Shown here piece by piece: positions 1 to 64,000 of a stretch of DNA of 64,000 nucleotides. A program made the translations under genes and the position numbers. This stretch comes from Sphingopyxis sp. (GTDB taxonomy: Bacteria; Pseudomonadota; Alphaproteobacteria; Sphingomonadales; Sphingomonadaceae): positions 1 to 64,000 of the forward strand of contig JAEMRT010000008.1 in the NCBI GenBank assembly GCA_016463225.1, written 5' to 3'. Numbering within the stretch: position 1 is the stretch's first letter; each line of letters opens with the position of its first letter. The notes below the pieces were generated by a model. The model had not been told where the DNA came from and ran no database searches. It saw nothing but the letters and a program-made list of their open reading frames with translations.

Positions 1-17
1 GGGGGCACAAGCAGCGC

Positions 18-869
18 ATGTCGCAGCCCCCCCGCCCGCTCTTTTCCGTCGCCCGCCACCGCGCCCAGCGCGACCGGCTGGCGCGCCGCCCCAAATCGGC
101 TGATTTCCTCGCCCCCATCATCGCGGAAACGCTGCTCGATCGGCTGGCGATGGTGACACGCGATTTTCCCCGCACCCTGCTCATCGGCGCGCACGACCGC
201 GCCCTGACCGATCATTTGCGCAGCACCGGCGGCGACCTGACGATCATCGAAGCCGGTCACGGGCTCGCGGCGGCGAGCGGCGCGCTGGTGGTCGAAGCCG
301 ATGCGATCGATCTGCCGTTTGCCAGTTTCGACCTGATCGTCTGGCCCGGCGGGCTCGACAGCGTCAACGACGTGCCCGGCGCGCTGGTCCGCCTGCGCGC
401 GCTGCTCGCACCCGACGGCCTGTTGCTCGGCGCATTTGTCGGCGACGGCAGCCTGCCGCGCCTGCGCCGCGCGGTGATGACCGATGGCGTGCGCCCGATC
501 GCACGGCTGCACCCGCAGATCGACCTCGCGGCGATGGGCAACCTGCTCCAGCGGGTGGGGTTTACCCTGCCCGTCGTCGACGTCGAGGCGCTGACGGTGC
601 GCTACAGCGACTGGTTTGCGCTGGTCCGCGATCTGCGCGCGGCCGGGCTGGCGAGCCGCCTTGGCCCCGCCCCGCCGCCGCTGACCCGCACGGAGGCGGC
701 GCGGATCGCCGCCGCTTTTGCGGCGCAGGCCGATCCCGATGGGCGCATCGCCGAAAGCCTGCGCATCGTCCATTTCAGCGGCTGGGCGCCCCATCCCGAT
801 CAGCCGCAGCCAGCGCGGCGCGGGAGCGGCACCGCCTCACTCGCCGACGCGCTCAAGCCGAAAAGCTAG
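18..869 (+). CDS. SAM-dependent methyltransferase-like protein
   Basis: A 283-residue cytosolic protein whose middle resembles a class I (BioC/NDUFAF5-like) methyltransferase. A hydrophobic strand near residues 52-57 leads to an acidic position, followed by the DAIDLPFASFDLIV stretch near residues 94-107 that is typical of motif II/III in this superfamily. The glycine-rich SAM loop is poorly conserved (LLIGAHD), so activity on SAM is an inference. The reading frame stays open to the left edge, so the start could lie outside the window, although the ATG used here has a G-run 12 bases upstream. Its stop overlaps the stop of the convergent nudix gene. The substrate cannot be told from sequence. 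Confidence 0.7.
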   Translation: MSQPPRPLFSVARHRAQRDRLARRPKSADFLAPIIAETLLDRLAMVTRDFPRTLLIGAHDRALTDHLRSTGGDLTIIEAGHGLAAASGALVVEADAIDLPFASFDLIVWPGGLDSVNDVPGALVRLRALLAPDGLLLGAFVGDGSLPRLRRAVMTDGVRPIARLHPQIDLAAMGNLLQRVGFTLPVVDVEALTVRYSDWFALVRDLRAAGLASRLGPAPPPLTRTEAARIAAAFAAQADPDGRIAESLRIVHFSGWAPHPDQPQPARRGSGTASLADALKPKS

Positions 870-1294
870 ACCAACGCCTCCAGCAAACCGATCAGCGGCT
901 TGTCGGCGGGCGGCATCGCCAGGCCGTGCAGTTCGACCGGGCGCACCCAGCGCAGCGCACTGGCGTGCTGCGCGACCGGGGTGCCCTGCCATTTGCGGCA
1001 AACATACAGCAACAGCAGCAAATGCCGGTCGCCCAGCATGTCGCTGGCGAAACAGGCCGGGGCAAGGCAAGCCTGCTCGACGTCGATGCCCAGCTCTTCG
1101 GCAAGCTCGCGGATCAGCGCCTGTTCGGGGGTTTCGCCGGGTTCGACCTTGCCGCCCGGAAATTCCCACAGCCCGGCCATCGACAGACCTTCGGGGCGCT
1201 GCTGCACCAGCAGGCGACCATCACGATCGACAAGCGCCGCGGCGACCACGACCAGGTCAATTTTTGGCGGTTTTCCCGGGCTAAACGCGGACAA
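866..1294 (-). CDS. mutT: MutT-like NUDIX hydrolase (8-oxo-dGTP diphosphatase)
   Basis: Hydrolyses oxidised nucleoside triphosphates to monophosphates and so prevents mutagenic incorporation. The complete nudix box is visible (GGKVEPGETPEQAL, then RELAEELGI), with the catalytic REUXEE glutamates and the GWEFPGGK-like entry (LWEFPGGK). The family length of 130-140 residues fits. The frame extends to 1315 but with a TTG that has no ribosome site. The TTG at 1292-1294 is preceded by GGAAGG at a good distance, so a 142-residue product starting MSAFSPG is preferred. It converges with the upstream methyltransferase-like gene, and its start faces the first pilin gene divergently. MutT assignment over other nudix hydrolases is likely but not certain. 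Confidence 0.85.
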   Translation of the reverse strand: MSAFSPGKPPKIDLVVVAAALVDRDGRLLVQQRPEGLSMAGLWEFPGGKVEPGETPEQALIRELAEELGIDVEQACLAPACFASDMLGDRHLLLLLYVCRKWQGTPVAQHASALRWVRPVELHGLAMPPADKPLIGLLEALV

Positions 1295-1359
1295 ATTGTT
1301 AACCTTCCTGTGCAAACATGGGCATCCTCGGGAACTACACTTCAGTCAGGGGTGGAACA

Positions 1360-1530
1360 ATGCGCAACCTTTACAGGCTGATGCGGTCGACCAGGGCCGC
1401 TACCGCCGTCGAATATGGGCTGATACTCGCCCTGATATTTATCGCCGCCGTCAGCGCCGTGGGAAATGTCGCCAACAGCACCACGAGCATGTGGGGCAAT
1501 GTTTCCACAGCGGCTCAAACCAATATGTAG
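1360..1530 (+). CDS. flp: Flp family type IVb pilin
   Basis: A 56-residue prepilin: a short basic leader (MRNLYRLMRSTRA), then the ATAVEYGLILALIF transmembrane and assembly helix with the invariant Glu-Tyr pair, then a short polar tail. Flp subunits are cleaved by a TadV-type prepilin peptidase and polymerised by the Tad machine into adhesive pili. The start at 1360 gives the normal leader length; the in-frame ATG at 1318 would add 14 unlikely residues. The residue before the expected cleavage point is Ala rather than the usual Gly. No tad/cpa assembly gene is nearby, so assembly must depend on genes elsewhere. Confidence 0.85.
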   Translation: MRNLYRLMRSTRAATAVEYGLILALIFIAAVSAVGNVANSTTSMWGNVSTAAQTNM

Positions 1531-1677
1531 CAGGATAAAGATTGTCTCTTTTCTGGACTTTCGACCGCACCTTTTAACCATCGGCCATTAAGATTTTCAA
1601 AACCTATTCGCCTTAGACCTGCCAGTGTTGACCCAGACCAGACCGTCAACAGGGTAAGTGAAATCAGGAGACCAGTC

Positions 1678-1845
1678 ATGAAGTTCATCAAAAAGTTCGT
1701 TCGCGATACCAAGGCCGCAACCGCCATTGAATACGGCCTGATCGCCGCTCTGATCGCCGTCGCCGGCATCACCGCGATGGGTGCCGTTGGCAACAGCGTC
1801 AGCAACACCTTCAACAAGGTGAACACGAACCTGACCTCGCCGTAA
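1678..1845 (+). CDS. flp: second Flp family type IVb pilin
   Basis: A 55-residue prepilin, MKFIKKFVRDTKA followed by ATAIEYGLIAALIAVAG, closely matching alphaproteobacterial PilA/Flp. The start has AGGAG eight bases upstream. It lies 147 bases after the first pilin gene on the same strand and ends in two stop codons followed by a strong intrinsic terminator, so it is probably the last and perhaps major unit of this two-pilin transcript. As in its neighbour, Ala replaces Gly at the -1 processing position. The tail differs strongly from that of the first pilin, so the two are paralogues rather than a recent duplication. Confidence 0.9.
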   Translation: MKFIKKFVRDTKAATAIEYGLIAALIAVAGITAMGAVGNSVSNTFNKVNTNLTSP

Positions 1846-1867
1846 TAGCGCGATCAACCAGACAGAA

Positions 1868-1900
1868 AAGGGGCGGTGGAAACACCGCCCCTTTTTTCTT
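1868..1900 (+). terminator. intrinsic terminator after the Flp pilins
   Basis: An 11-bp perfect stem (AAGGGGCGGTG / CACCGCCCCTT) with a GAAA tetraloop is followed by a T-rich tract. It sits 23 bases past the second pilin stop. It also lies 6 bases beyond the stop of the convergent metalloprotease gene and may serve both directions, since the plus-strand T-run is the stronger. Confidence 0.9.
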
Positions 1901-1905
1901 GTCGA

Positions 1906-3417
1906 TCAGCGGCTGGCGTAAACGACGATTTTCACCTTCTGTCCCGGCGTCAACCGGCTCGACGCGGTCAGACGATTGAGCACCTGGAACCGTTCGGCCT
2001 GATAATTGCTGTACGCCATGCGCCGCGCCAGGCTGGCCATCGTGTCGCCGCGCCCGACCGTCACCACATCGATCCGGCGCGGCTTGATCGCCGCCGCTTC
2101 GGCAGCGTTCAGGCGCCGGACGCTATTGAACATCGAATTGAACACGCCGGTGCCGCCCGCTTTGGTCAGCGTGACAAAGTGGAACGCACTACTGCGCGAA
2201 AATTCATAGGCAAAGACGGTCACATCGACCTGCCCCGACTGGCTGGTGACGCGCGCCGTCGAATAGGAGGCGGGGATGCCGTTAACGGTGGTGCGCTGAA
2301 CCGCGCTGGGGCTGATCGCAGTGTTGCCCGCAACCGATTTGAACGCAGCGGCAATATAGGCGTTCATGTCGCCGCTGTACGGACCGGTAGTAAATTGCGC
2401 CTGACCGCCATTGCCGCTGACCGACACTGCGGTGGTCCCATTCTGCATCCCGTAGCCACCGGGCACCGCGAAGCGCAGCCGCAGGTCGGGGTGGAGGAAC
2501 TCATTGCCCTCGACGACGCCCTGCGCCGGATCGTCGCCATAAAGGACATTGTCGACCGCGGTCAGAAACGCATCGGCATTGCGCGTCCCGCCGGTGCCGC
2601 CGACGCGGCTCGCGAGCGTCTGGGCGTTGCGGACGCGCGAGGCGGGGTCGGGGTGCGTGCTCGCCCACGCGGGCAGCGAGCGCGCATCGCCGCCTGACAG
2701 CCGCGCATCAAGATTGGTCTGGTTGGCGAGGCTGGCCAGCATGGTGGATAGCGCGAGCGGATCATAGCCCGCGCTGCGCAAATATTGGACACCCAGCTGG
2801 TCGGCCTGCAATTCCTGACTGCGTGAAAAGCCCAGTGTCGCAAACTGTGCGACCTGCATCGCATTGTTCTGGAGCAGCCCGCCGAGCCCGCCGAGCACCC
2901 CGCCGCTGTCGCCGATGGCGCCGCCGAGGACCGCCCCCAGAACGCCGAGGATCTGGTTACGCGTCGCCGCCGACTGGCGCTTCTTGCTGTGCTGCGCGGC
3001 GACATGGCCGACCTCGTGCCCCAACACCCCAGCGAGTTCGGCCTCGTCGTTCATCAGCGCCATCAACTGGCGGGTGACATAGACATAGCCGCCGGGGATC
3101 GCGAAGGCGTTGTTGACCGGCGAATTGAGCAGGGTGACGGTAAAGTCGCTGCGCGCGTTCGACAGGCCCGATTGCAGCGCGATATTCTGTCCGACGCGGC
3201 CAACATAGGCCGCCTGCGGGCCGCTGTACGCGCCGCCAAATTCGGCCATAAGCTGCGGATGCGCCTCGTCGCCCTGCTTGCGCTCGGACGGCGTGATGTT
3301 TGTCGCGGTCTTGATCGCTTTCAGCTGGGCGTCGGCGACGCCGGTAAACGCGAGGCTACCGAGCGCTGCGGTGGCAGCCAGCTTGATCGCCAGGCCGTTT
3401 TTCTTCGTTCGGGTCAT
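1906..3417 (-). CDS. periplasmic M48 metalloprotease with LysM domain (BepA-like)
   Basis: A 503-residue exported zinc peptidase. There is a signal peptide (cleavage near ADA-Q31), then the M48 catalytic domain with HEVGH at 134-138 (zinc ligands His134 and His138, catalytic Glu135) and a downstream SQELQADQLG segment supplying the third ligand. A mid-region of unknown fold precedes a C-terminal LysM-like segment (about 452-500, VGRGDTMASLARRM...LTPGQKVKIV) expected to bind peptidoglycan. Members such as BepA/YfgC degrade misassembled outer-membrane proteins; LysM replaces the TPR repeats of BepA here. It is convergent with the pilins, and a GAGG ribosome site precedes the ATG. Confidence 0.88.
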   Translation of the reverse strand: MTRTKKNGLAIKLAATAALGSLAFTGVADAQLKAIKTATNITPSERKQGDEAHPQLMAEFGGAYSGPQAAYVGRVGQNIALQSGLSNARSDFTVTLLNSPVNNAFAIPGGYVYVTRQLMALMNDEAELAGVLGHEVGHVAAQHSKKRQSAATRNQILGVLGAVLGGAIGDSGGVLGGLGGLLQNNAMQVAQFATLGFSRSQELQADQLGVQYLRSAGYDPLALSTMLASLANQTNLDARLSGGDARSLPAWASTHPDPASRVRNAQTLASRVGGTGGTRNADAFLTAVDNVLYGDDPAQGVVEGNEFLHPDLRLRFAVPGGYGMQNGTTAVSVSGNGGQAQFTTGPYSGDMNAYIAAAFKSVAGNTAISPSAVQRTTVNGIPASYSTARVTSQSGQVDVTVFAYEFSRSSAFHFVTLTKAGGTGVFNSMFNSVRRLNAAEAAAIKPRRIDVVTVGRGDTMASLARRMAYSNYQAERFQVLNRLTASSRLTPGQKVKIVVYASR

Positions 3418-3567
3418 CGGTTCACCTCTCCCATGCTGCGCGTCGTTCAGGGAATATCCCCTATTCGCGGCTAAGCAAGCCGCGGCTGAACGACAGATTG
3501 CCGCGTCGCGGCTTTGATCCTGACGGTGAACGCAAATCCCGCGACCGGGTTCCGCTATTGCCGCGCT

Positions 3568-4515
3568 TCAAGCACGTCCCATGGCAAGGAATTTTTCTTC
3601 GCGCGCGGCGAGAACCGCGTCGCGCGGCATACCCGACAGGCCATCAAGTTCCTGCGCGATCGCATCGCCGAGCGCGGCAATCGCAGCGTCGGGGTCGCGG
3701 TGCGCACCGCCGACCGGCTCAGGGACAATACGATCGATGATTTTCAGCCCGAGCAGATCCTGCGCCGACATTTTCATCGCCGCCGCAGCATCGGCCGCTT
3801 TGTCGGACGTTCGCCACAGAATCGAGGCGCAACCTTCGGGCGAAATCACCGAATAAACGGCATGTTCGAACATCAACACGCGGTTCGCCGCAGCGAGTGC
3901 GATCGCGCCGCCTGAACCACCTTCGCCGACGATTGCGGCGACCATCGGGACGCCCAGCGCCAGACATTGTTCGGTCGAGCGCGCGATGGCTTCGGCCTGA
4001 CCGCGTTCTTCGGCCTGAATGCCCGGAAAGGCGCCCGACGTGTCGACCAGCGTGATCACCGGCAGGCCGAAACGGTCCGCGAGCTGCATCAGGCGGATCG
4101 CCTTGCGATAGCCCTCGGGCTTCGCCATCCCGAAATTATGTTTCATCCGCGACGGAATATCGTCGCCCTTTTCATGCCCGATCACCATCACGCGGCGGCC
4201 ACGAAACCGCGCCAGCCCGCCCAGGATCGCCTGATCGTCGCCGAAATTGCGGTCGCCGGCCAGCGGCATCCAGTCGTCGAACATCTCCGCGACATAATGT
4301 TTGAAGTGCGGCCGGTCGGGGTGGCGCGCGACCTGCGTCTTTTGCCAGGGCGTCAGCTTCGTATAAATTTCGCGCAGCAATTTCGAGGACTTGTCCTCCA
4401 GCCGCGCGATGTCATTGTCGATGTTGAGCGTGGGGTCGTCCCCCATTTCGCGCAATTCGGCAATTTGCCGATCGAGCGCGGCGACCTGTTTTTCGAAGTC
4501 CAGAAAGGCTGTCAT
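3568..4515 (-). CDS. accA: acetyl-CoA carboxylase carboxyltransferase subunit alpha
   Basis: The alpha half of the carboxyltransferase that moves CO2 from carboxybiotin to acetyl-CoA, the first committed step of fatty-acid synthesis; it works with AccD, which is not in this window. The 315-residue length is standard. Recognisable family segments are the N-terminal MTAFLDFEKQ, GDRNFGDDQAI, the GHEKGDD loop, and the oxyanion-hole region EGGSGGAIAL. An open frame continues 40 codons further upstream into xerD, but the ATG at 4515 matches the family start and lies 10 bases after the xerD stop. It probably forms a unit with xerD and perhaps the gene before it. Confidence 0.96.
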   Translation of the reverse strand: MTAFLDFEKQVAALDRQIAELREMGDDPTLNIDNDIARLEDKSSKLLREIYTKLTPWQKTQVARHPDRPHFKHYVAEMFDDWMPLAGDRNFGDDQAILGGLARFRGRRVMVIGHEKGDDIPSRMKHNFGMAKPEGYRKAIRLMQLADRFGLPVITLVDTSGAFPGIQAEERGQAEAIARSTEQCLALGVPMVAAIVGEGGSGGAIALAAANRVLMFEHAVYSVISPEGCASILWRTSDKAADAAAAMKMSAQDLLGLKIIDRIVPEPVGGAHRDPDAAIAALGDAIAQELDGLSGMPRDAVLAAREEKFLAMGRA

Positions 4516-4525
4516 CGTCGGACCG

Positions 4526-5455
4526 CTAAGCCGATGGCGCCGCAACGTCAACGTCTGGCGTCGCCGGTCCGACCTGCATCGCCGCGAGCGGGTGGCGGCG
4601 GTTGACCAGTTCGACCAGCCGGCGGCTGTCGACATGGGTATAGATTTCGGTCGTCGCGATGTCGGCGTGGCCCAGCATCAGCTGCAACGCGCGAAGGTCA
4701 GCGCCACCTTCGAGCAAATGGGTGGCAAAGGCGTGGCGCAGCACATGCGGGCTGACCGCCGCCGGATCGATCCCCGCGCGCCCCGCCAGGTCGCGCAGCA
4801 TCTGGAACAGCCGGACGCGCGAGACGTGGCTCTTGCCCGACGGGAACAGCCAGGATGAGCCGTCGACGAGCAAGGGAACCCAGCGGTCGAGCGCGCCGCG
4901 GGCGCGATCCGACAGCGGCACCAGCCGCTCTTTGTCGCCCTTTCCCCGCACGATCAGATATTCGCGCTCGCCGGCGATCGCCCGCCGCGGCAGCGACACC
5001 AGCTCGCTCGCGCGCAGCCCCGATCCATAAAGCAGTTCGAGCAGCAGCAGCATCCGCACCGCGCGCGCAGGCGGCGCTTCGCCCGCGGCTTCCTCTTCGG
5101 CCTGCGCGAACAGCCGCTCGACATGCTCATGGGTCAAAATACGCGGCAGCGGACGGCGCGTCGTTGGGCGCGCAATGTCGAGCGCGGGATTGTCGGCACG
5201 GTCGCCTTCATCGAGCAGAAAGGCAAAGAACTGGCGCAGCGCCGACAGCTTGCGCGCCGCGCTGCTTGCCGCAAGCGACTGATAATCAGCCATCAATTTT
5301 CGGAGCGCCGCCACGTCGGCATCGGCGAGCGAGCCTTTGACCCATAGCGCCGCCTGTTCCAGATCGCGGCGATAGGCGGCGAGCGTGTTACGCGACGCGC
5401 CGCGCTCGGCCGCCATCATCTCCAGAAAACGGTCGATCGCCGCTCCGTCAGACAT
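4526..5455 (-). CDS. xerD: site-specific tyrosine recombinase XerD
   Basis: A 309-residue tyrosine recombinase that with XerC resolves chromosome dimers at dif during division. An N-terminal SAM-like core-binding domain (about 1-90) precedes the catalytic domain. Catalytic residues are visible: Arg148 in GSGLRASEL, Lys172 in RGKGDKER, His237 and Arg240 in HVLRHAFATH, His263 in LGHADIATT and nucleophile Tyr272. The family gap between the two domains and the length fit XerD rather than an integrative-element integrase, and no attachment site or mobile gene is next to it. It is 58 bases downstream of the large secreted hypothetical and 10 bases upstream of accA, all on the minus strand. Confidence 0.93.
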   Translation of the reverse strand: MSDGAAIDRFLEMMAAERGASRNTLAAYRRDLEQAALWVKGSLADADVAALRKLMADYQSLAASSAARKLSALRQFFAFLLDEGDRADNPALDIARPTTRRPLPRILTHEHVERLFAQAEEEAAGEAPPARAVRMLLLLELLYGSGLRASELVSLPRRAIAGEREYLIVRGKGDKERLVPLSDRARGALDRWVPLLVDGSSWLFPSGKSHVSRVRLFQMLRDLAGRAGIDPAAVSPHVLRHAFATHLLEGGADLRALQLMLGHADIATTEIYTHVDSRRLVELVNRRHPLAAMQVGPATPDVDVAAPSA

Positions 5456-5512
5456 CGTCTGACCGCAACGTCGAGCGCTCAGACATGGTCGATGCCCGAC
5501 GTTTTGCCCGGT

Positions 5513-7330
5513 TCAGACACGCACCAGCGCTTCGGCGGCGATCATCCGCGCTTCGGACGCCAGCCCCACTTCGCGCAGCGCGCGAACGATATAATAGAGA
5601 TGATAGGGCGGCACTTTCGACCATTCTCCCTGCATCCCCGCCGCGACGAGCAAGGCAACCATCCCGGGTTCGCGCCGCTCGGCCGCCGCCATGATCGCGC
5701 GCGACCAGCGCGTCTGCTTGCCCAGATCGACCTCGAGGTCGCTCGCCGCCGACGCCGCGGCCCCCGCATCGATCCGCCCTAGGCCCGCCAGCCCCGCGAG
5801 CAGGAATTTCGAGCGCAAGGTATCGGCGCTGTCGTCATTGCCCGAAAACTGCCCGACGGTGCCCGCCGTCGTCCCGTTCAGCGGTCGCGGCGATCCGACC
5901 GCGAGCACGCCCCAAGCGCGGCTGCCCACGGTGATCGTGGGTACCCATTCGATCGCATTATCGTCATAGCCGCCCGCCAGCATCGACCCCAACAGCTGCC
6001 ACGGATCGTCGCCGACCTCGGTGCTAACCGGCAGCGCGGCGGCGGCGCGCGCAGTCGATACCATCGCGGCATAGCTTTGCACCGGCGCGGTGCCAGCGGC
6101 CCAGAGGCCCTCCATCGCGGCATAACGGTCGGCGCCGCGCGCCGAACCAAAGGCAGCACGGAGCCGGTCGGTTTGCGCCGCGAGAGCTTCGGCAGGCTCT
6201 TCTTCGCTCGCCGCCGCGCTCAGCAACGATATATAGGCTTCGCTCGACAACACCCCGCGCGCCGCAGCTTCGGGCGCGGCGGCGACGCGGCTCGCCATGT
6301 CGGTCATCGGCGCGAGCACCGTCCAGCCCTTCATATTGGCGGGCGCGGCGGTGCGCAGCGCCTCGGGAACCGGAACCGCGGTCGCGGTCGCCATGCCAAA
6401 GCGCCAGCTGGTCAGCCGGTCGACATTGTCCCATTCGATCGTCGTCGACCGGCGACCGCTGCCCGTTGCGCCGAGCACGCGCTCGGTGAGCAGGATATCG
6501 AAGTTCGAGATCTTGCCGCTCGACCGCACCCGGCTGATCGCCCAGCCTGCCGGCCCGGCTTCGCCCGCCAGCCCCGAGCAAATGGCAGCAGACAACCGCC
6601 ACGCCTGCTCGTCGCCATGGGCCAAACCCGCGGGAACATAGGGACACATGCCCGCCGGATCGGCATTGGCCAGATAGGTTTGCTGCGCGGCAGCGACCAG
6701 GCGCGGACTGGCGCGGTCATAATCGACCGCCTGGACGATCCAGCGTGCTGCAATCGATTCGCCCATACGGAGGAGCAGCGAGGCGCGTTCGGCGGCGAGA
6801 TCGGCGCCGTTGATCGTTTCGGGGGTGTCGATCGCCGACGCCAGCGCGCGGCGGAGCAGGATCTGGCCCCAGCGCGACGCGAACTGGCCATTGGTCCGCC
6901 GCATGATCGCCGCGGCATATTGGCCGCGCACACCAAAGGCATCGGGAGCGAGACCGCCGGTTTCGGGGGTCAGCGGCCCGATGCGCGTCAGCAGACGCCG
7001 TGCGCCCGGCGGCAAGTCGTATTTCAGCGTGCCGGGGGCGACCTCTTCGCCGTCTTCGCCCTCTTCGTCGGCGGCATCGGCAGGCGTCCCGGCGGTGTCG
7101 GTGGCGCCGACGGTCGAGGTGACCGGCGGCGGGGTCGTGCCGTTTTTCGGTGCCGATGTCGGCGCAGGGGTTTGCGACGGCGTTGGGGTCGGGCGCGGCG
7201 CCGGGGTCTCGGCAGGGTTGCCAAAGCCTTCGGGCAGCAGCGATTCCTGCGCGATCGCGGGCAGCACCAGCGCGGCGGCGAGCGCGGTACCCGACAGGGC
7301 CAAGGTCAGCGTCAGCAGTTTTTTCGTCAT
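5513..7330 (-). CDS. large secreted protein of unknown function
   Basis: A 605-residue protein I do not recognise beyond its type. It has a clear signal peptide (MTKKLLTLTLALSG..., cleavage near AIA-Q28), then a proline/threonine-rich linker (about 38-75), an acidic patch (DEEGEDGEE), and a long helical region rich in Ala, Arg and Leu that looks like irregular helical repeats. There are two cysteines (MCPYV and AICSGL), possibly a disulfide. The Pro-rich linker suggests a periplasmic protein spaced from the inner membrane or wall. It is encoded just before xerD and divergently from aroK with 127 bases between. A solenoid scaffold is a guess; no catalytic motif is visible. Confidence 0.8.
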   Translation of the reverse strand: MTKKLLTLTLALSGTALAAALVLPAIAQESLLPEGFGNPAETPAPRPTPTPSQTPAPTSAPKNGTTPPPVTSTVGATDTAGTPADAADEEGEDGEEVAPGTLKYDLPPGARRLLTRIGPLTPETGGLAPDAFGVRGQYAAAIMRRTNGQFASRWGQILLRRALASAIDTPETINGADLAAERASLLLRMGESIAARWIVQAVDYDRASPRLVAAAQQTYLANADPAGMCPYVPAGLAHGDEQAWRLSAAICSGLAGEAGPAGWAISRVRSSGKISNFDILLTERVLGATGSGRRSTTIEWDNVDRLTSWRFGMATATAVPVPEALRTAAPANMKGWTVLAPMTDMASRVAAAPEAAARGVLSSEAYISLLSAAASEEEPAEALAAQTDRLRAAFGSARGADRYAAMEGLWAAGTAPVQSYAAMVSTARAAAALPVSTEVGDDPWQLLGSMLAGGYDDNAIEWVPTITVGSRAWGVLAVGSPRPLNGTTAGTVGQFSGNDDSADTLRSKFLLAGLAGLGRIDAGAAASAASDLEVDLGKQTRWSRAIMAAAERREPGMVALLVAAGMQGEWSKVPPYHLYYIVRALREVGLASEARMIAAEALVRV

Positions 7331-7457
7331 CGCGCTGCGCTTTCGCCAATCTTGTCGGCCACGTCCACCTCAATCCTTCGCGTCCGGTTGGCCGGACCTT
7401 CGTTGATCGGCGAAAACCGTTGTTCCGCGCGTCCCGGGCGGTATAGCCCCGCGCATC

Positions 7458-8048
7458 ATGTCGCGAAACCCGAAAAGCCCGGCGCCAAGCAGCCCCAGCG
7501 CGATCCCCGCCGCGATCCGCGACCGGTCGATCGTGCTCGTCGGACTGATGGGGTCGGGAAAATCGACCGTTGGCCGCCGTCTGGCGGGTCGCCTCGGGAT
7601 GCGCTTTGCCGACGCCGACGATGAAATCGAACGCGCCGCCGACATGACGATCTCCGATATTTTCGAACGCTTTGGCGAAGCGCATTTTCGCGATGGTGAG
7701 CGGCGCGTGATCGCGCGCATGCTCGCGGGTAAACCGATGGTGCTGGCGACCGGCGGCGGCGCCTTCATCAACCCCGAAACGCGCGCGCTGATCCTGCGCG
7801 ATAGCCTGTGCATCTGGCTCGACGCCGACATCGCAACATTGGTCGAGCGCGTCGGGCGCCGCAGCCACCGCCCCCTCCTCAAGAACCGCGACCCCGCCGA
7901 GGTGCTGCGCGAGCTGGCGGCGGTCCGCAACCCGATCTATGCCGAGGCGCATCTGCGCGTCAGCTCGGCGAGCACCCCGCACGACCAGACGGTGCGCGCC
8001 ATATTTGAGGCCCTGTCAAAGTGGGAAGATCCGCAATGGAACAGCTGA
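7458..8048 (+). CDS. aroK: shikimate kinase
   Basis: Phosphorylates shikimate with ATP in aromatic amino-acid synthesis. In 196 residues it shows the P-loop GLMGSGKS at 29-36, the shikimate-binding DADDEIE segment, the ATGGGAF loop, the lid region with RPLL, and an adenine-binding RNPIY segment. A Pro/Ser-rich leader of about 20 residues precedes the P-loop domain, as is usual in alphaproteobacteria. It overlaps aroB by 13 bases, the conserved aroKB pair, implying translational coupling. No clear promoter consensus was found in the 127 bases upstream. Confidence 0.95.
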   Translation: MSRNPKSPAPSSPSAIPAAIRDRSIVLVGLMGSGKSTVGRRLAGRLGMRFADADDEIERAADMTISDIFERFGEAHFRDGERRVIARMLAGKPMVLATGGGAFINPETRALILRDSLCIWLDADIATLVERVGRRSHRPLLKNRDPAEVLRELAAVRNPIYAEAHLRVSSASTPHDQTVRAIFEALSKWEDPQWNS

Positions 8049-9142
8049 CCGTTGACCTTGGCGCCCGCAGCTATCCGATCCTGATCGGTGACGGGCTGAT
8101 CCGCAATATCGGTGCGCATGTCGCGCCGCTGCTCAAACGCCCGCGGACGATGATCGTCACCGACGCCCATGTCGCCGACCATTATCTGGTCCCGCTCGGC
8201 ACCGCGCTGGCGATGGAGGATATCTCCTTCTCATCCTTCGTGCTCGACCCCGGCGAAGCCACCAAAAGCTGGGCCGGGCTCGCGCGTCTGACCGAATGGC
8301 TGATCGGCGAAGGCGTCGAGCGCAGCGACCATGTCATCGCGCTCGGCGGCGGCGTGATCGGCGACCTCGTCGGTTTCGCGTGCAGCATCGTCAAGCGCGG
8401 CTGCCACTTCATCCAGGTACCGACCACGCTGCTCGCACAGGTCGACAGCAGCGTCGGCGGCAAGACCGCAATCAACGTCGCCGCGGGCAAAAATATGATC
8501 GGCGCCTTTCATCAACCCGCGCTCGTCGTCATCGACCCGGCGACGCTCGCCACCCTACCCCGCCGCGATCTCGCCGCGGGATATGCCGAGGTCGTCAAAT
8601 ATGGCCTGATCGACGACGTCGACTTCTTCGCCTGGTGCGAAGCGCATGGCGCGTCGCTGCTCGCGGGCGACAGCGAAGCGCGGCATACGGCGATTGCCCA
8701 CAGCGTGGCCGCAAAGGCGCGGATCGTGGCCGCCGACGAGCGCGAAACGCAGGATATTCGCGCGCTGCTCAACCTCGGCCACAGCTTCGGCCACGCGCTC
8801 GAAGCCGAAACCGGCTATTCGGACCAGCTGCTCCACGGCGAGGCGGTCGCCGCAGGCATGGCGCTGGCGCACCGCTTTTCGGCGGCGCAGGGCCTGTGTT
8901 CGGCCGCCGATGCAGACCGCGTCGCGGCGCATCTCGCCGCGGTCGGCCTGCCGTACGATCTGGCGAGCGCCGGGGTCGATGCCGACGGAGCGACGCTCGC
9001 GGGCCATATGGCGCATGACAAGAAGGTACGCGGCGGCAAGCTGCCGCTGATCCTGACACGCGGGATTGGCCAGAGCTTCGTTACCGACGAATTTGGGCTG
9101 GATGTTGTGGCGGCGTTTCTCGACGGCGAGCGCGCGCGTTAG
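8036..9142 (+). CDS. aroB: 3-dehydroquinate synthase
   Basis: Converts DAHP to 3-dehydroquinate, the second step of the shikimate pathway, using NAD and a divalent metal. The 368-residue product has the nucleotide-binding GGGVIGDLVGF, the substrate region QVDSSVGGKT, and metal ligands in LNLGHSFGHALE and LLHGEAVAAGM. The ATG at 8036 has GGGAAG eight bases upstream; a GTG at 8021 would add five residues and lies too near the same ribosome site. It overlaps the aroK 3-prime end and converges with the antiporter gene, with overlapping stop codons. Confidence 0.96.
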   Translation: MEQLTVDLGARSYPILIGDGLIRNIGAHVAPLLKRPRTMIVTDAHVADHYLVPLGTALAMEDISFSSFVLDPGEATKSWAGLARLTEWLIGEGVERSDHVIALGGGVIGDLVGFACSIVKRGCHFIQVPTTLLAQVDSSVGGKTAINVAAGKNMIGAFHQPALVVIDPATLATLPRRDLAAGYAEVVKYGLIDDVDFFAWCEAHGASLLAGDSEARHTAIAHSVAAKARIVAADERETQDIRALLNLGHSFGHALEAETGYSDQLLHGEAVAAGMALAHRFSAAQGLCSAADADRVAAHLAAVGLPYDLASAGVDADGATLAGHMAHDKKVRGGKLPLILTRGIGQSFVTDEFGLDVVAAFLDGERAR

Positions 9143-11016
9143 GCGCTGGCCGCTTCACCCTCTTCTTTCGCCAGTTTCGCCGCGCGGCGCCGTTCGCGCA
9201 GCGTTTCCAGCACGCTCGCCGCCTGCCGCCCGCCGCCGGCGATAAAGCGATGGTCCATCCCGGCGGTCAGGTCGCCCTCGCTGATCTGCACATGCAAGCG
9301 TTCGGAATCGAGATGGCGCAGCGCCTGTTCGACATCGGCGATTTCATCCGCACTGACATCGATCTGTTGTAGCGCCAGCAACCCCAGCGCGATCGAACTT
9401 TCAAAGGTTTCGCGCACCGCGCCGTCAACCCCGGCGCCGTCGATCGCCATCAGCTGGCGGCGGTCGAACACCCGGGTCAGGATTTTGGCCCTGGGAAAAG
9501 CCTTGACGATCGGCGCCAGCACCGCGGCGTCAAAGCTGCGGTCGTCGGTGCAGAAAATAATCAGCCGCGCATCTTCGGCATCGGCGCGGCGCAGCACGTC
9601 GACGCGCAGCCCGTCGCCATAATAGACTTTCGTGTTGTAGCGCCCAGACGTCTCGATCTGGCTGGGCTTCTTGTCGATCAGCGTCACCGAACAATCGACC
9701 GCGTTCAGCATCTGCGTGACGATCTGTCCGAACCGCCCGTAGCCGACGACGATCGCCGATCCGCGCGGAGCATGTTCGGGATCGTCGAGATCGGCGGCGA
9801 CGCTTTCGGGGGCAAATTCCAGGTTGCGCGCGAACAGCATCAGGAACGGGGTCGAGATCATCGACAGGGTGACGACGGCGCCGAACAGGCTGGCGGCGTC
9901 GGGCGCGATCAGCTGCGCCTCGGTCGCCTGCGTGAACAGCAGAAAGCCGAACTCGCCGCCCTGGCTGAGCAGCAGACCGAGCCCGAGCGCAATGCTCCAC
10001 GGCTTGCCGAACAGCCGGACGATGACGGTCAGCACCGCGACCTTCACCGCGACCAGCCCGGCCGCGAGCGCAACGACGCGCAGCGGATCTTCGCGGATGA
10101 CATTGAGATCGAGCACCATGCCGACCGCAAGAAAGAACAGCCCCAGCAGCACGAGGCGAAAGGGTTCGACATCGGCCTCGATCTCGTGCCGGTACGGCGA
10201 ATCGGCGAGCATCACCCCGGCGATGAAGGCGCCGAGCGCGGTCGACAGGTGCAGGCTGTGCATGAACGCCGCGCTGGCAAGGACGACGAGCAGTCCGACG
10301 ACCACAAACAATTCGCGCTCGCCATAGCGGCCGATGATCCGCAGCAAGGGGTTGACGACAAAGCGTCCCGCGAGGACGAGGATGATAATCGCCCCGACCG
10401 TGAAGAATGCCGTTTCCCATCCCGGCGGTGCCGACGGATCGGCGGGCGCGCGCGACAAGGCGGCGACGATCGTGATCATCGGCACGATCGCAAGATCCTG
10501 GAACAACAGGATCGAAAACGCCTTTTCACCGAACGGCGAATTGATCCGGCCCGAGCTTTTCAGGCTCGGCAACACCTGCGCGGTTGACGACAGCGCAAGC
10601 GGCAGCCCGAGCGCCAGCGCCGCCTGCCAGCTGAAGCCCAGGGTCAGAAAGATCAGCCCCGACAGGATCAAGCCGGTAATCACGACCTGCGCCAGCCCCA
10701 GCCCGAAGATCGCGTGGCGCATGTCCCACAAGCGTCGCGGGTGTAGTTCGAGCCCGACGAGGAACAGCAGGAAGGCGATGCCGATTTCGGCAAAGGCGAG
10801 CTTCGATTCGCCACCGCCGACCAGCCCGAGGCCATAGGGGCCGACCAGCGAACCCGCGATCAGATAGCCCAGCACCGCGCCGAGGCCGAGGCGGCGGAAC
10901 AACAGCACGAACAGCGTCGCGACCCCCAACAGGATCGCTCCCTCGATTAACGCGGTATCGCTCGCCTGCTCGGCGGCCACTTCGGTTGCCGCCGCGGTCA
11001 GCGCGAGCAGGCTCAT
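9139..11016 (-). CDS. Kef-type monovalent cation:proton antiporter (CPA2)
   Basis: An inner-membrane transporter of 625 residues exchanging K+ or Na+ for protons. The N-terminal two thirds hold about 12 hydrophobic helices of the CPA2 fold, including FLLFLVGLEL and the ALSSTAQVL segment. After a linker there is a TrkA-N/RCK domain starting at VVGYGRFGQIV (Rossmann GxGxxG) and ending with SDERLHV-like sequence. KefB/KefC-like gating by nucleotides or glutathione conjugates is a family inference. The ATG at 11016 overlaps the NifU-like gene stop as ATGA. An 80-codon upstream extension is rejected because it crosses that gene in another frame. Confidence 0.88.
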   Translation of the reverse strand: MSLLALTAAATEVAAEQASDTALIEGAILLGVATLFVLLFRRLGLGAVLGYLIAGSLVGPYGLGLVGGGESKLAFAEIGIAFLLFLVGLELHPRRLWDMRHAIFGLGLAQVVITGLILSGLIFLTLGFSWQAALALGLPLALSSTAQVLPSLKSSGRINSPFGEKAFSILLFQDLAIVPMITIVAALSRAPADPSAPPGWETAFFTVGAIIILVLAGRFVVNPLLRIIGRYGERELFVVVGLLVVLASAAFMHSLHLSTALGAFIAGVMLADSPYRHEIEADVEPFRLVLLGLFFLAVGMVLDLNVIREDPLRVVALAAGLVAVKVAVLTVIVRLFGKPWSIALGLGLLLSQGGEFGFLLFTQATEAQLIAPDAASLFGAVVTLSMISTPFLMLFARNLEFAPESVAADLDDPEHAPRGSAIVVGYGRFGQIVTQMLNAVDCSVTLIDKKPSQIETSGRYNTKVYYGDGLRVDVLRRADAEDARLIIFCTDDRSFDAAVLAPIVKAFPRAKILTRVFDRRQLMAIDGAGVDGAVRETFESSIALGLLALQQIDVSADEIADVEQALRHLDSERLHVQISEGDLTAGMDHRFIAGGGRQAASVLETLRERRRAAKLAKEEGEAASA

Positions 11017-11441
11017 ACGCGTGCGCTTTGTTTTTCGAGCGCCAGGATCGCGGCGTCGAACGGCAGCAGGATCGCGCCCTGCCGCGCCGGATAGTCGCGC
11101 GCGGGGGCAAGCAGATCGAAGCCGGGCCAGTCGGGAACATCCCCGGTGCCGCCGAACCAGCCCGCGATCGCATCGCGCGCTTCGCGGATCTCGTCGCGGC
11201 TGCGTCCCTTCACGTGACGCGCCAGCAGAGTCGCCGCTGCCTGTCCCAGCGCGCACGCCTCGACATGCATGCCGATGCCCGTCACCCGCCCCGCCTCGTC
11301 AGCGTCGAGATCAAGGAGGATGCGGCTGCCGCACAGCGGCGCGCGCGCGGTGGCGTGATAACGCGCATCGGGGTTCGGCAGATGTTCGGACGTCGCCACC
11401 GCCAGCGCCAAAATGTCGCGGTTGTACAGCGGCGCGCTCAT
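11013..11441 (-). CDS. NifU/IscU-like iron-sulfur scaffold protein
   Basis: A 142-residue protein with the NifU N-terminal-like fold. It has a first cysteine in APLCGSRI (about residue 37), a second in VEACALGQA (about 63) and a following AAATLLARHVKG helix, as in the sphingomonad proteins annotated as iron-sulfur assembly scaffold. The third canonical scaffold cysteine is not obvious, so cluster assembly is uncertain and a degenerate or specialised role is possible. It overlaps both neighbours (cvpA and the antiporter) by four bases, consistent with one cotranscribed group radA-cvpA-this gene-antiporter. Confidence 0.72.
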   Translation of the reverse strand: MSAPLYNRDILALAVATSEHLPNPDARYHATARAPLCGSRILLDLDADEAGRVTGIGMHVEACALGQAAATLLARHVKGRSRDEIREARDAIAGWFGGTGDVPDWPGFDLLAPARDYPARQGAILLPFDAAILALEKQSARV

Positions 11442-11983
11442 GGCGTCGGCGCGTCCTTCTGACCGGCCTCGGCCTCGCGCGCTTCGGCGCGGCGCTCGGC
11501 GATCACCTTGCTCAGCGCCTGACTCGTAGCGTTGAGCGCGGGATAGGTGCGGCTGTCGGTCATCCATGCCGGACGCTGCGCATTGCCATAGCCGATGTCG
11601 TACAGCAGCGTCACCAGCATGAAGCCGATCGCCGCGATCATCAGCCCCTTTACCGCGCCGAATCCGGCGCCAAGCCCGCGATCGAAACCGCCGACGAGCG
11701 ACGCGCGGCTGCGCTGCCCCATCGCGCGCGATCCCCATTTGGCAAAGGCGAAGACGCCGCCGAACAGCAACACGAACGCCAGCATCGCGGCGCCGCCCGC
11801 ACTACCGACCCAGCCGGTCAACAGGTCGGTGACAAGCGGATGAAAGAAGCGCACGGCCGCAATCGCCAGGATCCAGGCGAGCAGCGTCGTCACCTCCTGC
11901 ACCAGGCCGCGCGAAAAACCGAGCACCGCGCTGCCGCCAACCAGCACCAGCACGACGATATCCAGAGCTGTCAGACTTCCCAT
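11438..11983 (-). CDS. cvpA: CvpA family inner-membrane protein
   Basis: 181 residues with four predicted membrane helices and the family opening MGSLTALDIVVLVLVGGSAVLGFSRG (read in two parts: the first helix, then the conserved GxxRGLVQEV). CvpA was first linked to colicin V production and is now tied to envelope homeostasis; the molecular function is unresolved. The last about 40 residues form a charged cytosolic tail rich in Glu, Ala and Arg. It lies 10 bases after radA and overlaps the NifU-like gene by four bases. Confidence 0.88.
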   Translation of the reverse strand: MGSLTALDIVVLVLVGGSAVLGFSRGLVQEVTTLLAWILAIAAVRFFHPLVTDLLTGWVGSAGGAAMLAFVLLFGGVFAFAKWGSRAMGQRSRASLVGGFDRGLGAGFGAVKGLMIAAIGFMLVTLLYDIGYGNAQRPAWMTDSRTYPALNATSQALSKVIAERRAEAREAEAGQKDAPTP

Positions 11984-11993
11984 TCAGGGGTGG

Positions 11994-13355
11994 CTAGTCG
12001 CGACCGAGCATCAGGTCAACGAGTTCGCCGAGCCGTTCGAAACCGGTCACCGAAATTCCACCGACCGGCTTCATCCCCTTCGGCCCCCAGCCGCTCGAAA
12101 AACCCAGCTTTGCCGCTTCGCGCAGTCGCAGCCCGTCGTGCGACACCTGCCGCACCTCGCCCGACAGCGACAATTCGCCGAAGACGATCGCGTCGGCAGG
12201 CACCGGGCGTTCGCTGAACGCCGAAATCAGCGCTGCGGCGACCGCCAGATCGGCCGCCGGGTCGGTCAGCCGGTAACCGCCGGCGATGTTCAGATAGACC
12301 TCAGCCGCGCCCATCTGCAGCCCGCAGCGGGCTTCGAGCACCGCCAGCACCATCGCGAGCCGCCCGCTGTCCCAACCGACCACCGCGCGGCGTGGTGTCG
12401 CGCCACTCGCCAGCCGCACCGTCAGCGCCTGCACCTCGACCAGCACCGGGCGCGTGCCTTCCAATGCGGGGAACACCACCGATCCCGGCACGTCGCGGCT
12501 GCGGTCGGTCAGGAACAGGCTCGACGGGTTCGACACCTCGCCCAGCCCTTCCTCGCCCATCGCGAACACCCCGATTTCGTCGGTGCCGCCAAAGCGGTTC
12601 TTCACCGCGCGCAGGATGCGATATTGATGGCTGCGCTCGCCCTCGAACGCCAGCACGGTGTCGACCATATGTTCGAGCACCCGCGGCCCGGCGATCGTCC
12701 CGTCCTTGGTGACATGCCCGACCAGCACGATCGCGGCATCGCTGTCCTTGGCATAGCGGATCAGTTCCTGCGCGCTCGCGCGGACCTGGCTCACGGTGCC
12801 GGGCGCACTGTCGATCAGATCGCTGTGCATCGTCTGGATCGAATCGATGACGACGAAATCGGCGGTCTGCCGGTCGAGTGTCGCCAATATGTCGCGCACC
12901 GACGTGGCGCTGGCGAGCGCGACCGGCGCATTGCCCAGCCCCAGCCGCTGGGCGCGCAGCCGCACCTGCGCCGCCGCTTCCTCGCCGCTGATATAGACGA
13001 CCGACTTGCCCGCCTGCGCCAGCCTTCCGGCCGCCTGCAGCAGCAAGGTCGATTTGCCGATCCCCGGATCGCCGCCGATGAGCGTCGCCGACCCCGCGAC
13101 GAACCCGCCGCCCAATGCGCGGTCGAACTCGGCGATCCCGCACAGCATCCGCTCGGGCATCTTGCTGTCGGCATTCAGCGTTTCGAGCGCGATCGTGCGC
13201 CCGCCCTTGCTCAGGTCGTGCTTGGCCGAAAAGACGGTTTCGCCCGCTTCCTCGACCAATGTGTTCCACTCGCCGCAATCGGCGCATTGCCCCTGCCAGC
13301 GATAGGTGGCGGAGCCGCAATTCTGGCAGACATATTGGCGTTTCGCTTTGGCCAT
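11994..13355 (-). CDS. radA: DNA repair protein RadA
   Basis: A 453-residue RecA-like branch-migration ATPase of recombinational repair. In order it shows the N-terminal C4 zinc finger (CQNCG...CADCG), Walker A GGDPGIGKST, Walker B-like VVIDSIQT, the diagnostic KNRFG motif (KNRFGGTDEIGVF) and the C-terminal Lon-like domain (AEVYLNIAGGYRLTDPAADLA). The start at MAKAKRQYVCQ is chosen over the upstream alternative because it matches the family; there is no residue conservation before it. It is first in the cvpA/NifU-like/antiporter group. Confidence 0.96.
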   Translation of the reverse strand: MAKAKRQYVCQNCGSATYRWQGQCADCGEWNTLVEEAGETVFSAKHDLSKGGRTIALETLNADSKMPERMLCGIAEFDRALGGGFVAGSATLIGGDPGIGKSTLLLQAAGRLAQAGKSVVYISGEEAAAQVRLRAQRLGLGNAPVALASATSVRDILATLDRQTADFVVIDSIQTMHSDLIDSAPGTVSQVRASAQELIRYAKDSDAAIVLVGHVTKDGTIAGPRVLEHMVDTVLAFEGERSHQYRILRAVKNRFGGTDEIGVFAMGEEGLGEVSNPSSLFLTDRSRDVPGSVVFPALEGTRPVLVEVQALTVRLASGATPRRAVVGWDSGRLAMVLAVLEARCGLQMGAAEVYLNIAGGYRLTDPAADLAVAAALISAFSERPVPADAIVFGELSLSGEVRQVSHDGLRLREAAKLGFSSGWGPKGMKPVGGISVTGFERLGELVDLMLGRD

Positions 13356-13403
13356 ATCGGTTCGCATAATCGGAACAAAGACGGAACGCTAGCAGTTTCG
13401 GGT

Positions 13404-14915
13404 TCAGGCCCGGTCGAAAATCAAAACCCCGCCGCCGCCGATGACCGTCAGTTCGCGCACGGACCGATCGGCACCCCGATGGAAAGACAGTTGCAGCGTT
13501 CCCGCAGGAATATAGGAATCGGGCACCACAAAACGGTTGCTCGTGACGGCGACCAAGGCACGCGAATTGCCCCTCGCGGTCATTTGCAGACCTTCGGCGG
13601 ACCGGGTGATCTCGAGACTTTCGGCGCTGAAGGTCAGGTCGAGAAGACCCGCCAGCGTCCGGTTCTGATCCGCCCGCCGGTTATAGCTGCCGAGAAAGCT
13701 TTCAAACAGGCGGGCGGCCGCGATCGGTCCGGTCTGCACCGACCAGTCGCCCGGCCATGACAGCGCATCGGAAACCGCATTGCGGATTTCATCGCCCAGC
13801 ACGTCACCGTTCGCGCCATTGGTCAAAATCACCAGGCCGTCGCCCGTGGCGAGATTGCCTTCGATATAGGCCTTGTAGCTGTCGTTCGCCCCGCCGTGAT
13901 GGAATATCCGCGCGGCGCCTTCACCGGCGAGGCGCGGCCCCAAGCCGAACGGACCCGGCGATACGACGGTCATCATATCGACCGCCAGTTCTTGCGGCAA
14001 AAAGCCGCCCGGCGTCCTGTAGCTCGCGCCCAGCGCAAGGACGAGCCGGGCGAGGTCGCCGGCGGACGTCCAGAGACCCGACGGCGCCAGCTCGGGGAAG
14101 CTTTGCCAACCGCGCGGAAGCGCCACCGCTTTGCCATCGCCGTCATGCGCATGCGCAATATCGGCTGTATCGGCAGCCGGGGCCGCGTCGAACCGGCTTC
14201 GGGTCATACCGAGCGGAGCAAACAGATAACGCGCTGCCGCCGCGCCAAGCGGCACGCCCAGCACGTCCTCGATCACCGCCTGCACGATCACGTAGCCGCC
14301 GCCCGAATAGCGCAACCGCGTTCCCGCCGGATCGATCCGCACGAGCGGCTTGTTGATTGCGGGCGCAGCGCCGTCGAGCGTCTGGATCAGCGTTGGCATC
14401 GGCGCATCGGGCGCGATGTCCTGAAAGCCATGCACGTTGAAGCCCGCGGTGTGCGAGAGCAGCATCCGCAACGTGATGTCGGCGCTGTCGCCTGCCGGCG
14501 CCGCAGGAATCCGCCAGCGCTTCAGCCAGTGATCGACGCTCCGGTCGAGATCGAGATGGCCCAGCGCAACGAGTTTCAGACACAACGCCGCGGTCGCAAC
14601 CTTGCTGACCGATCCCACCGAAAACAGCGTGTTGGGCCCGACAGGTGCGGCTTGCCCGGCGATGCGAACACCATAGCCCGCCACACTGTCGACCCGGCCA
14701 TCGCGCAAGATCGCGATTGCTGCGCCCGGAACGCCGCCGCGGACCATTCTTTCTGCCAGCCTCCAACGTTCGGCGCCGGTGTGGACGGTCGGTCGCAGCA
14801 GCGATTCAAAAGCCGGAGGAGGTTCGACCGCAGAGGCCGGCGTGGCCGGAAGGAGGCCGGCGAGCGGCAACGTCAGGCTTCCGGCGAGAATTTGGCGTCG
14901 TTCAAGAAAAGGCAT
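13404..14915 (-). CDS. exported serine hydrolase of the class C beta-lactamase/PBP family
   Basis: A 503-residue protein. The leader MPFLERRQILAGSL carries a twin-arginine-like pair and ends in ATPASA, so export (Tat or Sec) is likely. The beta-lactamase-related domain begins near residue 50 with the nucleophile motif Ser102-Val-Ser-Lys105 in FSVGSVSK and the YSGGGY segment as the second-motif tyrosine. A C-terminal extension of about 130 residues after the catalytic domain resembles the beta-rich tails of D-aminopeptidase-like members. ATG at 14915 has GGTGG upstream; 33 further in-frame codons have no support. Esterase, amidase or peptidase activity cannot be distinguished. Confidence 0.82.
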   Translation of the reverse strand: MPFLERRQILAGSLTLPLAGLLPATPASAVEPPPAFESLLRPTVHTGAERWRLAERMVRGGVPGAAIAILRDGRVDSVAGYGVRIAGQAAPVGPNTLFSVGSVSKVATAALCLKLVALGHLDLDRSVDHWLKRWRIPAAPAGDSADITLRMLLSHTAGFNVHGFQDIAPDAPMPTLIQTLDGAAPAINKPLVRIDPAGTRLRYSGGGYVIVQAVIEDVLGVPLGAAAARYLFAPLGMTRSRFDAAPAADTADIAHAHDGDGKAVALPRGWQSFPELAPSGLWTSAGDLARLVLALGASYRTPGGFLPQELAVDMMTVVSPGPFGLGPRLAGEGAARIFHHGGANDSYKAYIEGNLATGDGLVILTNGANGDVLGDEIRNAVSDALSWPGDWSVQTGPIAAARLFESFLGSYNRRADQNRTLAGLLDLTFSAESLEITRSAEGLQMTARGNSRALVAVTSNRFVVPDSYIPAGTLQLSFHRGADRSVRELTVIGGGGVLIFDRA

Positions 14916-15146
14916 AGCAATACCACCGTTGATCGGCAGCGCCCGCCTGCTTGCTTCCAAACGCCGATCCGGTGCCCTAATCGGCGCGTTCGTTGCGGTC
15001 GCCAGCGGCGACACGCCGTTTCTATGCCCAGCGACAAACGCCTGGTCAATCGCGTCCCGCTCTCATCGACCTGTTTGGCCTGACGCGCCAGAAGGCTATA
15101 GGCAAGAACACGAATCATCCCGCCCCTGCAAGGAACGCCCCGCGCC

Positions 15147-15797
15147 ATGAAATTCTTCGCCGACACCGCCGAAATCGCCGACATCCAGGAGCTCGCCGCG
15201 ACCGGCCTGCTCGACGGGGTGACAACCAACCCGTCGCTGATCGCCAAGTCGGGCCGCGATTTCAAGGAAGTGACCCGCGAAATCTGCGCGCTGACCACTG
15301 GCCCCGTGTCGGCCGAAGTCGTCGCGCTCGATCATGCAACGATGATGAAGGAGGCCGAAATCCTCCGCAAGATCGCCCCCAATGTGTGCATCAAGGTGCC
15401 GCTGACGATCGACGGGCTGAAAACGTGCAAGGCGCTGACTAGCGATGGCACGATGGTGAATGTGACACTCTGCTTCTCGGCCGCGCAGGCGCTGCTCGCC
15501 GCCAAGGCCGGCGCAACCTTTGTCTCGCCCTTTGTCGGCCGTCACGACGACAATGGCTTCGACGGCATGCAGCTGATCTCCGACATCCGGCTGATTTACG
15601 ACAATTATGGCTATGAGACCGAAATCCTCGTCGCCAGCGTCCGCCACGGCATCCATGTGCTCGAAGCCGCCAAGATCGGCGCCGATGTGATGACCGCGCC
15701 GCCGTCGGTCATCAAGGGGCTATTCAAGCATATCCTGACCGAAAAGGGCATCGAGGGGTTCCTCGCCGACTGGGCGAAGACAGGGCAGTCGATCTGA
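15147..15797 (+). CDS. fsa: fructose-6-phosphate aldolase / small transaldolase
   Basis: A 216-residue class I aldolase of the short transaldolase (FSA/TalC) group. The Schiff-base lysine is Lys83 in CIKVPLT, the entry motif is [10 protein letters not shown]...[13 protein letters not shown], and the phosphate-binding end is [12 protein letters not shown] with a later [11 protein letters not shown]. Members either transfer dihydroxyacetone units in the pentose phosphate pathway or cleave fructose 6-phosphate, and sequence alone does not separate them. AAGGAA precedes the ATG. It is followed by a palindromic repeat and then the acyl-CoA operon. The 231 bases before it show no other convincing gene. 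Confidence 0.9.
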
Positions 15798-15806
15798 TAT
15801 TCTAAT

Positions 15807-15890
15807 CTCGTCATTGCGAGCGTAGCGAAGCAATCCAGGGCGGATTACGCGGGCTCTGGATTGCTTCGCTACGCTTGCAATGACGATGAG
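15807..15890. repeat. intergenic palindromic repeat, family A copy 1
   Basis: Arms of about 30 bases (15807-15838 and 15856-15890) are inverted copies with one internal mismatch and a small end indel. The core reads GTCATTGCGAGCGTAGCGAA then GCAATCCAG, and the spacer is 17 bases. The same core and layout recur at 51354-51437. It follows the aldolase stop by 9 bases, so it may act as a transcript 3-prime hairpin. Confidence 0.9.
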
Positions 15891-15892
15891 CA

Positions 15893-15910
15893 GTTGACGT
15901 AAACGTCAAC
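15893..15910. promoter_or_regulatory. palindromic operator upstream of the acyl-CoA operon
   Basis: GTTGACGT and ACGTCAAC flank a 2-base centre, giving the 16-base core TTGACG-TAAA-CGTCAA. It lies 36 bases before the crotonase start. From memory it resembles the LiuR-type (MerR family) boxes found before acyl-CoA catabolic genes in proteobacteria. A second TTGACG-N4-CGTCAA occurs at 32889-32904 before an SDR gene. The regulator itself is not in the window. Confidence 0.7.
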
Positions 15911-15946
15911 CAACCGCGATACTCCTGCCAAAGGGAGAGATTCGCG

Positions 15947-16741
15947 ATGACCGACACCACTATCCTCACCGAACGCCAAGGCCATATCCTGATCGTCACG
16001 ATCAACCGGCCCGAGGCGCGCAACGCGGTCAACGCCGCGGTCCATATCGGCATCGGCACCGCGCTCGAAACCGCCGAAAACGACCCCGAAATCCGCGCCG
16101 TCGTCATCACCGGCGCGGGCGACAAAAGCTTTTGCGCCGGCGCCGACCTGGTCGCGCTGTCGCGCGGCGAATCGCTCTACCCCTCCGACAAGGCGCAACA
16201 AGCATGGGGTTTCGCCGGCATGGTGTCGCACCCGATCTCGAAGCCGATCATCGCTGCGGTCAATGGTTTCGCCTTTGGCGGCGGCTGCGAGATCGCGCTG
16301 ATGAGCGACATCATCATTGCCGCCGATCATGCGCAGTTCGGCTTGCCCGAAGTCAAGGTTGGGCTGTTCGCGGCGGCGGGCGGCGCTTTCCGTCTCGCCC
16401 AGCAAATCCCGCGCAAGCTGGCGATGGAATATATGCTGACCGGCGACCCGATCCCCGCCGCGCGCGCCGCCGAATTCGGCCTCGTCAACCATGTCGTGCC
16501 GCTCGCCGACCTGCTCCCCACCGCGATCGCGCTCGCCGAAAAGATTGCTGCCAACGCGCCGCTGTCGGTGCAGGCGTCGAAGCGCGTCGCGCTCGGTATT
16601 CACGACGGACGCATCGCCGCGGACGCGCCCTATTGGGAAGCTAACACCCTCGAACGCACCGCGCTGATGCGCAGCGAAGACGCGCGCGAAGGCCCGCGCG
16701 CCTTTGCCGAAAAGCGCAAGCCTGAGTGGAAGGCACGCTGA
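15947..16741 (+). CDS. enoyl-CoA hydratase/isomerase family protein (crotonase)
   Basis: 264 residues with the crotonase fold: oxyanion-hole segments SFCAGADL (about 62-69) and AFGGGCEIAL (about 107-116), the LPEVKVGLFAAAGGAFRL region holding the position of the catalytic acid, and the NHVVP and C-terminal trimerisation helices. In bona fide hydratases a glutamate occupies the second catalytic position; here the FGLPEVKVGL segment keeps Glu. AAGGGAGAG precedes the ATG. One base separates it from the thiolase-like gene, so the two form an operon for acyl-CoA degradation under the upstream palindromic operator. The exact acyl substrate is unknown. Confidence 0.9.
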   Translation: MTDTTILTERQGHILIVTINRPEARNAVNAAVHIGIGTALETAENDPEIRAVVITGAGDKSFCAGADLVALSRGESLYPSDKAQQAWGFAGMVSHPISKPIIAAVNGFAFGGGCEIALMSDIIIAADHAQFGLPEVKVGLFAAAGGAFRLAQQIPRKLAMEYMLTGDPIPAARAAEFGLVNHVVPLADLLPTAIALAEKIAANAPLSVQASKRVALGIHDGRIAADAPYWEANTLERTALMRSEDAREGPRAFAEKRKPEWKAR

Positions 16742-16742
16742 G

Positions 16743-18245
16743 ATGACGATGACCGATCCAGAACGCATCCCGGTCATCGTCGGCGTCGGTCAGGTCAACG
16801 ATCGCCCCGTCGATCCCGATGACGGCCTCGATTCGCTCGGGTTAATGGTCGCGGCGCTTCGGGTCGCCGCTGCGGACGCCGGCGTACCGCTGGCCGACCT
16901 CGACAGCCTCGCGATCGTCGACCAGATCAGCTTTCACCACCTCGGCAAGCTGTGCGAACCCCTCGCCGCCGAGATCGGCGCGACGCCTGCGATCAACTAT
17001 CAGTCGGCCGCGCCGCACGGCGACACTCCGGTGCGCCTGCTCAACGAGGCCGCGAACCGGATCGGGGCGGGCGAGGTCAAACTCGCCGCGATCGTCGGCG
17101 CCGAGGCGCTGCGCACCGCCGCAGGCCGTGCCGCCAAAGCCGCGAGCGGTGAGGACAAAAGCTATAACGCGATCCGCAAGGTCGCGACGCGGCGCGAGCC
17201 GAACTATGCCCAGCTTCACGGCCTCGCCGCGCCGGTCGACGTCTATCCGCTCTATGAAAATGCGACCCGCGCCGCATGGGGCCAAAGCCTGGCCGAGGCG
17301 CAGGGCGAAAGCGCCGCCATCTGGTCGCGCTTTTCCGACGTCGCCGCGGCGAACGACGGCGCGTGGATCCGCAAGCCCGCTTCGCCCGCCGACATCCTCC
17401 GCGTCGACGAGCGCAACCGGCCGATCGCCTTCCCCTATTCAAAACTGATGGTCGCCAATTCGTCGGTCAATCAGGGCGCGGGCTTCATCGTCGCCAGCCT
17501 TGCCGAAGCCTGGCGACGCGGCATCCCCGAAGACCGGCTGATCTACGTCGGCATGGGCGCCGCGGCGAAGGAGCCCGCGAGCATCCTCCACCGCGACCGC
17601 TACGACGGCAGCGTCAGCATGGAAACGTCGATCACCCGCACCCTCGCGCTCAACGGCATGACGGCCCCGGATTTCGATCACGTCGAACTCTACAGCTGCT
17701 TTCCCTGCGTGCCCAAGATGGCGCGGCGCATCCTCGGCTGGCCGGTCGATCGCCCCGCGACGGTATTCGGCGGGCTGACCTTCGGCGGCGGCCCGATCGC
17801 CAATTATATGAGCCACGCGATCGTCTCGATGGTCGACCGGCTGCGCGCGGAAGGCCGCTACGGCTTCCTCTTCGCCAACGGCGGTTTCGCAACCGACAAT
17901 CACTGCATCGTGCTGGGGTGCGAGCCGATTGCAGCGGCCAGCTTCCCGCAAGATTTCGACTATCAGGCTGAAGCCGAAGCCAAGCGCGGACCGGTACCAG
18001 AGCTTGTCGAGGATTATGCCGGGCCGGCGACAATCGAAAGTTACACGGTGTTTTATGGGCGTGACGGGGCGCCAAAAGCGGGCGTGGTTGTCGCGCGGAC
18101 ACCTGTGGGAGAGCGCACGCTCGCGCACGTCGATGTAAACGATGCGGCGATGCTGGCTTTTCTCACGGACGGGACACAGGAGCCGGTTGGCACCGTGGGC
18201 CAAGTGGTTGCGCTCGAAGAAGGCTTCGGCTGGCGGGCGGACTGA
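16743..18245 (+). CDS. thiolase-like acetyl-CoA acetyltransferase family protein (TLP1-type)
   Basis: A 500-residue thiolase-superfamily protein of the group that carries an extra C-terminal OB-like domain (about 405-500, DYAGPATIESYTVFYGRDG...GVVVARTPVG). The N-terminal part has IPVIVGVGQV. The first catalytic cysteine position is not in a canonical form, while VELYSCFPCVPK and TFGGGPIANYMSHAI mark the second half-domain with a possible active cysteine and histidine. Such proteins are annotated as acetyl-CoA acetyltransferase but biochemical proof is scarce. The ATG at 16743 is one base after the crotonase stop. A role in thiolytic cleavage of the crotonase pathway product is inferred from the pairing. 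Confidence 0.8.
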   Translation: MTMTDPERIPVIVGVGQVNDRPVDPDDGLDSLGLMVAALRVAAADAGVPLADLDSLAIVDQISFHHLGKLCEPLAAEIGATPAINYQSAAPHGDTPVRLLNEAANRIGAGEVKLAAIVGAEALRTAAGRAAKAASGEDKSYNAIRKVATRREPNYAQLHGLAAPVDVYPLYENATRAAWGQSLAEAQGESAAIWSRFSDVAAANDGAWIRKPASPADILRVDERNRPIAFPYSKLMVANSSVNQGAGFIVASLAEAWRRGIPEDRLIYVGMGAAAKEPASILHRDRYDGSVSMETSITRTLALNGMTAPDFDHVELYSCFPCVPKMARRILGWPVDRPATVFGGLTFGGGPIANYMSHAIVSMVDRLRAEGRYGFLFANGGFATDNHCIVLGCEPIAAASFPQDFDYQAEAEAKRGPVPELVEDYAGPATIESYTVFYGRDGAPKAGVVVARTPVGERTLAHVDVNDAAMLAFLTDGTQEPVGTVGQVVALEEGFGWRAD

Positions 18246-18261
18246 CGCCGCCCTCCCTGTT

Positions 18262-18343
18262 CCGTTCGCATCGAGCGAAGTCGAGATGCCCATCGGGCGT
18301 GTACGGCTTCACGGTGTCTCGACTTCGCTCGACACGAACGGGG
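18262..18343. repeat. intergenic palindrome, family D
   Basis: Inverted arms 18262-18290 and 18313-18343 share CCGTTCGCATCGAGCGAAGT CGAGA against its complement with two mismatches. It fills the gap between two convergent genes (thiolase-like and aldehyde dehydrogenase) and may act as a bidirectional terminator or REP-like element. Confidence 0.8.
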
Positions 18344-18363
18344 TTTTGAGTGACCGCTGGCCA

Positions 18364-19863
18364 TCAAAGTTCGAAACTCACCCCCTGCGCCAGCGGCAGC
18401 GCGTCCGAATAATTGATCGTGTTGGTCGCGCGCCGCATATATTGGCGCCAGCTGTCCGACCCGCTCTCGCGTCCGCCGCCAGTCTCTTTTTCTCCGCCGA
18501 ACGCGCCGCCAATCTCGGCGCCGCTCGTCCCCAGATTGACGTTGGCGATGCCACAGTCGCTGGCGGCCAGGAACCGCTCGGCCTCGCGCACGTCGGTCGT
18601 AAAAATCGCTGACGACAGTCCAGCCGCCACATCGTTGTGCAGCTCGATCACCTGATCGAGATCATAGTAGCGCATGACATAGAGGATCGGCGCAAAGGTC
18701 TCCTCCAACACCGGACCGATCTGTCCGGGCATTTCGACCAGCGCGGGCTGCACATAAAAGCTCGCGCCATCACCAACGCGTTCGCCGCCATAAACCACCC
18801 CACCCGCGGCGCGCGCCGCCCCGAGCGCGCCTTCCATCGCCTCGAATGCCGCGCGGTCGATCAGCGGCCCCACGAGCACCTCGCTCTCCAGCGGATTGCC
18901 GACGCCCACGCTCGCATAAGCCGCCTTCAACCGCGCGACGAAGCCGTCGTAAATGCTGTCGTGGACAAACACGCGTCGCGTCGTCGTACAGCGCTGTCCC
19001 GCCGTCCCCATCGCCCCGAACGCCACACCGCGCAGCGCCAGATCGAGGTCGGCCGATGGCGCGACGATCGCGCCATTGTTGCCGCCGAGTTCGAGGATCG
19101 CGCGCGCAAAGCGCGCCGCGAGCCGCGGCGCCACACTGCGCCCCATACGCGTCGAGCCGGTCGCGGAGAGCAGTGCGACGCGGTTGTCGTCGACCAGAGC
19201 TTCGCCCACCTCGCGCCCGCCGATCAGCAATTGGGCGAGGCCGTCGGGCGCATCGCCGAAGCGCGCCAACGCGCGACCAAACACCGCTTGCACCGCCAGC
19301 GCGGTCAGCGGCGTCTTTTCCGACGGTTTCCACACCACGCTATTGCCGCATACCAGCGCGAGCGCGGCGTTCCACGCCCACACTGCGACCGGAAAGTTGA
19401 ACGCCGAAATGACGCCGATGACGCCGAGCGGATGCCAGACCTCCATCATCCGGTGCGCCGGCCGCTCGGTCGCGATCGTCAGGCCATAGAGCTGGCGCGA
19501 GAGGCCAACCGCGAAATCGCAGATATCGATCATCTCTTGCACTTCGCCCGCGCCCTCGGACGGGATTTTGCCCGCCTCGATCGTCACCAGCCTGGCGAGA
19601 TCATCCTTCGCCCCGCGCAGCTCTTCGCCCCATAGCCGCACCAGCTCGCCGCGCCGCGGTGCAGGAACATGACGCCAGCTGCGGAACGCCGCGCCCGCCT
19701 TGTCCAGCGCTTCGTCCGTCGTCGCGGCGTCCGCCACCCTGACCATCGTGAGCCGCTCGCCGGTCAGCGGCGTGACCGACGGCATCGACCCGTCGGTCCA
19801 CAGCGCGCGATCGACCCCCAGTCCATCGAGCAGCCGCCCCACCGCTTCGCCGATCCCCGTCAT
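18364..19863 (-). CDS. ALDH7-family aldehyde dehydrogenase (aminoadipate/piperideine-6-carboxylate type)
   Basis: A 499-residue NAD(P)-dependent dehydrogenase. [10 protein letters not shown] and [12 protein letters not shown] (catalytic cysteine in QRC) are the signatures of the ALDH7/antiquitin branch, as is the C-terminal [24 protein letters not shown] segment (read in two parts, [12 protein letters not shown] and ETGGGRESG). Family members oxidise alpha-aminoadipic semialdehyde in lysine breakdown, so an L-piperideine-6-carboxylate dehydrogenase is the best guess. No lysine-catabolic partner is adjacent. It is transcribed divergently from acs with 98 bases between. The ATG at 19863 gives the family start; the longer frame has no ribosome site. 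Confidence 0.87.
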
Positions 19864-19961
19864 TGTTATTCCTTTCGTATGCAACGCGCGCGCCCTTGCA
19901 ACTTGTGGCTCGCGGGCTATCGCTTCAGGCGAGCAATGCAAGCCGAAACGGGAGAGTCCAA

Positions 19962-21926
<1,965 letters not shown>

Positions 21927-21927
21927 C

Positions 21928-22016
21928 CTCAATCGTCATCGCGGACTTGATCCGGGACCCATTGCGGCGGCGCCTCCTTGGACCCCGGATCAAGTCCGGG
22001 GCGACGAGCAATTGAG
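21928..22016. repeat. intergenic palindromic repeat, family B copy 1
   Basis: Arms around 21928-21962 and 21980-22016 are imperfect inverted copies built on TCGTCATCGCGGACTTGATC and its complement, ending in CTCAAT/ATTGAG. A related element lies at 32212-32289. It occupies the whole gap between convergent acs and the following hydrolase. Confidence 0.85.
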
Positions 22017-23204
22017 CTACTTCGCCAGCGCCTCACACAAGCCGTCGGTCGCGAGCGCGATGCGCGATTCCACCGTTTTGCGATTGTCCGCGCTGTTCTG
22101 AACGCCGCGGGTCTCGGTATTGAACGCCAGCAGGCTGCCGACGCGCTGATCCGGACACAGGCTCAGATAGGCGCGAAAGCCGTTCTGGTCGCCATTATGC
22201 CCGACGAAGCGCACTGCGGCGCTGCGGTCGATAAAGAAGGACAGGCCGCTCTGCGTCGTCGTCGCCATGCGGCCTTGCGTGAAGTCGTCGCCTGCCGAAA
22301 TCTGCGCCACCCACATTTCATCGAGCGAGGACCGCTTCAGCACCAGATCGAACTCAGGCTGCCGCGCCGGATCGCCCAGCAGGAACGCCACATATTTCGC
22401 CATGTCGGGCATCGGCGCGTTGAGCCCGCCGTTCGACACCGTCACTCCGGTATCGACATCGAACGGCGCCGCGACCCGCCGACCGTCGCGGATATAATAG
22501 CTGTGCGAGCGATGCGGCAGCAGATGCGGCGGGGTACGGTCGAAATAGCTGTCGTGCATGCGCAGCGGCTTCAGGATGTTCTTGTCGACATAGACTTCAT
22601 AATCCTCACCCGACAGGCGTTCGATGACCTGGCCGAGATATACGATGCCGGGATTCGAGTAGCGGAAGCGCGTGCCGGGCTTAAACTCGACCTCGGTATA
22701 GGGCAGCATCGCCACCAGCTGCGGCCAGCCCGCTGGCTCGAACGGCTGCCAGTCATGGTCGCGCCACGGCCATGTTCCACTGCGGAACCCCGCGCTGTGG
22801 CTCATCAGCTGGCGCAGCGTGATCGCGCCGGTGTCGCCGTGTCGATTATGCACAGCCGTGAGTTCCGGGACGTATTTGACGATCGGATCGTCGAGCGAAA
22901 GCAGGCCGCGATCGCGCAATTGCATGATCGCGATCCCCGTCATCGTCTTGGTGATCGACGCCCAATGATAGATGGTCTGCGCGTCGACCGGAACATGCGC
23001 CTCGACATCCTGTTCGCCCAGATGATCGGCAGCAATCGTCTGCCCATTGCGCACAACGTAGAAGCTGCTGCCCGCGATGTTCGACCGACGCATTTCGGCG
23101 CGATGCACCGCGCGAAAATCCTCCAGCGCCTTGCCGAAGCGCGCCTCGTCGGCGGCGGCTGGCGTGGCCGTCAAAACAAGCGCCGCGGCAATCCAGCGCA
23201 ACAT
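22017..23204 (-). CDS. secreted serine hydrolase of the class C beta-lactamase family
   Basis: 395 residues beginning with a signal peptide (MLRWIAAALVLTATPAAA, cleavage before Asp19). The catalytic motif is Ser83-Ile-Thr-Lys86 in WASITKTMTG, with the tyrosine motif in RYSNPGIVYLG (YSN) and a late HNGDQNGF segment in place of the KTG box, as in esterase/D-peptidase-like members rather than true beta-lactamases. The ATG at 23204 is preceded by GGGAGGG. It is 46 bases downstream of the Anbu peptidase gene on the same strand, and so might share its transcript. The substrate is unknown. Confidence 0.85.
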   Translation of the reverse strand: MLRWIAAALVLTATPAAADEARFGKALEDFRAVHRAEMRRSNIAGSSFYVVRNGQTIAADHLGEQDVEAHVPVDAQTIYHWASITKTMTGIAIMQLRDRGLLSLDDPIVKYVPELTAVHNRHGDTGAITLRQLMSHSAGFRSGTWPWRDHDWQPFEPAGWPQLVAMLPYTEVEFKPGTRFRYSNPGIVYLGQVIERLSGEDYEVYVDKNILKPLRMHDSYFDRTPPHLLPHRSHSYYIRDGRRVAAPFDVDTGVTVSNGGLNAPMPDMAKYVAFLLGDPARQPEFDLVLKRSSLDEMWVAQISAGDDFTQGRMATTTQSGLSFFIDRSAAVRFVGHNGDQNGFRAYLSLCPDQRVGSLLAFNTETRGVQNSADNRKTVESRIALATDGLCEALAK

Positions 23205-23250
23205 GGCAATCCCTCCCGATCCGGTGCCGGAGGACGGTGGCCGAAGGCGA

Positions 23251-23982
23251 TCAGAAATGAAAGTCTGGCAATTCCGCCAGCGCGATCCCCAGCGCTTCGG
23301 CCCAGCCATCGGCGACGCTGTCGAAATAGGAATCGCCCCGCTCGAACCGCCGCTCGCGCACCGTCGTATAGTCGTCGCGCTCGTGGATTTTCAGGTCGAT
23401 CGGCAGGTCGACCCCGGCGTTGGCACGGATTGTCGAATCGAACGAGACGCAGAGCAGCTTCACCGCATCCTCGAACGACATCGCAGGGTCGTAGGATCGC
23501 ACGATGATCGGGCGGCCATATTTCGTCTCGCCGATCTGGAAAAAGGGGTTGTCCTCGCCGGCCTCGATAAAATTGCCCTCGGGATAGATCAGGAACAGCC
23601 GCGGCTCGGCGCCCTTGATCTGCCCGCCGACGATCAGCGAGGCGCGAAAGGGCGATGCCGCCGCCGGTCCCTCGGCATTGTGGCGCATGACGATCTGGCG
23701 CAGCGTTTCGCCGACGATCGTCGCGATCTGGAACATCGACGGCGCCGCCAGGATCGACGGATGGCGATCTTCGGGCGCCTTGGTGCGTTCATCGAGCAGG
23801 CTGACCACCGCTTGCGTCGTCGCCAGATTACCCGCCGACATCAAGGTGATAACGCGCTCGCCGGGCACGTGCCAGCTGCGCATCTTGCGGACCTGCGCGA
23901 TGTCATCGACACCCGCGTTGGTGCGGGTGTCCGACATGAACACCAGCCCTTTGTTCAAACGCATGCCAACGCAATAAGTCAT
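23251..23982 (-). CDS. Anbu proteasome-type peptidase
   Basis: A 243-residue member of the Anbu (ancestral beta-subunit, BPH-related) group of N-terminal nucleophile hydrolases. After Met removal the N-terminus is Thr1 (MTYCVGMRL). Asp17 in FMSDTRTNAG and Lys32 in VRKMRSW line up with the proteasomal catalytic triad positions. Later segments AGNLATTQAV and GGQIKG follow the beta-subunit fold. Anbu forms open or helical rings in structural studies and its substrate is unknown. It closes a four-gene minus-strand cluster with the transglutaminase-like, alpha-E and ATP-grasp genes, the association from which a peptide ligation and turnover system was predicted. Confidence 0.92.
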   Translation of the reverse strand: MTYCVGMRLNKGLVFMSDTRTNAGVDDIAQVRKMRSWHVPGERVITLMSAGNLATTQAVVSLLDERTKAPEDRHPSILAAPSMFQIATIVGETLRQIVMRHNAEGPAAASPFRASLIVGGQIKGAEPRLFLIYPEGNFIEAGEDNPFFQIGETKYGRPIIVRSYDPAMSFEDAVKLLCVSFDSTIRANAGVDLPIDLKIHERDDYTTVRERRFERGDSYFDSVADGWAEALGIALAELPDFHF

Positions 23983-24030
23983 CGAATCCCGTATCCCCGC
24001 CCCGGATAGTCCTGATCGCCCCCGGCCCGC

Positions 24031-24840
24031 TTATTGCTGCACCTGCAATTGGACAACCAGATTTTCCTGCGCCGCGCCATAACGCATACCGCGAACGGGG
24101 GCGGCATCGCGATAGTCAAGCCCGGTGGCGACGCGAATATAACGCTGGTCGGGCGAGTGGCCGTTGCTCACGTCAAAGCCGATCCAGCCGATATGGTCGA
24201 AATGCGCCTCGGCCCATGCATGCGTCGCATCCTGCTGGGTGCGGTCGTTCATCATCAGATAGCCCGACACATAGCGTGCCGGATGCCCCAGATGGCGCAT
24301 CGCGGCGATGAAGATATGGGCGTGATCCTGGCACACCCCGCCTTCGCTGCCGAGTGCCTGTTCAGCGGTCGTTTCGGCGCTGGTAACGCCTATGCGGTAC
24401 GCCAGCCGGTCAATGATCAGCGCCGACAGCGCATGCGCGCGGTCGATGTCATTGGCATGATCGCGACCAAGCTGCGCGACCAGTGCGCGGACCTGTCGTC
24501 CGACGCGCGTCAGCGGCGTCGGGCGCAGAAAGGTCCATAGCGGCATCGCGCCGCGGTGCACCCCGATCACCCCGTCCCATGTTTCGAGTTCGACTGTGCC
24601 ATGGCAACGGACCGTCAGCTCTGTCACCCCGCCATGGACCGCGATCAGGTCGACGCCGTTGCCATGATGGTCGCTATAGTGCAGCTGCTGCGCGCCACCC
24701 TCGATGTCGATCGCCCAGTCGACGATATGCTGTTGCCCCGGCCGGTCCTTCGGCGTCAGTTTGAGTTGCTGAAGCGCATATTTGACCGGCGCATCATAGT
24801 GATAGCGGGTGATATGTTCGACACGCAGTTTCATCGTCAT
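24031..24840 (-). CDS. transglutaminase-like protein of the Anbu/ATP-grasp cluster
   Basis: A 269-residue cytosolic protein with an N-terminal beta-rich domain (about 1-110, RVEHITRYHYDAPVKYA) and a C-terminal transglutaminase-like cysteine peptidase core. The triad is visible: Cys170 in EGGVCQDHAH, His208 in DATHAWAE and Asp223 in GFDVSNG. Bacterial members usually act as proteases or amidases rather than cross-linkers. Its ATG overlaps the alpha-E stop as ATGA, so translation is coupled. A second start two codons in (24834) is equally possible. The gap to the Anbu gene is 48 bases. Confidence 0.92.
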   Translation of the reverse strand: MTMKLRVEHITRYHYDAPVKYALQQLKLTPKDRPGQQHIVDWAIDIEGGAQQLHYSDHHGNGVDLIAVHGGVTELTVRCHGTVELETWDGVIGVHRGAMPLWTFLRPTPLTRVGRQVRALVAQLGRDHANDIDRAHALSALIIDRLAYRIGVTSAETTAEQALGSEGGVCQDHAHIFIAAMRHLGHPARYVSGYLMMNDRTQQDATHAWAEAHFDHIGWIGFDVSNGHSPDQRYIRVATGLDYRDAAPVRGMRYGAAQENLVVQLQVQQ

Positions 24841-25778
24841 TCCACAAACCGGTAGTCGCGCTCGACCTGCCGCGCGAGCGCGGCCGTATCGCGCAGAAAG
24901 CCGGTCACATATTGATGCAACCCGCCGTCAAAAATCGACTGGATCGGCCCGGCAAGCTTTTCATGGGTCAGCGCGTGCGCCATCCGTCCCGCCTCGGTCT
25001 CCTCGCCATAACCACGCTGGAGCTGGGCCAGATTATCCTCCATCCGTTCACAGCAGAACGCGAGGCTGCGTGGCATCTGACGATAGAGGATCAGGAATTC
25101 GGCGATCTTGAGCGCGCTGATCTCGGCCCCGTACAGCCAGCGATAGGCGCGGTGCGCCGACACCGAGCGCAGGATCGTTTCCCACTGCACATTGTCGATC
25201 GAGGTGCCGATATGCGCGACCGAGGGCAGCAGCAGATAATATTTCACGTCGAGGATGCGTGCGGTGTTGTCGGCGCGCTCGAGGAAGGTACCGAGCAGCG
25301 AAAAATAATAGCCATCGTTGCGCAGCATCGTGCCGTTCAACGCCCCGCGCACCTGCGCGCTTTGCTGGCGGATCGTCGTCAGCACATCGGGCAGATCATC
25401 CTCGCGCACTTGCCGTTTGAGCAGGGCCACGAGAGTCATCCAGCTGGTGTTGACCGCTTCCCACGTCTCGCGGGTCAGCGCGGTGCGCGCCGTGCGGGCG
25501 TTGTCGCGCGCCTGGCGGATCACCGACAGGATGCTCGAAGGATTGGCGGGGTCGCGGAGCAGAAAATCGATCACCCGCGCCGAGCTGTAATCGCCATGCG
25601 CCGCCTGAAAGGCCTGATTGACCCCCGCGGTCACCAGCACCGATTTCCATTCGGCAGCGGCGGTGCTCGAACGCGTCAGCGCGATGCGGAATCCCGCGTC
25701 GATCAGTCGCGCATTATTCTCGCTGCGCTCAAGATAGCGCGCCATCCAGAAGAGGCTGCCTGCAGTCTTGCCCAGCAT
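24837..25778 (-). CDS. alpha-E domain protein
   Basis: A 313-residue, almost wholly helical protein with the family signature LFWMARYLERSENNARLID at the N-terminus and RADNTARILDVKYY in the middle. Alpha-E proteins have no known activity. They are found almost only beside the circularly permuted ATP-grasp enzyme and a transglutaminase, sometimes fused to them, and are thought to be a structural or substrate-presenting partner. It overlaps the ATP-grasp gene by one base (TGATG) and the transglutaminase gene by four, the tightest coupling in the cluster. Confidence 0.92.
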   Translation of the reverse strand: MLGKTAGSLFWMARYLERSENNARLIDAGFRIALTRSSTAAAEWKSVLVTAGVNQAFQAAHGDYSSARVIDFLLRDPANPSSILSVIRQARDNARTARTALTRETWEAVNTSWMTLVALLKRQVREDDLPDVLTTIRQQSAQVRGALNGTMLRNDGYYFSLLGTFLERADNTARILDVKYYLLLPSVAHIGTSIDNVQWETILRSVSAHRAYRWLYGAEISALKIAEFLILYRQMPRSLAFCCERMEDNLAQLQRGYGEETEAGRMAHALTHEKLAGPIQSIFDGGLHQYVTGFLRDTAALARQVERDYRFVE

Positions 25779-27175
25779 CAGTCTTCCAATACCCAGGTGT
25801 CTTTGGTGCCGCCGCCCTGGCTCGAATTGACCACCAGCGATCCCTTGGTCATCGCGACGCGGGTCAGCCCGCCGGGCGTGATCGTAATCCCCTGCGGCGA
25901 CATCAGCACAAAGGGTCTCAAATCGACGTGGCGCGGCGCCAGTCCCTTTTTGGTGAAGATCGGCACGGTCGACAGCGACAACGTCGGCTGCGCGATATAA
26001 TTGCTGGGGTTCCCCTCCAGCTTGGCGCGAAACGACGCGAGCTCCTTCTTGCTCGCGGCGGGTCCGACGAGCATTCCGTAACCGCCCGATCCGTGCACTT
26101 CCTTGACCACCAGCTCGGGCAGGCGATCGAGCACTTCGCGCAGATGCTCGGGGTCCGAACAGCGCCAGGTCGGGACATTGGGCAGCAACGCCTTTTCGCC
26201 GGTGTAAAATTCGATGATGTCGGGCATATAGCTGTACAGCGCCTTGTCGTCGGCGATGCCGGTCCCCGGCGCGTTGGCGATGGTGATCCGCCCGGCGCGA
26301 TAAACATCCCAGATGCCGGGCACGCCGAGCATCGAATCGGGGCGAAAATTCAGCGGATCGAGGAAATCATCGTCGACGCGGCGATAAATGACGTCGATCG
26401 CCCGGTAGCCCTGCGTCGTGCGCATCGCGACGCGCCCGTCGATAACGCGCAGATCATGCCCCTCGACCAGCTCGGCGCCCATATGGTCGGCCAGATAGCT
26501 ATGTTCGTAATAAGCGCTGTTGTGGATGCCCGGGGTCAGCACCGCGACCGTCGGCGTCCCGCCGCACGCGGGCGGCGCGCAGGCGGCCAGCGATTTGAGC
26601 AGGTTGATCGGATAATCGCTGACCTCGCGCACCGGCACTTTCGCGAACAGCTCGGGAAACATCTGGAGCATCGTTTCGCGGTTTTCGAGCATGTACGAAA
26701 CCCCCGACGGGGTGCGCGCATTATCCTCGAGCACGTAAAATTCATTGGCGCCGGTGCGGACGATATCGGTGCCGCTGATATGGGTATAGATGCCGCCGGG
26801 CGGATCGAGCCCCATCATCATCGGCAGGAACGCGGCATTGCCGGCGATCAGGTCGGTCGGCACCCGCCCGGCGCGCAAAATCTCTTGCCGGTGATAAATG
26901 TCGTAGAGGAAGGCGTTGAGCGCGCGCACGCGCTGTTCGATGCCGCGCGACAGGCGGCGCCATTCGCTGGCCGAGATGATCCGCGGCACGACATCGAAGG
27001 GGATCAGGCGCTCGTCGCCATCGGCGGCGCCATAGACGTTGAAAGTGATGCCCGTGGTGCGGAACAGCGCCTCTGCCTGCACCGTCTTGTGCTGGATGCG
27101 CGCCGCATCCTCGGCCTCGAACCACCCGCAATATTCGCGATAGGGCGACCGGGTTTCGCCCTCCTGGCTGTTCAT
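25778..27175 (-). CDS. circularly permuted type 2 ATP-grasp ligase
   Basis: First gene of the cluster, predicted to form amide bonds (peptide-tag ligase) using ATP. Family segments are MLQMFPELF, TPGIHNSAYYEHSYLADHMGAEL (read as TPGIHNSAY then EHSYLA), the VYRRVDDDFLDPL motif, the NAPGTGIADDK loop, VVKEVHGSGGYGM and a C-terminal SSQGGGTKDTWVL. The start is uncertain: the ATG at 27175 gives 465 residues and begins just inside the conserved FDEM segment, but it has no good ribosome site. The frame remains open to a TTG at 27346, so some upstream residues may belong to the protein. Confidence 0.88.
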   Translation of the reverse strand: MNSQEGETRSPYREYCGWFEAEDAARIQHKTVQAEALFRTTGITFNVYGAADGDERLIPFDVVPRIISASEWRRLSRGIEQRVRALNAFLYDIYHRQEILRAGRVPTDLIAGNAAFLPMMMGLDPPGGIYTHISGTDIVRTGANEFYVLEDNARTPSGVSYMLENRETMLQMFPELFAKVPVREVSDYPINLLKSLAACAPPACGGTPTVAVLTPGIHNSAYYEHSYLADHMGAELVEGHDLRVIDGRVAMRTTQGYRAIDVIYRRVDDDFLDPLNFRPDSMLGVPGIWDVYRAGRITIANAPGTGIADDKALYSYMPDIIEFYTGEKALLPNVPTWRCSDPEHLREVLDRLPELVVKEVHGSGGYGMLVGPAASKKELASFRAKLEGNPSNYIAQPTLSLSTVPIFTKKGLAPRHVDLRPFVLMSPQGITITPGGLTRVAMTKGSLVVNSSQGGGTKDTWVLED

Positions 27176-27361
27176 TTCATCGAAAAAGGAAATGCGCCTG
27201 CCCTTTCCACGCAACGTGCCAACCCATGCCGCGCCCAATATCTTAGGCTTGCGCGGCGTCCCGTGTTCCAGCTGCTGCGTCGCTTGTCGGCTACGTGGCC
27301 GCAAAGCTTGTGCCGCCGATGCTAGCACCGCCGCGCGGGAAGGCAAGAGCGCAAAAAATCG

Positions 27362-28096
27362 TTAGAAACCAACCAGCAGACGGATCGCGACGAAGCCGAC
27401 GAGCACGGCGGTGAGGCGGCGGATGAGCGTCGCGGGGCCGCTCTTCACCGCGAGCTGGGTTCCAATCGCGCCGCCGATCAGCACCGCGACCAGCAGCGGC
27501 CAGTGGCTCGCGACGGCACCCACCATCTCCCCGCCCTTGCCCTTCAGCAGCTGACCGGTCAGTCCGAACAGGCTGTTGACGAGGATGAAGAGGCTCGCGG
27601 TCGCGGCGACCGAGCGTTCTTCGGCCCAGCGGATCAGGTGCAGCATCGGCGCGAGAAAGATACCGCCGCCAATGCCGACGACCCCCGCGAGATAGCCAAG
27701 CGCCGCCGCGATCGGCAACAACAGCATGGGCGACAGCTTGACCGCCCGGGCGGTCTGCGGCTGGATCAGCAGCGCCAGCGCCGAGGCGAGCAGCGACAGG
27801 CCGAGCAGCGTGACGAGCACCCCCTGCTTCACCGGGGTCAGCCCGCCGAGAAAGGCAAGCGGCGCGGCGACCGCGACCAACGGCAACGCCTTGGCCCACG
27901 GCATCACCCCGGCGCGCGCAAAGCGGATCGTCCCGCCGCTGACGACGATGACGTTGCACGCGAGGCTGATCGCCGGAACGAGCCCGACCGCGACGCCGCC
28001 GAGCAACAGCAGCGCGGTATAGGTCGACCCGCCGCCGAAACCGACCGCGGCATACAGCAGCGCCGTGAAACCAAAAGCTATCGCCAGTCCGCCCAT
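27362..28096 (-). CDS. TauE/SafE family sulfite exporter-like permease
   Basis: A 244-residue inner-membrane protein of about eight helices with the two TauE/DUF81 repeats, each opening with a glycine-rich turn (AAVGFGGGSTYT near residue 16 and AGVVGIGGGIFLAP in the second half). Relatives export sulfite, sulfoacetate or other organosulfur anions; this protein's substrate is not deducible. GGGGG lies seven bases upstream of the ATG at 28096, which also gives the correct topology. The much longer open frame upstream is antisense to the next gene. Confidence 0.88.
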   Translation of the reverse strand: MGGLAIAFGFTALLYAAVGFGGGSTYTALLLLGGVAVGLVPAISLACNVIVVSGGTIRFARAGVMPWAKALPLVAVAAPLAFLGGLTPVKQGVLVTLLGLSLLASALALLIQPQTARAVKLSPMLLLPIAAALGYLAGVVGIGGGIFLAPMLHLIRWAEERSVAATASLFILVNSLFGLTGQLLKGKGGEMVGAVASHWPLLVAVLIGGAIGTQLAVKSGPATLIRRLTAVLVGFVAIRLLVGF

Positions 28097-28169
28097 GAAA
28101 TCCCCCTTGCTTGATGCGCCAAGCCATATACAGCCGGATATAGATTGGCCAGAGTGAAGGATGATCGCC

Positions 28170-28610
28170 ATGTCGCTGCGCGCTGCCTTGTTCGTATTGC
28201 AGATCGTTGCCGCCGCGTCGGCCACCGCCGCCGAACCGGTCGCCCCAACCTGCGCTGCCGCCGCGGACCTTGGCGCCACCCCGTTCGCGGCATGGACGTT
28301 GCCCGTCAACGATCGCGCAGCGGCTCCCGAAATCGGCCACCCGATGGCGCTGACGTTCGAAAATGGCGCCGCGTCGCGGCCACTCCGCATCACCGAAGCG
28401 GGTCGTTATGGCATTGCCGCAGATGGCAAGGTCTGGATCGATGTTCGTGCGAACGCCGCGCCGCTCGCGTCGGTCGGGCATGGCCATGGCCCAGCCTGTT
28501 CGGGTATCCGCAAGATCGTCTGGTTCACCCTTGCGGTGGGGACTTACGAGCTGGCGCTGTCGAAAGCCGAAGCGACCAGCGTCCGTCTACTCGTCGTCCG
28601 CGCGCCCTGA
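28170..28610 (+). CDS. small secreted protein with HGHGPAC motif, unknown function
   Basis: 146 residues: a signal peptide (cleavage near ATA-A22), then a compact beta-rich domain with VGHGHGPACSGIRKIVWF (His-Gly-His plus Cys) and an earlier cysteine in APTCAAA. Sphingomonad genomes carry such proteins, sometimes misnamed homogentisate dioxygenase. The His/Cys set could bind metal, but that is inference. The start at 28170 is nine bases from AAGG, whereas the ATG at 28161 touches it. It is divergent from the TauE gene and its last 24 bases overlap the convergent ModE-like gene. Confidence 0.7.
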   Translation: MSLRAALFVLQIVAAASATAAEPVAPTCAAAADLGATPFAAWTLPVNDRAAAPEIGHPMALTFENGAASRPLRITEAGRYGIAADGKVWIDVRANAAPLASVGHGHGPACSGIRKIVWFTLAVGTYELALSKAEATSVRLLVVRAP

Positions 28611-28946
28611 CCGCAGGGCAGCGATGATGGGCCCGGCCGCCTTGTCCGCCGCGGCCGCAGCCGCTGCATCGCCGGCCCGATAGGCCGTCAGCACCAAGCG
28701 CGCGCCGTCACTCAGTATTGCGCCCGCGCCCGGCCTTGTCTCGACGAGCGGCACCTTGAAACAGCCGTTCATTTCCTCGACGAGCAACCAGGCGCGGCGA
28801 TAGCTCATGCCCAGCAGGCGGGCAGCAGCCGAAATCGAGCCCTTGGCGTCGATCGCTTCGAGCAGGTCGGCTTTGCCCGGCCCCATCGCGATGGCGTCGC
28901 CGAGCCGGATCCGCAGCCGCAGCTCGATCCGGCCGGCGTCCGCCAT
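28587..28946 (-). CDS. ModE-like winged helix transcription regulator
   Basis: A 119-residue protein corresponding to the ModE N-terminal DNA-binding domain alone. It has LLEAIDAKGSISAAARLLGMSYRRAWLLVEEMN (read as GSISAAARLLGMS for helix-turn-helix and YRRAWLLVEEMN for the recognition helix and wing entry). The molybdate-binding TOBE half is absent, so ligand sensing would need a partner or be lost. It overlaps secA by one base (TGATG) and so is translated from the secA transcript. No molybdate transport or cofactor gene is nearby. Target genes are unknown. Confidence 0.85.
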   Translation of the reverse strand: MADAGRIELRLRIRLGDAIAMGPGKADLLEAIDAKGSISAAARLLGMSYRRAWLLVEEMNGCFKVPLVETRPGAGAILSDGARLVLTAYRAGDAAAAAAADKAAGPIIAALRSGRADDE

Positions 28947-31681
28947 CAGATCTGGCCGTGGCAATGCTTGTACTTGCGCCCCGACCCGCACGGACACGGC
29001 GCGTTGCGGCTGATGTCGAGCGCCGCATAGGGATTGTCACCCTCGGGCAGATCGGGGCGCGGCGACTGCATCGGTGGCAGCGTGTTCGCGATCACCCCCA
29101 ACTCGCCGCCATCGATGTCGGCGCTGTTGTCCTCACCGGTGAACGGGTCGATGTGCGTGGTCAGGAAATCGGGCAGGTCGGGCAGCGGCATCGCTTCGGG
29201 CTCATCGAACCGCAGGTCGATCCGCGCGACGGTGCGCGTCACATCCTCGCGGATGCTCGACAGCATGCGTTCGAACAGCGCAAAGGCCTCCTGCTTATAT
29301 TCGTTGATCGGCTGTTTTTGCGCATAGGCGCGCAGGAACACGACCTGGCGCAGCGCGTCGAGCGTCGCGAGATGCTCTTTCCATTGATGGTCGAGCGTCT
29401 GGAGCAGCACCGATTTCTCGATGCCCTTCCACGTGTCCGGATCGACAAGCGCCGCCTTTTCGGCCGCGACCGCATCGGCCATCGCCTGAATGCGCTCTTC
29501 AAAGATTTCGGCGTCGACCGCGTCCTCTTCCATCCACGCGTCAATCGGCGGATTGAGGTCGAGGATATTGGCGACGCGCTCCTTCATCTGCTCGATGTCC
29601 CATTGTTCGGGATAGCTGCCCGGCGGGCAGGCGTCGGCGACGATCGCGTTGACCGTCTCGGCGCGCATCGCGGTCATCACTTCGTCGACGGTTTCGCTGT
29701 CGATGATCTCGCCGCGCTGTTCGTAAATGACCTTGCGCTGGTCGTTCATGACGTTGTCATATTCGACGACCTGCTTGCGGATATCGTAATTGCGCGCCTC
29801 GACCTTTTTCTGCGCGGTCTCGATCGCCTTCGACAGCCATTTCGATCCGATCGCCTCACCGTCCTCGAGATTCTTGTTCATCATCTTGGAGAACAAGGTG
29901 TCGGGGCCGAAGATGCGCAGCAGGTCGTCGTCGAGGCACAGGTAGAATTTCGACAGGCCGGGGTCGCCCTGGCGCCCCGAACGACCACGGAGCTGGTTGT
30001 CGATACGGCGGCTTTCATGGCGCTCGGTCGCGAGCACGAACAAGCCGCCCGATGCCTTCACCGCTTCGCGCTCGGCGGCGACTTCGGCATGGATGCGCGC
30101 GATACCGGCCTCGCGCTCGGGGCCTTCGGGGACATCCTTCAGCTCGTCGTCGATGCGGAATTCTTCGTTGCCGCCCAGTTTGATGTCGGTGCCGCGGCCC
30201 GCCATGTTGGTCGCGATGGTCACCGCGCCGGTGCGCCCCGCCTGCGCGACAATATGCGCCTCGCTTTCATGGAAGCGCGCGTTGAGCACGCTGTGCGCAA
30301 CGCCTTCCTTTTCCAGATAGGACGACAGCAGTTCGGACTTTTCGATCGACACCGTACCGACCAGCACCGGCTGGCCGCGCTCGTTGGCTTCGCGGATCGT
30401 CTTGGCAATCGCGCCGAACTTGTCGGCGATATTCTTGTAGAATTCATCCTCGTCGTCGATGCGCGCGATCGGGCGGTTGGTCGGGATGTTGACGACATTC
30501 ATCTTGTAGATGTCGAAGAATTCGGCCGCCTCGGTCGCCGCTGTGCCCGTCATCCCCGACAGCTTGGGATACATGCGGAAATAATTCTGGAAGGTGATCG
30601 ACGCCAGCGTCTGATTCTCGGGCTCGATCTGCACGCCTTCCTTGGCTTCGACCGCCTGATGCAGGCCGTCGGACCAGCGGCGCCCGTCCATCATGCGGCC
30701 GGTGAATTCGTCGATGATCACAACCTTGTCGTCCTTGACGATATAGTCGGTGTCGATGCGGAACATCTGGATCGCCTTCAGCGCCTGATTGACGTGATGG
30801 ACGACCTGGGTGTTCTCGATGTCGTAAAGGTTGCTGCCCTGGAGCAGCCCGGCATCTTCGAGCAATCGCTCGACATGTTCGGTGCCATCCTCGGTCAGGT
30901 TGATCGATTTGGACTTTTCGTCCTTCTCATAATCGTCCTCGACCAGCTGCAGGACGATTGCATTGACGCGGATATACAGCTCGGATTTGTCGTCGGTCGG
31001 GCCAGAGATGATCAGCGGGGTGCGCGCTTCGTCGATCAGGATCGAATCGACCTCGTCGACGATCGCGAAATTAAAGGTGCGATGGACCATCTGCTGGCGG
31101 TCGAACTTCATATTGTCGCGCAGATAATCGAACCCCAGCTCGTTGTTCGTCGCGTAAGTGATGTCGCTGCCATAGGCGTCGCGGCGCTGCATTTCGTTGA
31201 GGTTGGGGACGATGATCCCGGTGGTCAGCCCCAGAAAACCATAAACCTGCCCCATCCATTCGGCGTCGCGGCGGGCAAGATAGTCGTTGACGGTGACGAC
31301 ATGGACGCCCTTGCCCTCGAGCGCGTTGAGATAGGCGGCGAGTGTCGCCACCAGCGTCTTGCCCTCGCCGGTGCCCATTTCGGCGATCTCGCCGCGGTGC
31401 ATGACGATGCCGCCGATCATCTGGACGTCGAAATGGCGCATGCCGAGCGTGCGAACCGCGGCTTCGCGCACCGTGGCAAAGGCTTCGGGCAGGATGTCGT
31501 CGAGCGTTTCACCAGCTTCGAGGCGGGCGCGGAATTTCGGCGTCTGCGCCTGCAGCGTCGCGTCATCGAACGTCTGCATGGTCGGTTCGAAAGCGTTGAT
31601 CTTGTCGACGATCTTGCGGATCGAGGCGACATAGCGGTCGTTGGACGAGCCGAACAGGCTCTTGGCGAGGCCAGAAAACAT
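28946..31681 (-). CDS. secA: preprotein translocase ATPase SecA
   Basis: A 911-residue motor that drives unfolded preproteins through SecYEG. Helicase-like motifs are present (Walker [41 protein letters not shown], and [14 protein letters not shown]). The preprotein cross-linking and scaffold regions follow, ending in the zinc-binding SEC-C tail [15 protein letters not shown] that contacts SecB and lipids. The ATG at 31681 follows AAGGAA and gives the family start [12 protein letters not shown]. An intrinsic terminator of the preceding small gene lies 55 bases upstream, so secA has its own promoter. A ModE-like gene is coupled at the 3-prime end. Confidence 0.97.
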
Positions 31682-31736
31682 CGAGGATTCCTTGGAATAT
31701 GAATGGAAGGGCGGCGCGATCGCCGCAAGAATATGC

Positions 31737-31756
31737 AAAAAGCCCCAAAGCGGGGC
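31737..31756 (-). terminator. intrinsic terminator before secA
   Basis: On the minus strand GCCCC and GGGGC form a stem with a 5-base loop, followed by TTTTT. It lies 34 bases after the stop of the small secreted protein and ends transcription ahead of secA. Confidence 0.75.
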
Positions 31757-31789
31757 GGCGCCTGACAAACAGGACGCTAAGGCGTCGCT

Positions 31790-32062
31790 CTATTCGAGCG
31801 CGCGGTCGCTGCCGGTGAGGAGACCGGGAAGATGCGGGGGCGGGGCTTTGCGCGGCTTGCGGCCGGTGCCGCCACCGCTGGAGCGCCGGGTCGGCGTCGT
31901 CGTGGTGGGGCGGCGTTCGCTATCGCTGACTTCGGCCTGCCCCGCAGTTTCGGCAAGCAGGACAAGTGCCCCCATCGCCGCCGGAACGGCAGGCGCGGCC
32001 ACCGCCCGGTCGGCAGTCGCCAGACCGGTCAGCAATGCCAAAAGGGTCAGCAATAACCGCAA
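31790..32062 (-). CDS. small secreted protein, unknown function
   Basis: A 90-residue product with a TTG start, GGGG seven bases upstream, a signal-peptide-like N-terminus (LLLTLLALLTGLATADRAVAA) and a low-complexity basic tail rich in Thr, Pro, Arg and Gly (PTTTTPTRRSSGGG). The intrinsic terminator that follows supports a real transcript on this strand. The composition of the tail also fits chance open frame in GC-rich DNA, and no homologous family is recognised, so the call is tentative. Confidence 0.45.
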   Translation of the reverse strand: MRLLLTLLALLTGLATADRAVAAPAVPAAMGALVLLAETAGQAEVSDSERRPTTTTPTRRSSGGGTGRKPRKAPPPHLPGLLTGSDRALE

Positions 32063-32211
32063 GAATCGCCCCTGTTATCGTCCGGAGCGTAAGATATTGC
32101 GCCCCGTTCCCTGAACATAGGGTGAAAGCGGGGCGACGTCTAGGGGGGCTGCGCGGGCACAACCGCCCCGATCGGGCACAGGGCCGCTTTGGATGGGAGG
32201 CGGATACTTCA

Positions 32212-32289
32212 TCGTCATCCCGGGCTTGACCCGGGATCCTCAATTACGGCGCAGCTAAGGATCCCGGGTCAAGTCCGGGATGACGACGA
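32212..32289. repeat. intergenic palindromic repeat, family B copy 2
   Basis: Arms 32212-32240 and 32258-32289 are inverted copies of TCGTCATCCCGGGCTTGACC and following bases, separated by 17 bases. They match the family B element at 21928-22016 in core (TCGTCATC, CTTGA, CCGGG). It lies in the 259-base gap between two minus-strand genes. Confidence 0.9.
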
Positions 32290-32321
32290 AGGAAAGATAT
32301 GCTTCCGCTCGCTAGCAGTCG

Positions 32322-32837
32322 TCAACCCAACCCCGGATTCAGATCTCTCACCTCGATCAAAAAACTCTTCGGTTTCTTGAACAACTTGCTCTTGCGGTTG
32401 ACCTTCAGCCCGGCAACCTCGGCCAGCTCCATCACAAAATGCACGCAGTTGCGCTTGCCCAGGCTATAGCTCGGCTGCTCACGGTCCCGCCATTCGGCAA
32501 CTTTCACCATCAGCCGCGCATAGGTCGCGTCGTCGACAGTGACGTCGAACTGGCGGTCGCTCTTGGCGATATAGTCGGGCTTCGACACCTGCACCTCGCC
32601 CTTCACCGATCCGAACAGGATCGCCGGGCTGACCGATGTCGCGGTGAAGCCGTAATTGGCGTCGATCACCTCGCCCGTCGCATCGATCTTGCCCTTCAGC
32701 ACGATGAAGGCGTGCGGGAAACGGTCGCCGAAATCATGGCTGTAAAAACTCACGACCACCTCGGCGCGCGCCGGGTTCGTCAGTCCGGCGCACAAGAGCA
32801 AAAGCGACAGGAGGATCAGGCGGAAGCCGCGGGTCAT
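32322..32837 (-). CDS. exported protein resembling permuted papain-fold enzymes
   Basis: 171 residues: a signal peptide (cleavage near ARA-E26), then a domain with His42 in FPHAFIVLKG preceding Cys131 in KRNCVHFVMELAE. The order His before Asn-Cys-x-His-Phe is what permuted papain-like (LRAT/YiiX-type) proteins show, where a cysteine attacks an amide or ester. This is motif-level inference, and no family name can be assigned. The start at 32837 gives a proper signal peptide, which the longer frame would hide. It is divergent from the SDR gene, sharing a 110-base region that holds a palindromic operator. Confidence 0.72.
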   Translation of the reverse strand: MTRGFRLILLSLLLLCAGLTNPARAEVVVSFYSHDFGDRFPHAFIVLKGKIDATGEVIDANYGFTATSVSPAILFGSVKGEVQVSKPDYIAKSDRQFDVTVDDATYARLMVKVAEWRDREQPSYSLGKRNCVHFVMELAEVAGLKVNRKSKLFKKPKSFLIEVRDLNPGLG

Positions 32838-32888
32838 CCCCGCCCTCTTAGCCAGCGGTCCGCCATCTTGCCAAGCCGTCATTGCCGC

Positions 32889-32904
32889 TTGACGGACACG
32901 TCAA
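32889..32904. promoter_or_regulatory. palindromic operator upstream of the SDR gene
   Basis: TTGACG-GACA-CGTCAA, identical in half-sites and spacing to the core at 15894-15909. It is 43 bases before the SDR start and 52 bases from the divergent exported-protein start, so it could act on either. Confidence 0.62.
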
Positions 32905-32947
32905 CTTGGCATCTGGTTGCGCTGACAAGAATGTAAGGAGGGGGTCT

Positions 32948-33751
32948 ATGGCACGGAAGGCGATTTTCATCACCGGCGGCGGATCGGGCATCGGCCGCGC
33001 CGTCGCGCGTCATTTTGCCGGTCAGGGCTGGTTCGTCGGCATCGCCGACGTCAACAGCAGCGGCATCGATGAAACCGCCGCACTGCTGCCCGAAGGCGCG
33101 TCGTCACGCCACGTGATGGATGTGCGCGACCGCGATCAGTGGGCGGCCGCGCTCGATGCCTTTGCCGGGCAAAGCGGCGGGCGGCTCGACGTGCTGTTCA
33201 ACAATGCGGGTATCGGTACCGGCGGCCAGTTCGCCGACATGCCGCCCGCCGAAGCCGACCGGTTGATCGCGATCAATTTCGGCGGCGTCGTCAACGGCAT
33301 CTATGCGGCGCTGCCACTGCTGCGTGCGACCCCGGGATCGACGATCCTCAACACCGGATCGGCATCGGGTTTTTACGGCGTCGCCGGGCTCGCCACTTAC
33401 TCGGCGACCAAGTTCGCGGTGCGCGGACTGACCGAAGCGCTCGAAATCGAATTCGCCAAACATGGCATCAAGGTCCGCTCGCTGATGCCGGGTTTCATCG
33501 ACACCCCGCTGCTCGATCAGGTCAGTGCCGACAGCAACGAACCGGCGCGCGATCGTCTGTCGCAAAGCGGGTTCGAGATCGTGCCGGTCGAACGCGTCGC
33601 CGAGGCGGCGTGGGCTGCGGTGCATGGCGACAAGGTGCATGTGACGGTCGGCAAGATGGCCAAACGCCTGGCGCGCATGGCGCGCTGGTTCCCGGGGCTG
33701 ATTGTGCGCCAGTCAAAGAAGATCGACGGGTTGGGCACGGCGGGGCATTAG
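32948..33751 (+). CDS. short-chain dehydrogenase/reductase
   Basis: A 267-residue classical SDR. It has the nucleotide-binding GGGSGIGRAVA near residue 11, the NNAG motif in LFNNAGIGTGG, the catalytic Ser in NTGSASGFYG, and YSATKFAVRG with Tyr and Lys of the active site. Asp in GIADVNSSG after strand two points to NAD(H). AAGGAGGGG lies seven bases upstream of the ATG. Substrate is unknown; the operator shared with the acyl-CoA operon suggests a role in 3-hydroxyacyl or alcohol oxidation in the same regulon. It converges on the GIN-domain gene with a short hairpin between. Confidence 0.9.
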   Translation: MARKAIFITGGGSGIGRAVARHFAGQGWFVGIADVNSSGIDETAALLPEGASSRHVMDVRDRDQWAAALDAFAGQSGGRLDVLFNNAGIGTGGQFADMPPAEADRLIAINFGGVVNGIYAALPLLRATPGSTILNTGSASGFYGVAGLATYSATKFAVRGLTEALEIEFAKHGIKVRSLMPGFIDTPLLDQVSADSNEPARDRLSQSGFEIVPVERVAEAAWAAVHGDKVHVTVGKMAKRLARMARWFPGLIVRQSKKIDGLGTAGH

Positions 33752-33757
33752 CTCCTT

Positions 33758-33783
33758 CCCCTTTCCCGCAAGCGGAAAGGGAA
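33758..33783. terminator. hairpin between convergent genes
   Basis: CCCTTTCC and GGAAAGGG around a CGCAAGC-type loop lie between the SDR stop and the GIN-gene stop. There is no strong T-run on either side, so termination efficiency is uncertain. Confidence 0.55.
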
Positions 33784-33786
33784 CGG

Positions 33787-34500
33787 CTATTTCTTCGCCG
33801 TCCCGCATTGCACCGACCCGGCACCGACATTGCGTACGGTACACACCGGCTTGCCCAGCACGACCGTTTTCCCAACCCCGCGCGCGGTTACCGCGGCGGT
33901 CTTCACCGCGTGCAGCCTGTAGTCTCCTGCGCCTTCGCCATCGAAGGTGAGCATATCCACCTTCAACGCCCCGGCATCGAACATCCCGGCGCCAGACAGC
34001 GTCATCTGTGCCTGTTTCGCGGTACCGCCCAGCGTCATCGTGCCGTTGCCGATCATCGCGACCGACAGCCGGTCGGTCGCGATCGCACCCACAGAAAGGG
34101 TCCCGGGGCCGCGCAGGCCGATGGTCACGCGCGTTCCCTTCATCCCGTCGATCCGTAGCGACCCCGCACCGCCCATCGTTGCCGAACGAAGGTTCGCAGC
34201 GTTGATGCGGATCGTCACCGCCCCACGCGGCGCGCGGCGCTCTGTATCTCCGGCAAATTGACGCTGGCCGATCACCAGCCGCCCGTCGCGCGCCTCGATG
34301 GTCACCCGGTCGAGCGCGTCCTGCGGCCCGGTCGCGACCGCGCCGACCGGCGCGCGCGTCGTCACCTCTATTACATAATCGGCATTGACCTCGATCGCCT
34401 CGAAGCTGGTCAGCCCAAAGCGTTTTTCGGCCGCCGCGGCAGGGGCGATAGCAAGCAGGGCGACGGCCGCCAGCGCGGCGCTTCGGAGGACAAGGATCAT
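33787..34500 (-). CDS. GIN domain (DUF2807) periplasmic protein
   Basis: 237 residues: a signal peptide (cleavage near AAA-E25) and a right-handed beta-helix-like GIN/DUF2807 domain starting FEAIEVNADYVIEVTTR, with short Gly-rich repeats (GAGSLRIDG, GPGTLSVG, GNGTMTLGG, GAGMFDAGA). Members are exported and often sit beside sensors or sigma factors; function is unknown. The last segment GAGSVQCGT carries a cysteine matched by one in VCTVRN, likely a disulfide, and the same pattern ends its upstream neighbour. It lies 43 bases after that neighbour on the same strand. Confidence 0.85.
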   Translation of the reverse strand: MILVLRSAALAAVALLAIAPAAAAEKRFGLTSFEAIEVNADYVIEVTTRAPVGAVATGPQDALDRVTIEARDGRLVIGQRQFAGDTERRAPRGAVTIRINAANLRSATMGGAGSLRIDGMKGTRVTIGLRGPGTLSVGAIATDRLSVAMIGNGTMTLGGTAKQAQMTLSGAGMFDAGALKVDMLTFDGEGAGDYRLHAVKTAAVTARGVGKTVVLGKPVCTVRNVGAGSVQCGTAKK

Positions 34501-34543
34501 GGCGCCGCCTTACCCGGTCCGGGCAGGCGGCACCAGCACCGCA

Positions 34544-35311
34544 TTATTTGCAGGTGACCGACCCGGATCCCAGCTGGCGCGACGAACATTTCGCGCCGCC
34601 GCCCAGCGTCACGTCGCCCGACCCCATGATGCTCACCTCGGCAGTGCCGGTCGCCTGCGCCTCGACATTGCCCGATCCGGTGACCGACACCTCGAGCGTC
34701 TGGGCGACGAGCCCGTCGGCATCGATGTCGCCCGATCCCGTGACGCCATATTCGCCCGCGCCCACCGTGCCGCTGCCGATCGCGATATCGCCCGATCCCG
34801 ACACGCTGATGTCGGCACGCTTGCCGGTCAGTTTCGCGATCTTGAGGTCGCCCGAACCCGTAACCACCGCCTCGACCGCATCGCCGTCGACGCTGTCGGC
34901 GTCGATCGTTCCCGACCCGGTCAGGCGTACCTTGCCGAGACGCGGCATAGTAATGCTGATCTCGACATCATCGTCGTCGCGGCTCGAAAAGCGGAAACTT
35001 TCCCGCTTGCGCCCGATCGACAGCGTCGGCCCGTCGAGCTCGATCTCAAGCCGGTCGAGCACCGCCTGCGGTCCCTTGGCGCTGATCGAAAAGGCATCGC
35101 CCCGGCGAATGGTAACATCGTCGGGGCCGGCGACCTTGACCTCGGTAAAACCGGTCAGCGCGTAGCTTTTGGTGGTGACCGGACCCGCGTCGGCGGATCG
35201 GGTGGCCTCGCCGTTGCCCGGCTGGTCGCCGTCCTTGCGGTCGGCACCGCTGCACGCGGTGACCGTCATCGCCAAAGCCAGCGGCAGCACCGCCATCGTC
35301 CAGTTACGCAT
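34544..35311 (-). CDS. GIN domain (DUF2807) lipoprotein
   Basis: 255 residues with a lipoprotein signal (MRNWTMAVLPLALAMTVTAC, lipid-modified Cys20, Gly/Ser after it suggesting outer-membrane sorting). The GIN domain follows (YALTGFTEVKVAGPDDVTIRRG) with at least six regular GSGD/GSGT turns about 20 residues apart (GSGTIDAD, GSGDLKIA, GSGDIAIG, GSGDIDAD, GSGNVEAQ, GSGDVTLG), as expected for a beta-helix. It ends in GSGSVTCK with a disulfide-capable Cys pair. AAGGAGA lies eight bases upstream of the ATG, inside a perfect palindrome. It is downstream of the buf-sigF-nrsF operon on the same strand. Confidence 0.87.
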   Translation of the reverse strand: MRNWTMAVLPLALAMTVTACSGADRKDGDQPGNGEATRSADAGPVTTKSYALTGFTEVKVAGPDDVTIRRGDAFSISAKGPQAVLDRLEIELDGPTLSIGRKRESFRFSSRDDDDVEISITMPRLGKVRLTGSGTIDADSVDGDAVEAVVTGSGDLKIAKLTGKRADISVSGSGDIAIGSGTVGAGEYGVTGSGDIDADGLVAQTLEVSVTGSGNVEAQATGTAEVSIMGSGDVTLGGGAKCSSRQLGSGSVTCK

Positions 35312-35317
35312 CGCCAA

Positions 35318-35355
35318 TCTCCTTTGTGTATTACATGCATAATACACAAAGGAGA
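35318..35355. promoter_or_regulatory. perfect 15-bp-arm palindrome containing a ribosome-binding site
   Basis: TCTCCTTTGTGTATT and AATACACAAAGGAGA flank an 8-base centre. The minus-strand Shine-Dalgarno of the GIN lipoprotein lies inside the outer arm, six bases from its start. There is no U-tract, so it is not an ordinary terminator. It could be a repressor operator or an RNA hairpin that hides the ribosome site. Confidence 0.8.
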
Positions 35356-35372
35356 TGTTTTGTCCAGCGCTC

Positions 35373-36023
35373 CTACCAGCGCAATAGTGGCGCCAGCAGC
35401 ACCCGCCCGACGACGCCCGACAGCGCGACCGCCAGACCGTGCCACAGCGCGATATGCATCATGTCATTCGACGCGCAGTGCAGCGCGACGATCGTCGCGC
35501 CCGCGGCGCCCGCCGCAATGCCGATCACCCAGCCGGCGCGCGACGGCGACGTCGGCGCCCCGCCCTTCAGCCAGACGAACAGTGCCACACCGACGCCGAG
35601 GCCCGCCAGTACGCCCTGCATAAGGCAATGAATGCCGTTTTCGGGGTGCGCCGTTTCCATGGCCGCATGACCGTTGTCCATCGCCATGACGAACGCGGAA
35701 AAGGGCAGCGCGAGCGCTGCCAGCCCCGCCCATCGCCAGCCGCTGTAATCGCGGCCGACGCCGGGCAATCCCATCCGCAACGCACTCCACGCCGCGGCAA
35801 AACCCAGCGCGACGATCAGCCAAAAGGCGAGCAGCGGCAGCGGCGGCATCATCGCGCCATCGGCCAGATCGTGCCGCGGACCGACAAGCAACAGAAGCGC
35901 CGCTGCGCCTGCGAGCCAGCCGCCAGCGACCCACAAAGACCCGCGCGCGACGCGGCGCGGGCGCACGGGTTCGAGTTCGCCCGCCAGGTCGTCGATCAGA
36001 TTGTCGATCGATACATTCGTCAT
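35373..36023 (-). CDS. nrsF: NrsF (DUF1109) anti-sigma factor
   Basis: A 216-residue inner-membrane protein of about six helices belonging to the NrsF/DUF1109 family, which holds the cognate SigF-type ECF sigma factor inactive in Caulobacter and releases it under metal or oxidative stress. A cytosolic N-terminus (MTNVSIDNLIDDLAGEL) precedes the first helix. Conserved Cys and His residues on the membrane side are seen in ENGIHCLMQG, VALHCASND and MMHIALWHG and are likely the metal- or redox-sensing elements. It begins one base after the sigma factor stop and is the last gene of the buf operon. Confidence 0.88.
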   Translation of the reverse strand: MTNVSIDNLIDDLAGELEPVRPRRVARGSLWVAGGWLAGAAALLLLVGPRHDLADGAMMPPLPLLAFWLIVALGFAAAWSALRMGLPGVGRDYSGWRWAGLAALALPFSAFVMAMDNGHAAMETAHPENGIHCLMQGVLAGLGVGVALFVWLKGGAPTSPSRAGWVIGIAAGAAGATIVALHCASNDMMHIALWHGLAVALSGVVGRVLLAPLLRW

Positions 36024-36024
36024 C

Positions 36025-36546
36025 TCATTCGCTCTCAATCAATTGCGCGAGCTTTTTCAGCCCGCGATGGATATTCACCTTCACCAGCGACTCGCTCTGC
36101 CCGCAAATCTGCGACGCCTCGGCGATCGAGGCACCTTCGATCTTGACCAGTGTGATCGCCTGCGCCTGTCCCGCGGGCAGCAGGGTGAGCATGCGGTCGA
36201 GGCTGAGGCGGGCGTGGACGACCTCGTCCTCGGCCCCGACCGCCGCGTCGCCCTCGCCCAGCTCGACCTCGTCGCGCTGGCGGCGCAACATGTCGATCCA
36301 GCGATAGCGCGCGATCGCCGCCAGCCAGGGCAGGAACGGCCGGCTGCTGTCCCAGGTGGCGAGCTTGCGGTGCACCGACACCAAAGTTTCCTGCACCAGA
36401 TCGTCGATCTGGTGCGGCGCGATGCGGCGCGCAAAATAGCGCGCCAGCCATTTGCCAGAATCGCCCAACAGCGCGCGATAGGCGGCGCGATCACCGCGCT
36501 GCGATGCCGCCATCAACCGCGCCAGCGAAGGTTCGTCGATGCTCAT
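36025..36546 (-). CDS. sigF: ECF sigma factor, SigF-like
   Basis: A 173-residue group IV sigma factor with region 2 (DDLVQETLVSVHRKLATW, then FLPWLAAIARYRWIDMLRR for promoter melting) and region 4 (LLPAGQAQAITLVKIEGASI...SESLVKVNIHRGLKKL). Pairing with an NrsF-type antagonist directly downstream identifies the Caulobacter SigF-like group. Its likely promoter, GTAACC-N16-CGAAAC, lies in front of bufA, so the operon would be autoregulated. It overlaps DoxX by four bases (ATGA). Response to copper or other metals is inferred from the operon content. Confidence 0.9.
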   Translation of the reverse strand: MSIDEPSLARLMAASQRGDRAAYRALLGDSGKWLARYFARRIAPHQIDDLVQETLVSVHRKLATWDSSRPFLPWLAAIARYRWIDMLRRQRDEVELGEGDAAVGAEDEVVHARLSLDRMLTLLPAGQAQAITLVKIEGASIAEASQICGQSESLVKVNIHRGLKKLAQLIESE

Positions 36547-37001
36547 CTGCGCCGCAGCCTAGCAATGATTGCGTCGAGCGAGAACAGCCCGCCGCCGCGC
36601 ACGATCAATATCGCGGCCATCGCGACCCACAGCGAGTGGACGGGCCACCATGCATCGGGAAACACGAACAACTGTATCACCAGCGTCATCGCCAGCAACG
36701 CGCCCGCCGACAACCGCGTCGCCAGACCGAGCAGCAGCAGGATCGGAAACAGATGTTCGGCATAGGTGGTCAGCGGCACCGCAAGCGCAGGATCGAACGG
36801 CAGGCCGGAAAATTCCGACGCGAACAAATCATATTGCGCCGGGTCGATCTGCAGCACGCCGCCGTCGACAACCTTGGTCTGTCCCGATCGCCAGAACACG
36901 CCAGCGAGCGCCAGGCGCAGCAACAACAGCGCGATGGCTTCGGGGATGCGGCCCGCGGCCAGCACAACCCCGCGATCGTATAACGCAATTATCCGCTTCA
37001 T
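36543..37001 (-). CDS. DoxX family membrane protein of the buf operon
   Basis: A 152-residue inner-membrane protein with four helices and the DoxX entry RLALAGVFWRSGQTKV and AEHLFPILLLLGLATR. In other bacteria DoxX proteins couple to thiol or sulfur redox chemistry. In DUF2282/DUF692/DUF2063 clusters a DoxX gene is a usual fourth member (bufD), perhaps handling electrons or the thiol state of the peptide. It lies three bases after bufC and overlaps sigF. Confidence 0.88.
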   Translation of the reverse strand: MKRIIALYDRGVVLAAGRIPEAIALLLLRLALAGVFWRSGQTKVVDGGVLQIDPAQYDLFASEFSGLPFDPALAVPLTTYAEHLFPILLLLGLATRLSAGALLAMTLVIQLFVFPDAWWPVHSLWVAMAAILIVRGGGLFSLDAIIARLRRR

Positions 37002-37004
37002 CTC

Positions 37005-37700
37005 TCAAACCCTCTCGAACGCCCCGGCGGCGATCAGCGCCGCGACGGCGGCCCCGCCTTCGGGATGCCTTTCGGCGAGATGCGCGATGAGGTTACCGAG
37101 CGGCGCAAATTCGCGCGCCATGGCGAGCGCGGCGACATCGGCATCGGTGATCGCAAACAGCCGCACTTCGGCATTGGGCCGCGCGACGAGCAGCGCCCGG
37201 ACGTCGCGCGCAAAGCCGGGGTCGACGAGCGGCGCGATGGCGCGCGACAGCGTCACGACGCGCGTCGCCGGATGGCGCCGCACGACCAGCTGGAGCAATG
37301 CCGCTTCTTCGAGCCCAGCCAGATCGGCAAGCGTCAGTGCTGAAGCGTCGGCGGCGTGATAGCTTTCGAGCCACGTCCATTCGACGCGCGCCAGATCGGC
37401 CGCGACCGGATCGGCGAGCCAGCCCGGAAAGGCCGCCCCGATCCGCGCCAGCGACCGGCCCTCCGCACCGCCAACGTCGATGAAGGCGCGCGAAACGCGG
37501 TTGAACTCGGCGGCGCCCAGATATTCGCGCGTGCGGGGAAATGTGTCTTCGAGCGCGACCAGTCGCGCGTGCGAGATGGTATTGGCATGGATGCGCAGCC
37601 CGCGCAGCACTACGGCGCGGCCGCCCGCGAACAACCCGGCGGGCAGATGGTCGGGGCCGCGAAGCAGTGTCGCGGCGATCGCCGCTTGCGCTTCACGCAT
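37005..37700 (-). CDS. bufC: BufC-type partner protein (DUF2063)
   Basis: A 231-residue protein with the DUF2063 N-terminal domain (LRIHANTISHARLVALEDTFPRTREYLG, read in parts) and a helical C-terminal half. In characterised MNIO systems this partner is required for modification and binds the precursor's recognition segment, delivering it to the DUF692 enzyme. It overlaps bufB by eight bases, indicating equimolar production. No catalytic motif of its own is seen. Confidence 0.88.
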   Translation of the reverse strand: MREAQAAIAATLLRGPDHLPAGLFAGGRAVVLRGLRIHANTISHARLVALEDTFPRTREYLGAAEFNRVSRAFIDVGGAEGRSLARIGAAFPGWLADPVAADLARVEWTWLESYHAADASALTLADLAGLEEAALLQLVVRRHPATRVVTLSRAIAPLVDPGFARDVRALLVARPNAEVRLFAITDADVAALAMAREFAPLGNLIAHLAERHPEGGAAVAALIAAGAFERV

Positions 37701-38559
37701 CGACCGGCTCGCGCGCCAGCAGCGCGTCGGCCTTGGCCACTTCGGCCATCAGCGTCGCATAATCGGGAACATCGCTGTCCCATTCGACCAGCACCGGTTT
37801 CGGCCCGGCGCGGCGAAGAAAGGCCGCGAGCAGATCCCAACAACTGTCGCGCACGGATGATCCATGGTCGTCGATCGCAATCGTGCCGCCCATATCGTCA
37901 TCTTTACGGCTGTGTCCCGCAACATGGACTTCGCCGACCAGCGCCGGATCGAAAGCAGCGACCCATGGAGCCGGATCGCGCCCAAGGTTGAACGCCGACA
38001 CCTCGACATTGTTGATGTCGAGGAGCAGCCCGCACCCAGCGCGTCGGCACAGCTCGTGGAGGAAATCGACCTCGTCCCAATCGTCGCCGGCATAGGCCAG
38101 ATAGCGCGAAGGATTCTCGATCAGCATCGGCCGCCCCAAGCGGTCCTGCACGCGCCCGACTTCGCGCACAAAATGGTCGAGCGCCGCATGGCTGTATGGG
38201 ATCGGCAGCAGGTCAGGGAATTTGTCGCCCGGCCCGTTGCTCCAGCTGAGGTGATCCGACACCATCGCCGGTTCATAGCGGTCGCATAGCGCCGCGAGCG
38301 ATTCCAGCTCGCCAAGTTCGACCCCCGCCGCCGATCCCAGCGATAGCCCAACCGAATGGAAACTCAGCGGGAGATGGTCCACGATCGCGGTCAGCCAGCG
38401 GTGCGGAGGCCCGCCTGCGCCGAAGTAATTTTGGGGATGTACTTCGGCCCAGGCGGGCGGGGCACCCCGCTCCGCCGCCGCCAGCACGTCGGCATAATGC
38501 TCGGGCTTCAGCCCGAAGCCGGCGCGCTGCGGCAAGTCACGGAGCGGACGGGGGGGCAC
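37693..38559 (-). CDS. bufB: BufB, MNIO (DUF692) peptide-modifying oxygenase
   Basis: A 288-residue TIM-barrel enzyme of the multinuclear non-heme iron oxidase family (with MbnB and TglH). Candidate iron ligands sit in SFHSVGLSLG (His68), VSDHLSW (His103), LIENPSRY (Glu148), LLDINNVEVSAFN (Asp181, Asn183/184), GEVHVAGHS (His212, His216), DDHGSSV (His232) and VLVEWDSDVP (Glu259). The family oxidises cysteines of a substrate peptide; bufferin enzymes make thiooxazoles. A GTG start five bases after the bufA stop gives the family length, while the longer frame is antisense-like and lacks conservation. Confidence 0.9.
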   Translation of the reverse strand: MPPRPLRDLPQRAGFGLKPEHYADVLAAAERGAPPAWAEVHPQNYFGAGGPPHRWLTAIVDHLPLSFHSVGLSLGSAAGVELGELESLAALCDRYEPAMVSDHLSWSNGPGDKFPDLLPIPYSHAALDHFVREVGRVQDRLGRPMLIENPSRYLAYAGDDWDEVDFLHELCRRAGCGLLLDINNVEVSAFNLGRDPAPWVAAFDPALVGEVHVAGHSRKDDDMGGTIAIDDHGSSVRDSCWDLLAAFLRRAGPKPVLVEWDSDVPDYATLMAEVAKADALLAREPVDA

Positions 38560-38564
38560 TTGGC

Positions 38565-38858
38565 TCAGCTCTTTTTGGCGACCGGCTTGGCATTGCCCTT
38601 GTGCGCGGCCAGCGTGCCGCCCATCTTTTCGCAGCTGCCCTTGGCGACATTCTTCCAGGCGTTGCCCTGATAATCGACCGTCGACGTACCGGCGCAGCTG
38701 GTGCCCGGACCGGCGGCGCAATCATTCTTGCCCTTCAGCGACACGCCATAGCATTTTTCCTTGGCGCCATCGGCGGCGACGGCGGGCACGGCCACCGCGC
38801 CGGCGGCCATCGCGAGGACGGCCGAGGCGGCGAGCGACAGTTTCAGGCTATTCGACAT
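38565..38858 (-). CDS. bufA: BufA precursor peptide (DUF2282), bufferin type
   Basis: A 97-residue exported peptide: signal sequence (cleavage near VAA-D30), then a short mature part with four cysteines at 36, 47, 55 and 76 ([31 protein letters not shown]) and a Lys-rich tail. DUF2282 peptides are the substrates of the adjacent DUF692/DUF2063 pair. In Caulobacter such peptides, named bufferins, carry cysteine-derived thiooxazoles and bind copper in the periplasm. Here the cysteine pattern and YQGNAWK segment match that group. AAGGGAG precedes the ATG by eight bases. It is first in the operon, behind a SigF-type promoter. Confidence 0.92.
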
Positions 38859-38909
38859 AATGGATACTCCCTTGGAATATGGATGATGCGGGGGATGGCA
38901 TCGACAGGA

Positions 38910-38937
38910 GTTTCGCGGCCGATCGCCGGAAGGTTAC
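38910..38937 (-). promoter_or_regulatory. SigF-type promoter of the buf operon
   Basis: On the minus strand GTAACC (38937-38932), 16 bases, then CGAAAC (38915-38910). As I recall the Caulobacter SigF consensus, it is GTAACC-N16-CGAA. The leader to the bufA ATG is about 45 bases. No second copy was seen in the window. Confidence 0.72.
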
Positions 38938-39022
38938 GCCGGCCGTCGACGGGCCGCGCCATTTTGTCGCCACCTTCGGCGCGCAGGGGCGTCCTTTGCG
39001 ATTTCGACCGGAAAGCCAGACC

Positions 39023-39499
39023 ATGAGCGTAGCGTTTCGCCGCGAGGGCGACGACGAGCATAAGGAACCCGAATTCGAGCTGCCCATTGCGGTCGGTCCG
39101 AACTGGGTGACGCCGCGCGGGTTGCGACTGCTCGGTGAGGAAGTCGCGCGGCTGGAAGCCGAAATTGCGGCGGCGACCGACGAGGATGCGCGCAAGAAAT
39201 TGCAGCGGCGCTTGCGCTATTTCCACACCCGCCAATCGACCGCCGAGGTGCAGACACCGCCCAGCGATGGCAGCGTCGGCATCGGCAGCCGCGTGACCTA
39301 TCGGCTGGGGCAGGCCGAAAAGACGATCACCATCGTTGGCGGCGACGAGGCCGACCCGGCGCTGGGGTGCGTCGCCTTTTCGGCGCCGCTCGCCCGCGCT
39401 TTGATGGGCGCCGAGGTCGGCGAGAGCGTCGAATATCAGGACCGCGAGGATGCCATTACCATCGTCGCCGTCGCACCCGATCCGGAGACGCAGGCATGA
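39023..39499 (+). CDS. GreA/GreB-family transcript cleavage-like factor
   Basis: 158 residues. An N-terminal coiled-coil region (about 40-75, EEVARLEAEIAAATDEDARKKLQRRLRYF, read in parts) and a C-terminal GreA/GreB FKBP-like domain (VGIGSRVTYRLGQAEKTITIVGGDEADP...FSAPLARALMGAEVGESVEY, read in parts) are visible. A long acidic-basic leader precedes the coil. True Gre factors rescue backtracked RNA polymerase via acidic residues at the coil tip; here the tip AATDED keeps Asp-Glu-Asp. It overlaps the next small gene as ATGA. It is divergent from bufA with 164 bases between. Confidence 0.85.
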   Translation: MSVAFRREGDDEHKEPEFELPIAVGPNWVTPRGLRLLGEEVARLEAEIAAATDEDARKKLQRRLRYFHTRQSTAEVQTPPSDGSVGIGSRVTYRLGQAEKTITIVGGDEADPALGCVAFSAPLARALMGAEVGESVEYQDREDAITIVAVAPDPETQA

Positions 39500-39675
39500 A
39501 AGACAAGTTCGAACGCCACAAACAGCCGTGGACCCCGGCCGAAATCGACAAGCTCCACACACTGGCCAAGAAGGGCATGCCGCTGAAGTCGATCGCGAAA
39601 GCGCTGACGCGCAGCGAGGAATCGGTCAAGGCGCGTGCCAAGGCCGACAGCCTCCCCATCGCGAAGCTGCACTGA
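39496..39675 (+). CDS. small SANT/Myb-like helix-turn-helix protein
   Basis: 59 residues, start coupled (ATGA) to the Gre-like gene. The pattern WTPAEIDKLHTLAKKGMPLK then SIAKALTRSEESVKARA resembles a single SANT/Myb repeat or sigma-4-like tri-helix with a conserved Trp. DNA binding is likely, but its targets are unknown. Coupling to a transcription elongation factor suggests a related regulatory role. It ends seven bases before the flavoprotein gene. Confidence 0.75.
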   Translation: MKDKFERHKQPWTPAEIDKLHTLAKKGMPLKSIAKALTRSEESVKARAKADSLPIAKLH

Positions 39676-39681
39676 GCCACC

Positions 39682-40860
39682 ATGCCAACAACCGAATTTG
39701 ATGCCATCGTGCTGGGTGCCGGCGCGGCCGGGCTGATGTGCGCCGCGGTTGCGGGGCAGCGCGGCCGCCGCGTGTTGCTGCTCGACCATGCCGATCAGGT
39801 GGGCAAGAAAATCCTCATCTCGGGCGGTGGGCGCTGCAATTTTACCAATGTGAACACCGCGCCCGACCGCTTCATCTCGGCGAACCCGCATTTCGCGAAA
39901 TCGGCGCTGGCGCGCTACACCCCCGCTGACTTCATCGCGCTCGTCGACCGTTACGGCATCGCGCATCACGAAAAGACGCTGGGGCAGCTGTTCTGCGATG
40001 GGTCGGCGAAACAGATCGTCGCGATGCTGCTGGAAGAAGCCGCCAAAGCCGGCGTCGATGTTCGTACCGGCCAGCCGGTGCGCGAAGTCACCCACGCCGA
40101 CGGCAAATTCACCGTCCGGTTCGGCGATACCAGCTTTTCCGCCCCCGCCCTCGTCATCGCCACCGGTGGCCCGTCGATCCCGCAAATGGGCGCAACCGGC
40201 TTCGCTTATGACCTCGCGCGTCAGTTCGGCCTCAAAGTCGTCGAACCGCGCCCGGCGCTCGTTCCGCTGACGCTCGGCGGCGACGATGTGCTGTTCCGCG
40301 AATTGTCGGGAATCGCCGCGCCGGTCGAAGCGCGCGCGGGCAAGGCGGCGTTTCGCGAGGCGGCGCTCTTCACGCACCGCGGCCTCTCGGGTCCGGCGAT
40401 TTTGCAAGCGAGCAGCTATTGGCGCCACGGCGAGCCCGTCACCATCGATTTCCTGCCTGACGCACCGAAAGACTGGCTGCTCGACGCCAAACGGATGCGC
40501 CCGCGCGCCACGATGCGCGCTGCGCTCGGCGCTATGCTCCCCGACCGCCTAGCCGAAACGCTTGCCGAACGCCTTGCCCTCCCCGGCGAGCTCGCCGCGC
40601 AAACCGATCGCAAACTCGCCGATGCCGAATCGCGGCTCGCGCGCTGGGATTTCCGTCCCAACGGCACCGAAGGTTTCGCCAAAGCCGAGGTCACGGTGGG
40701 CGGAATTTCGACCGCCAGCCTGTCGTCGCAAACAATGGTGGCCAAAACCGTTGCAAACCTCTATGCGGTCGGCGAGGCCGTAGATGTCACAGGGTGGTTA
40801 GGCGGCTATAATTTTCAATGGGCTTGGGCAAGCGGACACGCTGCCGGACAGGTGATTTAA
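39682..40860 (+). CDS. HI0933/YhiN-family FAD-dependent oxidoreductase
   Basis: A 392-residue flavoprotein with N-terminal FAD-binding AIVLGAGAAGLMCAA, the family GKKILISGGGRCNFTN loop, FCDGSAKQIV, ATGGPSIPQMGATG, THRGLSGPAILQ and the C-terminal VGEAVDVTGWLGGYNFQWAWASG (read in parts). Members bind FAD; the substrate is unproven, with links to tRNA or heme-related chemistry proposed. Translation may be linked to the preceding small gene. The helicase begins 65 bases downstream. Confidence 0.9.
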   Translation: MPTTEFDAIVLGAGAAGLMCAAVAGQRGRRVLLLDHADQVGKKILISGGGRCNFTNVNTAPDRFISANPHFAKSALARYTPADFIALVDRYGIAHHEKTLGQLFCDGSAKQIVAMLLEEAAKAGVDVRTGQPVREVTHADGKFTVRFGDTSFSAPALVIATGGPSIPQMGATGFAYDLARQFGLKVVEPRPALVPLTLGGDDVLFRELSGIAAPVEARAGKAAFREAALFTHRGLSGPAILQASSYWRHGEPVTIDFLPDAPKDWLLDAKRMRPRATMRAALGAMLPDRLAETLAERLALPGELAAQTDRKLADAESRLARWDFRPNGTEGFAKAEVTVGGISTASLSSQTMVAKTVANLYAVGEAVDVTGWLGGYNFQWAWASGHAAGQVI

Positions 40861-40925
40861 GCCCATTGAGCCCCTTCTATCGGCCCGTCACCGCACCGGT
40901 GACCGCCTATGTTATTGAGATAATA

Positions 40926-42797
40926 ATGACTTTCGAAAATCTTTCTCCCGTCCTTTCGGACGCCCTTACCGCGCGCGGCTATGAAGCGCTCACCCCCGTT
41001 CAATCGCAAGTCAGCGAAGATAACGCAAAGGGCCGCGACCTGCTCGTTTCCGCCCAGACCGGATCGGGCAAGACCGTCGCCTTCGGCCTCGCAATGGGTG
41101 ACGAGCTGATCGAGGACGGCCGCCTGCCGTTCGCGACCTCGCCGCTCGCGCTGATCATCGCCCCGACCCGCGAACTTGCGCTGCAGGTCAGCCGTGAGCT
41201 GAGCTGGCTTTACGCCAAGGCCGGGGCGCGCATCGCGACCTGTGTCGGCGGCATGGACGCCAGCAAGGAACGCCGCGCGCTTGGTCAGGGCGTGCAGATC
41301 GTCGTCGGCACCCCCGGGCGCCTGCGCGATCACCTCGAACGCGGCGCACTCGACCTCAGCGCGCTTCGCGTCGCGGTGCTCGACGAAGCCGACGAGATGC
41401 TCGACATGGGCTTTCGCGACGATCTCGAGGAAATTCTCGACGGCACGCCCGCGACCCGCCGCACGTTGCTCTTCTCCGCCACGATCCCCAACCCGATCGT
41501 CCAGCTCGCCAAGCGCTACCAGAAGGACGCGCTGCGCATTTCGACCGTCGGCCAGGATCGCGGCCATGGCGACATCGCCTATCAGGCGGTGACCGTCGCC
41601 CCCGCCGACATCGAAGGCGCGGTGGTCAACCTGCTCCGCCTGCACGACGCCGAAACCGCGATGCTGTTCTGCGCGACGCGCGACAATGTCCGCCGCCTCC
41701 ACGCCAGTCTCGTCGAACGCGGTTTCGCCGCGGTCGCGCTATCGGGCGAGCATAGCCAGAATGAACGCAACGCCGCGCTGCAGGCGCTTCGCGATCGCCG
41801 CGCCAAGGTGTGCGTCGCGACCGACGTCGCCGCGCGCGGCATCGATCTGCCGACGCTCAGCCTCGTGATCCACGTCGAAATCCCCCGCGATGCCGAAGCG
41901 CTCCAGCACCGTTCGGGCCGCACCGGCCGCGCGGGCAAAAAGGGTACCGCGGTAATCATCGTCCCCTATCCGCGCCGCCGCCGCGTTGACGGCATGCTGC
42001 GCGGCGCGCGGATCGAGGCCGAATGGATGGACGCCCCGACCGCCGCTGACGTGCGCAAGCGCGATCAGGAACGGCTGATGGAGAAATTGCTCACCACCGT
42101 CGAGCATGAGGCCGAAGATATCGAGCTTGCGCAGCGCTTGATGGCCGAGCGCACCCCCGAGGATATCGCCGCCTCGCTGGTTCAGATGCACCGGGCGCTG
42201 ATGCCGCCCCCCGAAGATCTCATCGACAACAGCGCCCGCGGCCGCGACACCGCCGGTCGTCCCGAACGCGGCGAGCGGTTCGAGCGCCCGGAACGCGGCG
42301 CCGGTGGCGATCAGCGCGAAGGCTTCGAGGACAGCGTCTGGTTCCGCCTCAACATCGGTCGCCACCAGAATGCCGACCCGCGCTGGATCCTGCCTTTGCT
42401 CTGCCGCCGCGGCCATGTGAGCAAGAACGAGATCGGCGCGATCCGCATCGGTCCCAAGGAAACGATGTTCAACATCCCGCGCGCCATCGCCGATCGCTTT
42501 GCCGAGGCAGTGATCCGCAGCGCCAATGAAGACGGCGAAGACGACAGCGGCGTGGCGATCACCCCCGCACCCGACGGCCCAACCTATCCGCCGCGCCGTG
42601 ACAAGGGCGGGCATGGGGGCGGCCATTCGGGCGGCCCGCGCGATGGCGCCCCGCGCAGCACGCTGGGCCGCGCGCCCGGCGGCGACCGCAGCTTTGGCGA
42701 TCGTCCGCGTGGTCCCGGTGGCCCCGGCGGCAAGCCCACCGATCGCTACAAGCCGAAGCCCTTCGGCCAACGCAGCCCTCGCCGTCCGAGCAAATAA
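40926..42797 (+). CDS. DEAD-box RNA helicase with DbpA-like C-terminal domain
   Basis: A 623-residue ATP-dependent RNA helicase: Q-motif entry GYEALTPVQ, Walker A AQTGSGKT, VLDEADEML, SAT (LLFSATIPN), ARGIDLP and HRSGRTGRAGKKG. A DbpA/CsdA-type RNA-binding domain follows (about 480-540, FRLNIGRHQNADPRWIL) with a Gly/Arg/Pro-rich basic tail. It likely acts in ribosome assembly or RNA decay, as DeaD/RhlE-type proteins do. The ATG at 40926 gives the family start MTFENLSP; the upstream extension overlaps the flavoprotein gene. A hairpin follows the stop. Confidence 0.93.
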   Translation: MTFENLSPVLSDALTARGYEALTPVQSQVSEDNAKGRDLLVSAQTGSGKTVAFGLAMGDELIEDGRLPFATSPLALIIAPTRELALQVSRELSWLYAKAGARIATCVGGMDASKERRALGQGVQIVVGTPGRLRDHLERGALDLSALRVAVLDEADEMLDMGFRDDLEEILDGTPATRRTLLFSATIPNPIVQLAKRYQKDALRISTVGQDRGHGDIAYQAVTVAPADIEGAVVNLLRLHDAETAMLFCATRDNVRRLHASLVERGFAAVALSGEHSQNERNAALQALRDRRAKVCVATDVAARGIDLPTLSLVIHVEIPRDAEALQHRSGRTGRAGKKGTAVIIVPYPRRRRVDGMLRGARIEAEWMDAPTAADVRKRDQERLMEKLLTTVEHEAEDIELAQRLMAERTPEDIAASLVQMHRALMPPPEDLIDNSARGRDTAGRPERGERFERPERGAGGDQREGFEDSVWFRLNIGRHQNADPRWILPLLCRRGHVSKNEIGAIRIGPKETMFNIPRAIADRFAEAVIRSANEDGEDDSGVAITPAPDGPTYPPRRDKGGHGGGHSGGPRDGAPRSTLGRAPGGDRSFGDRPRGPGGPGGKPTDRYKPKPFGQRSPRRPSK

Positions 42798-42808
42798 CCC
42801 AAGCCAAA

Positions 42809-42830
42809 CCCCTCCCCTGAAGGGGAGGGG
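42809..42830 (+). terminator. hairpin after the helicase gene
   Basis: CCCCTCCCCT and AGGGGAGGGG form a 10-bp inverted repeat with almost no loop, followed by CTTTC. It lies 11 bases after the stop. The T-run is short, so it may be a REP-like palindrome that also ends transcripts. Confidence 0.6.
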
Positions 42831-42899
42831 CTTTCATCGCTTCACCCTTGCACTCCCCAGCCCGGCCTACCAGATGGACCGAACAGCAGGAGCGCGCGC

Positions 42900-43886
42900 A
42901 TGCAAGCAACCCAAGCCTTTATCGAAAGCCAGGGCGGACCCGAGGTCATCGACTGGCGCGACGTCACGCTGGGCGAACCCGGCCCCGGGCAGGTGCTGCT
43001 GCGCCAGACCGCGGTCGGGCTCAACTATCTCGACACCTATCACCGCGACGGCACCTATCCGGTCCCGCTCCCCAGCGGTCTCGGCGTCGAATCGGCGGGT
43101 GAGGTCATCGCTGTTGGCGAAGGCGTCCACGGCTTCCGGCCCGGCGACCGCGCCGCGACCTTCGGTCCCGAACGCACCGCCTATGCCAGCGCAAGGTTGG
43201 TTAGCGCAGCGTCGCTGTTCAAGCTTCCCGCCACCATCGACGACGAAACCGCCGCCGCCGCGCTGCTGAAAGCCTGCACGGTCGAAATGCTCGTCGAACG
43301 CTGCGCGAAGGTCGAAGCGGGCTGGCCGGTGCTTGTCCACGCCGCTGCGGGCGGGGTCGGCCTCATCCTCGTCCAGTGGCTGAAGGCGATCGGCGCGACG
43401 GTGATCGGCACGGTCAGCACCGAGGCGAAAGCGCAGGCGGCGCGCGAAGCGGGCGCCGACCATGTGCTGATGTACAAGAGCGACGACGTCGCCGCGCACG
43501 TCCGCGAGATCACCGATGGGCAGGGCGTGCCCGTGACCTTCGACGGCATCGGCATGGCGACATGGGAGGTCTCGCTGAAGGCCACCGCCCGGCGCGGGCT
43601 GATCGTCAGCTATGGCAACGCCGGTGGCCCGGTCACCGGGGTGAACCTGGGCGTTCTCGCGCAGCATGGATCGCAATTCGTCACCCGCCCCACCCTGTTC
43701 GACTATTATCTCCACGCCGGCGAGCGTGCGGCGGGCGCGGCGCGGGTGTTCGAGATGATCGAGAGCGGCGCGGTGAAGATTACCGTCGGGCAGCGCTATT
43801 CGTTGCAGGATGCGGCAAGGGCGCATTCCGATTTGCAGGCCGGGCGCACGACGGGATCAACGCTGCTGATTCCCGAGCACAGCTAA
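42900..43886 (+). CDS. qor: quinone oxidoreductase, zinc-independent MDR family
   Basis: A 328-residue NADPH:quinone reductase (QOR1/zeta-crystallin-like). The N-terminal GroES-like domain opens FIESQGGPEVI and has NYLDTYHRDGTY. The cofactor domain has AAAGGVGLILVQ and VIGTVSTEAKAQAARE, and the end has LQAGRTTGSTLLIP. There is no catalytic zinc ligand set. It reduces quinones by one electron or acts on related alkenals. GGAG lies just before the ATG. A repeat element occupies the gap to the convergent fghA. Confidence 0.92.
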   Translation: MQATQAFIESQGGPEVIDWRDVTLGEPGPGQVLLRQTAVGLNYLDTYHRDGTYPVPLPSGLGVESAGEVIAVGEGVHGFRPGDRAATFGPERTAYASARLVSAASLFKLPATIDDETAAAALLKACTVEMLVERCAKVEAGWPVLVHAAAGGVGLILVQWLKAIGATVIGTVSTEAKAQAAREAGADHVLMYKSDDVAAHVREITDGQGVPVTFDGIGMATWEVSLKATARRGLIVSYGNAGGPVTGVNLGVLAQHGSQFVTRPTLFDYYLHAGERAAGAARVFEMIESGAVKITVGQRYSLQDAARAHSDLQAGRTTGSTLLIPEHS

Positions 43887-44004
43887 ACCCCTCCCGCCTG
43901 CGGGAGGGGCAGCGAGACTTGCCAGCTTGCTCGCTAGTCGCAGCGGGGAGGGTTCAGCAACGTTACATGCCCTCCCTCGACCCCTCCCTAAAGGGAGGGG
44001 AGAA
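43887..44004. repeat. intergenic repeat, family E copy 1
   Basis: A composite: a CCTCCCGC/GCGGGAGG hairpin, a core of about 45 bases (GGCAGCGAGACTTGCCAGCT onward to CTAGTCGCAG) and a CCCTCCCT/AGGGAGGG hairpin. The core and both hairpin types recur at 47890-48060. Confidence 0.85.
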
Positions 44005-44005
44005 A

Positions 44006-44854
44006 CTACGCCTTCAACCTTTCCGCATGCCAACCGACATGCTCGGCCAGAAAGGTCGAGATGAAATAATAGCTGTGGTCATACCCCGGCTGCATCCGGA
44101 TTTCGGCCTTCTGCCCCGCCAGCTCGCACGCCTCGACCAGCAGGTGGGTCTTCAACTGATCGGCCAGGAAATTGTCGGCGTCGCCCTGATCGACGAGCAG
44201 GTCGGCCACCCGCGCGCCGCCCGCGATCAGCGCGCAGGCGTCGTACACTGTCCACGTCTCGCGATTATCGCCAAGGTAATTGCCCAGCGCCTTTTCGCCC
44301 CACGGGCATTGCAGCGGCGCCACGATCGGCGAGAAAGCCGACACCGAGCGAAAACGGTCGGGCGTCCGCAGCGCCACGGTCAGCGCGCCATGCCCGCCCA
44401 TTGAATGGCCGGTAATCCCCTGCCGCGTCATGTCGGCGGCGGCAAATTCGCGCAGGATCAGCGACGGCAGTTCGTCCTCGACATAGGAACGCATACGGTA
44501 ATTGGCCGCCCACGGCTCCTCGGTCGCATCGACATAAAAGCCCGCACCCAGTCCGAAATCCCACGCCGCGTCGGGATCATCGGGTACGCCCTCGCCGCGC
44601 GGGCTGGTGTCAGGTGCGACAAAGATGATGCCATGCTCGGCGCAGGCGGCGCGATATTCGCCCTTTTCCATCACATTGGCGTGAGTGCAGGTCAGTCCCG
44701 ACAGATACCACAGCACCGGCAACTTCGTGCCCGGCTCATGATCGGGAACGAAAACCGCGAACGTCATGTCGGTGCCGGTGGTGGTGCTTTTATGTCTGTA
44801 CACGCCTTGCGCGCCGCCGTGGCTGCGAACGGTGGAGAGGGTTTCGATGGTCAT
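44006..44854 (-). CDS. fghA: S-formylglutathione hydrolase
   Basis: A 282-residue esterase that hydrolyses S-formylglutathione to formate and glutathione, the second step of glutathione-dependent formaldehyde removal. Family segments: MTFAVFVPDHEPGTKLPVLW (read as MTFAVFVP and PVLWYLSGLTCTHANVM), GEGVPDDPDAAWDFG, and the nucleophile GHSMGGHGAL; the late YDHSYYFISTF supplies the histidine. The partner adhC lies about 3.2 kb away on the same strand, with purU between, unlike the usual direct pairing. The start at 44854 gives family length. Confidence 0.95.
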   Translation of the reverse strand: MTIETLSTVRSHGGAQGVYRHKSTTTGTDMTFAVFVPDHEPGTKLPVLWYLSGLTCTHANVMEKGEYRAACAEHGIIFVAPDTSPRGEGVPDDPDAAWDFGLGAGFYVDATEEPWAANYRMRSYVEDELPSLILREFAAADMTRQGITGHSMGGHGALTVALRTPDRFRSVSAFSPIVAPLQCPWGEKALGNYLGDNRETWTVYDACALIAGGARVADLLVDQGDADNFLADQLKTHLLVEACELAGQKAEIRMQPGYDHSYYFISTFLAEHVGWHAERLKA

Positions 44855-44925
44855 GGTTCGTCCTGCTTGTCTTTTCACCATGCTAGGGCATGCTGGCCGA
44901 AAATCCAAAGGAGGAGACGCGCCGC

Positions 44926-46059
44926 ATGTTCGATAACGCCATACACGGCATCTGCCAGGACCGCTTCGCTGCCGTCCGCATGGGCATGGCAGCCAGCCTC
45001 GCCGCCGGAACCGACGTTGGCCTCTCCTTTTGCGCCACCGTCGACGGCGAAACGGTGGTCGACCTGTGGGGCGGCCATGCCGACGAAGGCAGGACGCGGC
45101 CGTGGCAGGCCGACACGATCATCAACGTCTATTCGACCACCAAGACAATGACCGCGCTCACCGCGCTCCTGCTCGCCGACCGCGGCGAGCTCGATTTCGC
45201 GGCGCCCGTCGCGCGCTACTGGCCCGAATTTGCCGCAAACGGCAAGGAGGCGATCACCGTCGCGCAGTTGATGAGCCACAGCGCCGGGCTGTCGGGCTGG
45301 GAAGCGCCGATGACGACCGAGGACTTCTACGACTGGGACAAGGCAACGTCGCTGCTCGCGGCGCAGGCGCCATGGTGGCAACCCGGCAGCGCACCCGGCT
45401 ATCACGCGATCACCCAGGGCTATCTGATCGGCGAGGTCGTGCGCCGGATCACCGGCAAATCGCTCGGCACGGTCTTTCGTGAGGAGATCGCCGAGCCGCT
45501 CGGCGCCGATTTCCACATCGGCCTGCCCGCGTCGGAGGACCAGCGCGTCGCCGACCTGATCCCGCCGCCCGAAACGCCCCGCGATTTTACCAGCGATATT
45601 CAGCGCAAGACCTTTACCAATCCCGGGATCGATGTGCTTGCAACGCGGACGCGCGCCTGGCGCGGCGCCGAAATCCCGGCGGCGGGGGGCACCGGCAACG
45701 CGCGCAGCGTCGCCGAAATCCATGCTTTGCTCGCCAATGGCGGCGTGGCAAAGGGCAAACGCCTCCTGTCCGAAGCGGGCTGTCGCAAGGCGCTGGAATT
45801 GCAGAGCGCCGGAACCGACCTGATACTGGGCATACCGGTGCGCTTCGGCATGGGTTTTGGCCTGCCCAGCGAACTCGTGCCGCTGCCCAATCCGAACACG
45901 ATATTCTGGGGCGGCTATGGTGGGTCGGTGATCATCATCGATATGGATGCCCGCGCGACGTACAGCTACGTCATGAACAAGATGAACAGCGGCCTGACCG
46001 GCGACACGCGCTCATTCGCGCTGATCGGGGCGATGTGGATGGCAATGGCGGCGCGCTAA
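44926..46059 (+). CDS. serine hydrolase of the class C beta-lactamase/esterase family
   Basis: 377 residues without a signal peptide, so cytosolic, in contrast to the two other family members in the window. The nucleophile motif is Ser70-Thr-Thr-Lys73 in NVYSTTKTMTAL. LMSHSAGLSGWE and GYHAITQGYLIGEVV provide the Tyr-x-x region, and the C-terminus has GGYGGSVIIIDMDAR. It resembles EstB-like esterases and the carboxylesterases of the beta-lactamase family. GGAGGAG lies ten bases before the chosen ATG; the ATG at 44890 is upstream of it. Its stop overlaps that of the convergent ProX-like gene. Confidence 0.87.
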   Translation: MFDNAIHGICQDRFAAVRMGMAASLAAGTDVGLSFCATVDGETVVDLWGGHADEGRTRPWQADTIINVYSTTKTMTALTALLLADRGELDFAAPVARYWPEFAANGKEAITVAQLMSHSAGLSGWEAPMTTEDFYDWDKATSLLAAQAPWWQPGSAPGYHAITQGYLIGEVVRRITGKSLGTVFREEIAEPLGADFHIGLPASEDQRVADLIPPPETPRDFTSDIQRKTFTNPGIDVLATRTRAWRGAEIPAAGGTGNARSVAEIHALLANGGVAKGKRLLSEAGCRKALELQSAGTDLILGIPVRFGMGFGLPSELVPLPNPNTIFWGGYGGSVIIIDMDARATYSYVMNKMNSGLTGDTRSFALIGAMWMAMAAR

Positions 46060-46553
46060 GCCTGCGCCGGAATCGCCGCGACGACCGGCGCATGGCCCCA
46101 ATGGCGCAGCAGATCGAGGATCGCCGCGCCCGCCATCGCGAGCGTCGCGGTGTTGCGGAGCGGGTGGACGTTGACCGGACTGGCGTCCGCCAGCGCAGCG
46201 TCGAGTACTACGGTGATGCTTCCCGGCGCGGCATTGATCGCGGCGAGCGGGGTCACCGATCCCGGCGATATGCCAAGCAGGCGCTCCATGTCCTCGGCTT
46301 TGCCAAAACTGACAGGTTTGCACCCGATCCCAGCCGGCAGCGCCTTCAGATTGACACGCGCATCGGACGGCACGGTGACCAGCCAAAAGGCACCGCCCCT
46401 GTCCTTCAGGAACAGATTTTTGGTATGCGCCCCCGGCATGGCGGCATGCACCGCATCGCTCTCGGCGACGGTGAACACCGCTTCATGTTCATGGGCGGCG
46501 AAGGGGATCGACAGCGCGCATAAGTCCGCCAGCAGCCCCGCTTCGCCGCGCAT
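46056..46553 (-). CDS. YbaK/ProX-like aminoacyl-tRNA deacylase
   Basis: A 165-residue protein of the prolyl-tRNA synthetase-associated editing family, which clears mischarged tRNA (for example Ala-tRNAPro) in trans. Visible elements are the MPGAHTKNLFLKD segment with the key lysine, FGKAEDMERLLGISPGSVTPLAA (read in parts, GSVTPL loop binding the aminoacyl end) and VNVHPLRNTAT. Specificity for Ala, Cys or Ser is not deducible. It stands 16 bases downstream of the VOC gene on the same strand. Confidence 0.88.
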   Translation of the reverse strand: MRGEAGLLADLCALSIPFAAHEHEAVFTVAESDAVHAAMPGAHTKNLFLKDRGGAFWLVTVPSDARVNLKALPAGIGCKPVSFGKAEDMERLLGISPGSVTPLAAINAAPGSITVVLDAALADASPVNVHPLRNTATLAMAGAAILDLLRHWGHAPVVAAIPAQA

Positions 46554-46569
46554 AAATCTTATCGGCCGC

Positions 46570-46947
46570 TCACAGGCGCTTCAGCGCGCACAGCTTGTTG
46601 CCGTCGGGATCGCGCAGATAGGCGAGGTAGAGCTGGCCGAAGCCACCTTCGCGGATGCCCGGCGGGTCTTCGATGCTGGTGCCGCCAGCGGCGACGCCGG
46701 CGTCATGCCACGCTTTCGCCTGATCGCCGTCTTCCATCGCAAAACCGATGGTGCAGCCATTGCCCGCGGTCGCCGGCTGACCGTCGATCGGCGGCGTCAC
46801 CAGAAACAGCCCGCCATTGTGCATATAGATCAGGCGGCCCTTGTCGTCCTCGATCCCCGGCTTGCCACCGATCGCCTGAAAGGTCGCGTCATAGAATTTC
46901 TTTGATTTTTCAATGTCGTTGCTGCCGACCATATTGTGGCTGTACAT
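46570..46947 (-). CDS. VOC family (glyoxalase/dioxygenase-like) protein
   Basis: A 125-residue single-module pair of the vicinal oxygen chelate fold. It opens YSHNMVGSNDIEKSKKFYDATF with His as first metal ligand and ends YLRDPDGNKLCALKRL with the RDPDGN motif. The function could be isomerase, epimerase or resistance-type binding; nothing in the sequence decides. It forms a short unit with the ProX-like gene and follows purU by 51 bases on the same strand. Confidence 0.88.
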   Translation of the reverse strand: MYSHNMVGSNDIEKSKKFYDATFQAIGGKPGIEDDKGRLIYMHNGGLFLVTPPIDGQPATAGNGCTIGFAMEDGDQAKAWHDAGVAAGGTSIEDPPGIREGGFGQLYLAYLRDPDGNKLCALKRL

Positions 46948-46998
46948 CGCTCTCTCCTCTTTTCGTTGCGAATCAATACCGATGTTCTGCCAGCCTTG

Positions 46999-47859
46999 TC
47001 AGCGGAACACCACCGTCTTGCGCCCGTCGATCAGAACTCGCTGTTCGGCGACCCAGCGCACCGCTTTCGCCAGCACCTGCGCCTCGACATCGCGGCCGAT
47101 GCGGATCAGATCCTCGACGCTATCGCGGTGATCGACGCGTTCCACCGCCTGTTCGATGATCGGGCCTTCGTCGAGGTCGCTGGTCACAAAATGCGCCGTC
47201 GCGCCGATCAGCTTGACGCCGCGTTCCTGCGCCCGGTGATAGGGCTTCGCGCCCTTGAACCCGGGCAGAAAACTGTGGTGGATATTGATGCAACGCCCCG
47301 CCAGTTTCGCCGACATGTCCTGCGACAACACCTGCATATAGCGCGCCAGCACGAGATAATCGGCGCCGCTGCGCGCCATCAGGTCGAGGATGCGTTCTTC
47401 CTGTTCGGCGCGATTGGCGTCGCTGACCGGGAAATGGTGGAACGGCACCCCGTGCCATTCGCTCAGCCGCCGCTGATGTTCATGGTTCGACACCACCGCC
47501 ACAATGTCGATCGCGAGGTTGCCGGTCGACCAGCGGTGGAGCAGGTCGTTAAGGCAATGGCTGCCCTGCGACACCGCAATGACGAAGCGCGGCTTCGCGG
47601 CGCTGTCACTGATCCGCGCGTCCATCGCAAAGCGGTCGACGGTCGGCGCGAACGCCGCCTGCACCCCGGCGAGGTCACCCGGAAAGCGCGGACCCGCGCC
47701 GCGAAAGGCGACGCGCATGAAGAAGCGTCCTGAATCGAGGTCGGCATATTGCTGGCTATCGAGGATGAAGCCGTCGCGCTCGGCGAGCAGCCCGGTCACG
47801 GCGGCGACGATACCGACCGCATCGACGCAGCTGAAGGTCAGGACATAAGGTCCGGTCAA
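46999..47859 (-). CDS. purU: formyltetrahydrofolate deformylase
   Basis: Hydrolyses 10-formyl-THF to formate and THF, balancing one-carbon pools. A TTG start with GGAGG six bases before gives 286 residues; a longer frame to 47916 runs into a repeat element. An N-terminal ACT domain (about 1-80, LTFSCVDAVGIVAAVTGLL) precedes the formyltransferase-like hydrolase domain with NIHHSFLPGFKGAKPYHRA (catalytic Asn/His) and AHFVTSDLDEGPII (Asp). With fghA and adhC it makes a formate-producing set. Confidence 0.93.
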   Translation of the reverse strand: MTGPYVLTFSCVDAVGIVAAVTGLLAERDGFILDSQQYADLDSGRFFMRVAFRGAGPRFPGDLAGVQAAFAPTVDRFAMDARISDSAAKPRFVIAVSQGSHCLNDLLHRWSTGNLAIDIVAVVSNHEHQRRLSEWHGVPFHHFPVSDANRAEQEERILDLMARSGADYLVLARYMQVLSQDMSAKLAGRCINIHHSFLPGFKGAKPYHRAQERGVKLIGATAHFVTSDLDEGPIIEQAVERVDHRDSVEDLIRIGRDVEAQVLAKAVRWVAEQRVLIDGRKTVVFR

Positions 47860-47889
47860 ATGCTTCCTCCCACCCAAACAGGGCTTTCC

Positions 47890-48060
47890 GACGGCCTCTC
47901 CCATCGGGAGAGGCAACGAGACTTGGCAGCTTGCTGCCTAGTCGCAGTGGCGAGGGGTTCGGCGCGGCCGGCCGATGGACCTCAACCCCTCATCCAACTC
48001 CACCTAACCGGCACAGCCGCTAAGGCTCAGTATCCTTCTCCCCATGGGAGAAGGGAGCAA
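47890..48060. repeat. intergenic repeat, family E copy 2
   Basis: Carries the family E core (GGCAACGAGACTTGGCAGCT onward to CTAGTCGCAG) with a CTCTCCC/GGGAGAG hairpin in front and a CTTCTCCC/GGGAGAAG hairpin behind. The core matches copy 1 at most positions. It fills the gap between purU and the adhC stop. Confidence 0.85.
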
Positions 48061-48065
48061 CGTCC

Positions 48066-49178
48066 TCAGTATACCACCACGCTCCTGATGCTTTCCCCCG
48101 CATGCATCAAATCGAAGCCCTTGTTGATATCCTCCAGCCCCATGACATGGGTGATCATCGGGTCGATCTCGATCTTGCCGGTCATGTACATGTCGACGAT
48201 CTTCGGCACATCGGTGCGGCCCTTGGCGCCGCCGAACGCGGTGCCGCGCCAGTTGCGCCCGGTGACGAGCTGGAACGGACGCGTCGCAATCTCCTTGCCC
48301 GCCTCGGCGACGCCGATGATGATCGAGGTGCCCCAGCCGCGGTGGCAGGCCTCGAGCGCGGTGCGCATCACTTCGGTATTGCCCGTGGCGTCGAAGGTGT
48401 AGTCGGCGCCGCCGTCGGTCAGCTGGACGATCGCGGCGACCGTGTCCTCGCGGCTCATGCCCCTGGTGTTGAGGAAGTCGGTCATGCCGAACTTGCGGCC
48501 CCATTCCTCGCGGTCGGGGTTGATGTCGACGCCAATGATCCTGTTAGCGCCGGCCAAACGAGCGCCTTGGATCACGTTGAGCCCAATGCCGCCGAGCCCG
48601 AAGATGACGACGTTGTCGCCGACCTGAACCTTGGCGGTGTTGATCACCGCGCCGACCCCGGTGGTCACGCCGCAGCCGATGTAGCAGCTCGACTGGAAGG
48701 GCGCGTCCTGACGGATCTTCGCGACCGCGATCTCGGGCAATACGGTGAAGTTCGAGAAGGTCGAGCAGCCCATATAGTGGAAGATCGGCTGGCCCTTGTA
48801 CGAAAAGCGCGTCGTGCCATCGGGCATCAGCCCCTTGCCCTGCGTCGCACGGATCGCGGTGCAGAGGTTGGTCTTGCCCGACAGGCAGCTTTTGCACTGA
48901 CGGCATTCGGGGGTGTAGAGCGGGATGACATGGTCGCCGGGAACGACGCTGGTCACGCCGGCGCCAACCTCGCGCACGATGCCGGCGCCCTCATGTCCGA
49001 GCACGCTCGGGAAGATGCCCTCGCTGTCGAACCCGTCGAGCGTATAGGCATCGGTGTGACAGATGCCCGTCGCCATGATCTCGACCAGCACCTCGCCCGC
49101 CTTCGGACCCTCCAGGTCCAACTCCACAATCTCGAGCGGCTTCTTGGCTTCGAACGCAACGGCGGCGCGGGTCTTCAT
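48066..49178 (-). CDS. adhC: S-(hydroxymethyl)glutathione dehydrogenase (class III ADH)
   Basis: A 370-residue zinc-dependent dehydrogenase oxidising the formaldehyde-glutathione adduct to S-formylglutathione with NAD. Catalytic zinc ligands are in [16 protein letters not shown] and the later [12 protein letters not shown] (Cys). The structural zinc cysteines are in [15 protein letters not shown], and the NAD loop is [20 protein letters not shown] precedes the ATG. It is followed downstream by purU and fghA on the same strand but separated by repeats and other genes, so cotranscription is uncertain. Confidence 0.97.
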
Positions 49179-49208
49179 GGGCTTGGTCTCCTCAATGTCG
49201 CTTGGCTA

Positions 49209-50588
<1,380 letters not shown>

Positions 50589-50649
50589 GGCGGCGCTATA
50601 GAAGACGCACCGCGGTTGCGATAGGACATCAGCCCCGTTTTTTTGTACC

Positions 50650-51264
50650 CTACACCGGATAGGTCCAGGTCGTGTCGCGCGCGAAATTCTCTGCCGCGAA
50701 ATCCCAGTTGAGCAGCTCATCGACCACCGCGTCGACATAAGCGGGGCGCAGATTCTTGCGGTCGATATAATAGGCATGTTCCCACACGTCGATCACGATG
50801 AGCGGCTTGATCCCGAGGGTCAGCTCGGTGCCGGCGTCGTGCGTGTCGGTCACCGACAGCGTGCCGTCGCGCGACACCAGCCACGCCCAGCCCGATGCGA
50901 AATGATTGACCGCGGTTTCCTTGAGCTTCTTTTTCAGATCGTCGAGCGACCCGAAATCGCGGGTGATCGCGGTGAGCAGATCGCCTTCGGGCGCGGTCTT
51001 GTCGGGGCTCAGGCTGTTCCAGTAAAAGGCATGGTTCCACGACTGGGCGGCGTTGTTGAACAGGCCCTTGTTGCCCGCGCCCTCGGCATGGTGGACGATT
51101 TCCTCGAGCGGCTTGTCGGCGAGTTCGGTACCCTCGATCGCGGCATTGACCTTGTCGACATAGGCCTTGTGATGCTTGCCATGATGCGTCGCGAGCGTGT
51201 CGGCCGAAATATGCGGCTCGAGCGCGTCCTGCTTGTAGGGCAGCGGGGGAAGAGCGATCGTCAT
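50650..51264 (-). CDS. sodB: superoxide dismutase (Fe/Mn family)
   Basis: A 204-residue cytosolic SOD. Metal ligands are His28 in ATHHGKHHKAYV, His78 in SWNHAFYWNSL, then Asp and His in DVWEHAYYID. GHHH-type spacing and the Fe-specific NNAAQSWNH segment favour iron. It removes superoxide in the cytosol. GGAGA precedes the ATG by about eight bases. It is flanked by the serine lyase (62 bases) and, upstream, by a family A palindrome. Confidence 0.95.
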   Translation of the reverse strand: MTIALPPLPYKQDALEPHISADTLATHHGKHHKAYVDKVNAAIEGTELADKPLEEIVHHAEGAGNKGLFNNAAQSWNHAFYWNSLSPDKTAPEGDLLTAITRDFGSLDDLKKKLKETAVNHFASGWAWLVSRDGTLSVTDTHDAGTELTLGIKPLIVIDVWEHAYYIDRKNLRPAYVDAVVDELLNWDFAAENFARDTTWTYPV

Positions 51265-51353
51265 GGCAGTCTCCGTTGTTTTTCAGAGGGGATGAGGGCT
51301 GTAACTCGGTATCGGGGCGGCGGGTTGCAATGTTTGGGCGGGGAATTTTTCTT

Positions 51354-51437
51354 CTCGTCATTGCGCGCGAAGCGAAGCAATCCAGAGTGCGCGTAAACAG
51401 CTCTGGATTGCTTCGCTTCGCGCGCAATGACGGCGAG
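51354..51437. repeat. intergenic palindromic repeat, family A copy 2
   Basis: Arms 51354-51387 and 51401-51437 are inverted copies of CTCGTCATTGCGCGCGAAGC GAAGCAATCCAGAG, with a 13-base centre. The same core as 15807-15890. It ends three bases before the ligase stop codon. Confidence 0.92.
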
Positions 51438-51439
51438 AT

Positions 51440-53020
51440 TTACGTCACCATCGCCAGCAAAGTCGCAATCCGGTCGGCCTCCTCGGCAGGCTTGTCGCGG
51501 CGGATGCGCGAAATGCGCGGGAAGCGCATCGCCAGCCCAGATTTGTGGCGCTTGCTGCTATGGATCGAATCGAACGCGACTTCGAGCACCAGCGACTTTT
51601 CGACCTCGCGCACCGGCCCGAAGCGGTTGAGCGTGTTGTCACGCACGAACTTGTCGAGCCATTTCAGCTCCTCGTCGGTAAACCCCGAATAGGCTTTGCC
51701 GACGGGCAATAATTCGCCCGCGTCGGACCAGCAGCCGAACGTATAATCCGAATAGAAGCTCGCGCGGCGCCCATTGCCGCGCTGCGCGTACATCATCACA
51801 CAATCGGCGGTGAGCGGGTCGCGCTTCCATTTGTACCAGAGGCCTGCGCGCCGCCCCGCCACATAAGGCGCATCGCGGCGCTTGAGCATCACCCCCTCGA
51901 TCGCGGCATCGCGCGCACCCGCGCGGCGGGTCGCAAGGTCGTCGAAATCCTTGGCGTCGATCACTTGCGACAGGTCGAAATGGCTATCGGCGAGCCGCGG
52001 TACGAACGCCTCCAATTGCCGCCGCCTTTCGGTCCACGCGAGAGGGCGCAGATCATTGCCATCGACCGCGAGCAGATCGTACACGCGCACGAACGCCGAC
52101 GATTCGGCGAGCATCTTTTTCGATACGGTCTTGCGCCCAAGCCGCTGTTGCAGCGCATTGAAGCTCGCGGCTTCGCCCCCCTGCACATCACCGCGCACGA
52201 GCAGTTCGCCGTCGATCACCGCATCCTGATCAAACGCCGCGACCAGTTCGGGGAACGCCGCGCTGATCTCCTCGCCGCCGCGGCTGTAGATGCGGGTCTG
52301 GCCGCCGCCCCCACTGCCACCGCGCACGATCTGAACGCGGATGCCGTCCCATTTCCACTCGGCGGCATAGTCGGCGAGATCGACGGCCGCGTCCTCCAGC
52401 GGATGCGCGAGCATGAAGGGGCGAAAGAAGGCGACGTCGGCGAGGTCGGGGCGGTCCGCCCTTCCCTCGCCCCATGCGAACAGCGGTGCATAGGGCGGCG
52501 CGATCGCGTGCCACAGCTCCTCGACATCGTCGACAGGCACGTCGAACGCTTGGGCAAACGCCTGTTTGGCGAGCCGCGCCGACACCCCGACCCGCATCCC
52601 GCCAAGCGCGAGCTTGAGCAAGGCATAGCGCCCGTCGGCATCAAGGCGGTCGAGGAGCGAAGCAAGGATTTCAGGGGCGGTGGCGCGCGTGGTGGCGGAG
52701 AGAGCGTCGACCGCGGCCGCCACCGTGAGGTCTGCTTGTGCGCCCGGTGCGTCGGGCCACAGCAGCGCCGCCGTCTCGGCCGTATCGCCAACGAAGTGCC
52801 GCGACAGCCGGAACAATTCCTCGTCGATCCGCGTCGCGAGCAATGTCCGCACCATCGCCGATTTCACCGCGGGGAAATCCAAACTCTCGGTCAGCGCCGC
52901 GATCGCCCAGCCGCGATCGGGATCAGGGGTGTGCGTCAGATAATCGGCGATCAGCGCCAGCTTGCTGTTGCGCGAGCGCGTATAAATAAGTCGGTCGATC
53001 AAGGCGGCAAAAGCCTTCAC
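51440..53020 (-). CDS. ATP-dependent DNA ligase of the cisplatin-response/Lhr-associated type
   Basis: A 526-residue ligase. After an N-terminal helical DNA-binding domain (about 1-200) comes the adenylation core with nucleophile Lys223 in EWKWDGIRV. IDGELLVRG, EGVMLKRRDAPY and WYKWKRDPL follow as motifs III-V, then an OB domain. It is the partner of the MBL exonuclease in a conserved bacterial damage-repair set that often includes an Lhr-type DEXH helicase and a PdeM phosphoesterase; those two are not seen here. The GTG start overlaps the exonuclease stop as GTGA. Confidence 0.9.
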   Translation of the reverse strand: MKAFAALIDRLIYTRSRNSKLALIADYLTHTPDPDRGWAIAALTESLDFPAVKSAMVRTLLATRIDEELFRLSRHFVGDTAETAALLWPDAPGAQADLTVAAAVDALSATTRATAPEILASLLDRLDADGRYALLKLALGGMRVGVSARLAKQAFAQAFDVPVDDVEELWHAIAPPYAPLFAWGEGRADRPDLADVAFFRPFMLAHPLEDAAVDLADYAAEWKWDGIRVQIVRGGSGGGGQTRIYSRGGEEISAAFPELVAAFDQDAVIDGELLVRGDVQGGEAASFNALQQRLGRKTVSKKMLAESSAFVRVYDLLAVDGNDLRPLAWTERRRQLEAFVPRLADSHFDLSQVIDAKDFDDLATRRAGARDAAIEGVMLKRRDAPYVAGRRAGLWYKWKRDPLTADCVMMYAQRGNGRRASFYSDYTFGCWSDAGELLPVGKAYSGFTDEELKWLDKFVRDNTLNRFGPVREVEKSLVLEVAFDSIHSSKRHKSGLAMRFPRISRIRRDKPAEEADRIATLLAMVT

Positions 53021-54030
53021 GCCTCCTCCTCCAGATCGCGGCCGACCAAATGTAGCGCGCGCGCCTTGCGTTGATGCAGTTCGCACCAGCGTAGCAGGCC
53101 GTCCTCGCTGCCGTGGGTGATCCACGTCTCGCTGGGGTTTACCTCCGCAATCGTCGTCGTCAGCTCGTCCCAGTCGGCATGGTCTGAAATCACCAGCGGC
53201 AGTTCGACCATCCGCTGCCGCGCGCGCTGGCGAACCCGCATCCACCCCGACGCCATCGCGGTGACCGGATCGGGCAATCGCCGCGACCAGCGGTCGTTCA
53301 GCGCCGATGGCGGTGCGACGATGATCTGCCCCGCCATCTCGGCCTTGTCGGTCTCGCTGACCAGCCGCAGCTCGCCCAGATCGACGCCATGCGCGGCGTA
53401 AAGCGCGCACATTTTTTCCATCGCGCCGTGGATATAGATGGGCGCGTCCCATCCGGCGGCGCGGAGCTCCGCCATCACGCGCTGTGCTTTGCCCAGCGCA
53501 TAGGCGCCGACCAGCACGCAGCGATCGGGTTCGGCGCGCACCGCGCCGATCAGCTTGGCGATCTCATCTGACGTGGGAGGGTGGCGGAATACCGGCAGGC
53601 CGAAGGTCGCCTCGGTGATGAAGATGTCGCACGGCACGACCTCGAACGGCGCGCAGGTCGGGTCGGGGCGGCGTTTGTAATCGCCGGTGATGACGATCCG
53701 CTCGCCCGCATATTCCATCAGGATCTGCGCGCTGCCCAGCACATGTCCCGCCGGAAAAAAGCTGAAGCGCACCCCGCCGCGCTCGAAACCGTCGCCATAG
53801 CCAAACGCCTGATTATGGCTCGCCTCGACATCGACGCCGTACCGCAGCGCCATGATCGCCAGCGTTTCGGGGGTCGCAAATACCGACCCGTGGCCGCTCC
53901 GCGCATGGTCGGCATGGCCGTGAGTGACCGCCGCGCGCTCGACGGCGCGCGACGGATCGATCCACAGGTCGGCGGGCTTCACATACAGCCCGTGCGGATG
54001 CGGTTCGAGCCAGGGCGTTGCCTTTGCCAT
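53017..54030 (-). CDS. ligase-associated metallo-beta-lactamase-fold DNA exonuclease
   Basis: A 337-residue MBL-fold nuclease related to the beta-CASP/SNM1 group. The metal motif is THGHADHARSGH (His37, His39, Asp41, His42), with later ligands in FFPAGHVLGSAQI and ISDHADWDEL. It processes DNA ends so that the adjacent ligase can seal them, by family precedent. It overlaps the ligase by four bases and the UdgX gene by one (TGATG), so the whole block is one transcription unit. Confidence 0.9.
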   Translation of the reverse strand: MAKATPWLEPHPHGLYVKPADLWIDPSRAVERAAVTHGHADHARSGHGSVFATPETLAIMALRYGVDVEASHNQAFGYGDGFERGGVRFSFFPAGHVLGSAQILMEYAGERIVITGDYKRRPDPTCAPFEVVPCDIFITEATFGLPVFRHPPTSDEIAKLIGAVRAEPDRCVLVGAYALGKAQRVMAELRAAGWDAPIYIHGAMEKMCALYAAHGVDLGELRLVSETDKAEMAGQIIVAPPSALNDRWSRRLPDPVTAMASGWMRVRQRARQRMVELPLVISDHADWDELTTTIAEVNPSETWITHGSEDGLLRWCELHQRKARALHLVGRDLEEEA

Positions 54031-55457
54031 CAGGCCGCGAGCTTCTGCGCCCGCGCCAGATCGGCGACGAACGCCGCACGCTCGGCCGCGGCGCGCGCTC
54101 GATCGGGCAGGCGGAACAGAAAGGAGGGATGGATCGTCGCGATCAGTTTTGTACCTCCGGCGAGTTCATGCACCACGCCGCGCATCGAGGTAACGCGCAT
54201 GCTCTTGCCCGTCACCCCGCGCAGCGCGCTGCCGCCGAGCGTAACGATAAGGTCGGGCTGCACCAGCGCGCGCTCCTTGTCGAGCCACCAGCGGCAGATG
54301 TCGATCTCGCCCGTCGTCGGGTTCTGGTGCAGGCGCCGCTTGCCGCGCGGTTCGAATTTGAAATGCTTGACCGCGTTGGTCAGGAACAATCGCTGCCGAT
54401 CAAGACCGGCTTCGTCGAGCGCCTCGTTCAGCACCTGCCCCGCGGGGCCAACGAACGGCCGCCCTTCCAGATCCTCGCGGTCGCCGGGCTGCTCGCCGAC
54501 CAGCATGATGCGCGTCGCCGCCGGGCCTTCGCCGACCACCGACTGCGTCGCGTTGCAATGGAGCGGGCAGCGCGTGCAGCCGCCAACCGCGCGGGCGAGA
54601 TCGTCCAGCGTATCTATCTCATCAGTCAGGGCCAGAACTTCAGGCACGCGCGTTCGCCATTTGTCGGTTTGCGGGTTTGCTAGCGAAACGGCGGTCTCGC
54701 GCATCCGTTCCACCCGCGCCGCGGCGCCCGCGAGCAGCGGCGCGATATCCTGCGCCTCGGGCAGGTTCTTCCAATATTTCTTGGGCATTTCGGCGCGCAT
54801 TGCGTCGATCTTGACCCGCGCCGGGTTGAAGATCGCGCCATAATAGGTGCGCCATTGATCCTCGACGACGTCGCTGTCGGGTACTTCGTCTTTTGTCCCA
54901 CCCGCTCCATAAGTCAGCGTCTCGTCGTGCCAGATCGCCCGCGCGTCGGGGGTGACGATCGCCCAGTCCATGCCGTAAAAGCGGCGCTGAAAGAAGGGCG
55001 CGGTCAGCCGCAGGATATAGTGGTCGGGTTCGAACCACGCCGCAAACCGCTCGCGCCCCGCTTCCTTCCCCAAGCGCCGGAAGCGCACGAAGGCGTGCAT
55101 CTTGTGAATGTCGCGGCGGATCGCCTTGTCGGTTTTGCTGAGCCAGTCGATATCGGGATCGGTGCGCCGCGCCAGCAGCTGCCGGTCGCGCAGCGCGCGC
55201 CAGACGATGCGATATAGCCGCGCCGGCACCCCGGCATCGCGGTGGCAGATCACCCGATCGGCCATGGCGAGCAATTCACGCGGCAGCGACACGGCGCCGC
55301 CCAATGTGGACGGCGCCGCGTCCCCGAACAGCGACGCTCCTTCATCGACACCGCGCCAGCTAACATCCTCCGGCCGCACGCCACCCGCCAGCAAAGCGCG
55401 CGCAGCATCGCGCCATTCGGCAAAATCGCCGGGACGGGCGAGCACGACCTCCCTCAT
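54030..55457 (-). CDS. udgX: UdgX-type uracil-DNA binding protein fused to a DUF4130 domain
   Basis: 475 residues in two parts. The N-terminal about 1-260 is the DUF4130/TIGR03915 DNA-metabolism domain (DIDWLSKTDKAIRRDIHKMH, then FEPDHYILRLTAPFF). The C-terminal uracil glycosylase domain has 4Fe-4S cysteines 294, 297, 301 and 388, motif GEQPGDREDLEG at 321, the R-loop KRRLHQNP with His377, and HPSFLFR. In UdgX the R-loop histidine becomes covalently linked to DNA after uracil excision, giving a tight seal. It overlaps the radical SAM gene as ATGA and is encoded directly downstream of it, the standard pair. Confidence 0.93.
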   Translation of the reverse strand: MREVVLARPGDFAEWRDAARALLAGGVRPEDVSWRGVDEGASLFGDAAPSTLGGAVSLPRELLAMADRVICHRDAGVPARLYRIVWRALRDRQLLARRTDPDIDWLSKTDKAIRRDIHKMHAFVRFRRLGKEAGRERFAAWFEPDHYILRLTAPFFQRRFYGMDWAIVTPDARAIWHDETLTYGAGGTKDEVPDSDVVEDQWRTYYGAIFNPARVKIDAMRAEMPKKYWKNLPEAQDIAPLLAGAAARVERMRETAVSLANPQTDKWRTRVPEVLALTDEIDTLDDLARAVGGCTRCPLHCNATQSVVGEGPAATRIMLVGEQPGDREDLEGRPFVGPAGQVLNEALDEAGLDRQRLFLTNAVKHFKFEPRGKRRLHQNPTTGEIDICRWWLDKERALVQPDLIVTLGGSALRGVTGKSMRVTSMRGVVHELAGGTKLIATIHPSFLFRLPDRARAAAERAAFVADLARAQKLAA

Positions 55458-56704
55458 AGCGCCAGCGACAATTGCTCCGCGGGCGGGGCAAAGCGCGCGC
55501 GCAGGCCGGCGCTGTCGGTCAGCGATCCCGGCCGCCAGTCGGGCGTGACGATAAACGGTAGGACTTTCTTCACCGACGCGGTCAGCTTTGCCAGATCGCC
55601 GATCCGCAGCTTGCCGGTCCGCCGCACCGCCACAATCCGGTCGACCGCGCGTGTTCCCAGCCCCGGCACGCGCAGCAGCAGCTCGCGCGGGGCGCGGTTG
55701 ATATCGACCGGGAAAATGTCGCGCCGCATCAGCGCCCACGCGAGCTTGGGATCGATGCTCAGATCGAGCATCCCGCCGCTCGCCCCCTCCATGATCTCGG
55801 CGCGCTGAAAGCCATAGAAGCGCAGCAGCCAGTCGGCCTGATAAAGGCGGTGTTCGCGCATCAGCGGCGGGCGCACCGGCGGCAGATCGCTGCTCGCGTC
55901 GGGGATCGGGCTGTACGCCGAATAGTAAACGCGGCGCAGCTGATAGCCCGAATAAAGGTTGGTCGCGGTCGCGAGGATATCGTCGTCGCACGACGCGTCG
56001 GCGCCGACGATCATCTGCGTCGACTGCCCCGCGGGCGCAAAGCGCGGCGATTTCGCCTTTTTGAGCAACCGCCCTTTCGCGGCTTCGATCGCATCATCGG
56101 CGCCGACGCGCACCGATGCCATCGTCTTGCGGATCGTCGCGGGTTTCTTTTCGGGCGCAAAGCTTGACAGTCCCGCCTCGGTCGGCAGCTCGACATTGGT
56201 CGACAGGCGGTCGGCATAGAGCCCGGCGCGCGCGATCAATTCGGGCGCCGCCCCGGCGATCGTCTTCAGATGGATGTAGCCGCCAAAGCGATGTTCCTCG
56301 CGCAGAATGCGCGCGACCTCGACCAGCTGCTCCATCGTATAATCTTCGGAGCGGATGATCCCCGACGACAGGAACAGTCCCTCGACATAATTGCGCTTGT
56401 AGAAATCGAGCGTCAGCCGGACGACCTCCTGCGGATTGAACCGCGCCCGCGGCACATTGCTCGACGCCCGATTGATGCAGAAGCGGCAATCGTAAATGCA
56501 GAAATTGGTCAGCAGAATCTTGAGCAGCGAGATACAGCGCCCGTCGGGCGCATAGCTGTGGCAGATGCCCATGCCCTCGGTCGACCCGATCCCCTTGGTG
56601 GCGGTCGAATCGCGCTTCACCGTTCCCGACGACGCGCAGGACGCATCATATTTGGCGGCGTCGGCCAATATGCTGAGCTTTTCGAGAATCGGTTTTCCGG
56701 ACAT
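55454..56704 (-). CDS. putative DNA modification/repair radical SAM protein
   Basis: 416 residues. The radical SAM cluster motif is Cys69-x3-Cys73-x2-Cys76 in NFCIYDCRFC, preceded by HSYAPDGRCISLLKILLT. A helix-hairpin-helix DNA-contact segment lies near the C-terminus (LRVPGLGTRAVDRIVAVRRTG). This family (TIGR03916) is found next to UdgX; the reaction and substrate are unknown. It is first of a four-gene overlapping minus-strand operon with UdgX, exonuclease and ligase. The ATG at 56704 has AGGAAA before it. Confidence 0.9.
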   Translation of the reverse strand: MSGKPILEKLSILADAAKYDASCASSGTVKRDSTATKGIGSTEGMGICHSYAPDGRCISLLKILLTNFCIYDCRFCINRASSNVPRARFNPQEVVRLTLDFYKRNYVEGLFLSSGIIRSEDYTMEQLVEVARILREEHRFGGYIHLKTIAGAAPELIARAGLYADRLSTNVELPTEAGLSSFAPEKKPATIRKTMASVRVGADDAIEAAKGRLLKKAKSPRFAPAGQSTQMIVGADASCDDDILATATNLYSGYQLRRVYYSAYSPIPDASSDLPPVRPPLMREHRLYQADWLLRFYGFQRAEIMEGASGGMLDLSIDPKLAWALMRRDIFPVDINRAPRELLLRVPGLGTRAVDRIVAVRRTGKLRIGDLAKLTASVKKVLPFIVTPDWRPGSLTDSAGLRARFAPPAEQLSLAL

Positions 56705-56754
56705 TTCCTATACATAGCATAGGAACATAGCAGGAACAAACCACTCCGGCGCGG

Positions 56755-58275
56755 TCAGGCGTCGCGCCACCGCGCCGGCAATGTAATGTCGAGCACCAGC
56801 CCGGTCGGTTCCCAATGGCGCTCGATCGTGCCGCCCAGATTGTTGCGGACGCTACGCTCCATCAACAAGGTGCCGAAGCTGGTTTTCTCGGGCGGACCGA
56901 TCGGCCCGTCATTGCCGGTTTCGGTCCAGGTCAGCCGGAACAGCCGCGGATCGCTGCCCTCCGGATCCTGGGTCCATTGGATATCGACGTCCCCCGCAGC
57001 GCCCGACAACGCGCCATGCTTGACCGCGTTGGTGGCCAGTTCGTTGAACACCAGCGCCATCGCGACCAGCGCATTTTCGGGCAGCAGCAGGTCGGGGCCC
57101 GACCAGCGGATGCGAGGAAACGCTGCCTCGACCTCGCGCAGCAGCGCGTGCATCGACCCGGTCATGAAATTCGCACCGAGCAGGACATTCTGCGCGCGAT
57201 TGAGCGCGTCGAGCCGCCCGGTGATGCGCTCGACATAATCATCGACATCGGTGGCTGCGTGGCGGGTCAACGAAATGATCGCGCTGACCGTCGCGAACAG
57301 GTTGCGCATCCGGTGGTGCAGCTCGCGCATCAACAGATTGGCATTTTCCTGGCGGCTTTTCTGTTCGGTAATGTCGATGCTGATCCCGGTCAGGATCGCG
57401 TCGGTCGTGTTGACGTCCCAGTCGGCGCGCACCGCGATCCAGCGCACCCCGCGCTCGGGGTGCTGGATGCGATATTCAGTCGCATAATGGGTACCGCTCT
57501 CGACCGATCCGCCCAGCACGCTGCGCACCATGTCGCGGTCATCGGGAAGAAGTCGCTCATAAAAGCCGTCGATATCGGCCAGCGCGGTATCAAAGTCCGC
57601 CCCCCAAAGCTCGGCAGCCGCGCCGCCCCAATTGATCGATCCGGTCCGCGCGTCATAGCGCCAGGTGGCAATGCCCGAAAAATCGAGCGCGCGCTCCAGC
57701 GTCTGGCGCGCTTCGTCTCGTTCGGCGACGATGCGCCGCAGGTCGGCCTCTGCCATGATAATCGCGGCGAAATCCTCGAGCCGTTCCAGTTCGCGCTCGA
57801 CCAGCACCGGCCGCTCCTTGCGATCGATCACGCACAGCGTGCCCAATATGGTCCCGTTATAGGCGCGCAGCGGTACCCCGGCGTAGAAACGAATGAACGG
57901 ATCGCCGGTGACCAGCGGATTGTCGCGAAAGCGCTCGTCACCCAACACATCGACGATGACCACCGGCTTGTCCTCGGCGATCACATATTTGCAAAAACTG
58001 ATGTCGCGCGGCGTTTCCGGGACGTCGAGGCCATAGGAGGATTTGAACCACTGGCGGCAGTCATCGACCAGCGAAACCAGCGCAATCGGCGCGTCATAAA
58101 GGTCCGCGACCATCTTGGTCACCCGGTCGAACGCTTCTTCCGGACCGGTATCCATGATCCGGTATTCGCGAAGCGTATCGAGGCGCAGGCGCTCTGCCTG
58201 ATCCGGACTCGCATAACCTCCGTCCGCCAACTGATGCCCCTCGCGTCCTCCGGATCCTGCGGGCCGCTCTGCCAT
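56755..58275 (-). CDS. GAF-PAS-HWE sensor histidine kinase of the general stress response
   Basis: A 506-residue soluble kinase: GAF domain (about 47-175, FCKYVI...PIRFYAGVPL-type pocket), PAS domain (about 195-305, GIATWRYDARTG...WGADFD) with PAC tail, then an HWE/HisKA_2 dimerisation helix with phospho-acceptor His321 in ELHHRMRNL and an HATPase domain (FNELATNAVKHGAL). HWE kinases drive PhyR in alphaproteobacteria. No cysteine or histidine pattern of a LOV or heme PAS is apparent, so the signal is open. It is divergent from phyR, sharing a 207-base region. Confidence 0.88.
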   Translation of the reverse strand: MAERPAGSGGREGHQLADGGYASPDQAERLRLDTLREYRIMDTGPEEAFDRVTKMVADLYDAPIALVSLVDDCRQWFKSSYGLDVPETPRDISFCKYVIAEDKPVVIVDVLGDERFRDNPLVTGDPFIRFYAGVPLRAYNGTILGTLCVIDRKERPVLVERELERLEDFAAIIMAEADLRRIVAERDEARQTLERALDFSGIATWRYDARTGSINWGGAAAELWGADFDTALADIDGFYERLLPDDRDMVRSVLGGSVESGTHYATEYRIQHPERGVRWIAVRADWDVNTTDAILTGISIDITEQKSRQENANLLMRELHHRMRNLFATVSAIISLTRHAATDVDDYVERITGRLDALNRAQNVLLGANFMTGSMHALLREVEAAFPRIRWSGPDLLLPENALVAMALVFNELATNAVKHGALSGAAGDVDIQWTQDPEGSDPRLFRLTWTETGNDGPIGPPEKTSFGTLLMERSVRNNLGGTIERHWEPTGLVLDITLPARWRDA

Positions 58276-58430
58276 GAATATGGTCCCTACAAAAGTCTGT
58301 TTGCCATCGGATCGGGAAAGCGGCGTAATTCCACTGACTTACCGAGAGCGTCGAAGCGTCCCGGCTGACTCTACGCATCGCACGATGACAAGTTGCAGCC
58401 GTGCGTCGTGCATTTTTGACTCAATTTCGC

Positions 58431-58456
58431 GGAACCGTCACCAATCGGGACGCGTA
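58431..58456 (+). promoter_or_regulatory. candidate EcfG-type promoter of phyR
   Basis: GGAAC (58431-58435), 17 bases, then CGTA (58453-58456). The alphaproteobacterial general-stress consensus is GGAAC-N16/17-CGTT, so the last base is off. A start near 58463 would leave a 20-base leader with the GGGAGG ribosome site. Confidence 0.5.
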
Positions 58457-58482
58457 TGACCGACCACAGCGGGAGGTACATA

Positions 58483-59277
58483 ATGCCATTGGGTGAAGAG
58501 CTTCGCGGACATTTGCCGTATCTGCGCCGTTATGCGCGCGCGTTGACGGGCAGCCAGCAGCATGGTGACAATTTCGTCCACACGACCCTCGAGGTGATCG
58601 TCGCCGCCCCTGACGAATTCAGCGCGGGCAATGGCACCCGCATCGACCTCTATCGCAATTTTCACCGGATCTGGGAAAGCGCCTATATCGACGATGGCGA
58701 AGGCGACGACGATGGCGAGGATCCGTTCGTGCGCGCCGCCAATCAGCGGCTCGCGCAAATGACCCCGCTGGGCCGCCAGATCCTGTTGCTGACCGCGCTC
58801 GAAGGCTTTTCAGTCAGCGAAGCTGCCGCGATCACCGGAACCGACGGCGCGACGGTCGAGCTCCTGCTTGCCGATGCGGTGGGCGAGCTCGACCGCGAAT
58901 CGCGCACGTCGGTGCTGATCATCGAGGATGAACCGCTGATCGCAATGGAACTTGAACAGATCGTCCGCGCCCTCGGCCATAAGGTCGCCGGGATCGCAAC
59001 CACGCATGCCGACGCGGTTGCCGCGTTCGAAGCGACCGACGCGGGACTGGTCCTCGCCGATATTCAACTCGCTGATGGATCGTCGGGGATCGACGCAGTG
59101 CAGGAGATTTTGGCGATTGCCCCCGTGCCGGCGATCTTCATCACCGCCTTTCCCGAGCGATTGCTGACCGGGGGCCGGGTCGAGCCGACCTTCCTGATCT
59201 CGAAGCCGTTCCGCGAGAACACGGTGCGCGCTGCCATCAGCCAGAGCTTGCTGTTTACGCCGCAGCTGGCGGCGTAA
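58483..59277 (+). CDS. phyR: PhyR response regulator, anti-anti-sigma factor
   Basis: 264 residues: an N-terminal sigma-like domain (about 1-135, EELRGHLPYLRRYARAL... LTALEGFSVSEAAAITG) and a C-terminal receiver with phospho-acceptor Asp193 in VLADIQLADGSSG, acidic Asp149 and Lys241 in ISKPF. When phosphorylated the sigma-like part captures NepR and frees EcfG. The ATG at 58483 sits six bases after GGGAGG; the ATG at 58456 lies before it. The gene is close to nepR-ecfG and divergent from an HWE kinase, the standard general stress locus. Confidence 0.95.
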   Translation: MPLGEELRGHLPYLRRYARALTGSQQHGDNFVHTTLEVIVAAPDEFSAGNGTRIDLYRNFHRIWESAYIDDGEGDDDGEDPFVRAANQRLAQMTPLGRQILLLTALEGFSVSEAAAITGTDGATVELLLADAVGELDRESRTSVLIIEDEPLIAMELEQIVRALGHKVAGIATTHADAVAAFEATDAGLVLADIQLADGSSGIDAVQEILAIAPVPAIFITAFPERLLTGGRVEPTFLISKPFRENTVRAAISQSLLFTPQLAA

Positions 59278-59282
59278 CAAAA

Positions 59283-59837
59283 CTAATCCCGCCCGGGACC
59301 GTTTGCGGTCAGATGGTCGACATCGTCCATAATCGACCGGAACACGTCGCTCGACGCCAGTTCGTCAGTGCTGCGCAGCGGCATCGTGCCGCTTTCCAAT
59401 ATGGTTTGCAGCGCAGCGCGCGCGCGCGAAACGCGGCTCTTCATCGTCCCGACCGCACAGTCACAGATCGCGGCGCCCTCCTCATAGGACAACTGCCCCG
59501 CCCCGATCAGCACCAGCGCCTCGCGCTGATCGACCGGCAGCATCAACAGCGCACGCTGCACGTCGGCAAGATGCAGGCTGTCGTCCTGATCATCGGGTGC
59601 AACGAGCAGCCGTTCGGCTGCCTGCTCGTCATATTCGGCGGTGAATTTCTTGCGCCGCATCTGTGACAGGAAACAGTTGCGCAGGATCACGAACGCCCAG
59701 CTCTTCATGCTGGCCGGCCCCGGCACATATTGCGCGCGCGCCTTCCACGCCTTCAGCATCGTTTCCTGCACCAGATCGTCGGCAAGGTCCGCGTTGCCGC
59801 ACAGGCTGCGCCCAAAAGCGCGCAGATGCGGCAGCAT
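59283..59837 (-). CDS. EcfG-type sigma factor paralogue
   Basis: A 184-residue ECF sigma factor close to EcfG: region 2 DDLVQETMLKAWKARAQY and SWAFVILRNCFLSQMRRKKF, region 4 LPVDQREALVLIGAGQLSYEEGAAICDCAVGTMKSRVSRARAAL (read in parts). The N-terminus is odd: homology to EcfG (SFKRELAAMLPHLR against EFKILLAAVIPHLR) runs 28 codons upstream of the first ATG. That stretch holds no ATG, GTG or TTG, and one ATG at 59917 is out of frame. Convergent with phyR, six bases apart. No EcfG-type promoter seen. Confidence 0.83.
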   Translation of the reverse strand: MLPHLRAFGRSLCGNADLADDLVQETMLKAWKARAQYVPGPASMKSWAFVILRNCFLSQMRRKKFTAEYDEQAAERLLVAPDDQDDSLHLADVQRALLMLPVDQREALVLIGAGQLSYEEGAAICDCAVGTMKSRVSRARAALQTILESGTMPLRSTDELASSDVFRSIMDDVDHLTANGPGRD

Positions 59838-60024
59838 CGCCGCCAGTTCGCGCTTGAAGCTGGCATCGTCGAGCGGTTGGGGATCGAGCAGTGGAGGCGT
59901 CAGGTCGTTGATAACATAGCCTTAGTTTTGGCGGTTACGATGGCAATGGCCTTGAGGCTTAGCGCGTCGCACCGCTGATGCAAACCCGAAGCGCCGGATG
60001 TAGGCAAAAAGCGTGCGGCCGTGA

Positions 60025-60444
60025 TCAATCGACGGTGCCTGCACCCTGTGGCCGCCGCCGCCCGAGCGCGATGAAATTTTCCATCATCAGCGCATCTTGC
60101 GGGTCGAGCCGACCGCTCGCGGCCAGACGCGACAGACTGTCGTCATGGCCGCGAAAGTTCGGATCGTACAGCATCGACCATTCGGCGAAGGCGCGATCAT
60201 CGATCCGTCGGCGGCGGATTTCCACCATCCCGCTATGCCGCGGATCGCTGCGGATCACCGCCAGACAGGCGTCGACCTTGTCCGCCGGGCCTTCGAGCAG
60301 TTGCAGAAAATTATGACCGTTGAAGATCAGCGCGCCGGTCAGCGCATCGCGTTGATTGTTGCGGCGGGCCTGAACCAGAAGCGCGGCAATATCCTGTTCG
60401 CCGATCAACGGATCGGCAACGCTAATATAGATGACGGAAAGCAA
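60025..60444 (-). CDS. BLUF-domain blue-light photoreceptor
   Basis: A 139-residue single-domain flavin photoreceptor with a TTG start, GGAG eight bases upstream. Tyr6 (VIYIS), Asn30 (RRNNQRDALTG), Gln48 (NFLQLLEGP) and Trp89 (FAEWSMLYD) match the relative spacing of AppA Tyr21, Asn45, Gln63 and Trp104 exactly, so FAD binding and the Tyr-Gln photocycle are well supported. There is no effector domain; it must act by protein contact. The longer frame to 60735 adds about 97 codons without conservation. It sits between the two sigma genes of the stress locus, divergent from nepR. Confidence 0.9.
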   Translation of the reverse strand: MLSVIYISVADPLIGEQDIAALLVQARRNNQRDALTGALIFNGHNFLQLLEGPADKVDACLAVIRSDPRHSGMVEIRRRRIDDRAFAEWSMLYDPNFRGHDDSLSRLAASGRLDPQDALMMENFIALGRRRPQGAGTVD

Positions 60445-60583
60445 GCGACGTTCTCCAGCCTTCCGCCATGCGGGAAAGGCAAAATATAACCCCTCGCCGC
60501 AAGCCTGGTCGCCTACGCGACGTCTCGAATAGGGCGAGTGTGGCATCTTGGCAACGTATTCGTCGCAAAAATCAAAGCCGGTG

Positions 60584-60608
60584 GGAACCCGTAGCCGTTT
60601 TCGTCGTT
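60584..60608 (+). promoter_or_regulatory. EcfG-type promoter of nepR-ecfG
   Basis: GGAAC (60584-60588), 16 bases, CGTT (60605-60608), a perfect match to the general-stress consensus. Transcription would start about 7 bases on, near 60615, only a base or two ahead of the nepR ATG at 60617. Confidence 0.85.
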
Positions 60609-60616
60609 GCTGCGAC

Positions 60617-60871
60617 ATGGCTACGCAAGGCAACAACAGGACGAACGGCACGGGCACCCCGCCCCCGGGGGCTGATGCGCCAAATCGCAAGCAGGGCAGC
60701 TTTCCCGGCACCGACAGCGACGAATGGCATCGCACGCTGACCGGTCGTCAGGCGCCCGAACCCGTCAGCGCAAAGCTTCGCATGATCTATGGCAACATCG
60801 TTTCCGAACAATTGCCCGATCACATGCTCGACCTGTTGTCGCAACTCGATCAGAAACGATCGAAGCAATAA
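60617..60871 (+). CDS. nepR: NepR anti-sigma factor
   Basis: An 84-residue antagonist of EcfG. A disordered Asn/Gly/Pro-rich lead (about 1-45) precedes the two-helix NepR core LRMIYGNIVSEQLPDHMLDLLSQLD (read as LRMIYGNIVSEQLP and DHMLDLLSQLD). The stop shares one base with the ecfG start (TAATG), giving coupled synthesis. No ribosome site is seen in front of the ATG and the EcfG-type promoter is directly upstream, so the message may be leaderless when made from that promoter. The earlier in-frame start at 60548 would place that promoter inside the gene. Confidence 0.92.
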   Translation: MATQGNNRTNGTGTPPPGADAPNRKQGSFPGTDSDEWHRTLTGRQAPEPVSAKLRMIYGNIVSEQLPDHMLDLLSQLDQKRSKQ

Positions 60872-61500
60872 TGGCCGAGCCCGCCGCTGCGGCGCCGACC
60901 GGCGGCAGCCTGTCCGACGCCGAATTCAAGATATTGCTCGCCGCGGTCATTCCGCATCTGCGCGCCTATGGCCGCAGCCTGTCGGGAAGTCCGGATCTTG
61001 CCGACGATCTGACGCAGGATACGATGGTCAAGGCATGGGCGTCGCGCGAGCGGTTCGAACGCGGGACGTCGATCAAGGCGTGGACCTTTGTCATCCTGCG
61101 CAACACCTTCCTGTCGCAGATGCGTCGCAACAAGTTCGTCGGCGAATATGACGAAACCGCGGTCGAACGCACGATGTCCACCCCTGCCAGTCAGGAAGAC
61201 AGCGGCGAAATGGCCGACCTGCAACGCGGGCTGATGGAATTGCCGCAGGACCAGCGCGAGGCGCTGATCCTCGTCGGCGCCGGCGGCATGTCTTACGAAG
61301 AAGCTGCGAGCATCTGTGACTGCGCGCTCGGCACGATGAAAAGCCGCGTGTCGCGCGCCCGCGCCGCGCTCGAAGAGATCATGAACAGCGGCCAGTTCAC
61401 GCAGAAACGCGCCGACGCACCGCCGGCCAGCGAAGCCGTTGCCGCGATCATGGACAGCGTCGAAATCATCACCGCGCGACGTGAGGCGGCAAGCCGTTAA
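60871..61500 (+). CDS. ecfG: general stress ECF sigma factor EcfG
   Basis: A 209-residue sigma factor: region 2 PDLADDLTQDTMVKAWASRERF and AWTFVILRNTFLSQMRRNKF, region 4 LPQDQREALILVGAGGMSYEEAASICDCALGTMKSRVSRARAAL (read in parts). It directs RNA polymerase to GGAAC-N16/17-CGTT promoters, including apparently its own. It is held by NepR and released by phosphorylated PhyR. The start shares a base with the nepR stop. The paralogue at 59283-59837 differs in the linker and tail but keeps region 4 nearly unchanged, so the two likely read related promoters. Confidence 0.95.
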   Translation: MAEPAAAAPTGGSLSDAEFKILLAAVIPHLRAYGRSLSGSPDLADDLTQDTMVKAWASRERFERGTSIKAWTFVILRNTFLSQMRRNKFVGEYDETAVERTMSTPASQEDSGEMADLQRGLMELPQDQREALILVGAGGMSYEEAASICDCALGTMKSRVSRARAALEEIMNSGQFTQKRADAPPASEAVAAIMDSVEIITARREAASR

Positions 61501-61570
61501 GTCCTCTCGACTTTGCCGCGCCGCCGCGCCAGACTGGCGCGCCCTTCCCCAGCAAAGCGAGCCTCGTTCC

Positions 61571-62743
61571 ATGAAATCATTGCCGCTCCTCGCCCTCGCC
61601 GCTGCGCTTGCCGCCAGCGCCTGCTCCGCCAGCACCGCGTCGAGCAAAGCGGCCGATCCTACGGCGCTGACCGCCTCTGGCGAGCATCCGACGACCCCGG
61701 TCGCCGACGCGCCGTTCACGGTGCAGGAGGTTGCCAGCTTCAACGAGCCCTGGGCAATGACCTTTGTCCCCGGCACCCGCGCCGCGCTGATCACCGAAAA
61801 AGCCGGCAGGTTGAAACTCTGGCAAGAGAATGGCCCGACGCTCGACGTCGCCGGCGTCCCCGCGGTCGCCTATGGCGGTCAGGGCGGCTTCGGCGACATC
61901 ATCGTCGCCCCCGATTTCGCTACCAGCGGCACCGTTTATCTCAGCTGGGTCGAACCCGGCGAAGGTGGCACCTTCGGGGCCGTCGTCGGCATGGCCAGGC
62001 TGGTGCAGGGCGCCACGCCGCGGCTGGAGGGGCTCAAGACGATCTGGACCCAGTCGCCGAAAGTCACCGGCAAGGGCCATTATTCGTACCGCCTCGCCTT
62101 TTCGCCCGACGGCAAATATCTGTTCATCGGATCGGGAGAGCGCCAGAAATTCGATCCGGCGCAGGACATGAAGGCCAATCTGGGCAAGATCGTCCGCCTG
62201 AACCCCGACGGCAGCGTCCCCGCCGACAACCCGTTCGCGGCGCAGGGCGGCGTGACCGCGCAAATCTGGTCGCTCGGCCACCGTAACATCCTCGGCCTCA
62301 CCTTCGACGGCACTGGGCAGTTGTGGAACCAGGAAATGGGGCCGAAGGGCGGCGACGAGGTCAATCTGGTCGCGGCGAAATCCAACTATGGCTATCCGAT
62401 CGTGTCGAACGGCGATCATTATGATGGCAAGGACATTCCCGACCATCCGACCCGCCCCGAATTTGCCGCGCCGAAACTGTGGTGGAACCCATCGATCTCG
62501 CCCGGCGGCCTCGCCTGGTACAATGGCGACCTCTATCCCGGCTGGAAGAACAGCCTGTTGATGGGCGCGCTGTCGGGCGAAGGGCTGATCCGCATGCAGA
62601 TCGACGGTGACAAGCTGACCAAATCCGACCGCTGGGACTTTGGTACCCGTATCCGCGAGGTCGAGGTGCGCGACGACGGCACGGTATGGCTGCTGATCGA
62701 CGGCGAGGACGGCAAGCTGGTGAAGCTGGTCCCGAAGAAATAG
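61571..62743 (+). CDS. PQQ-type soluble aldose sugar dehydrogenase-like lipoprotein
   Basis: 390 residues of the six-bladed beta-propeller glucose/aldose dehydrogenase (YliI/Asd) family. The N-terminal leader MKSLPLLALAAALAASAC has a lipobox-like end (Cys18, Ala at -3, unusual). Propeller segments include EPWAMTFVP, YGGQGGFGDIIVAP, YRLAFSPDGKYLFIGSGER and LGHRNILGLTFDG, with catalytic and cofactor residues around the EMGPKGGDEVN loop. It would oxidise aldoses in the periplasm with PQQ. The ATG at 61571 fits; the longer frame overlaps ecfG. Confidence 0.9.
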   Translation: MKSLPLLALAAALAASACSASTASSKAADPTALTASGEHPTTPVADAPFTVQEVASFNEPWAMTFVPGTRAALITEKAGRLKLWQENGPTLDVAGVPAVAYGGQGGFGDIIVAPDFATSGTVYLSWVEPGEGGTFGAVVGMARLVQGATPRLEGLKTIWTQSPKVTGKGHYSYRLAFSPDGKYLFIGSGERQKFDPAQDMKANLGKIVRLNPDGSVPADNPFAAQGGVTAQIWSLGHRNILGLTFDGTGQLWNQEMGPKGGDEVNLVAAKSNYGYPIVSNGDHYDGKDIPDHPTRPEFAAPKLWWNPSISPGGLAWYNGDLYPGWKNSLLMGALSGEGLIRMQIDGDKLTKSDRWDFGTRIREVEVRDDGTVWLLIDGEDGKLVKLVPKK

Positions 62744-62744
62744 C

Positions 62745-62808
62745 CGTTCCCCGGCGCCAGCCGGGGTCCAAACCCCGGCCTATGGACCCCGGCTTTCGCC
62801 GGGGGACG
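62745..62808. repeat. intergenic palindrome, family C
   Basis: Arms 62745-62770 and 62783-62808 are inverted copies around CGTTCCCCGGCGCCAGCCGG and GGTCCA, with three to four mismatches. It lies between two same-strand genes and may be a transcript-end hairpin. Confidence 0.75.
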
Positions 62809-62825
62809 CTCCCGGCTATAGGTCC

Positions 62826-63569
62826 ATGATGATCCGCAGCCTCCTCACCCGGCGCGCCGAATGGCCCGCGCGCATCCCCGACCCTGACGCGCTGCCGCCG
62901 CTGGGGTTGTTGTGGCGCGAGGTGACGAGTCTGGCGCACGCGCTGTGGGGTCGCATCCGCCCCATGCCGCCCGAACCCAATCCCGACAGCGACCATCCGC
63001 CGGTGATGGTACTCCCCGGTTTCCTGTCGGGCGACTGGGCGACCAAGGCGCTGCGCGCCGACCTCCGCCGCGCCGGCTTTCGCTGCTACGCCTGGGGCCT
63101 CGGCTTCAACCGCGGTGCGACCCCCGACATCATCGACCGCATCGACACCCGCGTGCGATGGATCATCGACCGCACCGGCCGCGCCCCGGCGCTGGTCGGC
63201 TGGAGCCTCGGCGGCATTTACGCGCGCGAATATGCCAAGCACCATCCGGACAAGGTGGCGCGCGTCGTCACCCTCGGTTCACCCTTTTCGGGCAGCCGCC
63301 GCGCCAACCGCGCATGGCGGCTCTATCACCTCGTCGCGCGCCACCCGGTCGACAATCCGCCGATCGACTTCCACCCCGCCCCGCGCCCCGAAATGCCGAC
63401 GTTTGCGCTGTGGTCGGCGTTTGACGGCGTGGTCGCCGTGAACAGCGCGCGCGGCCAGCCCGACGAGAGCGACCGCCAGGTCGAAGTCGACTGCGGCCAT
63501 ATGGGTTTCGCCTATGCACCCACCTCGGTCGCGGCGATTGTGAAGGCGCTGAAGGAAGAGGTAGCCTGA
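62826..63569 (+). CDS. alpha/beta hydrolase (lipase-like)
   Basis: 247 residues with no signal peptide. The oxyanion region is VMVLPGFLSGDWATK, the nucleophile elbow is VGWSLGGIYAREYAKHHP (Ser in GWSLG), and GCHMG-type DCGHMGFAY near the end supplies the histidine; the acid is probably Asp in WSAFDGVVA. It resembles the triacylglycerol lipase-like or phospholipase-like hydrolases. ATG at 62826 (or 62829) is preceded by a weak ribosome site. It converges with the GNAT gene with four bases between. Confidence 0.83.
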   Translation: MMIRSLLTRRAEWPARIPDPDALPPLGLLWREVTSLAHALWGRIRPMPPEPNPDSDHPPVMVLPGFLSGDWATKALRADLRRAGFRCYAWGLGFNRGATPDIIDRIDTRVRWIIDRTGRAPALVGWSLGGIYAREYAKHHPDKVARVVTLGSPFSGSRRANRAWRLYHLVARHPVDNPPIDFHPAPRPEMPTFALWSAFDGVVAVNSARGQPDESDRQVEVDCGHMGFAYAPTSVAAIVKALKEEVA

Positions 63570-63573
63570 CGCT

Positions 63574-64000
63574 CTAAAGCGTCCGGTACATCACCAGCGC
63601 ATCGACCAGCCCGTCTTGCGGATGATCGAACGCGCCGGGCAGTCGCCCGACGATGTCGAACCCCAGCGACTGCCACAGCCCGACCGCGCGCACGTTGCTG
63701 CTGACCACGAAGTTGAACTGCATCGCCCGAAAGCCCCGTGCCCGGGCATGATCGATCGAATGAAGGCACATCGCGCGGGCGACGCCGCGCCCGGTGGCCG
63801 CCGCGCCGGTCATGTAACCGGCGTTGCACACATGCCGCCCGCCGCCGGCCTGGTTGGCGCGGAGGTAATAGGTGCCAAGAATGACGCCGTCAGCCTCGGC
63901 AACGAACGCCGCCTTGTCAGCGCCCAGCCAATAGGCGAGCGCCTCATCCTCACGCATATTGCGATCGAGCGTGTAGGTTTCACCCGCCCGGATCGTCGGT
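63574..64000 (-). CDS. GNAT family N-acetyltransferase (5-prime end outside window)
   Basis: At least 142 codons of an acetyltransferase whose beginning is cut by the window edge. The frame stays open upstream of the first internal ATG at 63957 (PTIRAGETYTLDRN). The acetyl-CoA binding segment is TGAAATGRGVARAMCLH (Q/RxxGxG/A-type), followed by ARARGFRAMQFNFVVSSNVRAVGLWQSLGF with the Asn and Gly-Phe of motif B, ending LVMYRTL. Substrate unknown; GNAT members act on amines of peptides, ribosomal proteins or small molecules. Confidence 0.85.
   Translation of the reverse strand, partial: PTIRAGETYTLDRNMREDEALAYWLGADKAAFVAEADGVILGTYYLRANQAGGGRHVCNAGYMTGAAATGRGVARAMCLHSIDHARARGFRAMQFNFVVSSNVRAVGLWQSLGFDIVGRLPGAFDHPQDGLVDALVMYRTL

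Follow-up and report, generated by a model that had tools for sequence, protein, structure and literature searches.

Gene content, layout and recurrence

The analysed window, a 64,000-nucleotide stretch of a Sphingopyxis-like genome, contains Buf1-type bufferin genes and, after them, an ECF16-type SigF/NrsF pair. Of the peptide families made by MNIO enzymes, bufferins are one of the largest and, to our knowledge, how their dose is set has been little explored. The genes of the cluster are as follows.

38858-38565, minus strand: bufA, DUF2282 (Buf1) precursor of 97 aa (Pfam)
38559-37693, minus strand: bufB, MNIO maturase with a GTG start (Pfam, NCBIfam)
37700-37005, minus strand: bufC, DUF2063 partner protein, with the predicted promoter P2 and the likely doxX ribosome-binding site in its 3' end (Pfam, codon analysis)
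37001-36543, minus strand: doxX, DoxX membrane protein (Pfam DoxX, 58.3 bits)
36546-36025, minus strand: sigF, ECF sigma factor (Pfam Sigma70_r4_2, 48.2 bits; Sigma70_r2, 46 bits)
36023-35373, minus strand: nrsF, anti-sigma factor of the DUF1109/NrsF type (Pfam NrsF, 137.6 bits)

All six minus-strand genes named in an earlier, sequence-only reading are present with families backed by Pfam cut-offs, and these families support its description of a bufferin-type RiPP cluster equipped with a dedicated sigma/anti-sigma pair. BufA scored 83.8 bits against DUF2282 (PF10048; cut-off 22.4), and its four cysteines (positions 36, 47, 55 and 76) were all invariant in the 107/107 homologues collected; its hydrophobic N-terminus has an AxA-like end, a Sec signal judged by eye alone. 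The score against NCBIfam BufA2 (NF050166), 34.8 bits, fell below the curated cut-off of 60, so bufA is not filed as BufA2. BufB, which matches 3bww and MbnB chains, scored 304.9 bits against Pfam MbnB_TglH_ChrH and 324.5 bits against NCBIfam MNIO_BufB (cut-off 310). BufC scored 45.6 bits against Pfam DUF2063 (cut-off 27.2; PME type 1 partner) and 21.8 bits against NCBIfam HvfC, under the cut-off of 142. Cysteines 133 and 183 of NrsF were both conserved in 86/86 homologues, and its score against NCBIfam AntiSigF_NrsF was 51.1 bits, under the equivalog cut-off of 300.

The genes are tightly packed. Intergenic gaps measured 5, 3 and 1 nt, within the 1–5 bases claimed earlier; of the overlaps claimed (8, 4 and 4), those of 8 nt between bufB and bufC and 4 nt between doxX and sigF were found and the third was absent. 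The six-gene order was complete in 20/23 Sphingopyxis-type loci, the three incomplete loci (L006, L011 and L018) being cut by contig ends, and bufC-doxX-sigF-nrsF lay on one strand in 11/56 other-genus family loci fetched, with bufA called upstream in ten of these 11. Because it recurs in both Sphingopyxis-type and other-genus family loci, the order is not a matter of chance.

We call a locus collinear when sigF follows bufC on one strand (39 distinct loci). In a quick BufB tree (64 rows, most Sphingopyxis rows left out), collinear loci formed one clade with support 100, leaving a repeated independent origin of the collinear order unsupported; the contrast drawn below between loci with and without P2 is therefore a single evolutionary event. 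The clade carries its own BufC type, and the sole other row inside it was a second bufC-like frame of L011, paired with the same bufB.

Promoter motifs and a probable leader hairpin

Four further features were predicted on the same strand.

38912..38937, minus strand: P1, predicted SigF-type promoter of bufA, exact GTAACC-N16-CGAA, ending 53 nt before the bufA ATG
38885..38902, minus strand: predicted P1 leader hairpin GATGC-CATCCCCC-GCATC, placed 9 nt downstream of the P1 -10 box
37071..37096, minus strand: P2, predicted SigF-type promoter, exact GTAACC-N16-CGAA in the bufC 3' end, ending 69 nt before the doxX ATG
37011..37016, minus strand: GAGAGG, likely doxX ribosome-binding site, within the bufC 3' end

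The SigF consensus GTAACC-N16-CGAA is reported to have been mapped in Caulobacter by 5'RACE and lacZ fusions (PMC3511200), and the ECF16 consensus given in PMC8315932 agrees with it. Its presence upstream of bufA and within bufC supports the suggestion that the system controls its own synthesis. P1 was exact in 20/24 Sphingopyxis-type loci and had one mismatch, at the same place, in the other 4/24; in all five bufferin loci where no sigF was found in the stretch examined, the best P1-like match had three to four mismatches. A scan for sigma-70-type promoters returned just three weak sites, one before the DUF2807 gene, and none was used.

P2 was exact in 37/39 collinear loci versus 0/41 other bufC genes. 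The two exceptions were L021, with a spacing of 17 and a slightly upstream position, and L190, with one mismatch. Three loci (L188, L190 and L192) had been fetched for carrying the motif; without them, P2 was exact in 35/36. A motif inside a coding sequence might be a by-product of BufC residues (GN-L and xE) kept for the protein, and Asn203 (38/39) and Glu210 (39/39) are indeed nearly invariant among collinear BufC proteins, which are moreover of the clade's own type. Against this, the third base of codon 202 was T in 39/39 collinear rows, the codon always reading xGT whether the residue was Gly, Cys, Ser or Arg, and GGT accounts for only ~16% of the set's Gly codons. Likewise, the third base of codon 209 was C in 37/39 rows, though at least five residues are encoded there (median third-base entropy of bufC over the 39 collinear rows, 1.52 bits). 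Residues 202 and 209 vary while the third bases of their codons stay, and protein constraint cannot explain these third bases. Codon shuffles that kept the protein and codon usage produced the motif at a mean rate of 2.8% of trials, an expectation of 1.02 occurrences over the 37 motif-bearing rows, which had been selected for having it. We regard the by-product explanation as very improbable; the comparison indicates that P2 is under purifying selection at the base level across about ten genera. Elsewhere in the bufC 3' end, the Arg230 codon was AGG in 16/16 rows with Arg there, AGG being rare among the set's Arg codons, which supports reading GAGAGG as the doxX ribosome-binding site.

The six genes had been read as one message. 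The tight spacing, with overlaps of 8 and 4 nt and gaps of 5, 3 and 1 nt, would suit a single transcript from P1 with P2 inactive or marginal, and read-through from P1 may occur. However, base-level conservation of P2 argues for a second start serving doxX-sigF-nrsF, as do the SigF motif found directly before sigF in many family loci that lack an upstream bufC and the Caulobacter sigF operon, for which a SigF-type promoter of its own is described (PMC3511200). With P2 held constant at the base level despite changes in the encoded residues, the operon is probably transcribed as more than a single message, and transcription from P1 alone seems unlikely.

A stem was present at the hairpin position in 37/56 distinct bufA leaders, compared with a mean of 9.7 and a maximum of 16 in shuffles, and the mean z over 64 leaders was -2.09. 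Stems occurred in a mean of 57% of leaders per genus versus 22% expected, so the hairpin is not universal. The inverted repeat could instead be a DNA operator bound by a dimeric regulator, a reading that draws on the near-constancy of the GATGC/GCATC arms within Sphingopyxis. Across genera, however, arm sequence differs while pairing is kept, and each of the first five stem levels showed five or six standard pair types, a count biased towards pairing because the stems came from the same search. We consider an operator rather unlikely, though deserving of some weight; in our view the hairpin in the P1 leader probably makes the bufA mRNA more stable.

We abandoned the idea that every SigF promoter comes with a hairpin, because leaders of sigF promoters showed stems in 2/25; a second count gave 4/26 versus 5.4 expected, and P2 leaders had stems in 19/35 versus 14.4 expected. 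An Rfam search of 35000-39500 gave no match at P1, the P1 leader or P2. Its three sub-threshold matches were to RF03394, twice on a palindrome at 35317-35356, and to RF00457, once.

Predicted SigF regulon and proposed circuit

In this genome the SigF motif also lies upstream of gor, egtB, msrA and a YHS gene, which the same SigF probably drives too. Among genomes of the genus, a gor-type motif was found in 12/14 with NrsF versus 0/4 without, and an egtB-type motif in 13/14 versus 0/4; the exact gor-type motif was missing in G224 and G305 despite NrsF, and the egtB type in G305. The bare motif showed no genome-wide excess in the window's own genome, with 19 occurrences versus 33 of the reversed pattern at spacings of 15-17 and 8 versus 13 at a spacing of 16, so the case for the regulon is built on where the motif lies and how well it is conserved.

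Copper, the inducer proposed from the sequence, is the best candidate by homology: in Caulobacter the SigF regulon is reported to be copper-induced and a sigF mutant copper-sensitive (PMC8224329). Chromate and cadmium likewise induce SigF there (PMC3511200), so copper may not be the only inducer here. Oxidants or thiol stress might instead be the main signal, with the peptide belonging to a broader thiol-protection regulon as one of its arms. The motifs upstream of gor, egtB and msrA, and the Msr genes described as common to ECF16 regulons elsewhere (PMC8315932), speak for this, the copper phenotypes of Caulobacter against it, and we give it a real but minority chance.

The evidence is comparative throughout, comprising gene content, motifs with their conservation and place, and hairpin enrichment; from it we infer promoter activity, inducer, chemistry and mRNA role. 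By analogy with Caulobacter, NrsF would hold SigF at the membrane, and copper or thiol-reactive stress on its two cysteines would free SigF. SigF would then fire P1, yielding bufA-bufB-bufC and, by read-through, the remaining genes, and P2 within bufC, yielding doxX-sigF-nrsF alone, such that sigma and anti-sigma could be made independently of the peptide genes, in a positive feedback with the brake (nrsF) last in line. As for Caulobacter Buf1, BufB and BufC would turn precursor cysteines, probably the two in the middle, into copper-binding thiooxazoles by oxidation, with export of the peptide to the periplasm.

We consider it highly probable that this Buf1-type bufferin operon stands under its own ECF16-type SigF, firing both P1 and P2. 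It is also likely, if less assured, that in one sphingomonad clade a regulator promoter embedded in bufC dictates part of BufC and, together with a structure-conserved leader hairpin, makes up a two-start, self-amplifying copper/thiol stress circuit with separate control over the output of peptide and of regulators. Under that interpretation the GT-AAC-C and C-GAA bases would be held while residues drift, with Asn-Leu and Glu kept only where the promoter is needed. P2 would thus offer a testable, family-deep case of one DNA stretch with two roles, separable by silent changes, and the predicted regulon (bufferin, glutathione reductase, the ergothioneine synthase EgtB, MsrA and a YHS protein) would place copper trapping and the repair of thiols and methionine under a single switch in sphingomonads.

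Comparison with known systems

The kind of system is already published, as Caulobacter Buf1 with SigF/NrsF control and thiooxazole chemistry. Caulobacter crescentus/vibrioides has the same six families in CC3254-CC3257 (Buf1, MNIO, DUF2063 and DoxX), sigF (CC3253) and nrsF (CC3252) (PMC3511200, PMC12452194), and shares with this operon the SigF consensus and an NrsF with two cysteines (PMC3511200). Because a copper-binding product bearing thiooxazole made from cysteine is reported for the Buf1 homologue of C. vibrioides (PMC12452194), the earlier statement that the modification is undescribed in this lineage was too strong. Bufferins are also reported to lose mass at each modified Cys and to absorb near 305 nm. 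Nor does 'secreted' fit: the same source describes Sec export with copper sequestration in the periplasm, and homologues of the peptide stay in the periplasm instead of being released.

Other relatives share parts of the system. Buf1 clusters in the MNIO survey have the same core of precursor, MNIO, DUF2063 and DoxX, with sigma factor and NrsF genes noted, and no internal promoter or leader hairpin was seen there (PMC12452194). In Cupriavidus metallidurans and Legionella pneumophila, bufferin-type gig operons, likened here by description, are reported to answer gold and copper. Fontiphorin and the captophorins resemble this system in using an MNIO and a DUF2063-type partner to make 5-thiooxazole copper peptides, and their authors count in the DUF2282 group; their precursors are of a repeat-type Lys-Cys kind, in contrast to the DUF2282 domain here (PMC12668002). 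Brucella BcrS/AbcS pairs an ECF16 sigma with a DUF1109 anti-sigma, as here, and its consensus, (T/C)GTAAC-N17-CGAA, has a spacing equal to that here; it regulates a Met-rich peptide and Msr genes, and no bufferin genes were seen among its described targets (PMC8315932).

Set against Caulobacter, gor and egtB are absent from the SigF list in Table 1 of PMC3511200, and sigF-nrsF and the CC3254 operon are described there as separate, each with a SigF-type promoter; in this operon the six genes share one orientation, with the second promoter placed within bufC. No report of the internal promoter or the leader hairpin was found in the literature searched. A second on-switch for regulator genes, written inside the coding sequence of a peptide-making gene, looks new.

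Operon content and a predicted promoter within bufC

The bufferin operon spans window positions 35373–38858 on the minus strand. The sequence-only reading had the right six genes, whose products exceed the Pfam cut-offs for DUF2282, MNIO, DUF2063, DoxX, sigma-70 regions 2 and 4 and NrsF, but it miscounted the overlaps: there are two (8 and 4 nt), with gaps of 5, 3 and 1 nt. At NCBIfam level, the BufB enzyme surpassed MNIO_BufB (324.5; cut-off 310), and the precursor (BufA2, 34.8; cut-off 60), BufC (HvfC, 21.8; cut-off 142) and NrsF (equivalog, 51.1; cut-off 300) scored below theirs. Among solved structures, BufB matched 3bww (E = 3e-33) and MbnB chains (best E = 1.6e-8). All four precursor cysteines were unchanged in 107/107 collected homologues, as were both NrsF cysteines in 86/86. 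Family searches of the host genome (5.6 Mb, 239 contigs, 7.17% contamination) found a single MNIO, a single DUF2282 and a single NrsF gene; the closest named loci to the operon are from Sphingopyxis.

Predicted promoters of the operon
38937–38912, minus strand: P1, before bufA, exact GTAACC-N16-CGAA match
37096–37071, minus strand: P2, within bufC, second exact GTAACC-N16-CGAA match

Of the 24 Sphingopyxis-type loci, counting the window, 20 had an exact P1 at the matching place before bufA, and the other four carried a single mismatch, GTAACT. Five more distant bufferin loci with no sigF found in the stretch examined (L024–L028) had 3–4 mismatches at best. P2 was exact in 22 of 23 Sphingopyxis-type loci (L002–L023 and L029), L021 bearing a spacing-17 version. 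The sample was widened with 60 loci picked from 144 NrsF-bearing genomes among 298 family genomes, 20 picked from 100 DUF2282-bearing genomes among 289 class genomes, and six stretches taken on account of motif matches. bufC genes were classed by whether a same-strand sigF follows (collinear) or not, and near-copies were removed. Exact P2 was present in 37/39 collinear bufC genes versus 0/41 others; the collinear exceptions were L190 (one mismatch) and L021 (shifted motif), and the closest approach among the others was L138 (one mismatch). Setting aside L188, L190 and L192, which derive from the motif search, left 35/36 collinear loci with exact P2. sigF was called in 5 of the 20 class-level loci (L168, L169, L171, L177 and L179), divergent in each.

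Because collinear loci form one BufB clade (support 100, quick tree), the contrast between loci with and without P2 counts as a single event. The strength of the case lies instead in base-level conservation inside this clade, as judged from aligned codons. The third base of codon 202 is T in 39/39 collinear rows (Gly 32, Cys 3, Ser 2, Arg 2), and that of codon 209 is C in 37/39, encoding Ala, Gly, Asp, Ile, Ser and others; third-base entropy at both is among the lowest of 231 columns (median 1.52 bits). In Sphingopyxis, Gly202 is GGT in 22/22 cases, though GGT makes up ~16% of Gly codons. Shuffling codons with protein and codon usage kept, in 37 rows selected for carrying the motif, regenerated it in a mean of 2.8% of trials. 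Since these codon ends stay fixed while the encoded residues vary, P2 is very unlikely to be a protein feature.

We infer every dynamic and chemical step of the mechanism that we place on this observed gene content, these motifs and their conservation. SigF would be released by stress, P1 would yield the peptide and its enzymes, P2 would yield DoxX, SigF and NrsF, and NrsF, last gene in line, would re-set the brake.

The bufA leader and neighbouring loci

A leader was accepted if its motif had no more than one mismatch and bufA stopped 250–420 nt downstream. In the segment between +5 and +40 past the -10 box, 64 bufA leaders had a mean folding z of -2.09, and the following 35 nt averaged +0.43; means were -0.64 for P2 leaders (n = 32) and -0.05 for sigF-promoter leaders (n = 25). 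Stems of at least 5 pairs starting 5–13 nt past the -10 box occurred in 37/56 distinct leaders, against a mean of 9.7 and a maximum of 16 over 200 shuffles, and stems of at least 6 pairs, identically placed, in 22/56 (shuffles: mean 3.0, maximum 7); sigF-promoter leaders had 2/25 and 1/25, respectively. Averaged per genus (25 genera), the bufA stem was present in 57% versus 22% expected. The arms vary in sequence between genera and retain pairing. We read the element as probably an mRNA-stabilizing 5′ hairpin; a DNA operator is a less likely but plausible alternative.

The operon is followed by a tandem pair of DUF2807 genes (head GIN domain; 33787–35311, minus strand); such a pair is called after nrsF in many Sphingopyxis-type loci too, though not in all. 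Between nrsF and this pair, a perfect 17-bp inverted repeat with a 6-nt centre (35317–35356) overlaps the likely ribosome-binding site of the adjacent DUF2807 gene. A similar GTGT..TTA / TAA..ACAC repeat occupies the matching place in all 14 Sphingopyxis-type loci examined, so an operator or translation switch for the DUF2807 pair is likely.

Two tandem DUF2282 precursor genes head one operon in L100, L105, L115, L188, L190 and L192. In split loci (for example, L102, L104, L119 and L125), one DUF2282 gene leads doxX–sigF–nrsF and another, divergent, leads bufB–bufC; both sides frequently carry SigF-type motifs.

SigF-type motifs beyond the operon

The host genome holds 8 exact N16 motifs versus 13 for the reversed control pattern, that is, no excess; across 13 genus genomes the counts were 127 versus 77. 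Of these eight, six correspond to P1, P2 or sites preceding the following genes.

Genes downstream of host-genome motifs
gor: TIGR01424, 614.2 bits
egtB: TIGR03440, 579.2 bits
msrA: TIGR00401, 141.7 bits; start codon uncertain
YHS gene: NF041384, 135.5 bits; under the Pfam YHS cut-off

Assigned by promoter sequence, the gor-type motif GTAACCACATA occurred in 12/14 genus genomes with NrsF and the egtB-type motif GTAACCATA in 13/14, versus 0/4 without NrsF for each; the downstream gene was actually read in 6 gor, 5 egtB, 3 msrA, 2 YHS and 2 cytochrome b561 cases. Two Sphingopyxis genomes carry clusters of exact motifs, 9 in ~29 kb (L188–L189, G302:C23) and 6 in ~24 kb (L190–L191, G300:C17), surrounding a second bufferin–sigF–nrsF set and, by eye, small Cys-rich or CBS-like proteins; these may be mobile SigF-controlled islands.

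Relation to Caulobacter and Buf1 systems

Because Caulobacter SigF–NrsF and Buf1 thiooxazoles have been published, neither the peptide nor its likely chemistry or control represents a new kind of system. PMC3511200 places CC3254–CC3257 and CC2907–CC2905 under SigF, describes NrsF as its negative regulator and reports higher expression when NrsF C131 and C181 are substituted. PMC8224329 reports copper induction of the Caulobacter SigF regulon and copper sensitivity of a sigF mutant, and PMC12452194 reports that Cys-derived Buf1 thiooxazoles sequester copper in the periplasm, with the central Cys modified and the outer two forming a disulphide. The predicted embedded promoter should surprise specialists in bufferins or ECF factors and should be easy to test. 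Overall, the system is of a known kind, and its regulatory layout appears new.
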